Shown: piece by piece, positions 1 through 64,000 of the stretch
How positions within the stretch are numbered: position 1 is the first letter of the stretch
Layout of the letters: each line of letters starts with the position of its first letter
Source: Mesonia profundi
Lineage (GTDB): Bacteria; Bacteroidota; Bacteroidia; Flavobacteriales; Flavobacteriaceae
DNA: 64,000 nucleotides
Direction of reading: 5' to 3'
Assembly (NCBI RefSeq): GCF_031085155.1
Contig: NZ_JAVHUL010000003.1
Coordinates: 62,001 to 126,000 of the forward strand
Translations under genes and position numbers: made by a program
The notes under the pieces: model-generated
Database searches by the model: none
The model's input: only the letters and a program-made list of their open reading frames with translations
What the model was told of the DNA's origin: nothing

Positions 1-183
1 CTTGGTAATATAAGTAGTGTCGGTAATTGAGGGGGTAACGTTTTCTGTCATTGAAATATTAGCCATTGCTTTAATTTCAAAAGTAATATCGTCTGAGTAT
101 TCATAGGTCTTATCTTCAAACTTTTGAACTCCGCAAGAGAGTAAAATAAGCGAGGTAATCACGTAGAGTATTTGTTTTTTCAT
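1..183 (-). CDS. Lipoprotein, N-terminal part only
   Basis: The frame opens with an ATG at 183 on the minus strand and stays open to the window edge, giving 61 residues. It starts MKKQILYVITSLILLSCGV, a basic N-terminus, a hydrophobic stretch and a lipobox (LLSC, Cys17), so the product should be lipidated and anchored in the envelope. The mature part begins with polar and acidic residues (VQKFEDKTYEYSDD). There is too little of it to assign a family, and the 3' end lies outside the window. Confidence 0.7.
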   Translation of the reverse strand, partial: MKKQILYVITSLILLSCGVQKFEDKTYEYSDDITFEIKAMANISMTENVTPSITDTTYITK

Positions 184-815
184 AAAATAGGAATTTCGTT
201 TTTTGTTTTAATAAATATAATCATTGTTGGCTGATAAAGAACCAAGACTGCTGGGCTGTTAGAACTAAGAACCAAAATATAATTGTTCCCAATTGATAAA
301 CAGTAATTTTTTAGTCAAAATAATCCTATCGTCCTCGATAAATCATTTTAGATTTCATAGCCTCAAAGGGTCATCAGCTTTATGCTATTTTAAATCGGAC
401 ACTGATACATACAATTAAAAAATTATTGTATCCATTTAAACTTCTAAATTGATTTTGTCTTTATTGAGTCTATAAAAATAGGAAGCATATGCTTCATGAT
501 TACGACTGGAATGAATTGTATGGCACGGTTTCCGTAAAAAATTTAAAATATCTTGTAACCAGCTATTTTTTAGAATTTTAGAAGAGTTTGTTATTTAAGT
601 CTGTCTTTTTAAGATGTAAGTTCAAAGCAGTAAAACAAAGTGGTTAGTCTATGTAAAGTACTGACTTGGCAGTTGGTCTAATTTCTCAAATGATTACCTT
701 TAAAAATTATAGCCAAATCCTATTAAACAATAACATATATTAATCTATGCAAATATGGTATTCAGGTTCTTATATTGTATATTTGCTTCTTAATTAGAAT
801 TAATTTAAATAAAGC
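184..815. other. 632-base gene-free region upstream of the suf operon
   Basis: No convincing reading frame is present on either strand. The region is AT-rich. It holds a 14-base perfect palindrome, GAAGCATATGCTTC, at 482-495. It also holds ATCGGACACT at 394-403, which matches the terminal sequence of the insertion sequence at 62078-63448. A TAnnTTTG promoter motif lies near its right end. Nothing else is recognisable. Confidence 0.5.
778..785 (+). promoter_or_regulatory. Candidate -7 element for the suf operon
   Basis: TATATTTG matches the Bacteroidota housekeeping -7 consensus TAnnTTTG and lies 30 bases before the ATG of the first suf gene. I see no clear TTTG or TTG at the expected upstream distance, so the call rests on the -7 box alone. 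Confidence 0.45.
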
Positions 816-1145
816 ATGATAAAGGTTAGTCAAGAAGCTAAAATAAAGCTGGGTCATTTGATGGCAGAGGAAGGTTTTGACTCCCAGAAGGACTTTGTTC
901 GTGTAGGTGTTAAAAGCGGTGGCTGCTCTGGTTTATCTTACGATTTAAACTTTGATCAAACTCGAGTAGATGAAGATAAGGTGTTTGAAGATAACGGAAT
1001 ACAGCTTATCGTAGATAAAAAAAGCTTTTTATACCTGTTGGGAACCGTTTTAGAATATTCGGGAGGCCTTAACGGAAAAGGATTTGTATTTAATAATCCT
1101 AATGCACAAAGAACTTGTGGTTGCGGAGAGAGTTTCTCTCTATAA
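816..1145 (+). CDS. sufA: HesB/IscA-family iron-sulfur cluster assembly protein
   Basis: This is a 109-residue A-type carrier protein, the usual family size. The three invariant cysteines that bind iron or a nascent cluster are present: Cys37 in GGCSGLSY, and Cys101 and Cys103 in the C-terminal CGCGESF. It is the first gene of the SUF operon, so it probably takes clusters from the SufBCD scaffold and passes them to apoproteins in the cytoplasm. SufA, IscA and ErpA cannot be told apart by sequence alone; sufA is chosen because of the operon. Confidence 0.93.
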   Translation: MIKVSQEAKIKLGHLMAEEGFDSQKDFVRVGVKSGGCSGLSYDLNFDQTRVDEDKVFEDNGIQLIVDKKSFLYLLGTVLEYSGGLNGKGFVFNNPNAQRTCGCGESFSL

Positions 1146-1148
1146 ATA

Positions 1149-1170
1149 GTTTGAAAGTGAAAAGTTGAAG
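1149..1170. repeat. Left AT-rich flank of the four-helix-bundle gene
   Basis: A low-complexity run of GTTTGAAAGTGAAAAGTTGAA type begins just after the sufA stop. Its reverse complement resembles the AACTT/TTTAAAACTT-rich run at 1541-1576 on the other side of the four-helix-bundle gene. The pair may mark the ends of an inserted unit, but low complexity makes chance similarity possible. Confidence 0.35.
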
Positions 1171-1172
1171 GT

Positions 1173-1544
1173 ATGGCAAGGTTTAGTTCTTTTGAAGAAA
1201 TAGATTCTTGGAAGAAAGCAAGGGAGTTAAATAAAGAAATATATCAACTAACGAGTAAAGCCAATTCTTTTTCGAAAGATTTTGCGCTAAGAGACCAAAT
1301 ACGAAGATCGAGTATTTCAATTTCTTCCAATATTGCCGAAGGATTTGAAAGAGAAACCAATAAAGAGTTTATTAGGTTTCTATATATAGCTAAAGCATCT
1401 GCTGGAGAATTTCGTTCTCAATTGTATTTAGCTTATGATTTAAAATATGTTGATGAAGAGCAGTTTGAAATGTTAAACATAAAAGTTACGGAGATATCAA
1501 AAATGATAAGTGGACTGATAAGTTATTTATCAAAAGCACTTTAA
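1173..1544 (+). CDS. Four-helix-bundle protein (23S rRNA intervening-sequence family)
   Basis: The 123-residue product carries the hallmarks of the S23/IVP family: an N-terminal FEEIDSWKKARELNKEIYQL helix, a central FALRDQIRRSSISISSNIAEG segment and a C-terminal helix region. Members were first found in intervening sequences of 23S rRNA genes and form four-helix bundles; their molecular role is unknown. Here it sits between sufA and sufB, where no SUF function is expected, flanked by AT-rich repeat-like tracts. It is probably co-transcribed with the suf genes. I infer an insertion rather than a SUF factor. Confidence 0.88.
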   Translation: MARFSSFEEIDSWKKARELNKEIYQLTSKANSFSKDFALRDQIRRSSISISSNIAEGFERETNKEFIRFLYIAKASAGEFRSQLYLAYDLKYVDEEQFEMLNIKVTEISKMISGLISYLSKAL

Positions 1545-1576
1545 AACTTGATAACTTGATAGCTTTAAAACTTTAA
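1541..1576. repeat. Right AT-rich flank of the four-helix-bundle gene
   Basis: The run contains AACTTGATAACTTGAT followed by AGCTTTAAAACTTTAAAA, a tandem-like low-complexity tract directly before the sufB ATG. It looks roughly inverted relative to 1149-1170. It could be the footprint of the event that placed the four-helix-bundle gene here. Confidence 0.35.
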
Positions 1577-1578
1577 AA

Positions 1579-3027
1579 ATGAATAAGTTTACAGAAGACG
1601 ACTTAAGAGAAGAATTAAAGACCAAAGAGTATGAGTATGGGTTTTATACTGATGTAGAATCTGATACGTTCCCCGTGGGCTTAAATGAAGATGTTGTAAG
1701 AGCTATTTCTAAGAAAAAGGAAGAGCCAGAGTGGATGACTGAATGGCGTTTGGAAGCCTTCCGAGTTTGGCAGAAAATGGAGGAGCCAGATTGGGCTAAC
1801 GTACATTACGAGAAGCCAGATTTTCAGAATATATCTTACTATTCTGCGCCTAATAATAAACCCAAATACGACAGTATTGATGATGTAGATCCAGAGTTGC
1901 TGGATACCTTCAAGCGGTTAGGGATTTCTTTAGATGAACAAAAGAAATTAGCGGGAGTAGCAGTAGATGTGGTGATGGATTCCGTTTCGGTAACTACAAC
2001 CTTTAAAAAGTCCTTAGCGGAAAAAGGAATTATTTTCTGTCCTATTTCTGAAGCGATTAGAGAGCATCCAGAATTGGTGAAAAAATATTTAGGGACGGTA
2101 GTGCCTACTTCAGACAATTTTTATGCCGCGTTAAATTCGGCGGTATTTAGTGATGGTTCTTTTTGTTACATTCCAAAAGGCGTAAGATGCCCTATGGAAT
2201 TGTCTACCTACTTTAGAATCAACCAAGCCGGCACCGGTCAGTTTGAAAGAACTTTGGTGGTGGCAGATGAATCGAGTTATGTAAGTTATTTAGAAGGATG
2301 TACTGCGCCAAGTAGAGATGAAAATCAGTTACACGCGGCGGTAGTAGAATTGATCGCTTTAGATGACGCCGAGATTAAATACAGTACCGTTCAAAACTGG
2401 TACCCAGGAAATGCGGAAGGAAAAGGAGGAGTTTTCAACTTTGTAACCAAAAGAGGTTTGTGTGAAGATCGTGCAAAAATTAGCTGGACGCAGGTAGAAA
2501 CTGGAAGTGCCGTAACTTGGAAGTATCCTAGTTGTATCTTAAAAGGAGATTACTCGATTGGGGAATTTTATTCTATCGCAGTAACCAATAACTTTCAGCA
2601 GGCAGATACGGGAACCAAAATGATTCATTTGGGGAAAAATACCAAGAGTACTATTATCTCTAAAGGAATTTCTGCAGGAAACTCACAAAACTCCTATAGA
2701 GGATTGGTGCAGATTAACAGCAGAGCAGAAAATGCAAGAAACTTCTCACAATGTGATTCCCTATTAATGGGTAACGAGTGTGGAGCGCATACCTTCCCCT
2801 ATATTGAAGCTAAAAATAAATCGGCTATCGTAGAACACGAAGCAACCACGAGTAAGATTGGGGAAGATCAACTTTTCTACTGTAACCAACGAGGGATTGA
2901 TACCGAAAAGGCTATTGCCTTAATCGTAAATGGTTTTAGTAAAGAGGTGCTGAATAAACTCCCTATGGAATTTGCAGTTGAAGCTCAAAAATTATTAGAA
3001 ATTTCATTAGAAGGATCTGTAGGATAA
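1579..3027 (+). CDS. sufB: Fe-S cluster assembly scaffold SufB
   Basis: At 482 residues this is full length for SufB, the scaffold subunit of the SufBC2D complex where iron-sulfur clusters are built. The conserved C-terminal block is intact: CGAHTFPY with its cysteine near residue 401, [18 protein letters not shown], and [16 protein letters not shown]. These regions carry the cysteine and histidine/glutamate residues tied to assembly at the SufB-SufD interface. It lies in the operon ahead of sufC and sufD, separated from sufC by one small lipoprotein gene. Confidence 0.97.
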
Positions 3028-3038
3028 AAACGTAAGAT

Positions 3039-3449
3039 ATGAGAAAGGCATTTATGATCACCAGCTTATTGGCTGTCTTCTTTATAGGATGTAAACAAGA
3101 CGCTAAAAAAGAAGAAGTAAAAGAAAACGATACTACGCAAGTAGAGGAGATCAAGAAAACAGATGGACTCGTAGCTTTGCAAGGTGAGTTTATCTATATA
3201 GCCGATGCTGCAGTATTAAAAGGAAATGACTTTATCTACGGCGTTGAATTAGATTCGATGAGTATGAAATTAGCCGAAGAGGTAAAACCATTAAAAAGAG
3301 AAGACTTTGATATGGTTCCTGTGATGGTAAAAGCAAAAGTAAAACCCAATCCGGCAAAAGAAGGATGGGATCAAATTATAGAAATTAAAGAAATTTTAAA
3401 AGTTTCGGCTCCAACGGGAGAAGAAGCGATTAAAGTAAAAGGAAAATAA
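3039..3449 (+). CDS. Small lipoprotein inside the suf operon
   Basis: The 136-residue product begins with a lipoprotein signal ([18 protein letters not shown], Cys18), followed by a Lys/Glu/Asp-rich tether to about residue 42. A single small domain follows, starting [14 protein letters not shown] and ending in a beta-rich segment. The ADAA motif and the beta pattern recall the C-terminal OB-fold domain of NlpE-like copper or stress lipoproteins, but this is inference. It lies 11 bases after sufB and 2 bases before sufC, so it should be co-transcribed with them despite its envelope location. Confidence 0.8.
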
Positions 3450-3451
3450 AG

Positions 3452-4210
3452 ATGTTAAAAATAAAGAATTTACACGCAAGTGTTGAAGGTAAAGAGATAT
3501 TAAAAGGAATCAACCTAGAGATTAATGCGGGAGAAGTACACGCTATTATGGGGCCTAACGGTTCTGGTAAGAGTACGTTGGCTTCCGTAATTGCTGGTAA
3601 AGAAGAATACGAGCAAACTAAAGGAGAGATCATTTTAGAAGATGAAGAAATCTCTGAGTTGGAAGCCGATGAACGTGCGCACAAAGGAGTGTTTATGTCA
3701 TTTCAATATCCTGTAGAAATCCCTGGAGTTTCAGTCACCAATTTTATGAAGACGGCGATTAACGAAACTAGAAAAGCGCAAGGCTTAGAGGATATGCCAG
3801 CAAAAGAGATGCTGAAAAAGATTCGGGAAAAATCTGAATTGTTAGAGATTGATCGTAAATTTTTATCGAGATCTCTTAATGAAGGTTTTTCGGGAGGAGA
3901 GAAAAAACGAAACGAGATTTTTCAAATGGCGATGTTAGAGCCAAAACTCTCTATCCTAGATGAAACCGATTCTGGATTAGATATCGATGCGCTTCGTATC
4001 GTTTCTAACGGAGTGAATAAATTGAGAAGTAAAGACAATGCGGTGGTTGTGATTACCCACTACCAGCGTTTGTTAGATTATATCGTGCCAGATCATGTAC
4101 ACGTATTGCTTGACGGAAGGATTGTAAGATCTGGAGGAAAAGAATTGGCACATAAATTAGAAGAGCAAGGTTACGACTGGATCAAAGAAGAAGTGAAAGT
4201 AGAGGGCTAA
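3452..4210 (+). CDS. sufC: Fe-S cluster assembly ATPase SufC
   Basis: This 252-residue ABC-type ATPase has Walker [10 protein letters not shown] at residues 34-42, signature [10 protein letters not shown] and Walker [13 protein letters not shown]. The last two are typical of SufC rather than of transport ATPases. It binds SufB and SufD and powers the conformational change needed for cluster assembly; no membrane partner is expected. Start: the ATG gives the standard N-terminus [20 protein letters not shown]. It is followed by a 70-base gap before sufD. Confidence 0.97.
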
Positions 4211-4280
4211 AAAGTTTCTCATTAACGTAAAATTGTAACAACATCAATTCCCTTTCTAGGGAGCAAAGTCAAGATTACCC

Positions 4281-5597
4281 ATGGAATTAAAAGATAAATT
4301 AATCTCTTCTTTTTTTGCTTTTGAAGAGCAAGTAGATGTCAATAACGACGTGCATCAATTGCGAACTAAAGCCATTAAAGATTTTGAAACAATTGGTTTT
4401 CCTCGTAAAAAGGAAGAAGATTGGAAATACACTTCTTTAAATTCAATCTTAAAAGAAGATTACAGCCTTTTTCCTAAAAAGGAGAGCGCTATAGACTATA
4501 ATGACGTCAAGAAATACTTTATTCATGATATAGACACCTATTGCATTGTATTTATAGATGGGATTTATTCTTCCCAACTGTCAAATACGACGCACGATAA
4601 AATAGATGCGTGTTTAATGTCGTCTGCATTACATAGCCCTAAATATAAGGCTATCATTGATAATTATTTTGATAAAATCACTCCAAAAGACTCTGGCTTA
4701 AATGCGTTGAATACCGCATTTTCTAAAGAAGGAGCATTTATCAATATTCCTAAAAATACGATGGCAGATCGGCCTATTCAAATCCTTAATTTTTCAACGG
4801 GAAGTGAAGCAGCCTTAATGGTTCAGCCAAGAAATTTAATTGTAGTAGGAGAAAATTCCCACGTTCAAATTATTGAACGTCACCAGAGTTTAACCGAGAA
4901 TCCTGTTTTAACGAATTCGGTTACCGAAATTTATGCCGAAAAAAGAGCGCAATTAGATTATTATAAAATTCAGAATGATAAGGGTTCTGCTTCTTTAATT
5001 GATAGCACTTACGTGGAACAAAAACAGGAAAGTTTCTGCTCAGTACATACCTTTTCTTTTGGAGGAAAATTAGTGCGTAACAACCTGCAATTCTTTCAAC
5101 GTGGAGAACGAATAGATTCTACCATGAAAGGAATCACGATTACCGAAGGGAAACAACATATAGATCACAATACCTTGGTGCATCATATAGAACCTAACTG
5201 CGAAAGTCATCAAGACTACAAGGGGATCTATGGAGATAAATCTACAGGCGTTTTTAATGGAAAGGTGCTCGTAGAAAAAGAAGCACAAAAAACCAATGCT
5301 TTTCAAAGTAACAACAATATTTTGGTAAGCGATAAAGCGACCATCAACTCTAAGCCACAGCTAGAGATTTTTGCAGATGATGTAAAATGTAGCCACGGTT
5401 GTACCATTGGTCAGTTAGATGAAGAAGCGATGTTTTACTTAAAAACTCGTGGAATTCCTGCTAAAGAAGCTCGGGCTTTGTTGATGTATGCTTTTGCTAA
5501 TAATGTACTGGATAGTGTGAAAATTCCAGAAATCAAACAACGTATCAACAAACTGATCGCCAACAAATTGAATGTAAATTTAGGATTTGATTTGTAA
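4281..5597 (+). CDS. sufD: Fe-S cluster assembly protein SufD
   Basis: The 438-residue product is the SufB paralogue of the SufBC2D complex. It has the N-terminal RKKEEDWKYTSL motif of SufD, a repetitive beta-helical core and the C-terminal segment SHGCTIGQLDEEAMFYLKTR, which includes the conserved histidine near the assembly site, followed by ARALLMYAFANNV. It sits between sufC and sufS as usual in Flavobacteriia. Confidence 0.96.
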   Translation: MELKDKLISSFFAFEEQVDVNNDVHQLRTKAIKDFETIGFPRKKEEDWKYTSLNSILKEDYSLFPKKESAIDYNDVKKYFIHDIDTYCIVFIDGIYSSQLSNTTHDKIDACLMSSALHSPKYKAIIDNYFDKITPKDSGLNALNTAFSKEGAFINIPKNTMADRPIQILNFSTGSEAALMVQPRNLIVVGENSHVQIIERHQSLTENPVLTNSVTEIYAEKRAQLDYYKIQNDKGSASLIDSTYVEQKQESFCSVHTFSFGGKLVRNNLQFFQRGERIDSTMKGITITEGKQHIDHNTLVHHIEPNCESHQDYKGIYGDKSTGVFNGKVLVEKEAQKTNAFQSNNNILVSDKATINSKPQLEIFADDVKCSHGCTIGQLDEEAMFYLKTRGIPAKEARALLMYAFANNVLDSVKIPEIKQRINKLIANKLNVNLGFDL

Positions 5598-5634
5598 TCA
5601 AATCAGTAGTAATAATGCATCATAAAAACATGCC

Positions 5635-6849
5635 ATGATAGATATTGATAAAATCCGTAAAGATTTTCCTATTCTCTCACGGAAAGTGAACGGGAAGCCT
5701 TTGGTGTATTTTGATAATGCCGCCACTTCGCAAACGCCACAACAAGTTATTGATGTGATCGTAGATTATTACCAAAATTACAACGCCAACATTCATCGTG
5801 GCGTTCATAGCCTTTCGCAAGAAGCGACCGATGCTTATGAGGAAGCCAGAGAAAAGATAAGAGCGCATTTTAATGTCAAGCATAAAGAGGAGATTATTTT
5901 TACTGCAGGGACTACCCATGGCATTAATCTAGTAGCCAACGGATTCTCTTCTTTGATCAAAAAAGGAGATGAGGTGCTGGTTTCGGCATTAGAACATCAC
6001 TCTAATATTGTTCCTTGGCAGATGCTTTGTGAAAGAACGGGCGCTAAATTAAAGGTGATTCCTATGACGCAAGAAGGGGAGTTAGATAAGCTCGCTTTCG
6101 CGGAATTGTTTACAGAAAAAACCAAATTGGTGTTTGTAAATCATGTTTCCAATGCCTTAGGAACCATCAATCCCATTAAAGAAATTATTGCCAAAGCAAA
6201 AGAAGTTGGTGCTGCCGTTTTATTAGATGGCGCACAAGCAGCTCCGCACATAAAAGCAGATGTTCAAGTGCTAGATGTCGACTTTTACGTCGTTTCTGCA
6301 CATAAAATGTGTGGTCCCACAGGAGTTGGTATTCTTTACGGAAAAAAAGACTGGTTAGAAAAACTACCCCCTTACCAAGGAGGCGGAGAAATGATTGACC
6401 AAGTGACCTTTGAAAAAACGACTTACGCTGGCTTACCTCACAAATTTGAAGCAGGTACGCCCAATATTTGTGGCGGAATCGCTTTTGGAGTGGCATTAGA
6501 TTATATGAATGAGATAGGTTTCGACAAGATTGCTGCCTATGAACATGAACTATTAGTTTACGGGACACAAGAATTATTAAAAATAGAAGGATTAAGAATT
6601 TACGGAACTTCCGCAGAAAAAACGGCTGTGATTTCGTTCAATATTGAAGGTCTTCACCCTTACGATATCGGTACTATTGTAGATAAATTAGGGGTGGCGG
6701 TAAGAACAGGTCATCATTGCGCTCAACCTATTATGGATTATTATAAGATTCCGGGAACGGTAAGAGCTTCTTTTTCTTTTTACAATACCAAAGAGGAGAT
6801 TGATGTCTTGGTAGAGAGTGTGAAAAAAGCAAAAATGATGTTGTCATGA
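5635..6849 (+). CDS. sufS: Cysteine desulfurase SufS
   Basis: This is a 404-residue group II, PLP-dependent cysteine desulfurase that releases sulfur from L-cysteine as an enzyme-bound persulfide. The PLP lysine is Lys224 in SAHKMCGPTG and the persulfide cysteine is Cys362 in RTGHHCAQP. Both contexts are typical of SufS, which needs SufE or SufU as a sulfur acceptor; a sufE gene follows two genes later. The stop overlaps the start of the next gene by 4 bases, consistent with translational coupling. Confidence 0.97.
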   Translation: MIDIDKIRKDFPILSRKVNGKPLVYFDNAATSQTPQQVIDVIVDYYQNYNANIHRGVHSLSQEATDAYEEAREKIRAHFNVKHKEEIIFTAGTTHGINLVANGFSSLIKKGDEVLVSALEHHSNIVPWQMLCERTGAKLKVIPMTQEGELDKLAFAELFTEKTKLVFVNHVSNALGTINPIKEIIAKAKEVGAAVLLDGAQAAPHIKADVQVLDVDFYVVSAHKMCGPTGVGILYGKKDWLEKLPPYQGGGEMIDQVTFEKTTYAGLPHKFEAGTPNICGGIAFGVALDYMNEIGFDKIAAYEHELLVYGTQELLKIEGLRIYGTSAEKTAVISFNIEGLHPYDIGTIVDKLGVAVRTGHHCAQPIMDYYKIPGTVRASFSFYNTKEEIDVLVESVKKAKMMLS

Positions 6850-7244
6850 GGTATTTAGGAATTCTTTTGGTTATTTTTTTGGGAATGAATGCTTGTAAAG
6901 CACCTAAGAGAGCTATGGTAGAATTGCCATTGGGAAAGTACGATGTCATTAATCTTTACGGGGAATCTATAGATGATAAAGCCCGTGTAGATATGAATTT
7001 TGACAGTCAGTTAAAACGGGTCACCGGAAGTACGGGCTGTAATAAATATTCAGCTCCCATGATTATGGAAGAGGGGAGTCTTATCATAGGAAATGCGATG
7101 GTGACCGAAATGTACTGTACGTTTATGCCTATAGAATCTAAGTTCTTAAAAGCTATGGTTGAAGTAGCATCTTATCAATATGAAGCCGATGAGATTTTAC
7201 TGTTAGATGAAAATAAAAATGTAATTTTAAAAGGAAAAAAATAA
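6846..7244 (+). CDS. META-domain lipoprotein
   Basis: The 132-residue product has a lipoprotein signal (Cys17 in FLGMNAC) and one META/HslJ-like domain. The domain is recognised by GKYDVINLYG near the start, GSTGCNKYSAP in the middle and MTEMYC later. Such domains occur in envelope stress lipoproteins and have no known catalytic role. The ATG overlaps the sufS stop (6846-6849), so it is translated with the SUF genes. It is the second lipoprotein in this operon. Confidence 0.85.
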   Translation: MRYLGILLVIFLGMNACKAPKRAMVELPLGKYDVINLYGESIDDKARVDMNFDSQLKRVTGSTGCNKYSAPMIMEEGSLIIGNAMVTEMYCTFMPIESKFLKAMVEVASYQYEADEILLLDENKNVILKGKK

Positions 7245-7248
7245 GCGA

Positions 7249-7674
7249 TTGGAAAGTATAAAAAATATCCAAGAAGAGATTGTCGATGAGTTTTCAATGT
7301 TCGAAGACTGGATGCAACGGTATGAATATATGATCGATTTAGGAAAGTCCCTTCCTTTAATAGATGAGTCTCACAAAATAGAGGAGAATTTAATTAAAGG
7401 TTGCCAGAGTAAAGTGTGGCTTAACGCTGAATTAAATGACGATAAAGTGGTTTTTACGGCAGATAGCGACGCGATTATTACCAAGGGAATTGTTGCGATT
7501 TTAATCCGTTCGTTTACGAATCAAAAACCTCAGGCAATTATCGATGCCGATACCCATTTTATTGATGAAATTGGGTTAAAAGAACATTTATCACCTACCA
7601 GAGCTAATGGTTTGGTGAGTATGGTTAAACAAATAAAAATGTATGCATTGGCTTATCAAGCCAAGCTCAATTAA
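7249..7674 (+). CDS. sufE: Cysteine desulfuration protein SufE
   Basis: SufE accepts sulfur from SufS and hands it to SufB. The 141-residue product has the expected N-terminal helix, EFSMFEDWMQRYEYMIDLGKSLP, and the acceptor cysteine Cys52 in KGCQSKVWL. The start is a TTG at 7249, 4 bases after the preceding stop. The first in-frame ATG, at 7296, would delete part of the conserved N-terminal helix, so the TTG is preferred. It lies between a META lipoprotein and the sufT-like gene. Confidence 0.93.
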   Translation: MESIKNIQEEIVDEFSMFEDWMQRYEYMIDLGKSLPLIDESHKIEENLIKGCQSKVWLNAELNDDKVVFTADSDAIITKGIVAILIRSFTNQKPQAIIDADTHFIDEIGLKEHLSPTRANGLVSMVKQIKMYALAYQAKLN

Positions 7675-7685
7675 ACAAAAGAATT

Positions 7686-8012
7686 ATGGCTATAGAAGCA
7701 ATAGATACCAATGAGTTAGGAGAAAAAGTCGTAGAGGTTATCAAAACCATCTTTGACCCAGAAATTCCTGTAGATATATACGAATTAGGATTGATTTATG
7801 ACGTTTTTGTGAATGAACACTACGACGTTAAAGTCTTGATGACCTTAACAACTCCTAATTGTCCCGTAGCAGAATCTCTTCCGCAGGAAGTAGAAGAAAG
7901 AATCAAGTCTATAGACAAAGTAAATGATGTGGAGGTAGAGATTACTTTTGATCCCCCTTGGACGCAAGAGTTGATGAGCGAAGAAGCAAAACTAGAATTA
8001 GGAATGCTTTAA
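7686..8012 (+). CDS. sufT: SufT-like DUF59/MIP18-family Fe-S assembly factor
   Basis: The 108-residue protein is a single DUF59 (MIP18) domain with FDPEIPVDIYELGLIYDV near residue 23 and the conserved cysteine Cys59 in LTTPNCPVAESLP. Stand-alone DUF59 proteins in suf operons help cluster maturation or delivery to targets. It follows sufE by 11 bases. Confidence 0.9.
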   Translation: MAIEAIDTNELGEKVVEVIKTIFDPEIPVDIYELGLIYDVFVNEHYDVKVLMTLTTPNCPVAESLPQEVEERIKSIDKVNDVEVEITFDPPWTQELMSEEAKLELGML

Positions 8013-8020
8013 TTTTATTT

Positions 8021-8533
8021 ATGGACGAAATCATCAATAAAGTCGCCAACAGTAAATTAATTACGGTTAATTTAGAAGATTACTATTTAGCGGGTAACCG
8101 AGAGCAGATTGACATTAGTCAATGGCTTTATGAAGGCTTTGTGCTTCGTGAAAAAGAGTTTAGGGCTACCTTAAAAGAGTATGATTGGTCAGTATACAAT
8201 AACACGTTGGTAGCACTTTCTTGCAGTACGGATGCTATTATTCCTTCGTGGGCTTACATTTTAATCACGACCTACCTTCAGCCTTATGCAAAAAAAATAG
8301 TAGTAGGTGATTTACCAGCTTTAGAGTCTATTCTATATGCAGAAAAACTGCAACAAGAAGATTGGTCTCACTTAAAAGATAAAATGGTGATAATTAAAGG
8401 CTGTAGTAGTAAGCCTGTGCCAGAAAATGCCTATTTACTTTTGGCTCAATACCTGCAACCTATGGTTAAGAGTTTGATGTTTGGTGAGGCTTGTTCTTCC
8501 GTTCCTCTCTACAAAAAGCCAAAATTGTCTTAA
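8021..8533 (+). CDS. DUF2480-family protein
   Basis: The ATG at 8021 gives a 170-residue protein starting MDEIINKVANSKLITVNLEDY. An upstream in-frame start at 7958 would overlap the sufT-like gene and add residues that do not look conserved, so it is rejected. It matches what I recall of DUF2480, found almost only in Bacteroidota and usually at the end of the suf operon. Its role is unknown. Three cysteines (SCSTD, GCSSKP and EACSS contexts) could bind metal or a cluster, but this is inference. Confidence 0.85.
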   Translation: MDEIINKVANSKLITVNLEDYYLAGNREQIDISQWLYEGFVLREKEFRATLKEYDWSVYNNTLVALSCSTDAIIPSWAYILITTYLQPYAKKIVVGDLPALESILYAEKLQQEDWSHLKDKMVIIKGCSSKPVPENAYLLLAQYLQPMVKSLMFGEACSSVPLYKKPKLS

Positions 8534-8561
8534 ATTTATTTCCTTAAATTGCTAAAACACT

Positions 8562-8569
8562 TATGTTTG
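8562..8569 (+). promoter_or_regulatory. Candidate -7 element for the DUF3078 gene
   Basis: TATGTTTG fits TAnnTTTG and lies 29 bases before the chosen ATG at 8599. It supports separate transcription of the DUF3078 gene and argues against the longer reading frame that would begin inside this motif at 8563. No clear -33 box is seen. Confidence 0.5.
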
Positions 8570-8598
8570 CCGCAAATTTGAAAATTAATTATTGCGAC

Positions 8599-9537
8599 AT
8601 GAAAAAAGTATTATTTAGTCTCTTAGTGCTGTTTACAGCCAATCAAGTTATTTACGCTCAAGAAGAGGAGAAAGAAGAAAGACCAGATGGTTGGGTAGGT
8701 TCTGGAGACGTTTCTTTATTGTTTAATCAAGCGGCTTTTAATAATGAATGGCAAGGAGGAGGTACTTCTAACTATGCTGGAAATCTTAACCTAACTTATG
8801 AGTTAAATTACAAAAAAGAAGACATTACTTGGGACAATAGATTATTAGCAGATTACGGACTTACTAAAAGTAAGGATCAAGAATTTACGCGTAAAACCAA
8901 TGATCGTCTAGAGCTAAATTCTATCGTAGGGAAGCAGGTCAACGAATCTAATTGGTATTACTCTTTTTTCTTAAACTTTAAAACTCAATTCTCTAAAGGT
9001 TACGAGTATAGTGATGTAGACGTTTTAGATCCTATCTCTGGAGATGTAATAGGACAAGAAGAAATAAGAACAGAAACTACTCATTTCTTATCTCCGGGTT
9101 ATTTACAAGCAGGACCTGGCATGTTATGGAAAAAGGATGATAACTTAAGTGTAAACATCGCTCCAGCAACAGCAAGACTTATTTTTGTAGATGATGCTTT
9201 TACAAGTACTCCAGGATATACAGATGGTGATTACTACGGAGTAGATCAGGGAGAATCAACAAGATTTGAATTTGGCGCATCTATAAGTGCTTACGCAAAA
9301 TTCAAGTTGGTAGAGAATGTTACTTTTGAAAATATCTTAAGCTTATATGCTAACTATTTAGAAGATCCTCAAAATGTAGATATCGATTATACAGGAAATA
9401 TCAATATGAAGATCAACGATTTTCTTTCTGCTAGCTTCATTCTTCAAGCGATTTATGATGATAACGCCGTTAAAGGATTTCAGGTGAGAGAAGTATTGGG
9501 AGTTGGGCTAACCTATAAACTTAGCGGAATAAACTAA
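8599..9537 (+). CDS. DUF3078-family outer-membrane-type protein
   Basis: The chosen ATG gives 312 residues with a clean signal peptide, MKKVLFSLLVLFTANQVIYAQ. The mature part begins with an acidic segment and then WVGSGDVSLLFNQAAFNNEW, typical of DUF3078. The rest alternates polar and aromatic residues, as expected for an outer-membrane beta-barrel of Bacteroidota. Function unknown. A strong hairpin terminator follows at 9561-9591. Confidence 0.85.
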   Translation: MKKVLFSLLVLFTANQVIYAQEEEKEERPDGWVGSGDVSLLFNQAAFNNEWQGGGTSNYAGNLNLTYELNYKKEDITWDNRLLADYGLTKSKDQEFTRKTNDRLELNSIVGKQVNESNWYYSFFLNFKTQFSKGYEYSDVDVLDPISGDVIGQEEIRTETTHFLSPGYLQAGPGMLWKKDDNLSVNIAPATARLIFVDDAFTSTPGYTDGDYYGVDQGESTRFEFGASISAYAKFKLVENVTFENILSLYANYLEDPQNVDIDYTGNINMKINDFLSASFILQAIYDDNAVKGFQVREVLGVGLTYKLSGIN

Positions 9538-9560
9538 GTGATACCCACATAGATTTATAA

Positions 9561-9591
9561 AAAAAGCTTCCGATAAACGGAAGCTTTTTTT
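9561..9591. terminator. Bidirectional hairpin terminator
   Basis: AAAAAGCTTCCG (9561-9572) pairs perfectly with CGGAAGCTTTTT across a 5-base loop. It has A-runs on the left and T-runs on the right, so it can work for the plus-strand DUF3078 gene and for the minus-strand SGNH gene. Confidence 0.85.
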
Positions 9592-9641
9592 GTGGTTTGC
9601 TTTTAAGGCTGATATTAATTTCTTCTTTACGGAAGTAAAAC

Positions 9642-10904
9642 TTACTTCTTTATAAATTTAGACGTGTAAGAAGCAGCTTCTGTAGTTATCTTTATAAAGT
9701 ACATGCCTTGAGGAAGCTTAGAAATATCTATGCTAGCTTCCGCGGAAGCGTTTGCAGTTTGATGCGTAATTTTTTTTCCGTTAAGGTCAGCAATAGAAAT
9801 TTTGACTTGCTTATAACTCTCTTTCCACTTTAGTGAAATAAAAGTCGAAGCAGGATTAGGGTAAAGACGTACCTCTCGCATCCCAACGTTCTCAAGACTT
9901 AAATTAGCTATAGTAATGCTTTTGGTTTTAGTATGGCTTTTACCGCATTTGGTTGTGGTTAATGTCACTATATACTCTCCGGTTGCGGTATAGTTATGAA
10001 CCGGACTATCATTTGTAGACGTGTTGCTGTCACCAAAATCCCATACTACAGCATCGTAATCGTTGCTGGTATTGGTAAAATTAACTTCGGTATCGTTTAT
10101 GGTTTCGGTAAAATCTGAAAGTGCTGGATTGATCGTAAAATCCCAATCCGTAATTTCGTCGTATACTATAGTCTTAGTGGCCAATCTTATCGTATTGGCA
10201 TCGGCCGCAGGTAAACTAGAATCCCAAGTAATTAAACTAGGATCTTTTTTATAAATCATCGTATAAAAAGCGCAGGCTGTGGCATAAGAACCCGCTAGAG
10301 AAGGATGTGAGCTGTCGCTCGAATATAAGTTGATGAATGGGTGATTCTCTCGTAGATACCTCCATACGGCACCTGCAGGAGTAACCTCTGCATCATTGTC
10401 TTCTGTCATATACATATAGGTATCACGAATAGCATCATCCATATCTTCATAAGTACATACCCACGGTAAATATTCACAATTACTAGCATCTCCATTTTCC
10501 CTACCCCAAGTCATGTAAAATAGAGGTTGAGAACATTCATTATTGGCTCTAATCGCGTCGCTTAAAGAAGCTGCGTAAGGATATACCTCGTTTTCCATTT
10601 GCGTCTCGCTCAAAGAAGTTTCCTGACTTTGAGCCTGCAAAACCACATAATCCCAATCGTCTGTATTTATTTTATCTAGCGTGTTCGTATTGCTAGCGTG
10701 ATCCATGAATCGGTAACCTCCTGGGGTGTTCGCATCGCGAATTAAAATATCGTCGGTATTGTTTGCCATTTCTTCTACCAATAAAGGTAAATTGTTTACG
10801 GAAGTATAACTATTCCCAATAAATAAAACCTTTTTTGTGGTTTGACTATGAACGGAGATAATACTTAATAAAACAAAAAGAGCGCTGAGTAAAAAATGTT
10901 TCAT
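9642..10904 (-). CDS. Secreted SGNH-hydrolase-like protein with PKD and T9SS sorting domain
   Basis: The 420-residue product has a signal peptide (to about residue 20, VHSQ). An SGNH/DUF4886-like domain follows, with GNSYT (probable nucleophile Ser32) and the acid-base pair DSSH (Asp197, His200). Then come a PKD domain around residues 265-330 with VVWDFGDSNTSTNDSP, and a C-terminal type IX secretion sorting domain beginning LYPNPASTFI. The expected route is export by Sec and then T9SS to the cell surface. The substrate is unknown; esterase or glycan-deacetylating activity is typical of SGNH folds. It is monocistronic. Confidence 0.85.
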   Translation of the reverse strand: MKHFLLSALFVLLSIISVHSQTTKKVLFIGNSYTSVNNLPLLVEEMANNTDDILIRDANTPGGYRFMDHASNTNTLDKINTDDWDYVVLQAQSQETSLSETQMENEVYPYAASLSDAIRANNECSQPLFYMTWGRENGDASNCEYLPWVCTYEDMDDAIRDTYMYMTEDNDAEVTPAGAVWRYLRENHPFINLYSSDSSHPSLAGSYATACAFYTMIYKKDPSLITWDSSLPAADANTIRLATKTIVYDEITDWDFTINPALSDFTETINDTEVNFTNTSNDYDAVVWDFGDSNTSTNDSPVHNYTATGEYIVTLTTTKCGKSHTKTKSITIANLSLENVGMREVRLYPNPASTFISLKWKESYKQVKISIADLNGKKITHQTANASAEASIDISKLPQGMYFIKITTEAASYTSKFIKK

Positions 10905-10994
10905 AAGCTGAGGTTAAGTTTATACAAACATAATTCTTTTTTGAAGAATGTCTTAAATGTATAAATGTGAGCTAATGGAATAGATTCTACGGAA

Positions 10995-11040
10995 AATAAA
11001 AAGAGGCAGACTTAAAATGGTTAGTTTTAACTCTGCCTCT
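10995..11040 (-). terminator. Terminator of the efflux operon
   Basis: AGAGGCAGA at 11002-11010 pairs with TCTGCCTCT at 11032-11040, and after one C-C mismatch TTAAAA pairs with TTTTAA. On the minus strand the hairpin is followed by TTTTTATTTT, as for an intrinsic terminator just after the RND permease gene. Confidence 0.85.
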
Positions 11041-11066
11041 GTAGCTTTATGCTTTAGCTTCTTTAA

Positions 11067-14000
11067 TTAAGAAGTTCGTAATTCTTTGCCTCTCTTTTTT
11101 CTAAATCTAATTTTTGCTCGGTTGCTCAAGTAGAACATTACCGGAACGATAATTAAAGTTAAGAAGGTCGCGAAAACCAATCCGAAGATTACAGTCCACG
11201 CTAAAGGCCCCCAGAAGATCACGTTGTCTCCTCCAATAAATACTTTAGGGTCATAATCTGTGAACAAAGAAAAGAAATCAATGTTTAAACCAACCGCCAA
11301 CGGAATTAAACCTAAAACTGTAGTAATTGCCGTAAGCAATACTGGTCTTAGACGAGATTTTCCTCCCGCTACAATCACTTCGAAATACTCTTTTCTCGTT
11401 AAAAGATCTTCGTCTTCTATGCTGAGGTCTTGTTTTTTACGATCTATGAGAATTTGAGTATAATCAATGAGTACAATGGCGTTGTTTACCACAATTCCCG
11501 CCAAGGAAATAATTCCCATCATGGTCATAATAATCACAAAATCCATTTGGAAAACGATAAGCCCTAAGAATACTCCAGCTAAACTCAAAACTACCGCCAT
11601 TAAAATAATGATAGGTTTTGAGAGCGAGTTGAATTGTGCTACCAAGATGAGTAAAATTCCGCCAAGGGCAATCATAAGCGCTTTTACCAAGAAAGCCATA
11701 TTATCTTCTTTCTCTTCTTCTTCTCCTGTAAACTTATAACTAATGTCGCTAGGAATTTCGTAATTTTTAAGTTCAGACTTTAAGTGTTTTACAATTTCTC
11801 CGCCATTGTAGTCGTTAAGTACATTGGAGTAAATGGTGATCACTCTCTTTAAATCTTTTCTTTTAATAGCACTAAAAGTAGAAGTTTGCTCTTTTTTCAC
11901 TAAGGTGGAAATAGGCACTTGCACAATCTCTCCCGTATTTTGATTCTTAAAGGTAATAGGCTGGTTGAAAAGCGCATTTTCATTGTACCTAATGTCCTCC
12001 TGAAACCTTACGTTGATTTCGTAATCGTCATCTCCTTCTTTGTAGGTAGAAATTTCTTCTCCGTAAATTGCTCTACGTAAAGTTTGACCTACTTGTGAAG
12101 AGTTTATTCCTAATCTCCCCGCTTTGTTACGATCTACAGTAACATCTACCTCTGGTTTTGCCTTGTTGATATCAATTTTCAACTCTTCAATCCCATCAAT
12201 ATTAAGATTTTGAATATAAGTACGAATGTCTTCCGCTTCAGCGAGCATCTTATCATAGTCTTCTCCCGTAATCTCTAGATTAATAGGATATCCTGAAGGA
12301 GGTCCGGCTGCGTCTTTTTCTACGATGACCGAAGCTCCTGGGAAACCTTTAACCGCATCTCTTACTTCTGTCAAGACCGTACTACTTTTTACGCCGCGCC
12401 TAAGGTTAAACTCTCGCATAGAAAGTGTAATTTTTCCTTTGTGTGGCATTTCGTTTTGCTGTCCGCCATCGGTTTGTGGATTCCCAGCACCTTGTCCTAC
12501 TTGAGAAATAGCCGATTCTACCATATAATTGTAACCATCCTCATCTTCGTACTTTTTGATGGCAGCATAAACTTTGGTTTCAATCTCCTTAGTTAGCTGA
12601 TTAGTTTTTTCAATATCGGTACCTTCAGGATATTCGATGTAAGTGATAATCTGATTAGGTTGGTTCTCTGGAAAAAACAATACATTGGGTTGTACCAAAC
12701 CAATAAGCACAAAACTTAGGATGAGCATGATAAAGGTTCCAAAGAAAAACACGTAAGCTTTTCTTCCGCGTAAAGCGAATTTTAAGAAACGTTCATAAAA
12801 ATCTTCTAACTTTTTTAAAGACTTATACTGAAAGTAATCTACGGCTTTGGCCAAAAATAAACGGTAAACCCACAGTAAAATTGCTGCTAAGATGGCTAAG
12901 TTCCCCATTGCTCTTAGGAAACCAGAATCGGTTACAAATCCCATAATTAAGGAGATAAGTCCTGCAATTACTAAAACAGCCGTAATCGTAATCGCTCTTT
13001 TTCTTTTTACATCCTCTTCTTCTACCTTCATAAATTGAGAAGTAAGCATGGAATTGATGACCAAAGCCACAAATAAGGAGGAACTTAATACGATAGAAAG
13101 GGTGATGGGAAAAATTACCATAAACTTACCAATCGTTCCTGGCCATAATCCCAAGGGGAAAAATGCAGCCAAAGTCGTTGCCGTAGAAGCAATAATAGGC
13201 CAGGCGATTTCACCCAAACCTTCTTTTGCTGCTTTAATTCTTGGCACCCCTTGACTCATTAAGGTATATACGTTTTCTACTACCACAATCCCATTATCTA
13301 CCAGCATTCCTAATCCCATTACCAAGGCGAATAATACCATGGTATTTAGCGTGTAGCCTAAACCGGAAAGAACGATAAAGGATAAAAACATAGATAGCGG
13401 AATGGCTATCCCTACGAATAATGCGTTTCTAAAGCCTAGAAAGAACATAAGAACGCCAACCACTAAAATTACCCCAAAAATAATGTTGTTAACCAAATCG
13501 TTTACTTGGTTTTCGGTTTTAATAGATTGATCGTTGGTAAGCGAGATGTGTAAGCCTTCTGGGAAATAGTCCTCCTTCTCTTGCGCGATTAGATCTTTAA
13601 TTTGCTCTACGGCTTCGATCATATTCTTTCCTGCTCGTTTTTTTACATCGAGCATCACTACAGGCTCGCCATATTCTCTAGCGAATGTGGTAGCGTCTTT
13701 CTCTTTAAAATTGATATTGGCAATATCTCTTAAGTAAATAGTACCACCTTCTCTCTTTACGATAATGCCTTCTAGCTCTTTAGGGTTATTTATTTCCCCA
13801 GTAACCCGAATGTTTTTTTGTACCCCGTTTTGGGTAATATTCCCTCCAGAAATGGTTTTGTTTTCATATTTTACGGCGTTAATAATGTCATCAAAACTTA
13901 CTTTTGATGCCGTCATTTTATAAATATCTACTGCAATTTCTACCTCTTTATCTTCGGCTCCACGAACGGTGGCTTCTTTAATTTGGGGTAAAAGTTCTAT

Positions 14001-14534
14001 TCTATCCTGTAAATATTCGGCATAATCTTTAAGCTGAGGTACCGTATAGTTTCCCGTAACATTAATGTTTAAAATGGGCATCTCCTCAGATATATTGAGG
14101 TCAAACACATTGGGTTCTACTTTGGCACCATTGTCTAAAGTAGGCCACGTAGTCTCTGCTTTACTTAAATCTACTTTATCCTTTACATTAATTTTAGCAT
14201 CCTGTACAGGAACATCTTCTTCAAACTCTACAATAATAATAGAGTAATCTTGTAGGGTGGTAGACGTAATTTCTTTTACCCCAGCAATATCTTTAAACTC
14301 TTCCTCGAGCGGTTCTGTAATAAATTTCTCTACATCTTCAGCCGAGTTCCCCGGGTTAACAGAGCTTACATAAATCTTGGTCTCAACAATTTCTGGAAAA
14401 GCCTCCCTAGGCATACTGTAGTATGAGAGTAAGCCGCCCAAGAGAACAATAGCGATAATGACGTAAACGGTCATTTTATTACTAATGGCCCAAGAAGATA
14501 TAGGGAATTCTTTATAGGTGTTTTTATTAGACAT
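11067..14534 (-). CDS. RND efflux permease (AcrB/HAE1-like)
   Basis: At 1155 residues this is a full inner-membrane RND pump subunit. An N-terminal helix (MTVYVIIAIVLLGGLLSYYS) is followed by a porter segment, two blocks of transmembrane helices (around residues 345-580 and 935-1130) and a second large periplasmic loop. It uses proton flux to export substrates through the adaptor and TolC-type channel encoded directly upstream. It lies 2 bases after the adaptor gene in a tetR-tolC-mfp-rnd operon. Substrate cannot be read from sequence; drugs, detergents or lipophilic compounds are likely. Confidence 0.95.
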   Translation of the reverse strand: MSNKNTYKEFPISSWAISNKMTVYVIIAIVLLGGLLSYYSMPREAFPEIVETKIYVSSVNPGNSAEDVEKFITEPLEEEFKDIAGVKEITSTTLQDYSIIIVEFEEDVPVQDAKINVKDKVDLSKAETTWPTLDNGAKVEPNVFDLNISEEMPILNINVTGNYTVPQLKDYAEYLQDRIELLPQIKEATVRGAEDKEVEIAVDIYKMTASKVSFDDIINAVKYENKTISGGNITQNGVQKNIRVTGEINNPKELEGIIVKREGGTIYLRDIANINFKEKDATTFAREYGEPVVMLDVKKRAGKNMIEAVEQIKDLIAQEKEDYFPEGLHISLTNDQSIKTENQVNDLVNNIIFGVILVVGVLMFFLGFRNALFVGIAIPLSMFLSFIVLSGLGYTLNTMVLFALVMGLGMLVDNGIVVVENVYTLMSQGVPRIKAAKEGLGEIAWPIIASTATTLAAFFPLGLWPGTIGKFMVIFPITLSIVLSSSLFVALVINSMLTSQFMKVEEEDVKRKRAITITAVLVIAGLISLIMGFVTDSGFLRAMGNLAILAAILLWVYRLFLAKAVDYFQYKSLKKLEDFYERFLKFALRGRKAYVFFFGTFIMLILSFVLIGLVQPNVLFFPENQPNQIITYIEYPEGTDIEKTNQLTKEIETKVYAAIKKYEDEDGYNYMVESAISQVGQGAGNPQTDGGQQNEMPHKGKITLSMREFNLRRGVKSSTVLTEVRDAVKGFPGASVIVEKDAAGPPSGYPINLEITGEDYDKMLAEAEDIRTYIQNLNIDGIEELKIDINKAKPEVDVTVDRNKAGRLGINSSQVGQTLRRAIYGEEISTYKEGDDDYEINVRFQEDIRYNENALFNQPITFKNQNTGEIVQVPISTLVKKEQTSTFSAIKRKDLKRVITIYSNVLNDYNGGEIVKHLKSELKNYEIPSDISYKFTGEEEEKEDNMAFLVKALMIALGGILLILVAQFNSLSKPIIILMAVVLSLAGVFLGLIVFQMDFVIIMTMMGIISLAGIVVNNAIVLIDYTQILIDRKKQDLSIEDEDLLTRKEYFEVIVAGGKSRLRPVLLTAITTVLGLIPLAVGLNIDFFSLFTDYDPKVFIGGDNVIFWGPLAWTVIFGLVFATFLTLIIVPVMFYLSNRAKIRFRKKRGKELRTS

Positions 14535-14536
14535 AA

Positions 14537-15697
14537 CTATTGTTTAGTTTTAACTTCTTGACCGTCTCTAATCGTTCTCGTGCCTTCTACAATAATAGTT
14601 TGGCCGCTTTCTAGACCTTTGGTTACTTCAATTTTGTTGTCATAACTTAACCCGGTTTCTACGATAATTTTTTCAGCAACGCCTTTATTACCGTCTTTAC
14701 TTTCAAACAGGTAAGCAATTTTTTCTCCTTTAGAATTTTCTTGTAAGATATTCTGCGGAATTGTAATGGCATTGGTCGCCGTATAATCATTTAATTTTAC
14801 GGTAGCAATAAGGTTAGGTTTTACCGCTCCATTGCTATTAGGAACGCTTATGCGGATTTCAAAACTCCTGTTGTTGGGGTTGATGTAATTAGAAACTTTC
14901 TCTACCTTCCCTTCAAACTCTTTTCCAATAGAACTTAAAACTACTTTTACGTCACTTCCTTTACGGATTTTTCCTAGGTAAGTTTCTGGCACTTCGGCTA
15001 CGATGTACATTTCATCTAAATTCACTAATCTAAAAAGCTGATTGGCACCCGGAGAAACCACTTCTCCTTGATCTGAAAATACCTTGTCTATTGTTCCAGA
15101 AAACGGAGCCTTAACGGTAGTTTTAGCCAATTGAGCTCTTAATTGGTTCACTGAATTTTTCATCGCATCAAAATTGGTTTTGGCTTCCAAGAATTGAATT
15201 TCTGATCCAATTTTTTGATCCCAAAGTCTTCCTTGACGCTCAAACGTGGTTTCTGCTAAAGCTAATTGTGTTTCAGATTGTGCTAACTGGCTGGATAAAC
15301 CGCCATCGTCAATCTTGGCTAGAATTTGTCCCTTCTTTACGTTATCGCCTTCTTTAATATAGATTTTTGATAAAACTCCAGAAAATTCAGGGTAAAGAAT
15401 AATATTTTTATCGGTTTCTACATCTCCTTGTATTTCTACATAATGCTTAAAAACGCTGTCTTGTAACTTTTCTATGGAAACCAAAACACTTCGGCTTACC
15501 GTATCTAACTTTTCAATTTCTTGGTTAAGCTTTTCTATTTCCGCTTTAAGCTTGGTTTGCTTAGAGGTTAACTCCGATTTTTTGGCTTTTATTTGAGAAA
15601 TTTCCCCGGTATCGATGACATCATCTATCGATTTTTCTTTCTCTCCGCAAGAAAAAAGACTTGCTGCTATACATAAAGTTAAAATTGTCTTTTTCAT
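14537..15697 (-). CDS. RND efflux periplasmic adaptor (membrane fusion protein), lipoprotein
   Basis: The 386-residue product has a lipoprotein signal with Cys17 (LFSCGEKEKS). An Ala/Lys/Glu-rich coiled-coil segment follows at about residues 30-75. Next is a split lipoyl/barrel-sandwich hybrid domain: GVLSKIYIKEGDNVKKGQIL, and later APFSGTIDKVFSDQGEVVSPG. A beta-barrel domain completes it. It bridges the RND pump and TolC channel. The short coiled coil before the lipoyl domain, in addition to the normal hairpin, is a little unusual. Confidence 0.94.
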   Translation of the reverse strand: MKKTILTLCIAASLFSCGEKEKSIDDVIDTGEISQIKAKKSELTSKQTKLKAEIEKLNQEIEKLDTVSRSVLVSIEKLQDSVFKHYVEIQGDVETDKNIILYPEFSGVLSKIYIKEGDNVKKGQILAKIDDGGLSSQLAQSETQLALAETTFERQGRLWDQKIGSEIQFLEAKTNFDAMKNSVNQLRAQLAKTTVKAPFSGTIDKVFSDQGEVVSPGANQLFRLVNLDEMYIVAEVPETYLGKIRKGSDVKVVLSSIGKEFEGKVEKVSNYINPNNRSFEIRISVPNSNGAVKPNLIATVKLNDYTATNAITIPQNILQENSKGEKIAYLFESKDGNKGVAEKIIVETGLSYDNKIEVTKGLESGQTIIVEGTRTIRDGQEVKTKQ

Positions 15698-15702
15698 GAT
15701 GA

Positions 15703-17064
15703 TTATGGATTGCTAATGCTTATGTTAGGTGTATTTAAAACGGTTTCTAGTTCTGCTTTAGAGTTCAATACTTCTAGCATAGATTCTAAAAACTCTTGTT
15801 GGGTTTGGTATAATTGTGTTTGGGCTTGGCGAAGTTCAAAACTAGTAGCAAGACCTTCAGAGAACTTAATCTGATTTTTGTTTTCGATACGTTCTGCCAA
15901 TTTTAAATTTTGTTTTGCCGTACGGTAGTTTTCAATCGCAAATTGATAATCGTTTTTTGCTTTGTTCATCTGCAAGCGTATTTGTTCTTTAGATTGTTCA
16001 AATTGCGTTTGCGCTTGTTCTAAAGCAATTCTGGCTTGTGCGGTTCTTGCGCTTCTCTTAAGAGAACTAAAAATAGGAATGTTAAGACTTACGCCCCAGA
16101 TGGAAGATTGATACCATTCTTGGTCATTAGTTAAAAAGCTGAAGGTTTCACTGTTTCCAGTAGTTCCGTAATTGATAAACGTACTAAGGCTGGGTAATGC
16201 TTTTGCACGCTCTAAGTTGAATTCATGTTCTCTTTGCTCAATAAGGTTTTGAGCCAGTTGATAATCTACATTCTCCTCGATCGTAGGGTCCACGTTCATG
16301 AGTTCAAGACTAATGTTTTCTTCAGCTAGATTATCTAAATCATCGGTTAGAGTGATGTCGTTCTTTAAGGGAATTCCCAGCGTAAGATTGAGCATATCTT
16401 CTGTAATCACCACCAGTCTTTTGGCATTATTCAATTGATTGGTAATTTGCAATAACGTAATTTGTATTTGCTCTACGGCTTCTTCTTCTTGCAATCCATT
16501 TTCAAAAATCTTCTTGGTCTCGTCATAGTTTTTTTGAAGCGTAGTTTGATTGCTCTCTAGGATGTCTACCAGTTCTTGCGCAAGAAGCACATTTCCGTAG
16601 GCATCAATCACACTTTTCCTTATCTCCAAAGCGGTTTTTTGCGCATTGGTGTTCGTGTAATTTAAAAAAGTACGAGAAGCCCTTATAGCCACAAGGTATG
16701 AACCGTCAAAAATAAGTTGCGTAGCAGTTGCCGTAGCGCTAAGGTTTTGCTTAGTCCCAAATTGAATAGGAATGAAAGTCCCTGGAGGACCTCCAGTAAT
16801 TTCTGCAGGGAGTAATTGTACAGGGCGTTTTAAACTATTTTGGTAATCCACATTGGCCTCAATTTGAGGAAGACCATCTGCCGTAGTTTCCCACTTTTTC
16901 TTTAAGGCAATTTCAATATCTCTTCTTGCATTAATGGCGTTATAGCTACTGTCTAAGGCGCGTTCTATAGCTTCATCTAGGCTAAAGCTATATTCCTTTT
17001 GTTTCTCTTGAGCGAAGAAAGAAAAGGAAACGAGAAATAATAAACAGGTGAGTTTAATTTTCAT
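15703..17064 (-). CDS. TolC-family outer membrane channel
   Basis: The 453-residue product has a signal peptide (MKIKLTCLLFLVSFSFFAQ) and two long helical repeats rich in Gln, Ala and Glu, as in the TolC/OEP family. Conserved motifs include LDEAIERALDSSYNA near the N-terminus and FSEGLATSFELRQAQTQL near the C-terminus. It forms the trimeric outer-membrane duct of the efflux system. Its start overlaps the tetR gene by 11 bases (17054-17064). Confidence 0.94.
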   Translation of the reverse strand: MKIKLTCLLFLVSFSFFAQEKQKEYSFSLDEAIERALDSSYNAINARRDIEIALKKKWETTADGLPQIEANVDYQNSLKRPVQLLPAEITGGPPGTFIPIQFGTKQNLSATATATQLIFDGSYLVAIRASRTFLNYTNTNAQKTALEIRKSVIDAYGNVLLAQELVDILESNQTTLQKNYDETKKIFENGLQEEEAVEQIQITLLQITNQLNNAKRLVVITEDMLNLTLGIPLKNDITLTDDLDNLAEENISLELMNVDPTIEENVDYQLAQNLIEQREHEFNLERAKALPSLSTFINYGTTGNSETFSFLTNDQEWYQSSIWGVSLNIPIFSSLKRSARTAQARIALEQAQTQFEQSKEQIRLQMNKAKNDYQFAIENYRTAKQNLKLAERIENKNQIKFSEGLATSFELRQAQTQLYQTQQEFLESMLEVLNSKAELETVLNTPNISISNP

Positions 17065-17665
17065 GAATTGGGTTTTTTGCTAGTTTTTCTAAGATGACTT
17101 GTCCTTTTGCAGAAACGATTCCGCGAATATGATAATCTAAAAAATGCTTAACTAAAAAGGAGGTAGGATAGTTTTCTTCGGGGAAATACTCACTGTTTTT
17201 AATGCCTTCAAGCATCATATAATAAAAACGATATACAATATCTACTCGAATGTCTTTTCTATAAAGCCCTTCTTTTACACCTCTGTTGAGGTTGCAGACC
17301 ACACATTCCTTCATGCGAACCATCTTGTTAAGACGTAAATTCTTATCGATATTGGGGTAGTATTTTTTTAATTGGTACTGTGGTGATGATTTTTCTTCGC
17401 GTAAACGTTTTAGAATGTATTGGTGAATACATAAAATTTCATTGATGGGGTTAAGCTCTTCAGCAATGATCTCGTCAATACCTTCTGTAATGCTGTTGTA
17501 TAATTCTATGGAGCACGCCTCTACCAATTTAGATTTGGTTTTGTAATGCGCATAGATTGTTTTCTTCGATATGCCTAAATTTTCGGCAATATCATCCATA
17601 GTAACGCTTTTAAACCCTAGGTCTAAAAACATTTCAGTAGCCTTATTTAAAATCTTTTCTCTCAT
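17054..17665 (-). CDS. TetR/AcrR-family transcriptional regulator
   Basis: The 203-residue product has an N-terminal helix-turn-helix: ILNKATEMFLDLGFKSVTMDDIAENLGIS in two parts, followed by KKTIYAHYKTKSKL. The C-terminal half is a helical ligand-binding region. As first gene of the efflux operon it probably represses its own promoter and is released by a pump substrate. The overlap with the tolC start suggests translational coupling. Confidence 0.93.
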   Translation of the reverse strand: MREKILNKATEMFLDLGFKSVTMDDIAENLGISKKTIYAHYKTKSKLVEACSIELYNSITEGIDEIIAEELNPINEILCIHQYILKRLREEKSSPQYQLKKYYPNIDKNLRLNKMVRMKECVVCNLNRGVKEGLYRKDIRVDIVYRFYYMMLEGIKNSEYFPEENYPTSFLVKHFLDYHIRGIVSAKGQVILEKLAKNPIHEN

Positions 17666-17673
17666 AATCGGCG

Positions 17674-17681
17674 CAAAAGTA
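17674..17681 (-). promoter_or_regulatory. Candidate -7 element for the tetR efflux operon
   Basis: On the minus strand the sequence reads TACTTTTG, matching TAnnTTTG, only 9 bases before the ATG of the TetR gene. The transcript would have a very short leader. The 207-base gap between this gene and the next contains no other clear signal. Confidence 0.4.
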
Positions 17682-17872
17682 TAACAGAAACTTTTAATAC
17701 CCGTAAAGTTTTCTTAGTTTTTATGCTAAATTTATGATTCTCTACCTTCCTGCTGAATGAAGAGAAAAGTAAGGGTTTTGAAGAGAGAAGGGGAGTAAGT
17801 ATAAAAAGTAAGCTATAGCAGGCTTAAAATAAGTACAATTATGGTATTTTAGCTGAAAATTTTATCAAAAGC

Positions 17873-18847
17873 ATGAAAGATATTAATGTGTATAGGAAAG
17901 AGTTTTTAACCTATTTAGAAAGCAAACTAACTCATAAGGAACCTGAAAATTTATATGAACCCATGCATTATATCCTTCATCTAGGAGGTAAAAGATTGCG
18001 TCCTATTTTGGTGTTGATGTCTGCAGAGGCTTTCGGTTCTACTTCTCAAAAAGCCTTAGATGCTGCTTTGGCAGTAGAGATTTTTCATAATTTTTCTTTG
18101 GTGCACGATGATATTATGGATGACGCGCCTTTGCGAAGAGGAAAAAAAACAGTGCATGAAAAATGGGACATCAATACAGGAATTCTTTCTGGTGATGCGA
18201 TGTTGATTAATGCTTACCAGCTTTTTGAAAACTATGAAGGGGAGCAATTTAGGAAACTGGCCAAGTTGTTTAGTAAAACGGCAATGGAGGTTTGCGAAGG
18301 GCAACAATATGATATAGACTTTGAAACGCGTGATGATGTTAACTTAAAGGAATACCTTCATATGATCAAATACAAAACTGCGGTTCTGGTGGGGGCAGCA
18401 CTAGAAATGGGAGCGATTGTAGCTCATGCAAAAGATGCTTGTAGGCAGCAAATCAATGAATATGGTTGCTTGTTGGGAATTGCGTTTCAGTTACAAGACG
18501 ATTACCTCGATGCCTTTGGAGATCCAGAAACCTTTGGGAAACAGATAGGTGGAGATATTATTGAAAACAAAAAAACCTTCCTTTATTTAAAGACCTTAGA
18601 AGAGAGTTCTACTGCCGAAGCAAAACAACTAGAGCACTTATACACGATTTCTCCTCAAAATCCGCAGGAAAAGATAGAAACGGTAAAGCAGCTGTTTGTA
18701 GATAGCGGCGCGGCTAATCTAGCTAAAGCGGAAATAGAGAAGTACACGCGAAAAGCATTTAAGGTATTGGAGGAAATGAATATCTCTGAAACTAAGAAAA
18801 AACCCTTTAAAGAGTTTGGAGAATTGCTGATGACGAGGTCGGTTTAA
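17873..18847 (+). CDS. Polyprenyl diphosphate synthase (trans-isoprenyl chain elongation)
   Basis: The 324-residue enzyme has both aspartate-rich motifs: DDIMD at 79-83 and DDYLD at 209-213, plus GGKRLRP near residue 38. It adds isopentenyl units to allylic diphosphates to give a C20-C40 chain for menaquinone side chains or carotenoids. The residues before the first Asp motif are the bulky set HNFSLVH, but the chain length is not certain. It is probably transcribed alone. Confidence 0.92.
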   Translation: MKDINVYRKEFLTYLESKLTHKEPENLYEPMHYILHLGGKRLRPILVLMSAEAFGSTSQKALDAALAVEIFHNFSLVHDDIMDDAPLRRGKKTVHEKWDINTGILSGDAMLINAYQLFENYEGEQFRKLAKLFSKTAMEVCEGQQYDIDFETRDDVNLKEYLHMIKYKTAVLVGAALEMGAIVAHAKDACRQQINEYGCLLGIAFQLQDDYLDAFGDPETFGKQIGGDIIENKKTFLYLKTLEESSTAEAKQLEHLYTISPQNPQEKIETVKQLFVDSGAANLAKAEIEKYTRKAFKVLEEMNISETKKKPFKEFGELLMTRSV

Positions 18848-18942
18848 GTCTACTTGGGTATATAAAAACATCCTAACAGTAAAAACTTATCAATTATAAG
18901 AGAATTTTATAATTTGAGACGCGCTATATTTAGTAAAAATTG

Positions 18943-18950
18943 TATTTTTG
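18943..18950 (+). promoter_or_regulatory. Candidate -7 element for the 2-oxoglutarate dehydrogenase operon
   Basis: TATTTTTG fits TAnnTTTG. A TTTG at 18913-18916 lies 26 bases upstream, slightly longer than the usual 17-23. The element is 34 bases ahead of the E1 start codon. Confidence 0.4.
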
Positions 18951-18984
18951 AAATGTTTTTAAAACACAACAGTATATTCCTCTT

Positions 18985-21759
18985 ATGGATCAATTTTCAT
19001 TTCTAAATGCGGCCAATACCGCATATTTTGCAGAGTTATATGATCAATATCTGCAATTCCCCGATAGTGTAGAGCCTAGTTGGAGAGCTTTTTTTCAAGG
19101 GTTTGACTTTGGTAAATCGTCTCATGGCGAAGAAACCGAATCAACACCGCAACCAAACAACACCTCTTCTCATCAAGCAGTAGATATCCCTGAAAACGTT
19201 TTTAAGGAGTTTAGGGTAGTTCAACTCATTGATGGATATAGATCCAGAGGGCACTTGTTTACAAAAACAAACCCAGTACGGGAACGTAGAAAATACGAGC
19301 CTACCTTGGCAATCGAAAATTTTGGATTGTCAAAAGAAGATTTAGAGACTAAATTTTCAGCCGGAGAGATATTAAAATTAGGGAAAGCTACCTTAAAAGA
19401 GATTATAAATCATTTAGATAGGATTTATTGTCACTCTATAGGGATAGAATATATGTATCTTAAGAGTCCAGAAGAAATCAAATGGATTCAAGAGCGACTT
19501 AATATAAACGAAAATCATCCTAGATTTTCTAAGGATGAAAAAATACAAATTCTTAAGAAGTTAAATGAAGCCGTTTCTTTTGAGACCTTTTTACACACCA
19601 AATATGTAGGTCAAAAAAGATTCTCTCTAGAAGGAGGCGAAAGCTTTATTTCTGGTATCGATGCCTTAATTGAAAGCGCAGCCGAAAAAGGAGTAAAAGA
19701 ATTTGTAATGGGAATGGCTCACAGAGGCCGATTAAGTACACTAGCGAATATCTTCGGAAAAAATCCTAAAGATATTTTTGGTGAATTTGATGGTAAAGAT
19801 TACGAACAAAAAGTATTTGACGGGGATGTAAAGTATCACTTAGGGTGGACTTCTTGCCGTAGAACAGACAGCGGAAAGGGAATTTTATTGAATATTGCTC
19901 CTAATCCATCTCACTTAGAAACCGTAGCGCCAGTAGTGCAAGGTATCGCAAGATCTAAGCAAGACAGGCATTATTTGGATAACCCAAAAAGTGTATTACC
20001 TATTATTGTTCATGGAGATGCCGCTATTGCCGGACAAGGAGTAGTTTATGAAACCGTGCAAATGGCTCAGTTAGATGGGTATAAGACACAGGGAAGTATT
20101 CATGTTGTGATTAATAACCAGATTGGTTTTACCACTAACTATTTGGATGCGCGTTCTTCTACTTATTGTACAGATGTAGCTAAGGTAACACTTTCTCCAG
20201 TACTTCACGTAAATGCAGATGATGCAGAAGCGGTAGTTCACGCGATGTTGTTTGCGTTAGATTATAGAATGAAGTTTGGTAAAGATGTGTTTATCGACCT
20301 GTTAGGCTATAGAAAATATGGTCATAACGAAGGAGATGAACCTAGATTTACACAACCAAAATTATACAAAGCAATTGCTAAGCATAGCAATCCTAGAGAT
20401 ATCTACGCTGAAGAATTAATAGAGCAGGGAGTTATTGAAGAAGGTTATGTGAAAGAAATTGAGAAAGAATATAAAGACAGATTAGAGCGAGATCTAGAAA
20501 TTTCTAGAAAAGAAGAAACTACCATTATTACTCCAATTATGCAAGAAGAGTGGGAAGGATATTCTTATGGTACAGAAGCTGATATGATGGAGACCGTAGA
20601 TACTACCTACGATCAAGATAAATTAGATGCCATAGCGAAGAAAATCACAACGCTTCCAGGAGATAAAAAATTCTTGCGTAAAGTGACTAAGTTAATCAAT
20701 GCGAGAAGTGAAATGTACTTTGAGAAAGACAGCTTAGATTGGGCAATGGGAGAACTGCTTGCTTATGGTACTTTACTAGAAGAAGGACATGACGTAAGAA
20801 TGACGGGGCAAGATGTAGAAAGAGGTACGTTTTCACATAGGCATGCGGTCTTAAAAGTAGAAGAGAGTGAAGAAGAAGTGAACTTGCACAATCATATTTC
20901 AGAGGAGCAAGGGCATTTTTATATTTACAATTCTTTACTTTCAGAGTATGGTGTAGTTGGCTTTGATTATGGATATGCCATGGCAGATCCTAATGTGTTA
21001 TCGATATGGGAAGCTCAGTTTGGAGATTTCAGTAATGGAGCGCAAATTATGATTGACCAATATATTTCTGCCGCAGAGGATAAGTGGAAATTGCAAAACG
21101 GATTGGTAATGTTGCTTCCACACGGATATGAAGGTCAGGGGGCAGAACACTCTTCGGCAAGAATGGAAAGGTATTTACAGCTTTGTGCAAAAGACAATAT
21201 GTATGTGGCTAACTGTACTACTCCGGCTAACTTCTATCACCTGTTAAGAAGACAGATTAAAATGGCTTTTAGAAAGCCTTTAATCGTATTTACGCCAAAA
21301 AGTTTATTAAGACACGCTAAGGTTACTTCTACCAAAGAAGAATTAGCTACAGGATCTTTCCAAACTTTAATAGATGATAAAGAGATGAGCCCAGAAAAGG
21401 TGAAAACCTTAGTTTTCTGTATGGGGAAATTCTATTATGATCTATTGGCAAGAAGAGAAGAATTAGAACGAGACGATATAGCTTTGGTAAGGTTGGAGCA
21501 ATTGTTCCCATTGCCATCGGCTAGAATCAAAGAGATTATTAATAAATATGAAAACGCAGACGATCTCGTTTGGGCTCAAGAAGAACCAAGAAATATGGGA
21601 GCTTGGAGTCACTTATTGTTGCATTTAGACGATGCACGTAAGTTTAGAGTTTGTAGTAGAAAGTTTTATGGAGCACCTGCAGCAGGGAGTTCTGCGAGAT
21701 TTAAGAGAAGACACGCAAGAGTTATCGAAAGTGTTTTCGATAAAACAGTAAATGATTAA
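18985..21759 (+). CDS. sucA: 2-oxoglutarate dehydrogenase E1 component
   Basis: At 924 residues this is a full thiamine-diphosphate-dependent E1. The N-terminal FLNAANTAYFAELYDQYLQFP motif tethers E1 to the complex. The ThDP region includes HGDAAIAGQGVVYETVQMAQ and INNQIGFTT, and the transketolase-like C-terminal half has SSARMERYLQLCA. It decarboxylates 2-oxoglutarate and succinylates the lipoyl group of E2 in the TCA cycle. The E2 gene follows 34 bases later; E3 is not in the window. Confidence 0.97.
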   Translation: MDQFSFLNAANTAYFAELYDQYLQFPDSVEPSWRAFFQGFDFGKSSHGEETESTPQPNNTSSHQAVDIPENVFKEFRVVQLIDGYRSRGHLFTKTNPVRERRKYEPTLAIENFGLSKEDLETKFSAGEILKLGKATLKEIINHLDRIYCHSIGIEYMYLKSPEEIKWIQERLNINENHPRFSKDEKIQILKKLNEAVSFETFLHTKYVGQKRFSLEGGESFISGIDALIESAAEKGVKEFVMGMAHRGRLSTLANIFGKNPKDIFGEFDGKDYEQKVFDGDVKYHLGWTSCRRTDSGKGILLNIAPNPSHLETVAPVVQGIARSKQDRHYLDNPKSVLPIIVHGDAAIAGQGVVYETVQMAQLDGYKTQGSIHVVINNQIGFTTNYLDARSSTYCTDVAKVTLSPVLHVNADDAEAVVHAMLFALDYRMKFGKDVFIDLLGYRKYGHNEGDEPRFTQPKLYKAIAKHSNPRDIYAEELIEQGVIEEGYVKEIEKEYKDRLERDLEISRKEETTIITPIMQEEWEGYSYGTEADMMETVDTTYDQDKLDAIAKKITTLPGDKKFLRKVTKLINARSEMYFEKDSLDWAMGELLAYGTLLEEGHDVRMTGQDVERGTFSHRHAVLKVEESEEEVNLHNHISEEQGHFYIYNSLLSEYGVVGFDYGYAMADPNVLSIWEAQFGDFSNGAQIMIDQYISAAEDKWKLQNGLVMLLPHGYEGQGAEHSSARMERYLQLCAKDNMYVANCTTPANFYHLLRRQIKMAFRKPLIVFTPKSLLRHAKVTSTKEELATGSFQTLIDDKEMSPEKVKTLVFCMGKFYYDLLARREELERDDIALVRLEQLFPLPSARIKEIINKYENADDLVWAQEEPRNMGAWSHLLLHLDDARKFRVCSRKFYGAPAAGSSARFKRRHARVIESVFDKTVND

Positions 21760-21793
21760 TTTTAAAAATACGATTCCGAAATAAATAGAAATT

Positions 21794-23077
21794 ATGGCTT
21801 TAGAAATGAAAGTCCCTTCACCGGGAGAGTCGATTACAGAAGTTGAAATTGCAGAATGGTTGGTAGAAGATGGCGATTATGTAGAAAAAGACCAAGCAAT
21901 AGCAGAAGTTGATAGCGATAAGGCGACCTTAGAATTGCCTGCAGAAGCAAGTGGTATCATTACGTTTAAGGCGGAAGAAGGAGATGCAGTGCAGGTTGGA
22001 GAAGTGGTATGTTTAATTGATACCGAGGCTAAAAAACCAGGAAGCGATTCTTCAGAAGACACTTCTGATAAAAAAGAGGAAAAAACAGACGTTAAGGAAG
22101 AGAAAGAAGATAAGAAGAAAGAAGACGATAAAGCGGAAGCTAAAGCCGAAACTCCTTCTAAAACTTCAACTCCAGAACAAAAACAAGACGATAAAAACTA
22201 CGCTAGTGGAACTCCTTCTCCAGCAGCTAAAAAGATTTTATCTGAAAAAGATATGGACGCTAAAGACGTTGATGGTTCAGGTAAAAATGGAAGAGTGACA
22301 AAAGAAGATGCTGTAAATGCAAATCCTTCTATGGGAACTCCAGGAAATGGAAGCAGAGGAGAGTCTAGATCAAGAATGTCTATGTTACGTCGTAAAGTAG
22401 CAGAACGTTTAGTGAGTGCTAAGAATGAAACCGCGATGTTAACGACCTTTAACGAGGCCGATATGTCAGCGATCTTTAACTTAAGAAAGAAATACAAAGA
22501 AGACTTTAAAGAAAAGCACGGGGTAAGCCTTGGGTTCATGTCTTTCTTTACCATGGCGGTAGTAAGAGCATTAGATATGTATCCTGCGGTTAACAGTATG
22601 ATCGACGGGAAGGAAATGATTTCTTACGATTTTAAAGATATTAGTATTGCGGTTTCTGGTCCTAAAGGATTAATGGTGCCGGTAATGAGAAATGTAGAGA
22701 ACCTTACTTTTAGAGGAGTAGAAAGCGAAGTAAAACGCTTAGCGCTTAAAGCTAGAGATGGAAAACTGACTGTAGATGAAATGACAGGTGGTACCTTTAC
22801 TATTTCTAACGGAGGTGTTTTTGGATCTATGCTTTCAACTCCTATTATTAATCCTCCACAGAGTGCGATTTTAGGAATGCATAATATCATTGAGCGTCCT
22901 GTGGCGATTGATGGTGAAGTAGAAATACGTCCTATGATGTATTTAGCACTTTCTTATGACCATAGAATTATTGACGGGAAAGAGTCTGTTGGTTTCTTAG
23001 TAGCGATTAAAGAAGCTTTAGAAAGCCCAGAAGAGTTATTAATGGATAATAAAGTAAAGAAAGCTTTAGAGCTTTAA
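21794..23077 (+). CDS. sucB: 2-oxoglutarate dehydrogenase E2 (dihydrolipoyl succinyltransferase)
   Basis: The 427-residue product has one N-terminal lipoyl domain with lipoylation site Lys43 in [12 protein letters not shown] and a long Lys/Glu/Asp-rich linker (about 80-130). A peripheral subunit-binding domain follows (about 137-176, [13 protein letters not shown]), then the catalytic domain ending in SYDHRIIDG (His390, Asp394). It moves the succinyl group to CoA. The charged linker generates spurious overlapping reading frames on both strands. Confidence 0.96.
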
Positions 23078-23096
23078 GTAAACTATAATTATATAT

Positions 23097-23131
23097 AAAG
23101 CCGCTTTCAATCAGTTGAAAGCGGCTTTTTT
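23097..23131 (+). terminator. Terminator of the sucAB operon
   Basis: AAAGCCGCTTTCAA pairs with TTGAAAGCGGCTTT over a 4-base loop, followed by a run of T. The 14-base perfect stem lies 20 bases after the E2 stop codon. Confidence 0.92.
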
Positions 23132-23237
23132 GTTTCTATAAATTTGAATTATTTTTTTCTATACTGAACTGAAAAGAAGTGAATTTTATGCGGTATTTGA
23201 TTAGTAGTTGCTCGATATTGAGTCTAATATCTAATAG

Positions 23238-23261
23238 CGCCCGCTCGAAAGGGTACGGGCG
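23238..23261. repeat. Small GC-rich palindromic repeat
   Basis: CGCCCG and CGGGCG form the arms around the loop CTCGAAAGGGTA. Similar GCCCG...CGGGC units occur at 46984, 57065 and 61585, all between genes, so this looks like a dispersed repeat family rather than a gene-specific signal. Confidence 0.5.
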
Positions 23262-23297
23262 GTTAGCGGTCTAGGCTCTAGATTCTAATTAATCGAC

Positions 23298-23735
23298 TTA
23301 CTTCAAATACAAACACTTGTTTTTATAATCTATCACGGCTTTTCCTTTTTCAAGCATGTCGGCGCCAATGATGCCGTGTACCTGGTCGGCGTTATGGTTT
23401 TCTAAGGCTTGGTTCACGTGGCTTAGGTCAAACAAAACCAGGCTTATTTTCTTCTTTTTCCAACCTTTAATCTTCAGTTCGTTTTTTACTGAAACTTGTG
23501 TCAGCATATCGGTAGCGCCGGCTCCAGCCGCTTTTACATCGCTATCTTCGGTAAAGAGTTTAAAATATTCGGCGGTGTCAAGTCCTACACAAGAACTGGA
23601 AGCGCCAGTATCTAAGATAAAATTTCCTTCCACTCCGTTTATTTTCGCTTTCACCTCTAAATGATTGGTAGCGGTGGTCTTTAATTTAATGCGGATGTAC
23701 TCTTTTTCTTTTAATAATTTTCGTAACGTAGACAT
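23298..23735 (-). CDS. Retropepsin-like aspartic protease fold protein
   Basis: The 145-residue protein has FILDTGASSSCVG around residues 38-50, the DTGA active-site motif of single-domain clan AA aspartic proteases, which work as dimers. There is no signal peptide or transmembrane segment, so a cytoplasmic role is expected. Substrate unknown. A hydrophobic segment (VHGIIGADMLEKGKAVIDY) near the C-terminus fits the second conserved part of the fold. It is divergent from tatD. Confidence 0.85.
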   Translation of the reverse strand: MSTLRKLLKEKEYIRIKLKTTATNHLEVKAKINGVEGNFILDTGASSSCVGLDTAEYFKLFTEDSDVKAAGAGATDMLTQVSVKNELKIKGWKKKKISLVLFDLSHVNQALENHNADQVHGIIGADMLEKGKAVIDYKNKCLYLK

Positions 23736-23744
23736 TCTTCTTTT

Positions 23745-23785
23745 TTTGGCAAAGATAGCCGAAGAAAATCAATTAGTTTTGCAAA
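23745..23785. promoter_or_regulatory. Overlapping divergent promoters between retropepsin and tatD genes
   Basis: For the minus-strand gene, TATCTTTG lies at 23757-23750 with TTTG at 23785-23782. For tatD, TAGTTTTG lies at 23774-23781 with TTTG at 23745-23748. Spacings are 24 and 25 bases, slightly above the usual range. The two promoters occupy the same 41 bases and should compete. Confidence 0.5.
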
Positions 23786-23813
23786 TCATGTTTCGCTTAA
23801 AAATTAATCTTTT

Positions 23814-24587
23814 ATGAAGTTGATAGATACCCACACCCATTTATATAGTGACGCTTTTGCGGAAGACCGACAAGAAATGGTACAACGTGCCCTACAAAAA
23901 GGAGTAGGGAAATTCTTTTTGCCCGCCATAGATTCAGAAACCACCCAGTCGATGTACGATTTGGAAGTACAATTTCCCAAAGAAATGCATTTAATGATGG
24001 GACTTCATCCTACTTCCGTTAAGGGAAATTATAAAGAAGAATTACAGCACGTAAAAGACCAATTTGCCGAAAGAGATTTTTGTGCGGTAGGCGAAATAGG
24101 AATCGATTTGTATTGGGACAAGTCTACTTTAGGAATTCAGCAAGAAGCTTTTAGGGAGCAAATTAAGTTAGCGAAAAGTAAAGATTTACCCATTGTAATT
24201 CACTGTCGGGATGCTTTTGAGGAAGTTTTTGAAGTCTTAGAAGAAGAAAAAGACGAAAAGCTTTATGGAATTTTCCATTGTTTTACAGGAACTGAAGCAC
24301 AAGCAAAACAAGCTTTGTCTTATCAAATGAAATTAGGTATTGGCGGGGTAGTGACCTTTAAAAACGGAAAAATAGATCAGTTTTTAGAAAATATCGATCC
24401 AAAACATATCGTATTGGAAACCGATGCGCCTTATTTATCGCCAAAACCCTTCCGCGGAAAGCGAAATGAAAGCAGTTATGTAGTGTATGTGGCCGAAAAG
24501 CTAGCAGAAATTTATAACTTGCCGGTTGAAGAAATAGCAAGAATCACGTCAAAAAATGCGTTAGACGTTTTTAAACTCTATAAATAA
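23814..24587 (+). CDS. tatD: TatD-family metal-dependent hydrolase
   Basis: The 257-residue product has the N-terminal metal ligands DTHTHLYSDAF, the central GEIGIDLYWD, IVIHCRDAF and IFHCFTG motifs, and the late LETDAPYLSPKPFRGK. These define TatD DNases, which act as 3'-5' exonucleases on damaged DNA and also as quality-control hydrolases. The stop overlaps the next start by one base (TAATG). Confidence 0.93.
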   Translation: MKLIDTHTHLYSDAFAEDRQEMVQRALQKGVGKFFLPAIDSETTQSMYDLEVQFPKEMHLMMGLHPTSVKGNYKEELQHVKDQFAERDFCAVGEIGIDLYWDKSTLGIQQEAFREQIKLAKSKDLPIVIHCRDAFEEVFEVLEEEKDEKLYGIFHCFTGTEAQAKQALSYQMKLGIGGVVTFKNGKIDQFLENIDPKHIVLETDAPYLSPKPFRGKRNESSYVVYVAEKLAEIYNLPVEEIARITSKNALDVFKLYK

Positions 24588-25618
24588 TGCAGGAAAATAA
24601 CTCTAAGATTTTATTGATTTATACCGGTGGTACTATTGGGATGATTAAAGATTTTGAAACCGGTGCCTTAGTAGCCTTCAATTTTGATGAGTTATTGCAA
24701 AATATCCCCGAGTTGAAACTCTTAGAGCACAGCATAGATACCGTTAGTTTTGAGGAGCCTATTGATTCTTCTAATATGAATCCCGAGTATTACAAGCAAA
24801 TTGTAGAGGTGATTGAGGAGAATTATGAGGCTTATGATGGGTTTGTCGTTTTGCACGGAAGTGATACCATGTCTTATTCCGCTTCAGCGATCAGTTTTAT
24901 GTTAGAGAATCTTAATAAGCCTATTATTTTTACGGGATCGCAGTTGCCTATTGGAGATTTAAGAACCGATGCGAAAGAGAATCTCATTACCTCCATTCAG
25001 TTGGCTGGTTTAAAAGAACATGGTAAGAATGTGATTACTGAAATAGGTTTGTATTTTGAATATAAACTCTACAGAGCCAACCGAACTACCAAAATAAACT
25101 CTGAAAACTTTCACGCCTTTGCATCTTTAAATTATCCTGCGTTAGCAGAATCTGGGGTAAATTTATGGGTGAATAAACCTAAATTAAAGGAGCCTAATCG
25201 AAAAAAAAACCTCATTGTTCATAAAGAATTGGAAGATGATGTATTCATTTTAAAGCTTTTTCCGGGAATAAATGAGGCGATGGTTTCTCATATATTGTCT
25301 GCAAAAAACTTAAAAGCAATCGTTTTAGAAACTTATGGGAGTGGAAATGCGTGTACAGAAGATTGGTTTATCAATCTCTTAAAGGAAGCGATAAAAAACG
25401 AAATTAAAATTGTAAATGTGACGCAATGTGCTGGAGGCAGTGTGATTATGGGACATTATGAGACCAGTACGCAGCTCAAAAAGATAGGTGTAATTTCTGG
25501 AAAAGACATGACAACGGAAGCTGCTGTAGCCAAATTAATGTATTTATTGCCAAAAGATTTGTCTCGAAAAGTCTTTAAGACTATATTTGAAACATCGCTA
25601 AGAGGAGAAATGGCATAA
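24587..25618 (+). CDS. ansA: Type I L-asparaginase
   Basis: The 343-residue enzyme has the first catalytic threonine in YTGGTIGM (Thr16) and the second in LHGSDTM (Thr94), followed by the Lys-containing LRTDAKEN segment. It lacks a signal peptide, which supports the cytoplasmic low-affinity type I enzyme that hydrolyses asparagine to aspartate and ammonia. It is translationally coupled to tatD through the TAATG overlap. Confidence 0.93.
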   Translation: MQENNSKILLIYTGGTIGMIKDFETGALVAFNFDELLQNIPELKLLEHSIDTVSFEEPIDSSNMNPEYYKQIVEVIEENYEAYDGFVVLHGSDTMSYSASAISFMLENLNKPIIFTGSQLPIGDLRTDAKENLITSIQLAGLKEHGKNVITEIGLYFEYKLYRANRTTKINSENFHAFASLNYPALAESGVNLWVNKPKLKEPNRKKNLIVHKELEDDVFILKLFPGINEAMVSHILSAKNLKAIVLETYGSGNACTEDWFINLLKEAIKNEIKIVNVTQCAGGSVIMGHYETSTQLKKIGVISGKDMTTEAAVAKLMYLLPKDLSRKVFKTIFETSLRGEMA

Positions 25619-25695
25619 AATTAACGTCACTTATTTTTGAGACTTAATTTTTTTTTATTATTTAGCGTTTCGTTTCGGCAGTCGTAGCGGTGTAT

Positions 25696-25783
25696 AGAGA
25701 GGTGGCCGAGCGGTCGAAGGCGCACGCTTGGAAAGCGTGTATACGTTTATAGCGTATCGAGGGTTCGAATCCCTTCCTCTCTG
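25696..25783 (+). tRNA. tRNA-Ser (anticodon GGA)
   Basis: The acceptor stem AGAGAGG pairs perfectly with CCTCTCT, with discriminator G at 25783. The anticodon stem CACGC/GCGTG encloses loop TTGGAAA, giving anticodon GGA. A long class II variable arm (TATACG...CGTAT) and the T arm GGGTTCGAATCCC are present. CCA is not encoded. Confidence 0.97.
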
Positions 25784-25852
25784 CTTTTTAAAATGAACAA
25801 AAATTTTTATATATTTAAACCTTTAACTAATAATTAATTAAGACAACAAGTA

Positions 25853-26647
25853 ATGAAAAGATTATTTTCTATTCTGGTAATCGCAACAATTATGGTCTTT
25901 GGGGGCCTTACTGCAAACGCGACTAATAGTGTAAACACATTGCCAGCCGTAACTTCGAATATTGTACAAGATAACGATGAGGCAGGATCAGCGGCTCAGG
26001 GAGAAGAAAGCCTAGGTTTTCATCAGGAGCTTAAAAAACGTTTTATAGAAGGTGGTGCCGGCTTTATGGGGATCGTACTTTTATGTTTAATTCTTGGTTT
26101 AGCCATTGCGATTGAGAGAATTATTTACTTAAACCTTTCTACTACGAACTCTAAGAAGTTAGCGCAAGACGTAGAAGATGCTTTAAACAGCGGAGGAGTT
26201 GAAGCTGCAAAGGAAGTTTGTAGAAATACAAAAGGACCTGTTGCTTCCATCTATTACCAAGGTTTAGATAGAGCCGACGAGAGTATAGATGCTGCAGAAA
26301 AAGCAGTGGTATCTTATGGAGGTGTTCAAATGGGACAATTAGAGAAAAACGTTTCTTGGGTATCTTTATTTATTGCCTTAGCGCCAATGCTTGGGTTTAT
26401 GGGTACGGTAATCGGGATGATTGACGCCTTTGATAAAATTGAAGCCGCAGGAGATATGCAACCTTCATTAGTAGCAGGAGGTATTAAAGTAGCACTTCTA
26501 ACCACTGTATTTGGTCTTATTGTTGCAATTATTCTTCAAGTTTTTTATAACTACATTATCGCAAAAATCGATAGTATCGTAAACGATATGGAAGATGCGT
26601 CTATTACTTTAATAGATATCTTAGTAGATTACAAGAGAAGAAAATAA
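25853..26647 (+). CDS. exbB: ExbB/TolQ/MotA-family proton channel subunit
   Basis: The 264-residue protein has an N-terminal extension resembling a signal sequence and then three membrane segments: GFMGIVLLCLILGLAIAIE; VSLFIALAPMLGFMGTVIG; and VALLTTVFGLIVAIILQVF. The APMLGFMGTVIGMIDAF region is the family core motif. With two ExbD proteins encoded downstream it should form the proton-driven motor that energises TonB or a similar envelope system. TonB itself is not in the window. Confidence 0.94.
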   Translation: MKRLFSILVIATIMVFGGLTANATNSVNTLPAVTSNIVQDNDEAGSAAQGEESLGFHQELKKRFIEGGAGFMGIVLLCLILGLAIAIERIIYLNLSTTNSKKLAQDVEDALNSGGVEAAKEVCRNTKGPVASIYYQGLDRADESIDAAEKAVVSYGGVQMGQLEKNVSWVSLFIALAPMLGFMGTVIGMIDAFDKIEAAGDMQPSLVAGGIKVALLTTVFGLIVAIILQVFYNYIIAKIDSIVNDMEDASITLIDILVDYKRRK

Positions 26648-26676
26648 TTGAGTAATTAACCTATAATACAACGATA

Positions 26677-27084
26677 ATGGTATTACATAAAATTTTAAAG
26701 ATACTAACCCTAATAATTGGTGTGGTTGCATTGATTATGGGAATATGGCTATTTGCTACAAGCGAACAGTCTTTAGTGCAGCCTATGATGATGCTTGCTT
26801 ACGCAGTTCTTGCTATAGTTTTGCTTATTGTTGCAGTTTTTGTAATTAAGGATTTATTCTCAGGTAATGTGAAAAACACCTTGATTTCTGTAGGAGCATT
26901 TATAGTAGTTATTGCTATTGCATTTTTCCTCTCAGACGGAACAGCAACGCAAATGAAGAATGGAGAAATGCTTACTGCTACTGAATCTCAGTGGATTGGT
27001 GCTGGTCTTAGAACCTTCTATATTTTGGCAGCAATCGCCGTAGGAGCAATGATTTTTTCGGGAGTTAAAAAATTAATTAAGTAA
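26677..27084 (+). CDS. Four-helix membrane protein in the exbB-exbD operon
   Basis: The 135-residue protein is almost wholly hydrophobic, with four predicted membrane helices at about residues 6-26, 37-57, 68-86 and 110-130. I do not recognise a family with known function. It sits between exbB and the first exbD with gaps of 29 and 10 bases, so it is probably part of the motor operon and may modulate assembly. This is inference from context only. Confidence 0.75.
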   Translation: MVLHKILKILTLIIGVVALIMGIWLFATSEQSLVQPMMMLAYAVLAIVLLIVAVFVIKDLFSGNVKNTLISVGAFIVVIAIAFFLSDGTATQMKNGEMLTATESQWIGAGLRTFYILAAIAVGAMIFSGVKKLIK

Positions 27085-27094
27085 GAATTTAAAT

Positions 27095-27697
27095 ATGGCA
27101 AAGAGAAATGCACCAGAAGTAAATGCAGGTTCGATGGCAGATATTGCTTTCTTACTGCTTATCTTTTTCTTGGTGACAACTACTATAGAAACCGATGCTG
27201 GGATCAATAGTAAATTGCCACCAATTGAAGATGTTCCAGAAAATCCACCTCCACGTAAAGAGAAAAATATTTTTATTGTATTGGTGAATGCAAATGAAGA
27301 GTTATTGGTTGAGGATGAAAGAATGAATCTTAAAGACCTAAGACAGGCTGCAATTGATTTCCTAGATAATGGAGGTCAAGATTGTAATTACTGTCAGGGG
27401 CGTAGAGATCCAGCTTCATCAGATAATCCTTTAAAAGCAGTAGTTTCTTTACAAAACGATAGAGAAACCGAGTATGGCGCATATATTGCCGTACAGAATG
27501 AATTGGTTGCGGCTTTTAATTTCTTAAGAAATAGAGAAGCCAATCGTTTGTTTGGAAAATCTTTTGTGAAGATGGAAAGAGACTTTAACGATTCAGAATA
27601 CCGAGGAAGTAAAGAAAAGCTGGAAGAAGATATTAAAACTATTAGAGCTATGTTTCCTTTAAACTTATCGGAAGCTGAACCTAAAGAGAGAAAATAA
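27095..27697 (+). CDS. exbD: ExbD/TolR-family biopolymer transporter, CxxC variant
   Basis: The 200-residue protein has one N-terminal membrane helix containing the proton-carrying aspartate (Asp16 in SMADIAFLLLIFFLV), then a periplasmic domain. An inserted loop carries Cys97 and Cys100 (DCNYCQGRRDP), which classical ExbD lacks, followed by DRETEYGAYIAVQNELVAAFNF. The CxxC could form a disulfide or bind metal. It is the first of two tandem exbD genes; the proteins probably form a heterodimer. Confidence 0.9.
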   Translation: MAKRNAPEVNAGSMADIAFLLLIFFLVTTTIETDAGINSKLPPIEDVPENPPPRKEKNIFIVLVNANEELLVEDERMNLKDLRQAAIDFLDNGGQDCNYCQGRRDPASSDNPLKAVVSLQNDRETEYGAYIAVQNELVAAFNFLRNREANRLFGKSFVKMERDFNDSEYRGSKEKLEEDIKTIRAMFPLNLSEAEPKERK

Positions 27698-27717
27698 AAG
27701 ACAAATAAAAATTCATT

Positions 27718-28200
27718 ATGTCTAAATTTAGAAAGAAAAAAAGCGGAGACTTGCCGGCTATATCAACGGCCTCACTGCCAGATATTGTATTTATGTTACT
27801 GTTCTTTTTTATGGTGGCAACCACGATGAGGGATACTACTTTAATGGTTGAGAATAATTTGCCTTTTGCAGATCAAGTTGAAAAACTAGAGAAGAAAGAT
27901 TTGGTAATGTATGTTTATGCGGGGAAACCTAGCGAACGTTATCAAAGACAATTTGGTAAAGAAGCCCGGGTTCAGTTAAATGATAAGTTTGCAGATGTTT
28001 CAGATATCAAAGAATTTATTATTTCGGAAAGAGAATCTAAGAGAGAAGAATTACAGAATTTATTAACTACTTCTCTTAAAGTAGATACAAAAACCAATAT
28101 GGGTCTTGTAGCAGATATCAAATATGAATTAAGAAAAGCAGAAGCTTATAGAGTGAATTATACGACTAAGAATGGTAAAGCTTCTCAAAATATGAACTAA
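27718..28200 (+). CDS. exbD: Second ExbD/TolR-family protein
   Basis: The 160-residue protein has a basic N-terminus and a membrane helix with the conserved aspartate Asp22 in SLPDIVFMLLFFFMV, followed by a shorter periplasmic domain than its neighbour and no cysteine pair. It is the last gene of the operon and is followed by a strong terminator. Paired dissimilar ExbD genes are common in Bacteroidota. Confidence 0.9.
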   Translation: MSKFRKKKSGDLPAISTASLPDIVFMLLFFFMVATTMRDTTLMVENNLPFADQVEKLEKKDLVMYVYAGKPSERYQRQFGKEARVQLNDKFADVSDIKEFIISERESKREELQNLLTTSLKVDTKTNMGLVADIKYELRKAEAYRVNYTTKNGKASQNMN

Positions 28201-28220
28201 CAAGTTTTAACTTTTAACTC

Positions 28221-28252
28221 AAAAAACATCCAATTTCAATTGGATGTTTTTT
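28221..28252. terminator. Terminator after the exbBD operon
   Basis: AAAAAACATCCAATT pairs perfectly with AATTGGATGTTTTTT over a 2-base loop, 20 bases after the last exbD stop. The T-rich right arm supports plus-strand termination. Confidence 0.9.
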
Positions 28253-28495
28253 GTTTTTATATATTAGTGTTCGGTTAAAAACGTTAAAAGTGTAGTCGCC
28301 TTAATGATGGGAGCGGGAAACAAAACATTCTTATATTCGGTTAATATTTCTGAAATTAAATAACTTTTATAAATTAAACAATTGTTTACTAGTTGGTTAA
28401 TGTTAAGGCTAGCTTCTATGATCTAAAACGTAGGGTCTAACATCTTAGTCGGGCATAACTAGTTTTTATACTTTCGTTTTAAGTATCTTTCCTCT

Positions 28496-29194
28496 ATGAA
28501 AAATGTGCTATTCCTTTGTTTCGCTTTATTTTTTTTTGCGACCAGCTTTTCGCAAGAAATCCAGGCGATAGACACTACTTCTGTTGCAGTAGATAGTCTG
28601 TACCGCGAGGATCAATTCTATGCTGGCTTTGGCTTTAATTTGTTGCTTAATCGCCCAGAGGGAATAAAACAATCTGGATTCTCTGGAGGTTTGCATTTTG
28701 GGTTTACGCGGGATATGCCTATTAATAAAAGAAGAAATAAAGCCATAGGGCTTGGTTTGGGAATGTCTATCAATTCTTACGGCTTTAATTTACTGATCGA
28801 TGAAAAGGAAAACGAAACCACTTTTGATGTCATCGAAAATAACTACGATACCAATAGATTAACCAACTACCTTATTGAAATGCCCTTAGAATACCGTTGG
28901 AGAACTTCTACGGCTTCCGATTATAAATTTTGGAGGATTTATACGGGATTGCGATTGGGCTATGTATTTTGGTCTAAAGCAAACTACGTTGCTGGTGATG
29001 TTAAAATTAGAGATAAGCACCTCAATGCGCTAGATAATTTTAGGTACGGACTCACTTTTACCTTTGGCTATAATACCTTTAATTTTAATGTCTATTACAG
29101 TTTAAATCCCTTCTTTGATGGAACTTTAGGCGATACAGTAGAAGAAGTGGGGCTAAATCCCCTTAAGATTGGGATTATGTTTTATATCCTTTAA
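28496..29194 (+). CDS. Outer-membrane beta-barrel protein (porin/PorT-like)
   Basis: The 232-residue protein has a signal peptide (MKNVLFLCFALFFFATSFSQ). The mature part is dense in alternating aromatic and glycine residues (AGFGFNLLLNRP, GLRLGYVFWS) and ends in a hydrophobic strand, FKIL-like in shape. This fits an eight-stranded outer-membrane barrel of the porin/PorT-like group. A direct assignment to the T9SS component PorT is not supported, because neighbours and motifs do not match. Its stop overlaps the convergent next gene by 4 bases. Confidence 0.75.
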   Translation: MKNVLFLCFALFFFATSFSQEIQAIDTTSVAVDSLYREDQFYAGFGFNLLLNRPEGIKQSGFSGGLHFGFTRDMPINKRRNKAIGLGLGMSINSYGFNLLIDEKENETTFDVIENNYDTNRLTNYLIEMPLEYRWRTSTASDYKFWRIYTGLRLGYVFWSKANYVAGDVKIRDKHLNALDNFRYGLTFTFGYNTFNFNVYYSLNPFFDGTLGDTVEEVGLNPLKIGIMFYIL

Positions 29195-29790
29195 TACCAG
29201 AGTAAACTTAAATACGGAATAATTCCTATTGAAGCACCCCACACTAATTCTTTTCCAGTATGCGCTTTTAGCTGCAGTCTTGAAGTAGCAATCCACCCCA
29301 TTAAGAAAATTAAGAGCGAAATAAGATAAATCATATTAGTTTGATACAAAAAGCTAAGCATGGTAATAAAAGCAAGCACTCCCATAATTCCCATCATGTG
29401 TAAACTAGCTTTCACTTTAAAGTAAGCTAGAATCAACGCGAGCATATTGGAATAAAGAATACAAGTAAAAAAAAAGTAAAGCTCGGTTTGCTCATAACTT
29501 TTTAAGATAAAGTTATTGACCGTTAATAGTATGATGCAAAAAAACAATAAAGGAATCTTTCTTTCCTGAACACTTCTTAAATGAACACTTTGTATGATTT
29601 TCAAATTCTTTAACAAAAAGAAAAAAACGATAGGAATAAAAATGGTAAGAATACTAATCGCTAAAATTTTTGCTTTAGCAATAGGGTCCGGTGAAAATCT
29701 AGGTGTCAAAACAAAATAGAGTAGACTCCCCAATAACGGCATTAATATGGGGTGTAGGAAGTAAGAAGCAGATTTAATGAATACACGCAT
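29191..29790 (-). CDS. Integral membrane protein, PAP2-like
   Basis: The 199-residue protein has about six membrane helices. The motifs KASLHMMG and SRLQLKAHTGKELVWGASIG resemble the second and third signature motifs of PAP2 lipid phosphatases (the His, and the SR...H...G string). The first motif (KxxxxxxRP) is not clear; the nearest candidate is RSVQERKIPL. I infer a PAP2-like fold, possibly with lipid pyrophosphate phosphatase activity. It lies 9 bases downstream of rpoN on the same strand. Confidence 0.7.
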   Translation of the reverse strand: MRVFIKSASYFLHPILMPLLGSLLYFVLTPRFSPDPIAKAKILAISILTIFIPIVFFFLLKNLKIIQSVHLRSVQERKIPLLFFCIILLTVNNFILKSYEQTELYFFFTCILYSNMLALILAYFKVKASLHMMGIMGVLAFITMLSFLYQTNMIYLISLLIFLMGWIATSRLQLKAHTGKELVWGASIGIIPYLSLLWY

Positions 29791-29799
29791 AAAAGCAAT

Positions 29800-31257
29800 T
29801 TAAATTTCTTTTCTAAGCCTTGCTACAGGAATATCTAATTGCTCTCTATATTTTGCTACGGTTCGCCTAGCAATAGGGTAGCCTTTTTCCTTTAATACTT
29901 TTGCCAGTTTATCATCGGTTAGAGGTTTTTTCTTATCCTCATCCTCAATGCTCATCTCTAGGATTTTCTTAATCTCTAAGGTAGAAACCTCTTCTCCTTG
30001 ATCATTCGTCATCGATTCCGAAAAGAATTCTTTAATCAATTTGGTACCATAAGGCGTATCCACATATTTACTGTTTGCCACCCGACTTACGGTAGAAACA
30101 TCCATATCAATTTTTTCGGCGATATCTTTTAAAATCATGGGATTCAGATCGCGCTCATCACCGGTCATAAAATATTCATATTGATGATGCATAATGGCAT
30201 TCATTGTCACAAATAAGGTTTCTTGGCGTTGTCTAATTGCTTCTATAAACCATTTGGCAGAGTCCAGTTTTTGTTTGATAAACATCACGGCATCTTTCTG
30301 CTTCTTGCTTTTTTCTTTGGATTCCTTATAGCCTTTCAGCATGTTATTGTATTCCCGAGAAACATGCATCGTTGGGGCATTTCTTCCGTTAAGCGTTAAT
30401 TCCAACTCTCCATCTTTAATCTTAATGGTAAAATCGGGTACTACGTGCTCTACGATTCTAGTATTGGTAGAGTAAGAGCCTCCGGGTTTAGGATTAAGGT
30501 GTGATATCTCGTCAATCACCTCCCTCAATTGATCTTCGGTAATATTAAATTTAGAAATCAGTTTCTGGTAATGCCTCTTACTAAATTGTTCAAAAGCATT
30601 TTCCATCATATCGATAGATAACTCCACTAACGGAGTGGCTTCTCTTCTCTTTAACTGAATAAGTAGACACTCTTGTAACGAACGTGCTCCAACTCCCGCA
30701 GGGTCTAGCTCGTGTACCAATTTAAAAACTTTTTCTACCGTCTCCTCATCGGTGTAAATATTTTGAGTAAAAGCAAGGTCATCAACAATATCGCTGGTTT
30801 CTCTACGTATATAACCACTTTCATCTACGCTACCGACAAGAAATTCGGCGATTTTCTTTTCCTCTTCATCGAGTCTAAAGGTTTGCAATTGCGTTTTTAA
30901 ATGCTGAGAAAAGGAAATACCAGACGCATAAGGGATGCTTTTTTCGTCATCATCTTTGCTGTAATTATTCGCTTGCGTTCTATAACTTGGGATTTCATCA
31001 TCGCTTAAATACTCGTCCACATCAATTTCAGATTCGGTTTCAATGATTTCCGAATCACTTTCCATCTCCTCATTTTTAAACTCATCTTCATACTCATCGG
31101 TAGATTCTTTCCCACTATCCAAGGCAGGATTTTCTTCCAACTCTTGCTTTACACGTTGTTCAAAAGCTTGCGTAGGAAGTTGTATCAGTTTCATTAACTG
31201 AATCTGCTGCGGAGATAACTTTTGTGAAAGTTTAAAATTTAGTTGCTGCTTAAGCAT
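29800..31257 (-). CDS. rpoN: RNA polymerase sigma-54 factor
   Basis: The 485-residue protein begins with the Gln/Leu-rich activator-interaction region (LSPQQIQLMKLIQLP), followed by an acidic region II (about 45-100), the core-binding domain and the C-terminal RpoN box ARRTVAKYREQL. It directs transcription from -24/-12 promoters and requires enhancer-binding activators, none of which are encoded here. Confidence 0.96.
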   Translation of the reverse strand: MLKQQLNFKLSQKLSPQQIQLMKLIQLPTQAFEQRVKQELEENPALDSGKESTDEYEDEFKNEEMESDSEIIETESEIDVDEYLSDDEIPSYRTQANNYSKDDDEKSIPYASGISFSQHLKTQLQTFRLDEEEKKIAEFLVGSVDESGYIRRETSDIVDDLAFTQNIYTDEETVEKVFKLVHELDPAGVGARSLQECLLIQLKRREATPLVELSIDMMENAFEQFSKRHYQKLISKFNITEDQLREVIDEISHLNPKPGGSYSTNTRIVEHVVPDFTIKIKDGELELTLNGRNAPTMHVSREYNNMLKGYKESKEKSKKQKDAVMFIKQKLDSAKWFIEAIRQRQETLFVTMNAIMHHQYEYFMTGDERDLNPMILKDIAEKIDMDVSTVSRVANSKYVDTPYGTKLIKEFFSESMTNDQGEEVSTLEIKKILEMSIEDEDKKKPLTDDKLAKVLKEKGYPIARRTVAKYREQLDIPVARLRKEI

Positions 31258-31277
31258 AAATCATAGGATTATACCTA

Positions 31278-31285
31278 CAAAAGTA
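31278..31285 (-). promoter_or_regulatory. Candidate -7 element for rpoN
   Basis: Minus-strand TACTTTTG fits TAnnTTTG, 21 bases before the rpoN ATG. A TTTG lies 25 bases further upstream. Confidence 0.4.
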
Positions 31286-31350
31286 ACGAAAAAGCTGATA
31301 GTTCTCTTACCAAAGTTTTGTTAAGCTTCAATTTAGGTATAAGAAGAGGC

Positions 31351-32205
31351 TTAAAACTTTAAAAATCGCTTAGAAAGTTGAGATTCTAACGCGTGAGTAT
31401 CAGAAGTTATGGGGTGTTTGAATTGCAATTTATAAGCGGTTAAATAAATTGCTTTCTGAAGAAAAAATTTGGCGCCATAGCTTTCATCTCCCACAATAGG
31501 GAAGCCGTGCATAGATAAATGTTTTCTCAATTGATGCGTTCTTCCCGTAAGCGGATTTAATTCTACCAAGCTAAAATCATTTCCTTCTTTTTGATAGAAT
31601 TTAGTAGCTTTTGCAAGGGTTTCCGAAGCTTTGCCGTCCAGTTCATCGTTGATGATCTGTTCTTCTTCGCTAAATTTTCCTTCTACAATCGCCAAGTAAG
31701 TTTTGCTGATTTCTTTGCGTTCAAAGGCAAGGGATAATTGCGCTTGCGCGGATTTAGTCTTGGCAACGAGCAACAATCCGCTAGTGGGATTATCTAATCG
31801 GTGTACCGGAAGCGGATAAACCAACGCATCTGGTTGAGTGGAACTAGTCAGGTTAAAAGGGAGTGCATTTTCTATGGTTTTAAAGTAATTTCCGTTGGTA
31901 GGATACCCTGAAGGTTTCTCAATCACCGCTAAGAAATCATCTTCAAAAACTACTGAAAACGAAAGTTGGAAGATTTTTTTTGGCTTCACCGGTTCTTCCA
32001 AAAGCTGTAATTCCTGTCCTTCCTGAATCCAGTCGGCCGTACGCGCCACTTTTCCGTTAAGGAGAATTCGCTCTTTCTTAAGTGCTTTTTTTACCGCGTT
32101 TCTAGAGTTGAGTAAATCAAAAACTTGGGAAGCATATTCTTGCAATCGAATAGCTTCTTTTATGTGGGGAACAGTATGTTTTTCTATAGCCTTAGAGGAC
32201 GTCAT
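31351..32205 (-). CDS. RluA-family RNA pseudouridine synthase
   Basis: The 284-residue enzyme has an N-terminal S4-like RNA-binding domain (about residues 20-68, LLNSRNAVKKALKKERILLN). The catalytic domain follows, with HRLDNPTSGLLL and catalytic Asp138. Later motifs include NPLTGRTHQLRKH and IVGDESYGA. It isomerises uridine in rRNA or tRNA; the target base cannot be read from sequence. Confidence 0.9.
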   Translation of the reverse strand: MTSSKAIEKHTVPHIKEAIRLQEYASQVFDLLNSRNAVKKALKKERILLNGKVARTADWIQEGQELQLLEEPVKPKKIFQLSFSVVFEDDFLAVIEKPSGYPTNGNYFKTIENALPFNLTSSTQPDALVYPLPVHRLDNPTSGLLLVAKTKSAQAQLSLAFERKEISKTYLAIVEGKFSEEEQIINDELDGKASETLAKATKFYQKEGNDFSLVELNPLTGRTHQLRKHLSMHGFPIVGDESYGAKFFLQKAIYLTAYKLQFKHPITSDTHALESQLSKRFLKF

Positions 32206-32229
32206 TTATTTTTTATCTTTAACCTAAAA

Positions 32230-32237
32230 TATATTTG
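32230..32237 (+). promoter_or_regulatory. TAnnTTTG motif abutting a start codon
   Basis: TATATTTG ends immediately before the ATG at 32238. If used as a -7 box, the transcript would begin within the first codons, so the gene would be leaderless or start further in. It may be coincidental. Confidence 0.3.
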
Positions 32238-33152
32238 ATGCGATTAATCCTATTTCTTTTTTTATATCCCATTTTGTCCACAGCTCAAGTATTTACTTCT
32301 AAGTTAAAATCTGCCGAGAAACAAGAGCCTTTGGGCTATGTGAATGTAAGTATTTTAGATAAAAAAATAGGTACAAATACCAATTCTAAAGGTGAATTTT
32401 CCTTAGACTTAGAAAAGTATAAACAAGATAGCTTATTGATCAGCCACTTGGGTTATGAGTCTAAAAAAATTTCAATTGGAACCTTGTTAGAGCAAGCTCA
32501 AGAATATCAAGAAATTTATTTAGAAACTACTTACGAAGTTATGGACGAAGTGGTATTGCAAGTGAAAAGGAAAAAATACGGAAGTAAGCACCGTTTAGGA
32601 TTACGAAAAAAATGGTTTTCGAGCAAAATTGGCGTCCAATTTGGAATGGAGCAAGCCATTTATATTCCTAATGAAAAAGAAAAAAAAGGAAAAGTAGAAG
32701 AAGTTAGTTTTTGGGTTGGGGAACAAGAGGAGTTATTTTATAACAGTAAATTAACTTGGTTTAGAATTAAGTTTTATAACTATGATGAAGATAAAGATGA
32801 ACCCGGAGCGCTGCTTTCCTATGAAAATCTTGTTATAAAACCTGATGGAAATACAAAGCAACAATTAAGCATAGAGCTAAGTAAGTTTGCTATTCCTTTC
32901 CTTAAAAACGGAATATGCGTTGTCATTGAAACTATTAATCCTAACCCAACTGAGGGGAGCGATAACCAATTTATGACTTATCCTAAATTAATTTATTCGC
33001 GAGAAAAAAATAATAGAGCTTGGATGAGCTACCGCGGAAATAATTGGCAACACCGCTCTAAAAAACATCGAGTAACGAAAACAGTTCTAGGTAATGAGAA
33101 GAAATTTTACCTCACTCCAGTTGTAAAAATCAAAGTAAGGTATGAGAAGTAA
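32238..33152 (+). CDS. Carboxypeptidase-regulatory-like domain protein
   Basis: The ATG gives 304 residues; a TTG one codon earlier is not needed. A signal peptide (MRLILFLFLYPILSTAQ) is followed by a CarboxypepD_reg-like beta-sandwich domain at about 20-105 (EPLGYVNVSILDKKIGTNTN, and a HLGYESKKISI string typical of the family). The remaining 200 residues form a beta-rich domain seen in several flavobacterial envelope proteins. It is likely periplasmic or surface-facing. Function unknown. Confidence 0.8.
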   Translation: MRLILFLFLYPILSTAQVFTSKLKSAEKQEPLGYVNVSILDKKIGTNTNSKGEFSLDLEKYKQDSLLISHLGYESKKISIGTLLEQAQEYQEIYLETTYEVMDEVVLQVKRKKYGSKHRLGLRKKWFSSKIGVQFGMEQAIYIPNEKEKKGKVEEVSFWVGEQEELFYNSKLTWFRIKFYNYDEDKDEPGALLSYENLVIKPDGNTKQQLSIELSKFAIPFLKNGICVVIETINPNPTEGSDNQFMTYPKLIYSREKNNRAWMSYRGNNWQHRSKKHRVTKTVLGNEKKFYLTPVVKIKVRYEK

Positions 33153-33160
33153 CCTATAAA

Positions 33161-33191
33161 AAAAGCCAAATTGAATTTCAATCTGGCTTTT
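33161..33191. terminator. Hairpin terminator, imperfect
   Basis: AAAAGCCA and TGGCTTTT form the base of the hairpin, continued after one mismatch by ATTGA/TCAAT. It lies 9 bases after the preceding stop. Confidence 0.75.
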
Positions 33192-33226
33192 AGCTTTATT
33201 ATTTCTGATGTTTGTAGCAGAAGACT

Positions 33227-33253
33227 AAAGATTCCTCCTTCGTCGGAATGACA
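33227..33253. repeat. Dispersed repeat fragment with ATTCC/GGAAT hairpin
   Basis: ATTCCTCCTTCGTCGGAATGACA lies in the gap before asnS. I recall this CTTCGTCGGAATGAC string as a common interspersed intergenic element in Bacteroidota genomes. Only one copy is in this window. Confidence 0.4.
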
Positions 33254-33274
33254 ATACTGCAAAGCAATTCTGTT

Positions 33275-34723
33275 CTAGAAATCGGCGTTTTGCGGACTTC
33301 TAGGGTAAGGAATCACATCTCTAATGTTCCCCATTCCTGTGGCGAATAAAACCAAGCGTTCAAAACCTAAGCCAAATCCGCTATGGACGCAAGTTCCAAA
33401 TTTACGGGTGTCTAAATACCACCATAATTCTTCCTCATCGATGTCTAGCTCTTTCATTTTGGCTTGCAGTACGTCTAAACGCTCTTCACGTTGAGAACCT
33501 CCTACCATTTCTCCAATGCCTGGGAAAAGTACATCCATGGCTCTTACCGTTTTCCCATCTTCGTTTAAGCGCATGTAAAAGGCTTTGATATTGGCGGGGT
33601 AATCAAATAAAATTACCGGACATTTAAAATGTTTTTCAACCAAAAAGCGTTCGTGTTCACTCTGCAAATCTGCTCCCCATTCTTCAATCACATAATTGAA
33701 TTTTTTCTTTTTGTTGGGTTTAGAGTTTCTTAAGATATCTATGGCTTCGGTATAGCTGACGCGTTTAAAATTGTTCTGGGTGATAAACTTTAATTTATCA
33801 CGCAAGGTCATGGGAGCGCGATCTGCTTCCGGTTTGCTTTTATCTTCTTGAATTAATCTGTTTTCCAAGAAGGCCAAATCATCATCGCAATGTTCTAAAA
33901 TGTATTCTAAAACGTATTTGATAAAGTCTTCGGCAAGATCCATATTTCCGTCAAGGTCACAAAAAGCAACCTCAGGTTCAATCATCCAAAATTCAGCTAA
34001 ATGGCGAGAAGTGTTAGAATTTTCGGCTCTAAAAGTAGGGCCAAAGGTATATACTTGTCCTAACCCCAGCGCATAAGTTTCGGCTTCTAACTGTCCGCTT
34101 ACGGTAAGGTTGGTTTCTTTTCCGAAGAAATCTTCTTTGTAATTAATGCTTCCGTCTTCATTTTTAGCCACCTTGTTTAAGTCCATATTGGTCACCTTAA
34201 ACATTTCTCCGGCTCCTTCGGCATCACTACCTGTAATGATAGGTGTATTTACGTAATTGAAGCCATTTTGCTGAAAGTATTGATGAACAGCAAAAGAAAG
34301 CTTAGAACGCACTCGCATAATAGCACTAAAGGTGTTGGTGCGCACGCGTAAATGTGCTTGTTCTCTTAATTTTTCTAAGGAATGACGTTTAGGAGAAAGA
34401 ATAGTTTTCTTAACCTCTTCTGGATCTGCTTTTCCTAAGATTTCTATGTCTTGTACTTCGATTTCTACTTTTTGTCCTTGCCCTTCACTTTCTTTAAGTG
34501 TACCTTTTATAGCTACGGCAGCTCCAACATTAATTTGTTTTAAGGTTTCTTCGGGAGTATTTTCAAAATCTACAACACATTGTAAATTATTAATCGTAGA
34601 ACCATCATTTAGGGCGATAAAGCGGTTGCTTCTAAAAGCACGTACCCAGCCTTTTACATAAATTTCTTGTAAAACCGGATCGGTTTTAATTACATCTACA
34701 ATTTTGGTATGTTTCATCTTCAT
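33275..34723 (-). CDS. asnS: Asparaginyl-tRNA synthetase
   Basis: The 482-residue class II synthetase has an N-terminal OB-fold anticodon-binding domain (VKGWVRAFRSNRFIALNDGS). Catalytic motifs include TPIITGSDAEGAGEMF, FRAENSNTSRHLAEFWMIEPE and the C-terminal GFGLGFERLVLFATGMGNIRD motif 3. The absence of AspRS-specific insertions and the TxSRHL pattern favour Asn. It charges tRNA-Asn directly. Confidence 0.95.
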   Translation of the reverse strand: MKMKHTKIVDVIKTDPVLQEIYVKGWVRAFRSNRFIALNDGSTINNLQCVVDFENTPEETLKQINVGAAVAIKGTLKESEGQGQKVEIEVQDIEILGKADPEEVKKTILSPKRHSLEKLREQAHLRVRTNTFSAIMRVRSKLSFAVHQYFQQNGFNYVNTPIITGSDAEGAGEMFKVTNMDLNKVAKNEDGSINYKEDFFGKETNLTVSGQLEAETYALGLGQVYTFGPTFRAENSNTSRHLAEFWMIEPEVAFCDLDGNMDLAEDFIKYVLEYILEHCDDDLAFLENRLIQEDKSKPEADRAPMTLRDKLKFITQNNFKRVSYTEAIDILRNSKPNKKKKFNYVIEEWGADLQSEHERFLVEKHFKCPVILFDYPANIKAFYMRLNEDGKTVRAMDVLFPGIGEMVGGSQREERLDVLQAKMKELDIDEEELWWYLDTRKFGTCVHSGFGLGFERLVLFATGMGNIRDVIPYPRSPQNADF

Positions 34724-34736
34724 TTAATTTGAGCGA

Positions 34737-34767
34737 CAAATATAATTTTTAGCCCTAAGCTTAGCAA
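34737..34767 (-). promoter_or_regulatory. Promoter of asnS
   Basis: On the minus strand TTG (34767-34765) is followed after 20 bases by TATATTTG (34744-34737), a good match to the flavobacterial -33/-7 consensus. It lies 13 bases before the start codon. Confidence 0.6.
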
Positions 34768-34796
34768 GAAGTTAGGGGTAAAAGAAGTGCTACGTG

Positions 34797-35456
34797 CTAA
34801 TTTATTCGATAACTGATTGAAAAATGAGGGAAACGTATAAAATCTTGAAAAATAACGCTGGATTCAACGTCTTTACGGTTTTCAAAATTTGGCGTGTTAG
34901 AATGGTAAGTGACTATGTCTTTAAAGAAAATGGAAACCATCCAATCTTCGTCTAGTAAAAAACTAAAACCAGCGTCTAGATAGGTTTTTAAGTAATTGCT
35001 CGTTTGGGTATCAAGATTTTCTATTGCTGGGTTGACACGATAATGGTTATAATTAACACCTATTTCACTTTTAAGGTAAAATTGAGGTGTAATTTTTAAG
35101 AAGTAGTATTGTAGTTGTGCCCCGATTTTATAATTGAGCGAAGTGTTATTTTTATCTATTTCTTTTACTTCAAAAGAATCGTAACCAATGCCTAGTTGCC
35201 CGCCAATGAATAACCGATTGGCAATAGCATAATTTACTTGCGGAATAAACTCTAGGCGTAAACTATTATTTATTTCTTGATAATCAATATTATTGTTGTT
35301 GATTCTTGCCAATTCTCGGTTATAAAAAGATAATCCTGCTTTTGCTTCTACCCAAACTTCTCCTTTTTCTAAAGATTGGTTTTGAGCTGAAATATTATAG
35401 CCAGAGAAAAGTACTAAAATAAATATATTAAGATTTAAAAAATGGTTTCCTCCCAT
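34797..35456 (-). CDS. Putative outer-membrane beta-barrel protein
   Basis: The 219-residue protein has a signal peptide ending near SGYNISAQN. The mature part shows strong alternation with repeated aromatic and glycine residues (FIGGQLGIGYDSF, DAGFSFLLDEDWMVSIFF) and ends in SISYRIN. This is an outer-membrane barrel of unknown role. It overlaps the preceding lipoprotein gene by 22 bases, so the two should be translated together. AT-richer than the surrounding core genes. Confidence 0.75.
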   Translation of the reverse strand: MGGNHFLNLNIFILVLFSGYNISAQNQSLEKGEVWVEAKAGLSFYNRELARINNNNIDYQEINNSLRLEFIPQVNYAIANRLFIGGQLGIGYDSFEVKEIDKNNTSLNYKIGAQLQYYFLKITPQFYLKSEIGVNYNHYRVNPAIENLDTQTSNYLKTYLDAGFSFLLDEDWMVSIFFKDIVTYHSNTPNFENRKDVESSVIFQDFIRFPHFSISYRIN

Positions 35457-36028
35457 ACATCTGGAATGTTTTTTAAGTTTTCTAAATCCATGGATATAAA
35501 TATATAGTCTATATTTTCTTCTTTATAAAGATGTTTTGCTAAATTAATATATTTATCTTGTAAACCATCCATTTTTGTAGTGTAAAGAATTATAGTGGTT
35601 GTTTTATTTTTAGGAAAATCATAGATTTCTTGTGATTCAATACTTTTTAAAACCATTCCTTTATAAGTCTTTTCATTAGAAAGAAAATTTTCAATATCAG
35701 AATTATCTATTGCAGTAAAATTATCACAAGTATTTAATGGAACTTCATTACCATTTTCATCTTTTACCAATATTTTATCAATTGAAGTAGATTGTTTATT
35801 TTTTGTAAAAGAAATTAATGATGCTTCCATATTGTTTATAAAATCTGGGCTTGAAGCTTTTGATACATAATAGAACTTTGACTTTTTTACTTTTTGTGTA
35901 TCAGAAACTTTATTTAAATATGCTCCTGAGGGTAAAAGTTCTTCAGAAGCATTGTTTTTTGTTTCAAAACTAATTTTAATGCAAGAGGTCACCAACATAA
36001 AGATAGTTATATAAAAAATCCTTTTCAT
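35435..36028 (-). CDS. Lipoprotein of unknown function
   Basis: The 197-residue protein has a lipoprotein signal (MKRIFYITIFMLVTSC, Cys16) and a mixed alpha/beta body ending in NLKNIPDVWEETIF. I do not recognise a family. Its 3' end overlaps the barrel gene by 22 bases and its start lies 4 bases after the stop of another lipoprotein-like frame at 36033, suggesting a three-gene envelope unit. Confidence 0.75.
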   Translation of the reverse strand: MKRIFYITIFMLVTSCIKISFETKNNASEELLPSGAYLNKVSDTQKVKKSKFYYVSKASSPDFINNMEASLISFTKNKQSTSIDKILVKDENGNEVPLNTCDNFTAIDNSDIENFLSNEKTYKGMVLKSIESQEIYDFPKNKTTTIILYTTKMDGLQDKYINLAKHLYKEENIDYIFISMDLENLKNIPDVWEETIF

Positions 36029-36032
36029 TCAA

Positions 36033-36419
36033 TTATATTTCAATATTTATATCACAAATTAAGTTTCCATTTTCATCAATTCTAGTAGGATAAGAACCTT
36101 CTATAAACATTACTTCTCCATGTTGGGTATTTTTAGTTACTATAAAATTTTCAAGATCATTAGAAGAATGGTAATCGGAGTTGGTTATTTCTGAAGGAAA
36201 ATGTAATCCTAAAGTATTTTCGTTTATTAATTCAGGCGTAAATTCTACCTCACCAGTACTTTCGTTCAGATTTTTTATTTCATTTTTAGAATGCGCATTG
36301 TCATTATCATAGGAATTGGTTTTATCATAATCATTGTCTGAACTACAGGAATTTAATATAGATAGAACTAAAAAGAGTATCGTTAGCTTTAAAGGGTTAA
36401 AGTTTTGAAGTTTTCTTAA
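36033..36419 (-). CDS. Lipoprotein frame without a standard start codon
   Basis: An open frame of about 129 codons ends with TAA at 36035-36033. Its N-terminal part reads LRKLQNFNPLKLTILFLVLS and then ILNSCSSDNDYDK, a clear lipoprotein signal with lipobox LNSC and an SSDND export tail. Yet there is no ATG, GTG or TTG between the upstream in-frame stop (36428-36426) and the lipobox. The apparent first codon is TTA at 36419. An ATT one frame away would read IKKLQNF if one A of the AAAA run at 36410-36413 were removed. It may use a rare start, carry a mutation or reflect a sequence error. The 4-base gap to the next gene supports a real gene. Confidence 0.55.
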   Translation of the reverse strand, partial: LRKLQNFNPLKLTILFLVLSILNSCSSDNDYDKTNSYDNDNAHSKNEIKNLNESTGEVEFTPELINENTLGLHFPSEITNSDYHSSNDLENFIVTKNTQHGEVMFIEGSYPTRIDENGNLICDINIEI

Positions 36420-36558
36420 TGAAGTTTATTTATATAAGTTGACTTCTAAGCTAAACAAAAAAAATTATTTAACAAAATCATATGATATTAATAATTCATT
36501 TACATGAATTCTAATCTTTACTTTTTTTGTTTATTAAGTGGTTAAGGGTAAAATGGAT

Positions 36559-38961
36559 TTATTTATCGATTGATTCCTCCTTTTCCTCTTCAGCAATAAT
36601 ATCTAAATGAGGCTCTTTAAAGGTTTCTTTGTTAGAAACGCTTTTTTCTAATGAAAGCAACAGCGAAGGCAGCAGCAATAAGTTAGATAACATCGCGAAA
36701 AGCAAAGTTGCAGAAACTAATCCGCCAAGGGCAACTGTACCTCCAAAACTACTGATCATAAATACGGAAAACCCAAAAAACAAGACGATGGAAGTGTAAA
36801 ACATACTCACGGTGGTTTCTCGTAAAGCGGGATACACTGACTTCTTGATTTTCCAATTATGGTATTTTAACTCTTGCCTGTATTTTGCTAAGAAGTGAAT
36901 GGTGTCATCTACCGAAATTCCAAACGCAATACTAAATACTAAAATGGTAGAAGGTTTTATAGGAATTCCTAAAAAGCCCATCATTCCCGCGGTAATGATA
37001 AGCGGAAGTAAGTTGGGGATGAGAGAAATGATTATCATTTTGAATGATCTAAACATCCAAGCCATAAAAATGGCAATCAAAAGAATAGCCAAAGAGAGCG
37101 ATAAAATAAGGTTTTTCACTAAATAAGTGGTTCCTTTTTGAAAGATTAAAGCTTTCCCAGTCATGGTCACATCGTAACGTTCTGCAGGAAAGAGCTTGTT
37201 GATTTTTGGCCACAAATTATCCTCGATACGTTCCATTTCTTCGGTGCCAATATCTTTCATAAAGACCGTCATACGCGCGTATTGTCCCGTAGAATCTACA
37301 TAGGCATTTAACTGATTGTTCTTCCCGTCAGACATTCCTTTGAGGTAGGGGAATATAAAGTTCTTCTCTTGGGAAGTGGGCAATTGGTAATATTTAGGAT
37401 TCCCATTATAGTAAGCTTGTTTACTATATTTTACTAAATCTACGACAGATAAGGGTTTGGAAAGTTCGGGAACATCGGCAAGTAAATCTTCCAAATCTCT
37501 CATCCGCTTTAGTGTAGAAAGCTTTAAAACCCCTTCTTTTCTTTTGGTATCGATTAAAATCTCTAAGGGCATAATGCCATCAAATTCATCTTCAAAAAAC
37601 TCTATATCTTTAAAGAATGCCGCTTCTTTGGGCATATCTTCTAATAAACTCCCCGAAACTTTAATGGTATAAATCCCAATAATACTCGTCACCAATACCA
37701 GAATGGTGATGATGTAGATGGTAATTCTTCTATTTCTTACCGTGCGCTCTACCCAGTTGACAAAACCTTCTAGCCAAGTTCTTCCCAAGTGTTTTAAGTG
37801 ACGTTCTTTTGGTGGGGCTAAATAGCTGTAAATAATGGGGATGAGGAGAATGCTGAGTACAAATAGAGCCAAGATATTAATAGAAGCTACAATACCAAAT
37901 TCTTTAAGTAATTTACTTTCGGTAATGATAAAAGTAGCAAAACCAGAGGCGGTGGTGACATTGGTCATTAACGTAGCGTTCCCTATTTTAGTAATTACCC
38001 GTTGTAAAGACTTGGCCTGATTCCCGTGTTTTTTAATTTCCTGCTGGTACTTATTGATGAGGAAAATACAATTGGGAATTCCTATCACAATGATGAGCGG
38101 CGGAATAATGGCGGTGAGTACCGTAATTTCATAATGTAGTAATCCCAAAAACCCGAAAGCCCACATCACTCCAATAATTACCGTAATCATAGAGATGAAT
38201 GTTGCTCTAAACGATCTAAAGAAGAAGAAGAAAATAAGCGAAGTCACGAATAAGGCGCCCAAGACAAACCACTGGATCTCGTCGATAATGTTTTGAGAGT
38301 TAAGCGTTCTAATGTAAGGCATCCCCGAGACATGAATGTCGAGGTCGTTATTAAGCTCAAACTCATTTAACAAGGGTTGCAAGTGCTCCATTACAAAGAT
38401 TTTTCGCTCTTTGGAGTTGACAATATCTTTATTTAAATATACGGCGGTTTGTACGGTATTGCTCTTCTTGCTGTAAATGAGACCTTCATAGAAAGGAAGT
38501 TTCTCAAATATTTCTTCTTTATAGGCTTTCGCCTGAATGGCATTAATTTTTTCCTCTTTAATGAGCGGAACCAGTTCAAAGCGGTTGGGGTTTTCAAATT
38601 TCTGAAGCTTCTTTAAGTTCTGAATCCCTATGGAATATTCTACCTGAGGAAAAGCTTCTAGTTTCTTACTAAGGTCGTTCCAAGCGTTTAATTTCTTCGG
38701 AGTAAAAAGGTCTTTGTCGTTGGTGGCGATGACAATAAGATTTCCTTCTTCCCCAAACTTATCTAAGAATTTTTGATATTCTTGGTTAATTTCGTGATCA
38801 TCAGGAAGCAGGTTCGCTTCTGTAAAGGAGAACCGCATGTGCTGCCACTGAAAACCTAAGAAAATAGTAAAGGCTAAAATTAGCCCCAATATAATAATCC
38901 TATTTCTAAGAATTATTCTTGCAATGGTATTCCAGAAACCGAAACTAAAAATCTTTGACAT
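36559..38961 (-). CDS. MMPL/RND-family exporter
   Basis: The 800-residue protein has the layout of half-size RND/MMPL transporters: one N-terminal helix, a periplasmic domain (about 45-210), five helices (about 225-395 with ILTAIIPPLIIVIGIPNCIF), then one helix, a second periplasmic domain and a last helix block with SIAFGISVDDTIHFLAKYR. The GISVDDTIHF motif matches hydrophobe or lipid transporters (SSD-like). It may export lipids or hopanoid-like compounds; substrate unknown. It is 61 bases from the DUF5686 gene. Confidence 0.9.
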   Translation of the reverse strand: MSKIFSFGFWNTIARIILRNRIIILGLILAFTIFLGFQWQHMRFSFTEANLLPDDHEINQEYQKFLDKFGEEGNLIVIATNDKDLFTPKKLNAWNDLSKKLEAFPQVEYSIGIQNLKKLQKFENPNRFELVPLIKEEKINAIQAKAYKEEIFEKLPFYEGLIYSKKSNTVQTAVYLNKDIVNSKERKIFVMEHLQPLLNEFELNNDLDIHVSGMPYIRTLNSQNIIDEIQWFVLGALFVTSLIFFFFFRSFRATFISMITVIIGVMWAFGFLGLLHYEITVLTAIIPPLIIVIGIPNCIFLINKYQQEIKKHGNQAKSLQRVITKIGNATLMTNVTTASGFATFIITESKLLKEFGIVASINILALFVLSILLIPIIYSYLAPPKERHLKHLGRTWLEGFVNWVERTVRNRRITIYIITILVLVTSIIGIYTIKVSGSLLEDMPKEAAFFKDIEFFEDEFDGIMPLEILIDTKRKEGVLKLSTLKRMRDLEDLLADVPELSKPLSVVDLVKYSKQAYYNGNPKYYQLPTSQEKNFIFPYLKGMSDGKNNQLNAYVDSTGQYARMTVFMKDIGTEEMERIEDNLWPKINKLFPAERYDVTMTGKALIFQKGTTYLVKNLILSLSLAILLIAIFMAWMFRSFKMIIISLIPNLLPLIITAGMMGFLGIPIKPSTILVFSIAFGISVDDTIHFLAKYRQELKYHNWKIKKSVYPALRETTVSMFYTSIVLFFGFSVFMISSFGGTVALGGLVSATLLFAMLSNLLLLPSLLLSLEKSVSNKETFKEPHLDIIAEEEKEESIDK

Positions 38962-38979
38962 GACGCAAAATTAGGCACG

Positions 38980-38987
38980 CAAAGGTA
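38980..38987 (-). promoter_or_regulatory. Candidate -7 element for the MMPL gene
   Basis: Minus-strand TACCTTTG fits TAnnTTTG and lies 19 bases before the start codon. A TTG lies 24 bases further up. Confidence 0.45.
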
Positions 38988-39022
38988 TAAAATGCTACAA
39001 AATAAACACTTCAATTTTCGAT

Positions 39023-41464
39023 TTAAAGCTGAAAATAAAAGGTAAACTTTAAACTCATGTTCTCTTCTATTTGGGGTAGGTGGTATGCGCCATAGCGATA
39101 AGCGAAGCTTAACCCGAAGCCAAAAAGTATTTTATTGAGTTCTACTGCGGCTTCATTATATCCGTGCTCTAAGGTGTTGAATGTTATATTTTGGTGCTGA
39201 GCTTGGTTGGAGATATCTCCAATGGCGTGCCGGGTAATAAAAACTAACTCGGGTTTTATTTTTTTAGAAATTTCAAAGGGTCGTAGGCGGTGTTTAATTT
39301 GTAAAGTCGCTAAGCGGTCGCTAAAAAACTCACTAAAGTACATGGTCTCAAAAGTTCTTCTTCCTGCTACTGAAAAACGCGGAATGAGCCCTTCTTTATT
39401 AGGGTTGTTGGGATAGGCATGAAACGTATGCGTGAGCGGCAACTCTCCAAAAGCATAGTCCCCTTCTAGAATGATTTCGGTGTTATTTTGTGTGATCCTA
39501 TTAATGGTGTAATTCATCTTTGCTCCCACTTTGGTGTAATTAAAATCACCATCTAACATTCCAGGGATTGCTTGCACTACCTGAAGAGAAAATTTAGGAT
39601 AACCCACATTGACCTCAATAGATTTTTCTGGAGCTTCTAGGTAATCGCTGTAAGGGCTCCAGCGAAAACTAGCGGTTAATTCGGTGATATCGTAAGAAGA
39701 GTAAACTCTGCCTTTACGGAGGTAGCGGTAACTGCCGGTTTGATCGACTGCGGTTTTAGAAACTTGAAATTCACTTAACAACTCCGGAAAAAAGTTGTGC
39801 TGAATGCTAGATTGAAAAGAACGGTATTTATAATAAAAATTAATGTTTACGAGTCGGGGTTCGAATAAGGAATACACTCGGGCATCAGATAAATAATGGA
39901 AGCTTCCTACTTCTTGAATGTCTTTGGTGTAACTTAGGTTAAACCAGGTATTCGTTTTTCTGTTTAAAGACAAGCCAAAACCCGCATTGTATTTAATTTC
40001 TCTGTCTTTAAAACCGTAAACTCCATAGCCTTGAAATCTAACTGTTTTAGAAAATTTATCATTAGTAACTCCTCCTGCTCCTAATCTTAAGCCTTCGTAA
40101 TCATTGAATTTAAAAAGAGTTCTTAAATCTAGATTAAAAAAGCCTATAGGGAAATAGCCTATGTTGAAGTTTTGAAGCACATCAATCTTCCGATTAATAT
40201 TTTGATCTTTAACAATGCTATCTACCTTTTTAAAAGTCTTTTTATCTCTTTCTGTAAAGGGAATACTTCTGTTTTTTTGCCAAAAAGAAATAGGTTGGGA
40301 GGTGGCATTAGGCGCCAAAATAATGGAGCTAGTTTTGTCTAGATTTTCATCAACTCGCTCAAAAGTAATGTCTTTGTTGATGGAGGTGGAGTTTAAGAAA
40401 AGCTTGTTGCTAGGTTCATCTCCTTCGGGAAGACTTCCCAGAGAAATATTACCTCCAAAAATGGAAACTTTTTTCCCTCCGCTGCCCGGTAAGAGCATTA
40501 CATTTTGCTTTTCTGGAAACCAAATATCTTCCTTTGGATAATAGGTAAAATCTTGTTCGGCGCTAATCTCTACTTCACCCTTTAGTTGTCCTACTGCTTT
40601 TTGTAGACCATAATTTAGCGTGTCTATGTAAAGAACCCCTTCTAATCCTGCTACTTTTTTCTCTCTTTTTGGCTGAAAGTAAATCACATAAGCAGGTCGG
40701 TCTGTTTGGGTAGTGTCTAATACTTTATAGGTGTAATTATTAAAAGGTCTTTTTGATAAAGGTCCTGCGTAATCATTGCCAAAGACGGTATATTTTTCTT
40801 TGTACCAAGTATTGGATTGCACTTTTAAAGAAAGCAATTCATATACAGGTTCTTTAAAACCGGCCGTTCTCGTGGCTACAATTTTTTGTTTTACGCCTTC
40901 ATCTTTTATAAATTTAAAATCACTTATCTGCTCACTTAAATAAGCTCTTCCTTCTTCCAGAATAGTTTTTACTTCCCTATTAGTGGTGTCGAGATCAATA
41001 TTTAATAAGCTTTTTTGATCATCAATAATCAGTTTATTGTAGGTTCTAAAAGAGTAAGAACTAAACTTTAAATCTGGATCGTTGTATTTTTTCTGCTCAA
41101 TGGCTTTCTTTATGATTCTATCGGCTAGAAGTCCGGTTGACTTTAAGTAAACTTCATCTAATTTTTCAATATCTTTTTGAAGCTGAACCAGGTAAAAATC
41201 ATTGACTCCAATTTTAATTTTTTTACTGATGGACCCTATATATTCAATTTTTAAGTAGCTGTCTTTTTCACCTACTTCTAATTGAAATGAGCCATCAATA
41301 CCTGTAAGTTGGTTCTCTTTGTCTGAATTTACAATGGAAATATTGGCGTACGGAATGGGAGTTTGGCTCTCTTGATCTATTACTACACCTTTAAGCGTCC
41401 TTTGCGCCAACATGAAGTTGGGAAGGCATAAAAGAATAAAAATACACCAAGAAAACTTCTTCAT
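39023..41464 (-). CDS. DUF5686 / carboxypeptidase-regulatory-like outer-membrane protein
   Basis: The 813-residue protein has a signal peptide (to FMLAQ), a CarboxypepD_reg-like domain (about 23-95, GVVIDQESQTPIPYANISI) and then a DUF5686 region with YKYRSF and FRWSPYSDYLEAPEK near the barrel part. It ends in a C-terminal aromatic strand (MSLKFTFYFQL) typical of outer-membrane insertion. It resembles the TonB-dependent receptor fold without a plug. Function unknown; the family is restricted to Bacteroidota. Confidence 0.85.
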   Translation of the reverse strand: MKKFSWCIFILLCLPNFMLAQRTLKGVVIDQESQTPIPYANISIVNSDKENQLTGIDGSFQLEVGEKDSYLKIEYIGSISKKIKIGVNDFYLVQLQKDIEKLDEVYLKSTGLLADRIIKKAIEQKKYNDPDLKFSSYSFRTYNKLIIDDQKSLLNIDLDTTNREVKTILEEGRAYLSEQISDFKFIKDEGVKQKIVATRTAGFKEPVYELLSLKVQSNTWYKEKYTVFGNDYAGPLSKRPFNNYTYKVLDTTQTDRPAYVIYFQPKREKKVAGLEGVLYIDTLNYGLQKAVGQLKGEVEISAEQDFTYYPKEDIWFPEKQNVMLLPGSGGKKVSIFGGNISLGSLPEGDEPSNKLFLNSTSINKDITFERVDENLDKTSSIILAPNATSQPISFWQKNRSIPFTERDKKTFKKVDSIVKDQNINRKIDVLQNFNIGYFPIGFFNLDLRTLFKFNDYEGLRLGAGGVTNDKFSKTVRFQGYGVYGFKDREIKYNAGFGLSLNRKTNTWFNLSYTKDIQEVGSFHYLSDARVYSLFEPRLVNINFYYKYRSFQSSIQHNFFPELLSEFQVSKTAVDQTGSYRYLRKGRVYSSYDITELTASFRWSPYSDYLEAPEKSIEVNVGYPKFSLQVVQAIPGMLDGDFNYTKVGAKMNYTINRITQNNTEIILEGDYAFGELPLTHTFHAYPNNPNKEGLIPRFSVAGRRTFETMYFSEFFSDRLATLQIKHRLRPFEISKKIKPELVFITRHAIGDISNQAQHQNITFNTLEHGYNEAAVELNKILFGFGLSFAYRYGAYHLPQIEENMSLKFTFYFQL

Positions 41465-41548
41465 CTATAGCGGGATTAACACTGCAATAAAACCAAAAAA
41501 AGCGACATAACTGCCGCTCTTAGGTAAAATTTAAGTTTTTAAAACGTA

Positions 41549-42103
41549 TTAAACCTTCATAATTTCTTTTTCTTTGCTAATAAAGGTTTCATCAATTTGC
41601 TTTATAAACGTGTCGGTTAAATTTTGGATTTCCTCTTCAGCTCCTTTTTGTAAGTCTTCAGAGATATCTAACTTTTTAAGTTCGGTATTCGCATTTTTAC
41701 GATCGTTACGAACTCCAACTTTAGAGTCCTCCGCTTCCGCTTTAGCTTGTTTTGCCAACTCTTTACGGCGTTCTTCTGTTAATGGTGGTACGTTAATGAT
41801 GACGCTTTCTCCGTTGTTCATAGGATTAAAACCAAGGTTTGCATTCATAATTCCTCTTTCAATTTCTTGAATTAAAGATTTTTCAAAAGGTTGAATAGAA
41901 ATGGTTCTGGCATCTGGCGTGTTGATATTTCCTACTTGGTTAAGCGGAGTTTTAGAGCCGTAATAATCTACTAAAACCGTACTTACCATAGAAGGAGTCG
42001 CCTTCCCAGCACGAATTTTTAGCAATTGTTTCTCTAAGTGAACAATGGCATTCTGCATTGCTTCTTTAGTTCCGTCTATGATAAAATCAATTTCTTCGTT
42101 CAT
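41549..42103 (-). CDS. frr: Ribosome recycling factor
   Basis: At 184 residues this is standard length. The LLKIRAGKATPSMVSTVLVDYYGSKTPLNQ block and NVPPLTEERRKELAKQAKAEAED are family signatures. It splits post-termination ribosomes with EF-G. It follows pyrH on the same strand, the conserved order in bacteria. Confidence 0.97.
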   Translation of the reverse strand: MNEEIDFIIDGTKEAMQNAIVHLEKQLLKIRAGKATPSMVSTVLVDYYGSKTPLNQVGNINTPDARTISIQPFEKSLIQEIERGIMNANLGFNPMNNGESVIINVPPLTEERRKELAKQAKAEAEDSKVGVRNDRKNANTELKKLDISEDLQKGAEEEIQNLTDTFIKQIDETFISKEKEIMKV

Positions 42104-42153
42104 CTTTATTATATTTTAAATCCCGCTCAATTATACGTAAAAATAATGGAGTT

Positions 42154-42861
42154 TTATAAATTTACTTTGGTTCCTATTTTTTCTCCAGAAACTACTTTTA
42201 AAAGGTTTCCAGGTTTGTTCATATCAAAAACAATAATAGGCAATTCATTTTCTTGGCTCAGCGTAAAAGCGGTGGTATCCATCACTTTTAAACCTTTTCT
42301 TAGCACATCGTCAAAAGTGATGAAATCAAATTTGGTTGCTTCGCGGTTCTTTTCAGGATCTGAAGTGTAAATTCCATCTACACGAGTTCCTTTTAGAATC
42401 ACATCGGCTTCAATTTCTATCGCTCTTAATACGGCTGCAGAATCGGTGGTAAAATAAGGATTTCCTGTTCCTCCTCCAAAGATAACCACTCTTCCTTTGT
42501 CTAAATGACGCATTGCTTTTCTGCGGATAAAAGGTTCGGCTACTTCATTGATTTTTACAGCAGATTGTAAGCGTGTTTCTATTCCTGCGTCTTCGCAAGC
42601 ACTTTGTAGTGCTAGCCCGTTAATTACGGTGGCCAACATTCCCATGTGGTCTCCTTGTACGCGATCCATTCCTTTGCTAGCGCCTGCAACACCTCTAAAG
42701 ATGTTACCGCCACCAATAACAATGGCGACTTCGATGCCTTTATCGATAACGGTTTTAATTTCGTGAGCATACTCTGCTAAGCGATCTGGGTCTATACCAT
42801 ATTGGCGAGATCCCATTAATGCTTCTCCAGAGAGTTTTAAAAGTATTCTTTTGTATTGCAT
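42154..42861 (-). CDS. pyrH: UMP kinase
   Basis: The 235-residue protein has [11 protein letters not shown] at the N-terminus, [11 protein letters not shown], the [19 protein letters not shown] motif and the [11 protein letters not shown] segment of bacterial UMP kinase. It phosphorylates UMP to UDP in pyrimidine nucleotide synthesis. It is upstream of frr. Confidence 0.97.
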
Positions 42862-42884
42862 GGCTTGTGTGTGCTAAAGTTGTG

Positions 42885-42892
42885 CAAATATA
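42885..42892 (-). promoter_or_regulatory. Candidate -7 element for pyrH-frr
   Basis: Minus-strand TATATTTG lies 23 bases before the pyrH start. No -33 box is obvious. It suggests pyrH-frr can be transcribed separately from tsf. Confidence 0.45.
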
Positions 42893-42988
42893 GCGATAAA
42901 TGTATTTTGTAAAAGAATTGTAGAAAAAAAACCTGTTAATGTCTTAGGGAAGTTCTTCGACGTCTTGAGAATAGGAACTTTTATGTTC

Positions 42989-43708
42989 TTATTTTTTATT
43001 TTTAAGTTGATATCCTTGATTTTGAAAGCTCTGTTTCAGCTCTTTAAAGTGATCTTTTCCATAAACAAGAGCAATCTTTTTATCTTTAGACTGAAGTACT
43101 TTATTTTCTATATACTGATTCCTAACCTTGAGCAATATGTATTTTCTTTGATGAAGCGGAGTTTTTCCGCAGTTGTACTCCGCTTTGAGGTCGGTTAAAA
43201 AATCACACGGACTTAGTCTTACCTCGTCATACTTAATTTCGAAAACTTGAATTAAGGTGTCTATGGGAACATCTATTTTGCGGTCTTGCTTTTTGAGTCC
43301 GATGTTCTTCTTGGTTTGAGCTACATACTTGTTGTTTCGTAAAGCTCTAGGTAGAGATTTATTTTCTGAATCATCATATTTGGTAAGATGGAAGCCTACA
43401 ATCTTTCTCCATTTTCTAGTGATGGTATCTATTTCTTTAGACGCATACAGCGTACTGTCTAGTTGTACAGTTTCATAGAAAACGCTATATCCATCATCTC
43501 TAAGTGAATCTAATTTATGTTTTACATCTTCAAAAAACTCAGGGTGATTGAGATGAACCATAGGCAAGAGCACTAGTTTCTTATCTTTCTCTTTGTTGTA
43601 AAGCACTTCGATTTCTACCGATTTGCTTACCATGGTTTTTAAAATAAAACTTCTACAGCCTGTTAAGAGAATAAGTAGAAGGAGACTTAAGACTAGCTTC
43701 TTTTTCAT
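42989..43708 (-). CDS. TraB/TIKI-like lipoprotein
   Basis: The 239-residue protein has a lipoprotein signal (Cys18 in ILLTGCRS). Motifs LLPMVHLNHPEFFEDV, GYSVFYETVQ and, near the C-terminus, YGKDHFKEL resemble the H-x-x-x-P, E-x-V and GxxH motifs of the TraB/GumN/TIKI metalloprotease-like superfamily. Function in bacteria is unclear. It sits between tsf and pyrH, with terminators or gaps on both sides, so it is probably not part of the translation operon. Confidence 0.65.
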   Translation of the reverse strand: MKKKLVLSLLLLILLTGCRSFILKTMVSKSVEIEVLYNKEKDKKLVLLPMVHLNHPEFFEDVKHKLDSLRDDGYSVFYETVQLDSTLYASKEIDTITRKWRKIVGFHLTKYDDSENKSLPRALRNNKYVAQTKKNIGLKKQDRKIDVPIDTLIQVFEIKYDEVRLSPCDFLTDLKAEYNCGKTPLHQRKYILLKVRNQYIENKVLQSKDKKIALVYGKDHFKELKQSFQNQGYQLKNKK

Positions 43709-43726
43709 GCTTTAAATATAAAAAAC

Positions 43727-43762
43727 AAAAACCCGCTTTCAAATGCATGAAAGCGGGTTTTT
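43727..43762. terminator. Bidirectional hairpin terminator after tsf
   Basis: AAAAACCCGCTTTCA pairs with TGAAAGCGGGTTTTT across a 6-base loop. On the minus strand it lies 17 bases after the tsf stop. Confidence 0.9.
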
Positions 43763-43779
43763 GTATAATAAGAGATTGC

Positions 43780-44745
43780 TTATCCTAAAGCAACTCTTTT
43801 AAATCCAGTAATGCTCACATCTCCGTAAGAAGATACGTATTCTGCTACATTTTTCTTGTCATCTTTAATAAATGCTTGGTCTAACAAACACTCTTCTGTA
43901 TCTAACGTGGTGTTGTCAGATAAGAAACGGTCCATTTTACCAGGTAAAATTTTATCCCAAATCTTCTCAGGTTTACCTTCCGCTTTTAATTCAGCTTTAG
44001 CATCTTCTTCCGCTTTAGCTAATACTTCAGGAGTAATTTGAGACATAGAAATGTATTGAGGAACATTCTTTTTGGTTTTCCCAAGACGTCCTAACTCGAT
44101 ATTTCCTTTTTCGATTTCAGCAATTCTAGCTTCCGTTTCAGAAGTAACATAAGCAGGATCTAAATCTTTATAAGATAAAGAAGTTGCTCCCATAGAAGCA
44201 ATTTGCATCGCTACATCTTTTCCTAAAGTTTCAGCATTGTCTACTTTTGTAGAGAATCCTACAATAGCAGCAATTTTGTTGATGTGAACGTAAGAACCAA
44301 CATAAGCAGCTTTCACCACTTCAAAAGCGTTGATGTCTAATTTCTCACCAATAACCCCAGTTTGCTCCACTAGTTTATCAGCAACATTCATTCCTCCAAA
44401 ATCAGCAGCTAAAAACTCCTCTTTGGTATCAAAATTTAAAGCTAAGTCACCTAATTCACTCGCTAATTGTAGAAAGTTATCGTTTTTTCCAACAAAATCA
44501 GTTTCACAACCTAGAACGATTGCTACTCCTTTGGTTTGGTCTGCATTTACTTTCGCTACGGCAGCACCTTCAGAAGACTCTCTGTCGGCTCTTTTGGCAG
44601 CTACTTTTTGTCCTTTTTTACGCAAAACCTCAATTGCTTTATCATAATCCCCTTCAGCTTCCACTAAGGCTTTCTTACAATCCATCATACCAGCACCGGT
44701 AGATTTTCTTAATTTATTTACTTCTGCAGCAGTTATCTTTGCCAT
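43780..44745 (-). CDS. tsf: Translation elongation factor Ts
   Basis: The 321-residue protein has the N-terminal UBA-like domain (LRKSTGAGMMDCKKALVEAEGD in two adjoining parts), the GCETDFVGKND core contact motif and VAMQIASM. It exchanges guanine nucleotides on EF-Tu. It is downstream of rpsB as usual, but a hairpin lies between them. Confidence 0.97.
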   Translation of the reverse strand: MAKITAAEVNKLRKSTGAGMMDCKKALVEAEGDYDKAIEVLRKKGQKVAAKRADRESSEGAAVAKVNADQTKGVAIVLGCETDFVGKNDNFLQLASELGDLALNFDTKEEFLAADFGGMNVADKLVEQTGVIGEKLDINAFEVVKAAYVGSYVHINKIAAIVGFSTKVDNAETLGKDVAMQIASMGATSLSYKDLDPAYVTSETEARIAEIEKGNIELGRLGKTKKNVPQYISMSQITPEVLAKAEEDAKAELKAEGKPEKIWDKILPGKMDRFLSDNTTLDTEECLLDQAFIKDDKKNVAEYVSSYGDVSITGFKRVALG

Positions 44746-44760
44746 GGTCTTAGGTTTTAA

Positions 44761-44820
44761 TTTAAAAAAGACAAATCGTTTAGAAAACTCTATTTTACAA
44801 TAAAATCACTAAACGATTTG
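44761..44820 (-). terminator. Long-loop hairpin between rpsB and tsf
   Basis: CAAATCGTTTAG (44772-44783) and CTAAACGATTTG (44809-44820) form a 12-base perfect stem with a 25-base AT-rich loop. On the minus strand the stem is followed by TCTTTTTTAAATT. It could be a partial terminator or attenuator setting the rpsB/tsf ratio. Confidence 0.6.
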
Positions 44821-44846
44821 CTTTTGAGTTTTATAAAAGTGTTATT

Positions 44847-45776
44847 TTATTTTTCCTCTTTTTTAGAAGTTTCTTTTGCTTTATCTAAAGTTTCTTCCTT
44901 AGACTCCACGACCACTTCTTCTTTAGCATCTTTCATTGCTTTTTTGTCCTCAGCATCTTTAGATGGAACTTCTGCTTCTTGCTTAGGTTCTGTCTTTTTT
45001 TCTGCTTTTGGCTCAGCTTTTTTCTCTTTCTTAGGCTCGTCTTCTTTTTTAGTAGCTTTTGCTTCTTTCTTAGACTCCTTATCTGCTTTTCTTTCGCTCA
45101 ATCCATCAATGATAGAGTCAGAAACATAAGAGATTACTTTTTTGATCGATTTTGAAGCATCATCGTTAGATGGTATTACATACTCTACCTCTCTTGGGTC
45201 AGAGTTAGTATCTACCATGGCGAAGATTGGAATGTTTAATTTTTGTGCTTCTTTAATTGCGATGTGCTCACGAGTAATGTCTACTACAAATAATGCCCCC
45301 GGTAAACGAGTCATTTCTGAAATAGAACCTAAGTTTTTCTCTAACTTAGCTCTCATACGATCTACTTGTAAACGCTCTTTCTTAGAAAGGGAGTTGAAGC
45401 TACCGTCTTTTTTCATGCGATCAACCATATCCATTTTCTTCACCGCTTTACGGATCGTAACGAAATTGGTTAACATACCACCAGGCCAACGCTCAGTAAT
45501 ATAAGGCATGTTTGCTTTTGCAGCCTCTTCAGCTACAATTTCCTTTGCTTGTTTCTTGGTAGCAACAAATAAGATTTTTCTACCACTGGCTGCGATTTTG
45601 CTAAGCGCGTCTGCAGCTTCTTGCATTTTTGCAGCACTTTTATATAGGTTGATGATGTGAATGCCATTACGCTCCATATAAATGTAAGGAGCCATATTTG
45701 GATTCCATCTTCTTGTGAGGTGACCAAAGTGTACACCTGCATCAAGTAATTCTTTTACTTCTACTTTATTTGCCAT
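44847..45776 (-). CDS. rpsB: 30S ribosomal protein S2 with long charged C-terminal tail
   Basis: The 309-residue protein has the standard S2 body (VKELLDAGVHFGHLTRRWNP, FVATKKQAKEIV, RWPGGMLTNF and VDITREHIAIKEA). After about residue 228 a low-complexity Lys/Glu/Ala tail of about 80 residues follows, making it clearly longer than the usual 230-260. The tail has no known function. Confidence 0.96.
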   Translation of the reverse strand: MANKVEVKELLDAGVHFGHLTRRWNPNMAPYIYMERNGIHIINLYKSAAKMQEAADALSKIAASGRKILFVATKKQAKEIVAEEAAKANMPYITERWPGGMLTNFVTIRKAVKKMDMVDRMKKDGSFNSLSKKERLQVDRMRAKLEKNLGSISEMTRLPGALFVVDITREHIAIKEAQKLNIPIFAMVDTNSDPREVEYVIPSNDDASKSIKKVISYVSDSIIDGLSERKADKESKKEAKATKKEDEPKKEKKAEPKAEKKTEPKQEAEVPSKDAEDKKAMKDAKEEVVVESKEETLDKAKETSKKEEK

Positions 45777-45860
45777 TTTTGTAATAGTTTACGTTCGTTG
45801 AGATAGCAATAAATAAGTGGCGTAATAACACGGCCTTATTCATTTAGATGCTAAACTAAC

Positions 45861-45923
45861 TTCGTCTTTAAGACGAATAACAACAATACTTTTTTAATAG
45901 GTTGGGGGAGTATCCTCCAAACC
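45861..45923. other. Two hairpins in the rpsI-rpsB gap
   Basis: A palindrome TTCGTCTT-T-AAGACGAA lies at 45861-45877. A second structure at 45900-45923 pairs GGTT with AACC and, inside, GGAG with CTCC. They follow rpsI on the minus strand and precede rpsB. There is no strong T-run, so they may act as an rpsB leader or processing sites rather than a terminator. Confidence 0.35.
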
Positions 45924-45932
45924 AATAATTGA

Positions 45933-46319
45933 TTAACGTTTTGAGAATTGGAATTTCTTACGAGCTTTCTTCTGACCGAATTTCTTACGTTCAACCATAC
46001 GAGGATCTCTCGTTAATAAACCTTCTGGCTTAAGCGTTAATCTATTCTCTGCATCCAATTCGCACATAGCTCTTGAAATTGCAAGACGAATCGCTTCTGC
46101 TTGACCAGTAATTCCTCCTCCTAATACGCTTACTTTTAAGTCGAAGTTCCCTTCATTTCCAGTTAACATTAAAGGCTGATTCACTTTATACTGAAGTGTT
46201 CCAGTAGTAAAGTAATCATTCATCTCTTTTTTGTTAACGATGATGCTTCCCGTTCCTTCCGAAAGGTACACACGCGCAACGGCAGTCTTTCTACGACCAA
46301 TTTTGTGAATTGTCTCCAT
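45933..46319 (-). CDS. rpsI: 30S ribosomal protein S9
   Basis: The 128-residue protein has IGRRKTAVARVYL at the start, SVLGGGITGQAEAIRLAISRA in the centre and the basic tail ending KKARKKFQFSKR. It follows rplM with no intergenic base. Confidence 0.98.
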   Translation of the reverse strand: METIHKIGRRKTAVARVYLSEGTGSIIVNKKEMNDYFTTGTLQYKVNQPLMLTGNEGNFDLKVSVLGGGITGQAEAIRLAISRAMCELDAENRLTLKPEGLLTRDPRMVERKKFGQKKARKKFQFSKR

Positions 46320-46775
46320 TTACACTAATTCGTTTAGGTTAATAGTTTTAGGTTTTTGCGCTTCATGATTGTGCTCAGAACCTACATTTACCTTTAAATT
46401 TTTGAAAAGTACTGATCCTAATTTGTTCTTAGGTAACATTCCTTTTACAGATTTTTCGATAAGCCTCACTGGGTCCTTACCAAATAATTCTGAAGCCGTT
46501 AAACTTCTTTGACCACCCGGGTAACCTGTATGACGGATATACTCTTTGGCATCCCATTTCTTACCGGTTAAGTTGATTTTCTCTGCATTGATAATAATAA
46601 CATTATCTCCGCAATCAACGTGTGGGGTGTAATCGGTCTTGTACTTTCCTCTAATAAACTTTGCAGCGATAGATGAAAGGCGACCCAACGATTGTCCTTC
46701 AGCGTCTAGCACAACCCACTCCTTATTCACGGTGTTTTTGTTGGCAGAAACTGTTTTGTAACTTAATGTGTCCAC
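46320..46775 (-). CDS. rplM: 50S ribosomal protein L13
   Basis: The 151-residue protein has VVLDAEGQSLGRLSSIAAKF, GDNVIIINAEKINLTGKKW and the AVKGMLPKNKLG-like segment KSVKGMLPKNKLG of L13. It is the first gene of the rplM-rpsI operon. Confidence 0.98.
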   Translation of the reverse strand: MDTLSYKTVSANKNTVNKEWVVLDAEGQSLGRLSSIAAKFIRGKYKTDYTPHVDCGDNVIIINAEKINLTGKKWDAKEYIRHTGYPGGQRSLTASELFGKDPVRLIEKSVKGMLPKNKLGSVLFKNLKVNVGSEHNHEAQKPKTINLNELV

Positions 46776-46834
46776 ACTAATTGTATTTAATAATTAAACA
46801 TTCCATTCCCTTTCCCAAGATGAGAAACGGGCTG

Positions 46835-46864
46835 CAAAAATACAATTTTTAATTTATTGAGCAA
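46835..46864 (-). promoter_or_regulatory. Promoter of rplM-rpsI
   Basis: On the minus strand TTG (46864-46862) and TATTTTTG (46842-46835) are 19 bases apart, matching the Bacteroidota consensus. The leader to the rplM ATG would be about 55 bases. Confidence 0.65.
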
Positions 46865-46983
46865 GGGGGAGAAGTTAATTTTTTACCTAATAGTTCTCGC
46901 TTCCAACTATTTGAAACTCAAAGTGAAGCATAATTATACGCTAAAGACACATAAGAATTAGATTTTGGGCGTTGCCTGCGGCC

Positions 46984-47033
46984 GGGCCTGCCCGAACTCT
47001 AAGGGCGGGCCTGCCCGAACTCTAAGGGCGGGC
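46984..47033. repeat. Tandem GC-rich repeat, period 23
   Basis: A 23-base unit beginning GGGCCTGCCCGAACTCTAAG is present twice in perfect copies (46984 and 47007), with the first 4 bases of a third. Each unit contains GCCC...GGGC arms. It belongs to the same GC-rich palindrome family as 23238, 57065 and 61585. Confidence 0.7.
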
Positions 47034-47047
47034 TTTACACTACAATC

Positions 47048-47102
47048 TTTTTTAATCTTCTGCTCCCGCAAAGATTAAAAAAGGATTTTTATTGCAATCC
47101 TT
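47048..47102. repeat. Adjacent inverted repeats in the 46776-47402 gap
   Basis: TTTTTTAATCTT (47048-47059) pairs perfectly with AAGATTAAAAAA (47071-47082). A second, AAGGATT/AATCCTT, follows at 47081-47102. They may act as terminators, or be part of a decayed repeat cluster. No gene is present in this 627-base gap. Confidence 0.5.
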
Positions 47103-47163
47103 AACGCGGGGATGCGTGGTTGAGTTGGTGAGTTTTGAGTTGAATAAAAAAAAGCTCAGTCCT

Positions 47164-47309
47164 GCGGACACCTCCCCTCGACAAGGGGAGCAACTTGAAT
47201 TTTTACTTATTTTGGGTTTCATTCATTCTTCACAACCTATGTAGACATTCCATATACTATTAATTTTACTTCCACGTTCCTTCCCTTATTTTCAAGGGGA
47301 GGTGTCCGC
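47164..47309. repeat. Inverted pair of a dispersed CCTCCCCT repeat
   Basis: GCGGACACCTCCCCT at 47164-47178 is repeated in inverted form at 47295-47309, separated by 116 bases. Each copy is next to further short pairs (AGGGGAG and GGACGGAGGGG). I recall similar sequences scattered in Bacteroidota intergenic regions. The spacer has no reading frame of note. Confidence 0.6.
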
Positions 47310-47402
47310 TATTTTCATCGGACGGAGGGGTTTTTTCTCCCTAAATCTAAAACCCAGGCTAGCTCCCGGCTTTTTCATTTTCTGTTGATTGGTTTCTTAA
47401 AC

Positions 47403-48101
47403 CTATTTTTTCAAAAAATAAGAAATTATGATTTCGCTTAATTGCTCTTGATCTATTTGTACTATGGGATGTTTAAAGCCTTCTATTTCTAAGAATTTTC
47501 CTTGGTTTAGTTTTGCGACCAATTCTTGGGATTCATTCTTGCTAACCATCTTATCTTTAGAGCCGAGAGCGACCAAAACCTTCGCTTCTACAATTTTAAG
47601 AGACTCCAAAGCAATGGCATTTCCGTTTCCTAAACCGTGCATCATTTGGGCTGTCTTAAGGACCAGAGTTTTCCAATTCTCCGTACCGTGTTCTTTTTTT
47701 AGCATTTCCACAAATTGCGGAATTTTCTCCAACATCTCCTCTGGCCTCAAGAGTTTAACCTCTTTCTCGGCCGTCTCGACATCCCATCGAATTTTTGTTC
47801 CCAAAGTCATCAATTTCTCTACTTTTTCGGGATAATTTATAGCTAATTTTAACGCGACATAACCTCCCATACTATAACCAAAAATGTTAGCTGAGGTCAG
47901 TGAATTCTCTTCCATATAAGACAAGACGTCGTTTTGAAACAATTCCATAGAAAATTCTCGATCTGTAGAAGAATTTCCATGTCCCGAGAAATTGAAGGAA
48001 TGCACTTTAAAATGAGGCTGCAGCAGTTTCTTTAAAATATTGAATTGTTGCTGACTGCCCAAAGCACCATGAAATAATAGGATGTCGGTCTTTTCTTTCA
48101 T
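47403..48101 (-). CDS. Alpha/beta hydrolase
   Basis: The ATG at 48101 (MKEKTDILLFHGALG) is chosen; the longer frame from 48143 adds a Lys-rich stretch not typical of the family. The 232-residue product has an oxyanion-hole HGALGS, nucleophile elbow GYSMGGYVAL, acid region LGSKDKMV and catalytic His in FKHPIVQI. It resembles small BioH/MenH-type esterases. Substrate unknown. Confidence 0.88.
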   Translation of the reverse strand: MKEKTDILLFHGALGSQQQFNILKKLLQPHFKVHSFNFSGHGNSSTDREFSMELFQNDVLSYMEENSLTSANIFGYSMGGYVALKLAINYPEKVEKLMTLGTKIRWDVETAEKEVKLLRPEEMLEKIPQFVEMLKKEHGTENWKTLVLKTAQMMHGLGNGNAIALESLKIVEAKVLVALGSKDKMVSKNESQELVAKLNQGKFLEIEGFKHPIVQIDQEQLSEIIISYFLKK

Positions 48102-48135
48102 AATCTTTTTTTTATTACATCGTTTCTTTCTGTGC

Positions 48136-48288
48136 ATTTTCACATCACTAAATCATCACATTTTCAAATTAACCCATCACCACATTTTCATTATTAAAAT
48201 AGTCAAGAAATCATAGAAGAAGACTCCGGTACAATTTTCTTTAGAAAATCACTCAGCCATCGTCTATGATTTTCACATCACTAAATCA
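48136..48288. repeat. 20-base direct repeat, two copies
   Basis: ATTTTCACATCACTAAATCA occurs at 48136-48155 and again at 48269-48288. Related degenerate pieces with CATTTTCAAAT and ATCATCACAT lie between and after them. The region separates the hydrolase gene from the next gene on the same strand. Confidence 0.7.
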
Positions 48289-48318
48289 ACCTCATTTTCA
48301 AATCATCACATCAGCAAA

Positions 48319-48948
48319 TCACCTCAAAAACCCCTGCGCTTTAATCTGCTTTTGGATTTGGGCGATATCATCGGGTATGTTTTCGGCGTTAAGCCAATTC
48401 ATATCCAATCCGTGGTTGATGGCGGTTTGCATCAGTAATGGTTTCTCGCTAATCAAATCGGCTAATTCCTCTAGAGGCTCTTCAAATTCTAGGAGTAAAT
48501 CTTCGTGCATACTTTTTATGAGTACCAAGCACCTAAAGGTTCTTGTTACCACATAGAGACAAAACTTGCTAGCGTGATTTCGATTCGTTTTTTGGAACAA
48601 GGGATCTGAAGATTTTAAAACCGTATTCAGCATCAAAAGGTTGAGGGAGACTTCACCAAATTTATCTTTGGTCACGCGCACGTGCTCGGCAATATCGCCG
48701 CTAAGAAAACGAATAATTACTTTTAGGTGATTGAGTGACTTTGCGTAAGAGGCAATTTCTTTAGCTCGTGTTAACACGTGTTCTTCCATGATAGCGCGGT
48801 GATCGTCTACATTTTTATCATCTAGAAGTTCAAAATACAAGCGATTCACCAAATTGTGGTCTTTCTTCAACAGCCGAATAAGGAGTTTGTCTTTTTCCTT
48901 TTCGGATAACTGCAAAACGGCTTCTTTAAATTCTGGACTAAATTTCAT
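48319..48948 (-). CDS. Conserved helical protein of unknown function
   Basis: The 209-residue protein is mostly alpha-helical and charged, starting MKFSPEFKEAVLQLSEKEKD and with no signal peptide or membrane segment. I do not recognise a family with known function. The ATG is supported by the absence of upstream in-frame candidates. It is divergent from mqo, with a 168-base gap. Confidence 0.75.
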   Translation of the reverse strand: MKFSPEFKEAVLQLSEKEKDKLLIRLLKKDHNLVNRLYFELLDDKNVDDHRAIMEEHVLTRAKEIASYAKSLNHLKVIIRFLSGDIAEHVRVTKDKFGEVSLNLLMLNTVLKSSDPLFQKTNRNHASKFCLYVVTRTFRCLVLIKSMHEDLLLEFEEPLEELADLISEKPLLMQTAINHGLDMNWLNAENIPDDIAQIQKQIKAQGFLR

Positions 48949-49091
48949 CTGATTTCTGGTTGTGATTCTAGGCTATACAATAATACGGAATAATGGGCAA
49001 TATCACTTCCGTAAAGAAAGAATAGGATTAAACGGGGATAAAAGACGGAAGTATTAATATTTCTTTAATAAAATTTAGATCTGGTAATTCA

Positions 49092-49099
49092 TAACTTTG
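49092..49099 (+). promoter_or_regulatory. Candidate -7 element for mqo
   Basis: TAACTTTG fits TAnnTTTG and lies 17 bases before the mqo start. No clear -33 box. Confidence 0.45.
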
Positions 49100-49116
49100 G
49101 GAAAAAGCAAGATACA

Positions 49117-50637
49117 ATGGCTCAAGAGAAGAAGTTTGAAAAAGAATACGACCTTATTTGTGTAGGTGGCGGAATCATGAGCGCCACCTTGGCGTTAATG
49201 TTAAAACTAATCGATAAAGACTTAAAAATACTTATTGTAGAGCGATTAGATCAAGTCGCTTTAGAAAGTTCTGCCGCTTGGAACAATGCAGGGACGGGAC
49301 ATTCTGCTTTATGTGAGCTTAATTATACGCCACAACGGGAAGATGATTCTATAGATGTAAGCAAAGCAAAAGAAGTGTTTAAGCAGTTTGAAAATTCAAA
49401 GCAGTTTTGGTCTTATTTGGTGGAACAGGGATTGTTAAAAGATCCAGAGGTATTTATTCATGCGGTGCCGCATCACAGTTGGGTGAAAGGGAAAGAAGAT
49501 GTAGATTTTCTAAAGAAGCGTTTTGAAGAAATGACTCAGCACCCCGAATTTAAAGAAATGCAATTTTCTGAAGATCCTAGCATCCTAAACTCTTGGTTTC
49601 CCTTAATAAAAAATAAGTCTAAGAAAGATCCTGTGGCTGCTACAAGAATGGAGTTGGGAACCGAGGTCAACTTTGGAGAGTTAACACGCTCTTTTTTTAA
49701 AATTCTAGAAGAAAAGTTTGACACGCCCGTTTATACCGAATGCGAAGTAGAAGATGTAGACCCGAGTGAAGATGTAGAATGGCTTACCGAAATTAAAGAC
49801 CTCAAAACACATCAAAAATACTACTGCAATGCAAGTCACGTATTTATTGGTGCTGGCGGCGGCGCATTATCTTTGTTGCAAAAAGTAGAAATAGACGATA
49901 AAGAGGGTTATGGAGGTTTCCCTGTAAGCGGGCAATGGCTTATTTGTAAAAATGAGGAGATGATTAAAAAGCATCACGCCAAAGTATATAGCAAAGCAGG
50001 ACCCGATGCGCCGCCTATGTCAACGCCGCATTTAGATACACGTTACATCGAAGGGAAACAAGAACTTTTATTTGGCCCGTTTGCCGGATTTAGTACCAAG
50101 TTCTTAAAAGAAGGCTCGTACTTAGACTTGTTTAAATCTATAGAGATAAATAATATTCCTTCGCTTTGGGGCGCTTTTTGGCATAACCTGCCGCTCACCA
50201 AATATTTGATTCAGCAAGTAGAAATGAATCACGAAGATCGTATGGAAAAACTGCGAGTGTTTGTTCCGGATGCCAAGAATGAAGACTGGGAACTCAAAAT
50301 TGCAGGACAACGGGTGCAAATCATTAAAAAAGATGAAAAAGAGGGTGGCGTCTTAGAATTTGGAACCGAAGTGGTACATAGTAAAGACGGTTCAATTACC
50401 GCATTATTAGGCGCTTCTCCTGGTGCATCTACGGCCGTACACATTATGACCGAACTTATTACCTATGCTTTTCCAGAGAAAACGGCGACCAAAGCTTGGC
50501 AGGATCAAATGCATGAAATGATTCCTTTTTGGGATAAAAACATTGACGAACATCCGCTTGAATTTAAGAAAATGCAAGAAAAATGCTCAGAAATCCTGAG
50601 AATTGGGGCGTTTTCTTCAGTAAAGTTGCAAAAATAA
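49117..50637 (+). CDS. mqo: Malate:quinone oxidoreductase
   Basis: The 506-residue flavoprotein has the FAD-binding N-terminus LICVGGGIMSATLALML, the SSAAWNNAGTGHSALCELNYTP region in adjoining segments, FIGAGGGALSLLQK and FGPFAGFSTKFLKEGS. It oxidises malate to oxaloacetate and passes electrons to menaquinone at the inner membrane, linking the TCA cycle to respiration. Confidence 0.95.
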   Translation: MAQEKKFEKEYDLICVGGGIMSATLALMLKLIDKDLKILIVERLDQVALESSAAWNNAGTGHSALCELNYTPQREDDSIDVSKAKEVFKQFENSKQFWSYLVEQGLLKDPEVFIHAVPHHSWVKGKEDVDFLKKRFEEMTQHPEFKEMQFSEDPSILNSWFPLIKNKSKKDPVAATRMELGTEVNFGELTRSFFKILEEKFDTPVYTECEVEDVDPSEDVEWLTEIKDLKTHQKYYCNASHVFIGAGGGALSLLQKVEIDDKEGYGGFPVSGQWLICKNEEMIKKHHAKVYSKAGPDAPPMSTPHLDTRYIEGKQELLFGPFAGFSTKFLKEGSYLDLFKSIEINNIPSLWGAFWHNLPLTKYLIQQVEMNHEDRMEKLRVFVPDAKNEDWELKIAGQRVQIIKKDEKEGGVLEFGTEVVHSKDGSITALLGASPGASTAVHIMTELITYAFPEKTATKAWQDQMHEMIPFWDKNIDEHPLEFKKMQEKCSEILRIGAFSSVKLQK

Positions 50638-50755
50638 ATAACTTTTAAGAATTTTTGCTATTTTGCACTACTTTAAAGATATCTTATCGATATTTTATAA
50701 AATGGTATTTTTGAATTGTATATTCGTTTAGTCTCCAGTGTAGTCAAATAATAGT

Positions 50756-50886
50756 TCTGATGTCACGTCGAGCCTTTCGTCTTCCCGCCAGAATGAATTC
50801 TTTCGGGCTGGCGCTCAAGACAGGCTAAAGTCGAGACGCTTTTGTTTAACCTTTCGACTCCGCTCTCCCGAAGCTTCGGGAGTGGC
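50756..50886. repeat. Repeat-rich gap between mqo and the channel gene
   Basis: GTCGAGCCTTTCG is mirrored by GGCTAAAGTCGAGAC around an inner GCC...GGC structure. A perfect 18-base palindrome CTCCCGAAGCTTCGGGAG lies at 50865-50882, where it could act as a terminator. The CCTTTCGACTCCGCTC string is shared in type with the repeat at 57348. No gene is seen here. Confidence 0.55.
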
Positions 50887-50976
50887 AAAAACTACTTATA
50901 GAAATGGAAGCGGATAAATAATTTTTGAATGATTAAATATAACAATACATCACATTTAATACATAATAACAACTTT

Positions 50977-52077
50977 ATGACTTCCAAAAATTTTCTTTGC
51001 GGATTTATTCTTTCCATCTTTTGTTTCAGTTTATCTGGAAATCAAGTACATGCACAAACGGCAACAACCGATTCCCTTCCTAAAGTATTAAAAGTAGGTT
51101 TGGCGGGAAGCGAACCTTTTGTATTTGACAATGCAGACTCTGAAGGAATTGCCGTAGAAATATGGGATGAAGTAGCCGATGAAAAAGGCTGGGAATTCGA
51201 TTATGTATCTTATACTTCTGTGAACAAAGGATTAGAAGCCGTTAAAAAAGGGGAGGTAGATTTAATGGTAGGTCCCATTAGCATCACCTCGCAGCGTGCC
51301 AAGCATTATAGATTTTCACAACCTTATTACCAGTCCAGTTTAGCGATTGCTTCTAGAGTAGAGGATGCCGGATTATGGGGTAGAATTAAACCTTTTTTTA
51401 GCATGCAGTTATTGATTGCGGTAGGAATATTTGTATTTATTTTATCTATTGTAGGAACTCTGTTTTGGTTGGCAGAAAGACACCATTCTCCAGAACAGTT
51501 CCCCGCAGATCCTGCTAAGGGAATAGGAAATGGAATGTGGCTCGCCATAGTTACGATGAGTACCACAGGATATGGTGATATGGCGCCGATAACGCTTCGG
51601 GGTCGAATTATTGCCGGAGTTTGGATGGTGGTTACCATTATTTTTGCGACTTCCATGGTGGCAGGAATCGCGAGTACACTTACGCTTTCTGGTCTAGGTT
51701 CTTCAACCGTAAGTAATATCGAAGAATTATCTGGTAAGAAAACGGCGACCATAACTGGTTCTCCTGCAGTGAGCTTTATTAAAGAACACAAGTCTAAACC
51801 GGTGATGGTTGAGAGTCTTCAAGAAGCCATGAAATTGTTGCATGATAAAAAAGTAGATGCGGTAATCTATGACCGACCTCAATTGCTTTATTTTCAAAAG
51901 AATGGTCCAGAGGATGAGATTTTTATCGCTAAAGCGGAATACTATAAGCAAGGTTACGGCGTGGCGTTTCCTCTAGATAGTGAGATGGTAAACGAAGTAA
52001 ATTTAGGCTTATTAGAACTCGCTGAAAAGCAAAGGGTAATTGAAATTGTAGATAAGTATTTAGGGAAAGACGAGTAG
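50977..52077 (+). CDS. GluR0-type ligand-gated potassium channel, putative
   Basis: The ATG at 50977 gives 366 residues with a signal peptide (cleavage near VHAQ, residue 27). Lobe 1 of a solute-binding domain spans about 35-128 and includes the ligand arginine Arg107 in SITSQRAKHYRFSQPYY. The first helix is at about 141-167, then a pore loop with the selectivity filter TTGYGD (196-201) and the second helix at about 209-236. Lobe 2 follows, starting VSNIEELSGKKTATITG. This S1-TM-P-TM-S2 order is that of cyanobacterial GluR0, the prokaryotic relative of ionotropic glutamate receptors. A ligand-gated potassium channel is inferred, with an amino acid as likely ligand. Confidence 0.88.
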   Translation: MTSKNFLCGFILSIFCFSLSGNQVHAQTATTDSLPKVLKVGLAGSEPFVFDNADSEGIAVEIWDEVADEKGWEFDYVSYTSVNKGLEAVKKGEVDLMVGPISITSQRAKHYRFSQPYYQSSLAIASRVEDAGLWGRIKPFFSMQLLIAVGIFVFILSIVGTLFWLAERHHSPEQFPADPAKGIGNGMWLAIVTMSTTGYGDMAPITLRGRIIAGVWMVVTIIFATSMVAGIASTLTLSGLGSSTVSNIEELSGKKTATITGSPAVSFIKEHKSKPVMVESLQEAMKLLHDKKVDAVIYDRPQLLYFQKNGPEDEIFIAKAEYYKQGYGVAFPLDSEMVNEVNLGLLELAEKQRVIEIVDKYLGKDE

Positions 52078-52112
52078 TTTCTATTCCATATAAGTGCAGA
52101 GATGCGCTCATG

Positions 52113-52142
52113 AAAAAAGCCAGAAGAAATTCTGGCTTTTTT
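52113..52142. terminator. Bidirectional terminator between channel gene and polA
   Basis: AAAAAAGCCAGAA pairs perfectly with TTCTGGCTTTTTT over a GAAA tetraloop. It can end both the plus-strand channel gene and the minus-strand polA. Confidence 0.93.
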
Positions 52143-52172
52143 GTGTTTATGATTTTGATAGAAGGGAAAGTT

Positions 52173-55019
52173 CTAGTGTGCTTCTAGCCAGTTTTCGCCA
52201 GTTCCAATCTCTACATCTAGAGGTACGCTTAACTCAAACGCATGTTCCATTTCTTGTTTTACCATTTTTTGAAGCGCTTCCAATTCTTCTTTGTGTACAT
52301 CAAAAATCAATTCATCATGTACTTGTAGTAACATTTTACTACGATACTTATTCTCTTTTAGCTTTCGCTGAATGTTGATCATCGCCACTTTAATAATATC
52401 GGCGGCACTTCCTTGAATAGGTGCATTTACCGCATTGCGTTCGGCAGCGCTGCGCACGATATTGTTTTTAGCATTGATGTCTTTTAAATACCTTCTTCTT
52501 CCCATTACGGTTTCTACATAGCCGTTTTCTCGAGCAAAATGTACTTGCTCGTCCATATAGTCTCTTAGCTTGGGGTAGGTTTTGTAATAGGTTTCTATGA
52601 GCTCTTTAGATTCACTTCGGCTTAAATCGGTTTGATTGCTTAATCCAAAAGCAGAAACTCCATAGATAATTCCAAAATTAACCGTTTTGGCATTGCTTCG
52701 TTGCTCTCTGGTTACTTCTTCCAGCGGAACATCAAAAACTTTTGCCGCCGTAGAAGCGTGAATGTCTTCCCCATCTTTAAAGGCCTTGATCATGGTTTCT
52801 TCTTCACTTAACGCCGCGATAATTCTAAGTTCTATCTGCGAGTAATCGGCGGCAAGTAAGATGTGATTTTCATCTCTGGGAATAAAGGCTTTTCTTACTT
52901 CTCTGCCTCGTTCTGTTCTTATAGGAATGTTTTGTAGATTAGGATTATTAGAGCTCAATCTTCCCGTAGCCGCTACCGTTTGCATATAATCGGTGTGAAC
53001 GCGACCGGTCTTAGGTTCAATTTGCTCTGGTAAAGCATCTACATAAGTATTCTTTAATTTTACCAATCCGCGCCAAGCGAGCACATCTCTAATAATTTGA
53101 TGCTCGTCTGCTAAATAGGAAAGCACCTCTTCGCCGGTAGAATATTGTCCGGTCTTGGTCTTTTTAGGTTTATCTACCAATTCTAATTTTCCGAAAAGAA
53201 TCTCGCCCAACTGCTTAGGAGAACCAATATTAAATTCTTCTCCAGCTTCTTCATAAATCGTTTTTTCGAGGCTAAGAATGTCTGTTTCTAAAACATCAGA
53301 AAGTGTTTTTAAAAACTCACGGTTCACGTGAATTCCTTCCAACTCCATTTCTGCCAATACTTTTAGCAAGGGTAACTCCATTTCTTCATAGAGTTTCTTG
53401 GTTTGGGTTTCTTCCAGCTCCTTATCAAAAAATTCTTTTAATTGGTAGGTGATATCAGCATCTTCAACAGCATATTCTTTCTGTTCTTCTAAAGCCACGC
53501 TGCGCATGGTTTTTTGGTTCTTTCCCTTTTTTCCGATAAGGTCTGTAATGGGTTTTGGAGAATAGTTGAGGTAAGTTTCTGCCAAAACTTCCATATTATG
53601 ACGCATATCTGGATTGATCACATAATGCGCTAACATCGTATCAAAAAACGGTTCAGAAACCTCTATTTCGTAATGGGCCAAGACTTTAATATCGTACTTC
53701 AGGTTTTGTCCTATTTTCTGAATCTTGGGATTGCTAAAAAACTCTTTTAAAGGCTCCAAAATATTTTTCGCTTCCTCTTGGTCTTCGGGAATAGGAAGGT
53801 AATAGCCTTTTCCTTTCTCCCAGCTAAAAGCAATTCCTACCAATTCGGCTTCAAAAGTATCGAGGGAAGTGGTTTCGGTATCAAAACAAACCGAAGTTTG
53901 TGTATTTAATTTTTTTAAGAAAAGTTGAGTCGCCATTCCGGGTTCTATCAACTGATAAAGATGCGAAGTGTTTTCTAGGTTTTTATACCCTGTAAAATTT
54001 TCTGCGGAAACATCTTCTTTAGAAGTGTCGTTGCCAAATAAAGAAAACTGTCCTGCCCCTGCGGGAGATTTCGCCTCTTTTTTCTTTTCTGAAGTTGCCG
54101 CAGGAGTCGTTAAGCCACCGCCAGATTCACCGCCTTCATTAAACATTTTTATAAACTGATCGGTAAGCCTTCTAAATTCTAATTCTTTAAAAATTTCCAC
54201 AACTCCTTCTACATCGGGTTTGGAAAGTTCGTATTCTTCTTCATTAAATTGCACATCACAATCGGTGAAAATGGTGGCTAACTTTCTCGAAAGTCGGCCT
54301 AATTCTGCATTGGCAATGACTTTTTCTTTCATTTTCCCTTTCAGCTGGTCGGTGTTGGCCAAAAGCCCTTCCATACTGTCAAACTGAGTGATGAATTTTT
54401 TAGCGGTTTTATCTCCAACTCCGGGTAAACCAGGAATATTATCAGAGGCATCTCCCATCATTCCCAAGTAATCAATCACTTGCTCGGGACGTTCTACCCC
54501 AAAACGTTTTTGTATTTCTGGAATTCCCCAAATCTCAATGGCATTTCCCATTCTTGCGGGTCGGTACATAAAAACATTTTCAGAAACCAGCTGTCCAAAA
54601 TCCTTATCGGGCGTTACCATAAAGACTTGGTAATTTTCTTTTTCGGCCTGCTTGGCTAGCGTTCCTATAATGTCATCGGCTTCCAAACCTTCTAGTTCAA
54701 TACAAGGAATGTGCATCGCCGTTAATATACTTTTAATATACGGAATTGCGTCTCTAATCGCCTGTGGCGTTTCGTCGCGATTGGCTTTGTATTCTTCAAA
54801 CATTTCGGTACGAGCCTTGCTTCCTCCTTTGTCAAAACAAACCGCCAAATGATCTGGTTTTTCTCTTCGAATCACATCAAAGAGAGAATTGGTAAAGCCC
54901 ATGATGGCAGAGGTATCTTGTCCCTTAGAATTAATTCTAGGGTTTTTGATAAGCGCGTAATAACCTCGAAAAATTAGAGCGAAAGCGTCGAGTAAAAAAA
55001 GTCTTTTTTGATTGGCCAT
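52173..55019 (-). CDS. polA: DNA polymerase I
   Basis: The ATG at 55019 (MANQKRLFLLDAFALIFRGY) is chosen over a start at 55055. The 948-residue enzyme has a 5' nuclease domain (TPDKDFGQLV, GDASDNIPGLPGVGDKTA) and a 3'-5' proofreading domain with its metal ligands apparently intact (CFDTETTSLD, YAVEDADITYQL). The polymerase domain has motif A DYSQIELRIIA, motif B RSNAKTVNFGIIYG and motif C LLQVHDELIFDV. It fills gaps in repair and matures Okazaki fragments. Confidence 0.97.
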   Translation of the reverse strand: MANQKRLFLLDAFALIFRGYYALIKNPRINSKGQDTSAIMGFTNSLFDVIRREKPDHLAVCFDKGGSKARTEMFEEYKANRDETPQAIRDAIPYIKSILTAMHIPCIELEGLEADDIIGTLAKQAEKENYQVFMVTPDKDFGQLVSENVFMYRPARMGNAIEIWGIPEIQKRFGVERPEQVIDYLGMMGDASDNIPGLPGVGDKTAKKFITQFDSMEGLLANTDQLKGKMKEKVIANAELGRLSRKLATIFTDCDVQFNEEEYELSKPDVEGVVEIFKELEFRRLTDQFIKMFNEGGESGGGLTTPAATSEKKKEAKSPAGAGQFSLFGNDTSKEDVSAENFTGYKNLENTSHLYQLIEPGMATQLFLKKLNTQTSVCFDTETTSLDTFEAELVGIAFSWEKGKGYYLPIPEDQEEAKNILEPLKEFFSNPKIQKIGQNLKYDIKVLAHYEIEVSEPFFDTMLAHYVINPDMRHNMEVLAETYLNYSPKPITDLIGKKGKNQKTMRSVALEEQKEYAVEDADITYQLKEFFDKELEETQTKKLYEEMELPLLKVLAEMELEGIHVNREFLKTLSDVLETDILSLEKTIYEEAGEEFNIGSPKQLGEILFGKLELVDKPKKTKTGQYSTGEEVLSYLADEHQIIRDVLAWRGLVKLKNTYVDALPEQIEPKTGRVHTDYMQTVAATGRLSSNNPNLQNIPIRTERGREVRKAFIPRDENHILLAADYSQIELRIIAALSEEETMIKAFKDGEDIHASTAAKVFDVPLEEVTREQRSNAKTVNFGIIYGVSAFGLSNQTDLSRSESKELIETYYKTYPKLRDYMDEQVHFARENGYVETVMGRRRYLKDINAKNNIVRSAAERNAVNAPIQGSAADIIKVAMINIQRKLKENKYRSKMLLQVHDELIFDVHKEELEALQKMVKQEMEHAFELSVPLDVEIGTGENWLEAH

Positions 55020-55052
55020 GAAACTGATATTGAAAATGGAATGTAAAGGTAT

Positions 55053-55060
55053 CAAATCTA
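55053..55060 (-). promoter_or_regulatory. Candidate -7 element for polA
   Basis: Minus-strand TAGATTTG fits TAnnTTTG, 33 bases before the chosen polA ATG at 55019. It overlaps the longer alternative frame start at 55055, which supports the shorter protein. Confidence 0.45.
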
Positions 55061-55370
55061 CAAGATTTTACGTCAAATCAGCACTTCTTGTCCCAGTTTT
55101 TCTTCCGCGAAAGCGCTATAAACGGAAAAGTTCACAGCGTTAAATAATATAAAAATGAAGAGCCAAGGAGCTCATTTTGCGTAGTTTTGCAGCGTTAAAA
55201 CATCATTACTTTAGAATAGCAACAATAAAACGCCCTTTTTTCCTTTCTACTTCAAGATAAAACGAAACCACAGCTAAGGCTATGCTTTATTTTTCAAATT
55301 CGTATAAAGAAAAAAATCATCATTTTATGTTATCACAATTTCAAAGTAAAAATGTTATAAATATAGAAAT
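55061..55370. other. 310-base gap between divergent polA and metallophosphoesterase genes
   Basis: The stretch is AT-rich and has no coding frame. It holds AAAATGA/TCATTTT arms around 55153-55178 and a TAGTTTTG motif at 55182-55189 on the plus strand that could be a -7 element for the downstream gene. No other signal is clear. Confidence 0.4.
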
Positions 55371-56591
55371 ATGCGTTGGGTTCTTTTTGTGGTTTTATAT
55401 GTGTTAATGACTTTTTATAGCCATCAGGCCGTAAAAGTTGCTTTTAAGTCGGTTTGGTTTCAATATTTTCTCATCGCGATGTCATTTATAGTTCTTGGCA
55501 ACTTCGTATACCATTGGGTGCAGCCCAGCGTAGGAAAAGTGCTGAGTCCTTCTAAAAGTTATGCGCTTGGTTTTTTATTAGCTTTTGTTTCGGCGGAATT
55601 GATTCTGGTAGTTTTCATGCTGGGAGAAGATATCATCCGACTTTTTTCTGCTACCTACCATCGCTTTTTTACGCCAGATTCTTCTTTTCATCTCCCTTCG
55701 CGACGTGTGTTTATAGGGAAGTTGGCTATAGGAATTGCGGCGATTCCTTTTGCGGGTTTAATCTACGGAATGTTTAAAGGGAAATACGATTTTAGAGTGC
55801 TGAGTTATACCTTAGAATTTGACGATTTACCGGAAGCTTTCGATGGGTATCGAATTACGCAAATTAGCGATATCCACAGCGGTAGTTTTGATAATCATAA
55901 GAAAATTGAATATGCGGTAGACCTCATTAACGAGCAAGAAAGCGATACGATTCTATTTACAGGAGATTTGGTAAATAATCTAGCTGCCGAAATGGACAAC
56001 TGGAGCGAATTGTTTTCTACCTTAAAAGCAAAAGACGGGGTGTATTCAATTTTGGGAAACCACGATTATGGAGATTATATGACATGGCCCAGCGACACAG
56101 AAAAGGTAAATAACCTCAATAGATTGAAAGAAATTCAGGCCGAAATGGGCTGGAAATTGTTGCTTAACGAGCATACTTCGATTACTAGGGGAGAAGATAA
56201 AATCAATATCGTTGGGGTAGAGAACTGGGGAAAAGGTGGTTTTGTAAAACACGGCGATGTAAATAAAGCTGCAGAAGGTTTAAGCAAAGAAGATTTTAAA
56301 ATTCTATTAAGTCACGATCCTTCCTATTGGCAGGAAAAGATAAAAACAGACGAGAAACATTATCAGCTCACCCTAAGCGGACATACCCACGGCATGCAAT
56401 TTGGAATTGAAATCCCGGGTTGGATTAAATGGAGTCCTATTCAATACCGTTATGAAAATTGGGCAGGCATCTATAAAGAATTTGGTAGATACATGAATGT
56501 AAACAGAGGTTTTGGTTATTTAGGTTACCCAGGAAGAGTAGGAATTTGGCCAGAAATTACCGTGATTAAATTAAAAAGAAAAACGGCTTAA
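55371..56591 (+). CDS. Membrane-anchored metallophosphoesterase
   Basis: The 406-residue protein has three or four N-terminal membrane segments (about 1-135), then a calcineurin-like phosphoesterase domain. All metal motifs are seen: ISDIHSGSF, TGDLVNN, LGNHDYGDY, LSHDPSYW and SGHTHGMQFG. The GHTHGMQ form is typical of YkuE-like enzymes. The catalytic domain probably faces the periplasm. Substrate unknown; phosphodiester or lipid phosphate is possible. Confidence 0.9.
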   Translation: MRWVLFVVLYVLMTFYSHQAVKVAFKSVWFQYFLIAMSFIVLGNFVYHWVQPSVGKVLSPSKSYALGFLLAFVSAELILVVFMLGEDIIRLFSATYHRFFTPDSSFHLPSRRVFIGKLAIGIAAIPFAGLIYGMFKGKYDFRVLSYTLEFDDLPEAFDGYRITQISDIHSGSFDNHKKIEYAVDLINEQESDTILFTGDLVNNLAAEMDNWSELFSTLKAKDGVYSILGNHDYGDYMTWPSDTEKVNNLNRLKEIQAEMGWKLLLNEHTSITRGEDKINIVGVENWGKGGFVKHGDVNKAAEGLSKEDFKILLSHDPSYWQEKIKTDEKHYQLTLSGHTHGMQFGIEIPGWIKWSPIQYRYENWAGIYKEFGRYMNVNRGFGYLGYPGRVGIWPEITVIKLKRKTA

Positions 56592-56742
56592 GGCAGGGAG
56601 TAATAAAACCTAAGCTTCCAGAAAGTAGTCTTACCAGCGCGTTTCTTTACCTCGCGATGGGTTCTAGAGAATCTTAACAATTTCCTAATTGTTTGGTAAT
56701 TAGCAAGTGCTTCTCTATTTTTATTTTCTAAAAAGTACTTAT

Positions 56743-57039
56743 ATGTCAAAATTCGGAGAATTAATCGATCTAGAAATACCTGTTTTACTAGATTTCTATA
56801 CCGAATCGAGTGAAAAAAACACTTCTACCCACCAAACTCTTAAAGATGTTGCTTCGGCTTTAGGCGATAAAGCTAAAGTCATAAAAATAGATGTCGATAA
56901 AAACAAAGCCTTAGCAGGAGCCCTGCGTGTTCAAGGGGTGCCTAGCTTTATTTTGTATAAAAAGGGAGAAATGCTATGGCGTTTTAGCGGGGAACAAGAT
57001 GCCAACAGCTTAATCGCTATCGTAGAAAAACATATTTAA
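56743..57039 (+). CDS. Thioredoxin-fold protein lacking the CxxC
   Basis: The ATG at 56743 (MSKFGELIDLEIPVLLDFYT) gives 98 residues; an upstream start at 56707 adds a stretch that does not fit the fold. The thioredoxin layout is clear: IPVLLDFYT, VIKIDVDKNKALAGALRVQG, the cis-proline VPSFILYKKGE and LWRFSGE. At the redox site the usual WCxxC is replaced by S22-S-E-K-N26, with no cysteine anywhere in the protein. It cannot be a thiol redox enzyme; a chaperone-like role is possible. Confidence 0.85.
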   Translation: MSKFGELIDLEIPVLLDFYTESSEKNTSTHQTLKDVASALGDKAKVIKIDVDKNKALAGALRVQGVPSFILYKKGEMLWRFSGEQDANSLIAIVEKHI

Positions 57040-57064
57040 TCCCTCCAAAGGGTTTAATTCCCCA

Positions 57065-57095
57065 AAGCCCGCTCGTGTAACGTTCGGATGGGCTT
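57065..57095. repeat. Small GC-rich palindromic repeat
   Basis: AAGCCC (57065-57070) and GGGCTT (57090-57095) bracket GCTCGTGTAACGTTCGGAT. It is a member of the same family as 23238, 46984 and 61585. Confidence 0.5.
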
Positions 57096-57125
57096 GTTTC
57101 GAATTTTCAAAAAATATTTTCGAAT

Positions 57126-57236
57126 TCATACCTCGTGGGTCTGTCTGACGACAGATGCAGGCTTACCCAGAATTTCTTGATTCCTAGTTGTCTGGTAAAG
57201 AACCAACCTGCCTGGCAAAGACAGGGACTTAATTGT
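57126..57236. repeat. CTGTC/GACAG repeat cluster
   Basis: The stretch holds CTGTCTGACGACAG, a 5-base stem with a 4-base loop, and CCTGCCTGGCAAAGACAGG. They look like decayed copies of one dispersed repeat. No coding frame is present. Confidence 0.4.
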
Positions 57237-57347
57237 AACTAATCGATAAACTGTAGTGGAGGTTAAATTAATAGAGATCAGTAGTTAAATACTTACTTTT
57301 ACTGTAATCTAACGTATTGATTTTAATCTATTTAAAATATATTCTAT

Positions 57348-57416
57348 TGTCAGTTCGAGTGGAGTCGAGAACTTTTCGGATACTAAAAGTAGGTTTCGAC
57401 TGCGCTCAACCAGACA
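57348..57416. repeat. Imperfect inverted repeat of about 24 bases per arm
   Basis: TGTCAGTTCGAGTGGAGTCG at 57348 pairs, with a few mismatches, with GACTGCGCTCAACCAGACA at the right end of the element. The arms flank about 20 bases. GTTCGAGTGGAGTCGAGAAC-type elements are, to my knowledge, dispersed in many Bacteroidota genomes. A CT-dinucleotide run follows at 57482-57496. Confidence 0.55.
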
Positions 57417-57523
57417 TATATAGCCCAGGTTTAAACAGTAATCCATGCAACTAGCTACTGACCTCTATAAATTAAATATACCCCTCTCTCTCTCTCGATA
57501 AAATCTTGTTAGATTTCATCCAA

Positions 57524-58150
57524 TTAAAACGCATCAAATCTATATCCTAACTTGCTGTAATGTGCCAAAACTTTAGGTAACACATACTCCAAGTTTTTTT
57601 TGGCTTTTATGCTGTCGTGAAAAACCAAAATGCTTCCATTTTTGGTATGATTAAGAAGCCTTTTCCAACATTTTTCTTTAGAGATTTGAGCATCGTAGTC
57701 TTTGCTCAACACATCCCACATCACCATTTCATAATCTTTTAAAATCATTTTGGCTTGCGAGGAAGTTGATTTTCCGTAGGGTGGTCTAAATAACGCTTTC
57801 GCGGAAGTAGAAACGTATTTATTAATGAGTTGTTGGGTATCATGAATCTGTCGTAAATATTCTTCCGAAGGGGTTTTCCATCCGTTCACATGCTGAAGCG
57901 TATGATTTCCCACCCGATGTTCTTCCTTAAGGATAGCCTGTAAAACAGCAGGATGCTTTTGAATGTTTTCTCCAATACAGAAGAAGGTCGCTTTCGCCTG
58001 AAACTGATCCAGAAGTTGGAGCACCCACGGAGTCACTTCGGGGATGGGGCCATCGTCAAAAGTGAGGTAAAGCACTTTCTCTTTCCTAGAACTATGCCAT
58101 ATTCTATGAGGGTAAAGCAGTTTTCCGAGAAGAGGAATAAGCTCCGCCAT
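57524..58150 (-). CDS. Polysaccharide deacetylase family protein
   Basis: The 208-residue protein is a NodB-homology domain with LTFDDGP (Asp32, Asp33), the metal histidines in VGNHTLQH, RPPYG, and the late LVFHDS motif. It removes N- or O-acetyl groups from a glycan, probably peptidoglycan or an envelope polysaccharide. There is no clear signal peptide. It is 1 base from the stop of the DUF2723 gene on the same strand, so the two are co-transcribed. Confidence 0.92.
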   Translation of the reverse strand: MAELIPLLGKLLYPHRIWHSSRKEKVLYLTFDDGPIPEVTPWVLQLLDQFQAKATFFCIGENIQKHPAVLQAILKEEHRVGNHTLQHVNGWKTPSEEYLRQIHDTQQLINKYVSTSAKALFRPPYGKSTSSQAKMILKDYEMVMWDVLSKDYDAQISKEKCWKRLLNHTKNGSILVFHDSIKAKKNLEYVLPKVLAHYSKLGYRFDAF

Positions 58151-58151
58151 A

Positions 58152-61100
58152 TTATGATGACGGAGTGCTTACTGTACTATCTCGAATGATAGGTTGTTCT
58201 TGCTTGAGTTCATTTTCTAGATTGGGACTATTCTGCAAAGGTAAATCTTCCTCTACATCATAGTTTTCATCATCTCGGTAAAAGTGTTTAAACTTTTTAA
58301 GGTAGTTGTTAAACTCATCAGCCTTTTCTTTTACCAGTTCATCATCTTGATTAAGAACGAGTAAGTCGATTAAGCTTCTGTAACGCTCAATATCGGTAAT
58401 GATTTCATCACCAATATTGTATTGTCTTTCTAAAGATAGTTTACTATAATAGGTGATGCTTTCTTGGTATTTCTTAGCCACTTGATTCCAAATTTTACGA
58501 GCTTTTTCTTTTTCGCCAATTTCATAATAACCGTCTATAAAAGGTTCTAAAAGCGGATAATAACCAAACTTATCTACCGGCATTTTCTCCATTCCTAAAT
58601 CTAGAATCTCTTTTGCTCTCACCGAATCTTTTTCTTTGAGTAGGTTTTCTACCAAACGGGCTAGGTTACTTCTATAGGTAATCGAATTTTTCCTGGTCTC
58701 TGGATCGTAATAAATATCGTCGCTTCCGCTATTTCCCCATTCCCAATTAGAAACGATATCATACATCTTATCGGTATCTATTCTTCCCATGGTGTATGGA
58801 TCTCTAGGGTTGATAGGCGTTTTAATAGGAACCAATTTATAACAAACTCCGTCTAGCTGAAGGTAATCCTTCATCCATAAATAATCATCATTTCCAAAGC
58901 TTCCTCCCGTAAAGTAAATAGGTCTCTTCCAATCTGTATTGGCTAAGACATCTAACATTAGGATGCGGTTTTTGTACATCGCATTGCCTTGCAGTTCAAT
59001 ATCTATATAAGGAACGATTTTATCTTTCTCTTCGGCTTTTACAATGCCGCTATTGATGGCGTTGGTAGCATTTACAGGAACCCTAATGTGTTTGGTAGGG
59101 AAAGTACTCACGGTTTGTCCGTTGGGCAATTCGGCTTGTGTACTGGCGTGATCGCTTTGAACGTATTTTAACCAACTCTTAAGTAAGAGGGTGTCTTTTA
59201 CGCGGGGATCTTCCATAAATCGTACATAATCATTTTTCCCATACAGATAATCTTTGTGCTCAAAAGTGGTTTTTACGGCCTTACTTTCATAGGCAGCTTT
59301 TCTCATTTGATCGATATACCAATCGGTGGCAAATAGGCTGGTGTTGATTACCCGCACATCGGTACGGTATTCTTCAATCTCTTGCACGTACCAAAGCGCA
59401 AAGGTGTCATTATCTCCAATGGTAAATAAGATTCCGTTTTCATCTACAGAGTCGAGGTACATTTTTGCCATAGACCTAGCGGTATATCTTCCAGATCTAT
59501 CGTGATCATCATAATTTTGTGAAAGTAAAATTCCGGGAACGGCAATTAAACAAGCTAGCGTAACTATAGGAGCCATTATATTTGGAGAAGCGTACTTTTT
59601 AAACTTATCTACGATGGCATAAACTCCAAAGCCTATCCAAATGGAGAAGACGTAAAAGGAGCCTACCAAGGCATAATCTCTTTCTCGCGGTTCAAAGGGT
59701 CTTTCGTTGAGGTATATCTTTAAGGCAATTCCTGTGAAGAGGAAAAATACCAGTAAAACCCAGAAGGTTTTGACATCTCTTTTGGACTGAAACAACAAGC
59801 CGATGAGTCCTAAGATAAGCGGTAAGAAGAAATAGGTATTTCTTCCTTTATTGTTTTCTACATCGCTGGGTAAATTGTCTTGAGAACCCAACCTCATCTC
59901 GTCTATAAAATCGATTCCGCTAAGCCAGTTTCCGTGAAGATCATCATACTTTCCTTGAATATCGTCTTGTCTTCCTGTAAAATTCCACATAAAATACCTC
60001 CAATACATATATCCCATTTGAAACTGAAATAGGTATTGAAAGTTGGAAGCAGTAGAAGGCTTTTTTATCTTGAGGTAAGCGCCAAACTGTTCTAAGAAGC
60101 TAATGTAATCTTCGTTGGTAAGTTTTCCTAATGCGTATTCTTTCTTAAACTGGTTGACCGTAGAAACCAACTGATCTTCTTGTTGGTATTCTTCTCGAAT
60201 AGAAAATTCTATAGGGCCTGTAAATTGCATATAGTTGGCCATGTGGTCTGTACTCCACATCCTAGGCAAGAAGGTTTTATGTTCATCGCTAGAGTTTTGC
60301 TTGGCATTTTTCCAGTTGTTAACAATAACGTATTTTCCGGTGGCTTCATCTTCCTCATATTTAGGTTTATCGTCCATATAAGGTTGATCTTCATCTAAAC
60401 CGCCAAAAAGATCTGTAAACTGCGGACCGTAGAATAATTTTGTTTCTGGGTATTGTTCTCGGTTATAATAAGCCAAAAGTTCTCTAGCGTTATCGGGGCT
60501 GTTTTCATTAATTACTGTTCCTGCATTAGCACGTATAGGAAGCATCACCCAAGAAGAAAATCCTATAAAGATAAATAAGGTACAAAGGATAAGGGTGTTG
60601 GCGTGAATGTAATTTTTCTTCCGTGTAAACGTAAGTCCGTAATAAAAAGCAGCAATCAAAACTAAGGCTGCGATAATGGTGCCCGAGTTAAAAGGTAAGT
60701 TAAAGGTATTGACAAAGAACACTTCCGCTTCAGCGAAAAAAGTAAGCGAATAAGGAAGTAGCAATTTAAAGATAAACATAAGAATCGCGACCACGACCAC
60801 ATTGGCAATGATGAAATTCTTTACGGTTACTTTCTCTACATTTTTAAAGTAGTATAAAAATCCGATGGCCGGAATGGTAAGCAGCGCCATAAAATGCACT
60901 CCAAACGACAAGCCAATAATAAAGGCAATTAAGATAAGCCAACGATTACCGCGAGGCTTAAACATATCTCTGTCCCAAAGCAAACCGACATAAAATAAGA
61001 TGGCCATAAGGAAACTTGCCATGGCGTACACTTCGGCTTCTACGGCACTAAACCAAAAACTGTCTGTAAAGGTAAACGCTAAAGAACCTACTAGGGCGCT

Positions 61101-61469
61101 TCCTAAAACAGCTAATTTTTTGGAAGGGGAAAGAATTTCTTCGTGTCCTGCTATTTTTCTTACCAGTAAACTGATAGACCAAAACATAAATAGGATGGTA
61201 AAGGCGCTAGAAAAAACCGATACCATATTTACCATAAGCGCTACTTGATCTGCTCCCGAGGCAAAAGTGGAGAAAAAGGCACCTGTCATTTGAAACAACG
61301 GTGCTCCTGGGGGGTGACCTACTTGTAGTTTTGCTGAGGTGGCGATATATTCTCCTGCATCCCAAAAACTGGCCGTAGGTTCTACGGTTAATGTGTAAGT
61401 GAGTAAAGCAATGGCAAAAACCGCCCATCCTGTAATTTTATTCCACTTACTAAAGTTAAAGTCTCTCAT
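58152..61469 (-). CDS. DUF2723 membrane protein (GT117-like)
   Basis: The 1105-residue protein starts with a large multi-helix membrane domain: about 10 helices before residue 330, with the family motif PTASFWDAGEYIATSAKLQVGHPPGAPLF read in two parts. More helices follow around 560-700, then a long soluble C-terminal part with TPR-like helical pairs. The DAGEY aspartate and glutamate resemble the catalytic site of polyprenol-dependent mannosyltransferases. It likely glycosylates an envelope or secreted substrate. The deacetylase gene follows in the same transcript. Confidence 0.88.
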   Translation of the reverse strand: MRDFNFSKWNKITGWAVFAIALLTYTLTVEPTASFWDAGEYIATSAKLQVGHPPGAPLFQMTGAFFSTFASGADQVALMVNMVSVFSSAFTILFMFWSISLLVRKIAGHEEILSPSKKLAVLGSALVGSLAFTFTDSFWFSAVEAEVYAMASFLMAILFYVGLLWDRDMFKPRGNRWLILIAFIIGLSFGVHFMALLTIPAIGFLYYFKNVEKVTVKNFIIANVVVVAILMFIFKLLLPYSLTFFAEAEVFFVNTFNLPFNSGTIIAALVLIAAFYYGLTFTRKKNYIHANTLILCTLFIFIGFSSWVMLPIRANAGTVINENSPDNARELLAYYNREQYPETKLFYGPQFTDLFGGLDEDQPYMDDKPKYEEDEATGKYVIVNNWKNAKQNSSDEHKTFLPRMWSTDHMANYMQFTGPIEFSIREEYQQEDQLVSTVNQFKKEYALGKLTNEDYISFLEQFGAYLKIKKPSTASNFQYLFQFQMGYMYWRYFMWNFTGRQDDIQGKYDDLHGNWLSGIDFIDEMRLGSQDNLPSDVENNKGRNTYFFLPLILGLIGLLFQSKRDVKTFWVLLVFFLFTGIALKIYLNERPFEPRERDYALVGSFYVFSIWIGFGVYAIVDKFKKYASPNIMAPIVTLACLIAVPGILLSQNYDDHDRSGRYTARSMAKMYLDSVDENGILFTIGDNDTFALWYVQEIEEYRTDVRVINTSLFATDWYIDQMRKAAYESKAVKTTFEHKDYLYGKNDYVRFMEDPRVKDTLLLKSWLKYVQSDHASTQAELPNGQTVSTFPTKHIRVPVNATNAINSGIVKAEEKDKIVPYIDIELQGNAMYKNRILMLDVLANTDWKRPIYFTGGSFGNDDYLWMKDYLQLDGVCYKLVPIKTPINPRDPYTMGRIDTDKMYDIVSNWEWGNSGSDDIYYDPETRKNSITYRSNLARLVENLLKEKDSVRAKEILDLGMEKMPVDKFGYYPLLEPFIDGYYEIGEKEKARKIWNQVAKKYQESITYYSKLSLERQYNIGDEIITDIERYRSLIDLLVLNQDDELVKEKADEFNNYLKKFKHFYRDDENYDVEEDLPLQNSPNLENELKQEQPIIRDSTVSTPSS

Positions 61470-61584
61470 AGGTATTCATGATATTATCTAGCAATTTGGC
61501 GAATTTAAGAATAAATGCCGAATGATAGGAGAACGGGAAAGAGATAAAAATATTTTTTTAATTGTGATCGATTAAGATATTAGA

Positions 61585-61619
61585 CCTGCCCGCACCGAAG
61601 GGGTACGTTCGGGCGGGCC
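61585..61619. repeat. Small GC-rich palindromic repeat
   Basis: CCTGCCCG and CGGGCGGGC arms flank CACCGAAGGGGTACGTT. The central GAAGGGGTACG resembles GAAAGGGTACG in the copy at 23238, which supports a shared origin. The rest of the gap between 61470 and 61820 has no recognisable feature. Confidence 0.5.
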
Positions 61620-61822
61620 GCTCTGCTTTTAGAAAATAGAAGTTAGATTTAATTTTAACTCACTAGTAAATAAAAGCTTAATTTGTAAATGGTATTTAAT
61701 TTTGGAATTATGAGCCGATTGTGAAAAGTAAGGCTGAGTCTCACTTCCATCACTTAGACAGTTGCTGTGTTGAAGGTTTTAATTGAAAGCAAATATTTTT
61801 TTAAAATAATTTTTAATTTTTG

Positions 61823-61853
61823 TTTGGAATAATGAAAGTTTATTTTAAATTTG
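61823..61853 (+). promoter_or_regulatory. Promoter of tRNA-Gln
   Basis: TTTG at 61823-61826 and TAAATTTG at 61846-61853 are separated by 19 bases, the best match in the window to the Bacteroidota TTTG-N19-TAnnTTTG consensus. It lies 18 bases before the tRNA. Confidence 0.85.
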
Positions 61854-61870
61854 CACTCGCATTACAGCAT

Positions 61871-61943
61871 TGGCCTATGGTGTAACTGGCAACACGTCTG
61901 TTTTTGGTACAGAAGAGTCTAGGTTCGAGCCCTAGTAGGCCAA
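61871..61943 (+). tRNA. tRNA-Gln (anticodon TTG)
   Basis: Acceptor TGGCCTA pairs with TAGGCCA, discriminator A at 61943. The anticodon stem TCTGT/ACAGA holds loop TTTTGGT, giving anticodon TTG. The T arm is CTAGG-TTCGAGC-CCTAG. CCA follows directly at 61944-61946, so the 3' end may be encoded, unlike the tRNA-Ser of this window. Confidence 0.95.
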
Positions 61944-61949
61944 CCAATT

Positions 61950-61981
61950 AAACCCTCAACTGTTTAAAGCTGAGGGTTTTG
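61950..61981 (+). terminator. Terminator of tRNA-Gln
   Basis: AAACCCTCA pairs with TGAGGGTTT across a 12-base loop, followed by a T-run, directly after the tRNA. Confidence 0.85.
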
Positions 61982-62077
61982 TGATTTTTTAGGGGGGGAG
62001 GAATAGGGGGAAGTTATTTAGAAGACTATTATTTCAGTTATTTTTTTAAATGGAATGGTAAGGATCAAAACCATTAC

Positions 62078-63448
62078 TGTCCGACTAAAATACGGATTTA
62101 GACAAAAGTATTCATTGCGCCCAATAAAAGCGTTGTTTTTTCCTTTAAACCCAATAGCAAGGGGGCAGCGTCAAAATAGGGTCAATTGTTTATCTGGGGG
62201 CTTTGTGGTAAGCTCCTTCCATTTTTTGTTCGGATCTTCAAGGAATCTGAACAGGTCAATGTAAGTCATAAGATGAAACCGTATCATCGACACCATATTG
62301 GAATATGCCCATTTTCTTTTTGTTTTCCGCTGTATTACCAGCATCAGCAGCTGTATGATAAGACCGCACCATATCTGTATTCCTATGGCATTTTGATTGT
62401 CCCCGAGAAAATACTTTAGTGGAAAGTTTTGTTTGAGCCTTTTAAACATGGTCTCTATTTGCCATCTGTGTTTATAGATAGCGGCAATTTTGTCCGGTTC
62501 CAGTTCAAAATGGTTTGTAATGAACTCGAACACTTTTCCTTTTTCATTGTCCCAATAGGCAATGCGCCTTAGTTCAATGTTTTTTTCTTGTTTTTGGACA
62601 CTGATCCGTTCATCCTTTAACACCGCATCCCTTGTGGTATCGGACAGTTCAAATTCCCTGACACTTTTATAGACCGCATTTTCTTTTTGCCTGGTCACAA
62701 AAAAGATCTCATCCCCGCTCCATTGCAAATATTGTAGGTAATCATTGTAGGCTTTGTCAAAGACAACGATAGAGCCCTTTTCCAGGTTCAGTTCTTTTAG
62801 AAAGGTATGGTTGTGCGTAGCGGCACTGCTAAAGCGGATAAGACAGGGAACATCTTCTAGCGCATTTATCATGGTGTGCATTTTTATGCCACCCTTTTTC
62901 TTACCGTTGACAGGGTTGCGGCCAACACCTTTTAAAATATCACTGAACAGGCTTATGGTGGTGGAATCAACGATTTTTAAATGCTTGACGGGCAAGGACA
63001 ACGGACTGCTGTCCGATAAAAATGAACGGTATGTCCTAAACAAGCTATAGTAGATATTGGCAAAGACTTCGCTACTACGATTTTTGTTGGCATCGGACAA
63101 AGTGCTGCGTTTTGGAAAATGTTTAAGGTTCAAATGTCCTATTCGCCCCTCGCAGGCCAATAATATAGTGGATAGCTCACGCAGGGAGCTAACACCGCTC
63201 AAAGTTGCGCAAACCATCGTTACCAAATGATCGTATGTTTTAAAACGGTGTAATACCTGTCGCTGTTGTGTTGGGATACTGTCCGGGTAATTATTGATGG
63301 GGAAAGCAATTTTAATAGTTGCTTAATGATGGGCTGTCCGCTAAAGTTGTTACTTTTGTTCATAGTATTTAGTTTGTGGAAAAACCAAATTACTATAAAG
63401 CGGGAAATCCATCAAGGAAATCCCGCTCTTAAAAAGTTTTATCGGACA
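62078..63448 (-). mobile_element. IS4-family insertion sequence
   Basis: The element is about 1.37 kb. Its ends carry related inverted repeats: TGTCCGACTAAAA at the left and, on the other strand, TGTCCGATAAAAC at the right. One transposase, in two frames, fills the inside. Near the right end AGCGGGA (63399-63405) pairs with TCCCGCT (63421-63427), a hairpin that could block read-through from outside promoters. No obvious target duplication is seen. Its GC content and codon use look higher than the neighbours, as expected of a foreign element. Confidence 0.85.
62171..63363 (-). CDS. IS4-family transposase, split over two frames
   Basis: The first frame opens with ATG at 63363 (MNKSNNFSGQPIIKQLLKLL), reads to SQHNSDRYYTV and stops at 63220 after 47 residues. 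The second, ending at 62171, carries FKTYDHLVTMVC and the catalytic domain: Asp in KIVDSTTISLFSD, Asp in VVFDKAYNDY, and Glu in YKHRWQIETMFKRLK, the Y(2)R(3)E(6)K signature. The frames join at T-TTA-AAA (63244-63238), a -1 slippery heptamer. Fused, they give about 397 residues, normal for the family. A single lost T is the other explanation. Confidence 0.85.
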
Positions 63449-63540
63449 CTACTGTTATTTAATGACGATAGTCAAATAGGTTGCTTCTGTCAATTAAATA
63501 TTTTCGTTAACTTTAAAGAAATTGGGTAAATCAGTCTAAT

Positions 63541-64000
63541 ATGAAAAGGAAGTTAAGCTGTTTGGGCATTATAATGATATTCTTATTGGATACCCCCATC
63601 CAGGCCCAAAGCTTTATTGAAGCTATTTTAAAAGAGCCCATTCAAAAAGCGATTACAGAAAGTGCCGAAGTTGATATACAGCAAATGCAAGCTGAAAACA
63701 CACAATTTGATATGGAGATCGTGAAGGGAAAAAGATTGCCCCAAATTTCAATTTCTGGCGGCTACGGATTTTTATATTCTCAATTGAGTCCAAAGTTTCC
63801 CACCCAATATTTACCCATTAGCGGCACGCCATTTTTAGAAGATCCCCTCGTCTCCAATTTTCAAACCCAGGTATTTCTAGGCTCGCTATCGGCAAGGCAG
63901 CTTATTTTTGCGGGTAACCAAATTAATAGTGGCATAAAAGCATTAGAAGAAAAACAAAAAGCAGAACGTTTTTTAGCTGAAGCTGGTAAAGAAGAGATTG
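63541..64000 (+). CDS. TolC-family outer membrane protein, N-terminal part
   Basis: The ATG at 63541 opens a frame that runs to the window edge (153 codons). It starts with a signal peptide (MKRKLSCLGIIMIFLLDTPI, then QAQ). The body has AITESAEVDIQQMQAENTQF, KGKRLPQISISGGYGF and SARQLIFAGNQINSGIKALEEK, typical of the first half of outer-membrane efflux proteins. It probably begins a second efflux operon, different from the one at 11067-17665. It lies 92 bases from the insertion sequence end. Confidence 0.85.
   Translation, partial: MKRKLSCLGIIMIFLLDTPIQAQSFIEAILKEPIQKAITESAEVDIQQMQAENTQFDMEIVKGKRLPQISISGGYGFLYSQLSPKFPTQYLPISGTPFLEDPLVSNFQTQVFLGSLSARQLIFAGNQINSGIKALEEKQKAERFLAEAGKEEI

Follow-up and report, generated by a model that had tools for sequence, protein, structure and literature searches.

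The channel gene and its surroundings

The window, the whole 64,000-nucleotide stretch of Mesonia profundi DNA analysed here, contains on its + strand a gene for a predicted GluR0-like ligand-gated K+ channel of 366 amino acids (50977..52077), recognised by Pfam, a PDB sequence search, an AlphaFold2 model and VIA-align. The open reading frame list opens this frame at 50929 (382 aa, through 52077, + strand). A first-pass annotation had instead chosen the second in-frame ATG, at 50977, and homologues indeed begin near there. The gene lies between two neighbours that we take, by eye, to be mqo (49117-50637, + strand) and polA (52173-55055, - strand); rplM and rpsI were named in the same way. Both neighbours agree with the first-pass annotation. 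The terminator it mentioned corresponds to a terminator-like hairpin with 13 pairs (52113..52142, + strand), which separates the channel gene from the convergent polA; three such sites occur in 50500-52300 versus 1.4 expected from shuffles. The mqo-channel gap is 339 bases long and holds a dispersed intergenic repeat (50740..50900, unstranded) with 55 matches in its own genome, itself included and mostly partial. Sigma-70-like promoter sites numbered 4 versus 5.2 expected by chance; Bacteroidota have promoter types other than sigma-70-like ones.

The surroundings of polA differ within the genus. The segment with mqo and the channel gene (48949..52172, unstranded) is absent beside polA in the readable relatives: neither gene was found in the ~ 1.5 kb read at the polA 3' flank in any of 14 readable other genomes of the genus, and the fifteenth (L166) stops at a contig end. 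orf209 adjoins polA in 12 of the 15 other genomes, 62-296 bases away. The genome nearest by polA (G150, 90%) has neither the channel (limit 1e-15) nor mqo (limit 1e-80), and mqo was found in 7 of the 16 species of the genus. In G150 (L152), a hydrolase-like gene that lies between rplM and orf209 in the window (47403-48143) is also missing there, and orf209 and rplM are ~ 200 bases apart. The window gap between rplM and the hydrolase-like gene holds a tandem repeat with a 23-base unit, perfect over its 2.2 copies (46983-47033).

We clustered neighbouring open reading frames for the window and 80 relatives (25 largest clusters) and for 26 loci of the window's own branch, defined below (30 largest clusters). 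A conserved operon for the window gene was dropped as a candidate, as no neighbour recurs beside the relatives among the largest clusters. Within the branch, the widest cluster besides the channel and antisense frames, presumably an SDR-type reductase, was present at 4/26 loci and in differing places; the others among the 30 largest span 2-3 loci, mostly from one genus or family. Neighbours do recur on other branches: around 10 Synechococcus loci and around 8-9 loci of the Aequorivita type, among which are a bin of Zunongwangia (L060) and a single Joostella locus (L083). Since it has no recurrent neighbours among the largest clusters, is absent from the polA flank of the 14 readable genus relatives and is missing, with mqo, from G150 at the limits given, the channel is an accessory gene without a conserved operon. 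Its composition gives no sign of recent transfer, because its G+C resembles that of polA (G+C 0.40 and GC3 0.33 vs 0.39 and 0.36).

Domain architecture and predicted structure

All parts of the protein are encoded on the + strand. A signal-sequence-like N-terminus (residues 1-27, 50977..51057) coincides with a model helix at 3-20 and a hydropathy peak at 6-24. It is followed by S1, the first half of the amino-acid-binding domain (~ residues 37-127, 51085..51357), which aligned to the GluR0 core 1iit over 37-124 and matched Pfam SBP_bac_3. The AlphaFold2 model then places membrane helix M1 at residues 143-167 (51403..51477), in agreement with hydropathy, a pore helix at 179-195 (51511..51561), and M2 with the start of the linker to S2 at 207-241 (51595..51699), in the region matched by Pfam Lig_chan. 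Between the pore helix and M2 lies the K+ selectivity filter (residues 196-201, 51562..51579), identified by sequence and conservation. S2, the second half of the binding domain (~ residues 242-366, 51700..52074), aligned to GluR0 and to glutamine-binding proteins. Conservation in relatives marks two ligand residues, Arg107 (51295..51297) and Asp299 (51871..51873), which in this family bind the alpha-carboxylate and the alpha-amino group, respectively (PMC2950845, in excerpt).

Pfam matched SBP_bac_3 in split form over residues 38-364 (E 1.6e-21), Lig_chan over 153-256 (3.1e-12) and Ion_trans_2 over 165-235 (4.6e-08). The split match around the pore, the model helices and the GluR0 alignment bear out the S1-TM1-P-TM2-S2 order proposed in the first-pass annotation, and the residues it had named, the filter (T196-T-G-Y-G-D201) and Arg107, are exact. 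The protein lacks an N-terminal domain and M4, and by model and hydropathy has two membrane helices besides the signal-like N-terminus. It matched 12 NCBIfam models, in each case under the cut-off. The SBP_bac_3 match rules out a two-helix K+ channel of the KcsA kind, which has no ligand domain, and the pore that separates S1 from S2 rules out an amino-acid-binding protein of an ABC transporter.

Among PDB sequences the protein came closest to the binding core of GluR0 (Slr1257; 1iit/1ii5) at E 3.8e-29, which puts homology to GluR0 far beyond chance; the Nostoc GluR0 core 2pyy matched at 3.7e-28. Arg107 and Asp299 align to their GluR0 counterparts in the PDB sequence alignment, in which S262-P263 falls where GluR0 has T-T. 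Manual index mapping placed Q115 and N339 at the GluR0 dimer-contact residues Q127 and K354 (PMC13099474, in excerpt).

The AlphaFold2 monomer (input alignment of 58 sequences) had a mean pLDDT of 89.6 and a pTM of 0.74, with the pore helix and filter sitting between the two membrane helices. A potassium pore is thus part of the predicted structure, as first annotated. The pTM does not fix the placement of the pore relative to the binding domain, and the modelled orientation of the pore against the clamshell is the least certain part of the model. In VIA-align, the comparison with GluR0 that had been proposed earlier gave the Synechocystis core as the best match of the binding domain: 1ii5, GluR0 with glutamate, ranked first (Z 31.3, 1.7 A over 218 residues, 29% identity) and 2pyy third (Z 29.9, 32% identity over 212 residues). 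Ranks 2 and 4-7 were glutamine-binding proteins (50 best of 1000 chains compared), and arginine- and lysine-binding proteins also matched strongly. The best 50 of 1951 Foldseek matches were AMPA-receptor chains over 362-381 alignment columns, covering almost the entire model. The fold therefore supports an amino-acid-binding clamshell with an iGluR-like pore, though it does not settle the ligand. Strong matches to glutamine-, arginine- and lysine-binding proteins speak for a K+ channel of GluR0 architecture with a ligand other than glutamate, but the first and third ranks of the two GluR0 cores among those 50 chains speak against it; we return to this reading with the branch-specific residues.

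Group 1 of the prokaryotic iGluRs was described from 12 proteins in which S1 and S2 enclose a K+ filter and a pair of transmembrane helices (Ger et al, 2010; PMC2950845, in excerpt). Those of its sequence and fold features that allow a clear test (S1/S2 around two helices, the GYG filter, the Arg/Asp pair, the GluR0 fold, and the lack of an N-terminal domain and M4) are all present here, and the window protein belongs to these known GluR0 or "Group 1" prokaryotic glutamate receptors. Like GluR0 (Slr1257) of Synechocystis sp. PCC 6803, it has S1-M1-P-M2-S2, a K+ filter and the ligand Arg/Asp, as well as a likely signal peptide and neither an N-terminal domain nor M4 (PMC13099474, PMC6385376 and PMC2950845, all in excerpt). 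It differs in its binding core (29% identical), in TTGYGD, in S262-P263 for T-T and in its phylum. The Nostoc punctiforme core (2pyy), compared over the binding core, is alike in fold and was solved bound to glutamate. Conduction, ligand and orientation have been measured for GluR0, whereas those of the window protein are predictions from sequence and model.

Conservation and distribution of the family

Whole-genome searches that used the full protein or a profile, but no filter pattern, gave us 57 distinct full-length relatives; the true number is at least 57, as some second copies lie outside the set. Arg107, whose conservation the first-pass annotation had asserted, was kept in 57/57, GYGD in 57/57 and Asp299 in 55/57, so that these relatives retain the pore filter throughout. 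For comparison, Arg and Asp are reported as fully conserved in Group 1 (PMC2950845, in excerpt). Relatives from a contig pattern scan gave 77/77 for Arg107, 76/77 for Asp299 and 77/77 for GYGD, the last count not being independent because GYGD was within one of the two scan patterns.

Among 15 relatives compared by region, the pore was the best conserved of S1, pore and S2 in 14, for example in L004 (pore 0.78, S1 0.53, S2 0.69); the exception was the second channel of the window's genome, L002 (S1 0.41 vs pore 0.40). This bears on the reading that the protein is a binding protein with a degenerate, non-conducting pore, in effect a membrane-anchored receptor. Nothing was found in its favour. 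A pore of that kind would drift, and with GYGD intact in every one of the 57 relatives we regard this reading as very improbable. Ten close pairs of relatives gave dN/dS of 0.05-0.15 in eight cases and 0.26 and 0.35 in two anammox pairs; purifying selection acts in the channel family. Silent sites between the window gene and its relatives are saturated (dS), so these figures cover the relatives only. In two relatives, L055 (Cyclobacterium qasimii) and L071, the reading frame is interrupted, by decay of the gene or by sequencing error.

The same conservation weighs on the reading that the K+ channel leaks constitutively, with a binding domain that serves assembly and no gating by a ligand. In E. 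coli LB2003, Synechocystis GluR0 sustains K+ uptake, for which its binding domains are required (2026; PMC13099474, in excerpt). The excerpted text describes growth of the GluR0-expressing, K+-uptake-deficient strain in 30 mM KCl with no mention of added glutamate, and has the binding domains needed through dimerisation, both of which would suit a leaky channel. Arg107 and Asp299, however, are among the most conserved residues and would be unneeded for assembly alone, and we consider ungated leakage improbable, if less so than a dead pore.

For residue-level comparisons, 150 loci yielded 148 matches, of which 136 were kept, in an alignment of 137 rows. Left out were seven pore-only matches (L025-L030, L032), three short or interrupted ones (L054, L086, L139) and L055, whose match runs across two frames; L009, also outside the alignment, has an intact open reading frame with TVGYGD. 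Among the 137 rows the window appears three times, as WINDOW, L001 and L121, and some proteins appear twice because two collections contributed them.

A full-length relative was present in 22 of 149 genomes of the window's bacterial family (best E <= 1e-37); the best matches in the remaining genomes were 4.9e-11 or weaker, and those listed span barely beyond the pore. Across the phylum Bacteroidota, relatives occurred in 33/392 genomes and 22/179 genera (E <= 1e-25). The contig pattern scan found them in Bacteroidota and in Cyanobacteriota, Pseudomonadota, Planctomycetota, Myxococcota, Ignavibacteriota and Rhodothermota, the presence in these six other phyla resting on the best 80 of at least 541 relatives and on patterns favouring GYGD. 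The first-pass description of such channels as rare in bacteria was therefore too strong; GluR0-type channels are patchy rather than rare.

Within the genus, 4 of 16 genomes have an orthologue (E <= 1e-15), the window included and the other three 63-64% identical, and 7 of 16 have a second channel type that is 31-33% identical to the window protein. Both types occur together in the window's genome only. Judging by proteins identical to those of named records in the tree, the genus takes in Mesonia sp. HuA40. Its second channel (G000:C36:371-1372, L002) has 357 aa, is 33% identical and shares the architecture and ligand residues, but its filter is TVGYGD where the window has TTGYGD. In a larger tree built by a quick method L002 sits in the other half, so the genome holds two distant types. 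A relative from Crocosphaera watsonii WH 8501 (L075) is likewise a full-length match of like architecture (34% identity over 331 columns), but it has TVGYGD and belongs to the cyanobacterial branch.

The window's branch, its possible ligand and the predicted mechanism

A careful tree of 38 rows grouped the window with Mesonia proteins (92/77, not starred) and joined this group to Colwellia ponticola, a gammaproteobacterium (100/98). Three proteins of anammox Planctomycetota lay inside a group of Flavobacteriaceae (100/99 and 99/94). In their best segments, the Colwellia protein (L037) and the Planctomycetota proteins (L045, L047, L050) are 57-58% identical to the window channel. That they nest among Bacteroidota proteins suggests transfer of the channel gene between phyla. 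Mis-binning is possible for the anammox proteins, because two of the three Planctomycetota records are MAGs; the Colwellia ponticola channel is on a 413 kb contig of a named strain. The position of the root is unsure owing to long branches at the cyanobacterial outgroup.

Residue 197 of the filter is Thr in 28/137 rows, a figure that includes the window three times, and Val in all others. The Thr rows lie in the window's branch, where they make up 26 of 30, the others being three Brumimicrobium and one Algoriphagus with Val; two changes are needed on the 38-row tree. TTGYGD is also the filter of KAT1-type plant channels, which select for K+, so V to T at this position need not cost selectivity. 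Because T197 and four named loci served to define the branch, the following list of residues is descriptive. W72, S121, R300, Q302, A320, Y322 and G326 were each present in 30/30 branch rows and mostly absent from the 105 other rows, and E321 and K324 were present in 29/30, with mixed residues in the 105 others.

These residues, which lie in both S1 and S2, could mark a ligand of another kind or simply shared descent. If the former, Arg107 and Asp299 would hold the amino-acid backbone and the side-chain pocket of the branch would recognise another amino acid or a related molecule. P263, found in 28/137 rows of which 24 also have T197, points the same way, but descent alone can explain the branch residues. 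Together with the fold matches described above, this makes a ligand other than glutamate, a sub-case of the main reading rather than a full rival to it, nearly an even possibility, falling a little short of it.

Whatever its ligand, the gene product is very probably a GluR0-type amino-acid-gated, K+-selective channel with a predicted working mechanism. The reading is based on domain order, the filter, the ligand residues, the monomer fold and purifying selection among relatives; from these we infer the membrane orientation, tetramer, gating, ligand identity and physiological use. Points that weigh against it are Thr at residue 197, the S262-P263 difference from GluR0 in the side-chain pocket, N339 at the dimer contact K354 and the loose placement of the pore in the model. 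Most likely the protein sits in the inner membrane as an inverted tetramer, a K+ channel gated by amino acids. Once exported, S1 and S2 would form a clamshell of two lobes in the periplasm, and M1, the pore loop and M2 would lie in the inner membrane upside down relative to KcsA, so that the filter enters from the cytoplasm and four subunits make up the pore. In 137/137 rows (duplicates included), the loops predicted to face inward carry more K and R than those outside, counted over unequal stretches of 28 vs 20 positions. Arg107 and Asp299 would hold an alpha-amino acid, whose binding would close the clamshell and pull on M2, opening the pore, and by analogy with GluR0 K+ would then run down its gradient when free extracellular amino acids are present. 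The cell might use this to adjust its K+ and volume, or its membrane potential, quickly in response to changes in amino acids or osmolytes.

The type protein offers a precedent for such a role. Synechocystis GluR0 is in the plasma membrane with both termini outside the cell; its mutant shrinks faster in one phase after a KCl upshock, glutamate changed the wild-type course after the upshock, and on high-KCl agar growth of the mutant was better, with no difference in liquid (PMC13099474, in excerpt). The first-pass statement that no role had been described for such a channel in Bacteroidota holds in that we found no paper on one, but a role of the type protein in cell volume after KCl shock was published in 2026 (PMC13099474, in excerpt). 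Our literature search, which most subscription journals lay outside, gave no study of a GluR0-type channel in Bacteroidota or of the window's branch, and the words Bacteroid-, Flavobact- and Cytophaga- are absent from the main text of the Group 1 survey (PMC2950845). The channel type is already known; its branch is without a study in the literature searched.

GluR0 serves as the standard link that connects K+ channels with bacterial binding proteins and with the glutamate receptors of animals, and iGluRs have been proposed to originate from an inverted K+ pore inserted into a binding protein (PMC6385376, in excerpt). The experiments on a native bacterial channel found in the literature concern a cyanobacterium (PMC13099474, in excerpt). 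We put forward, as a tentative and rather unlikely extension, that the window's channel represents a distinct sub-branch crossing phyla (Bacteroidota, Colwellia and anammox Planctomycetota), mostly with TTGYGD, with conserved binding-domain residues that differ from those of GluR0 and with a ligand of its own, in which an amino-acid-gated K+ channel might serve rapid chemical-to-electrical signalling in heterotrophs. The Bacteroidota set, conserved and patchy and with two distant types in one genome, provides new proteins on which to test ligand choice and gating, and offers a way to ask what use a heterotrophic bacterium makes of a ligand-gated K+ channel.
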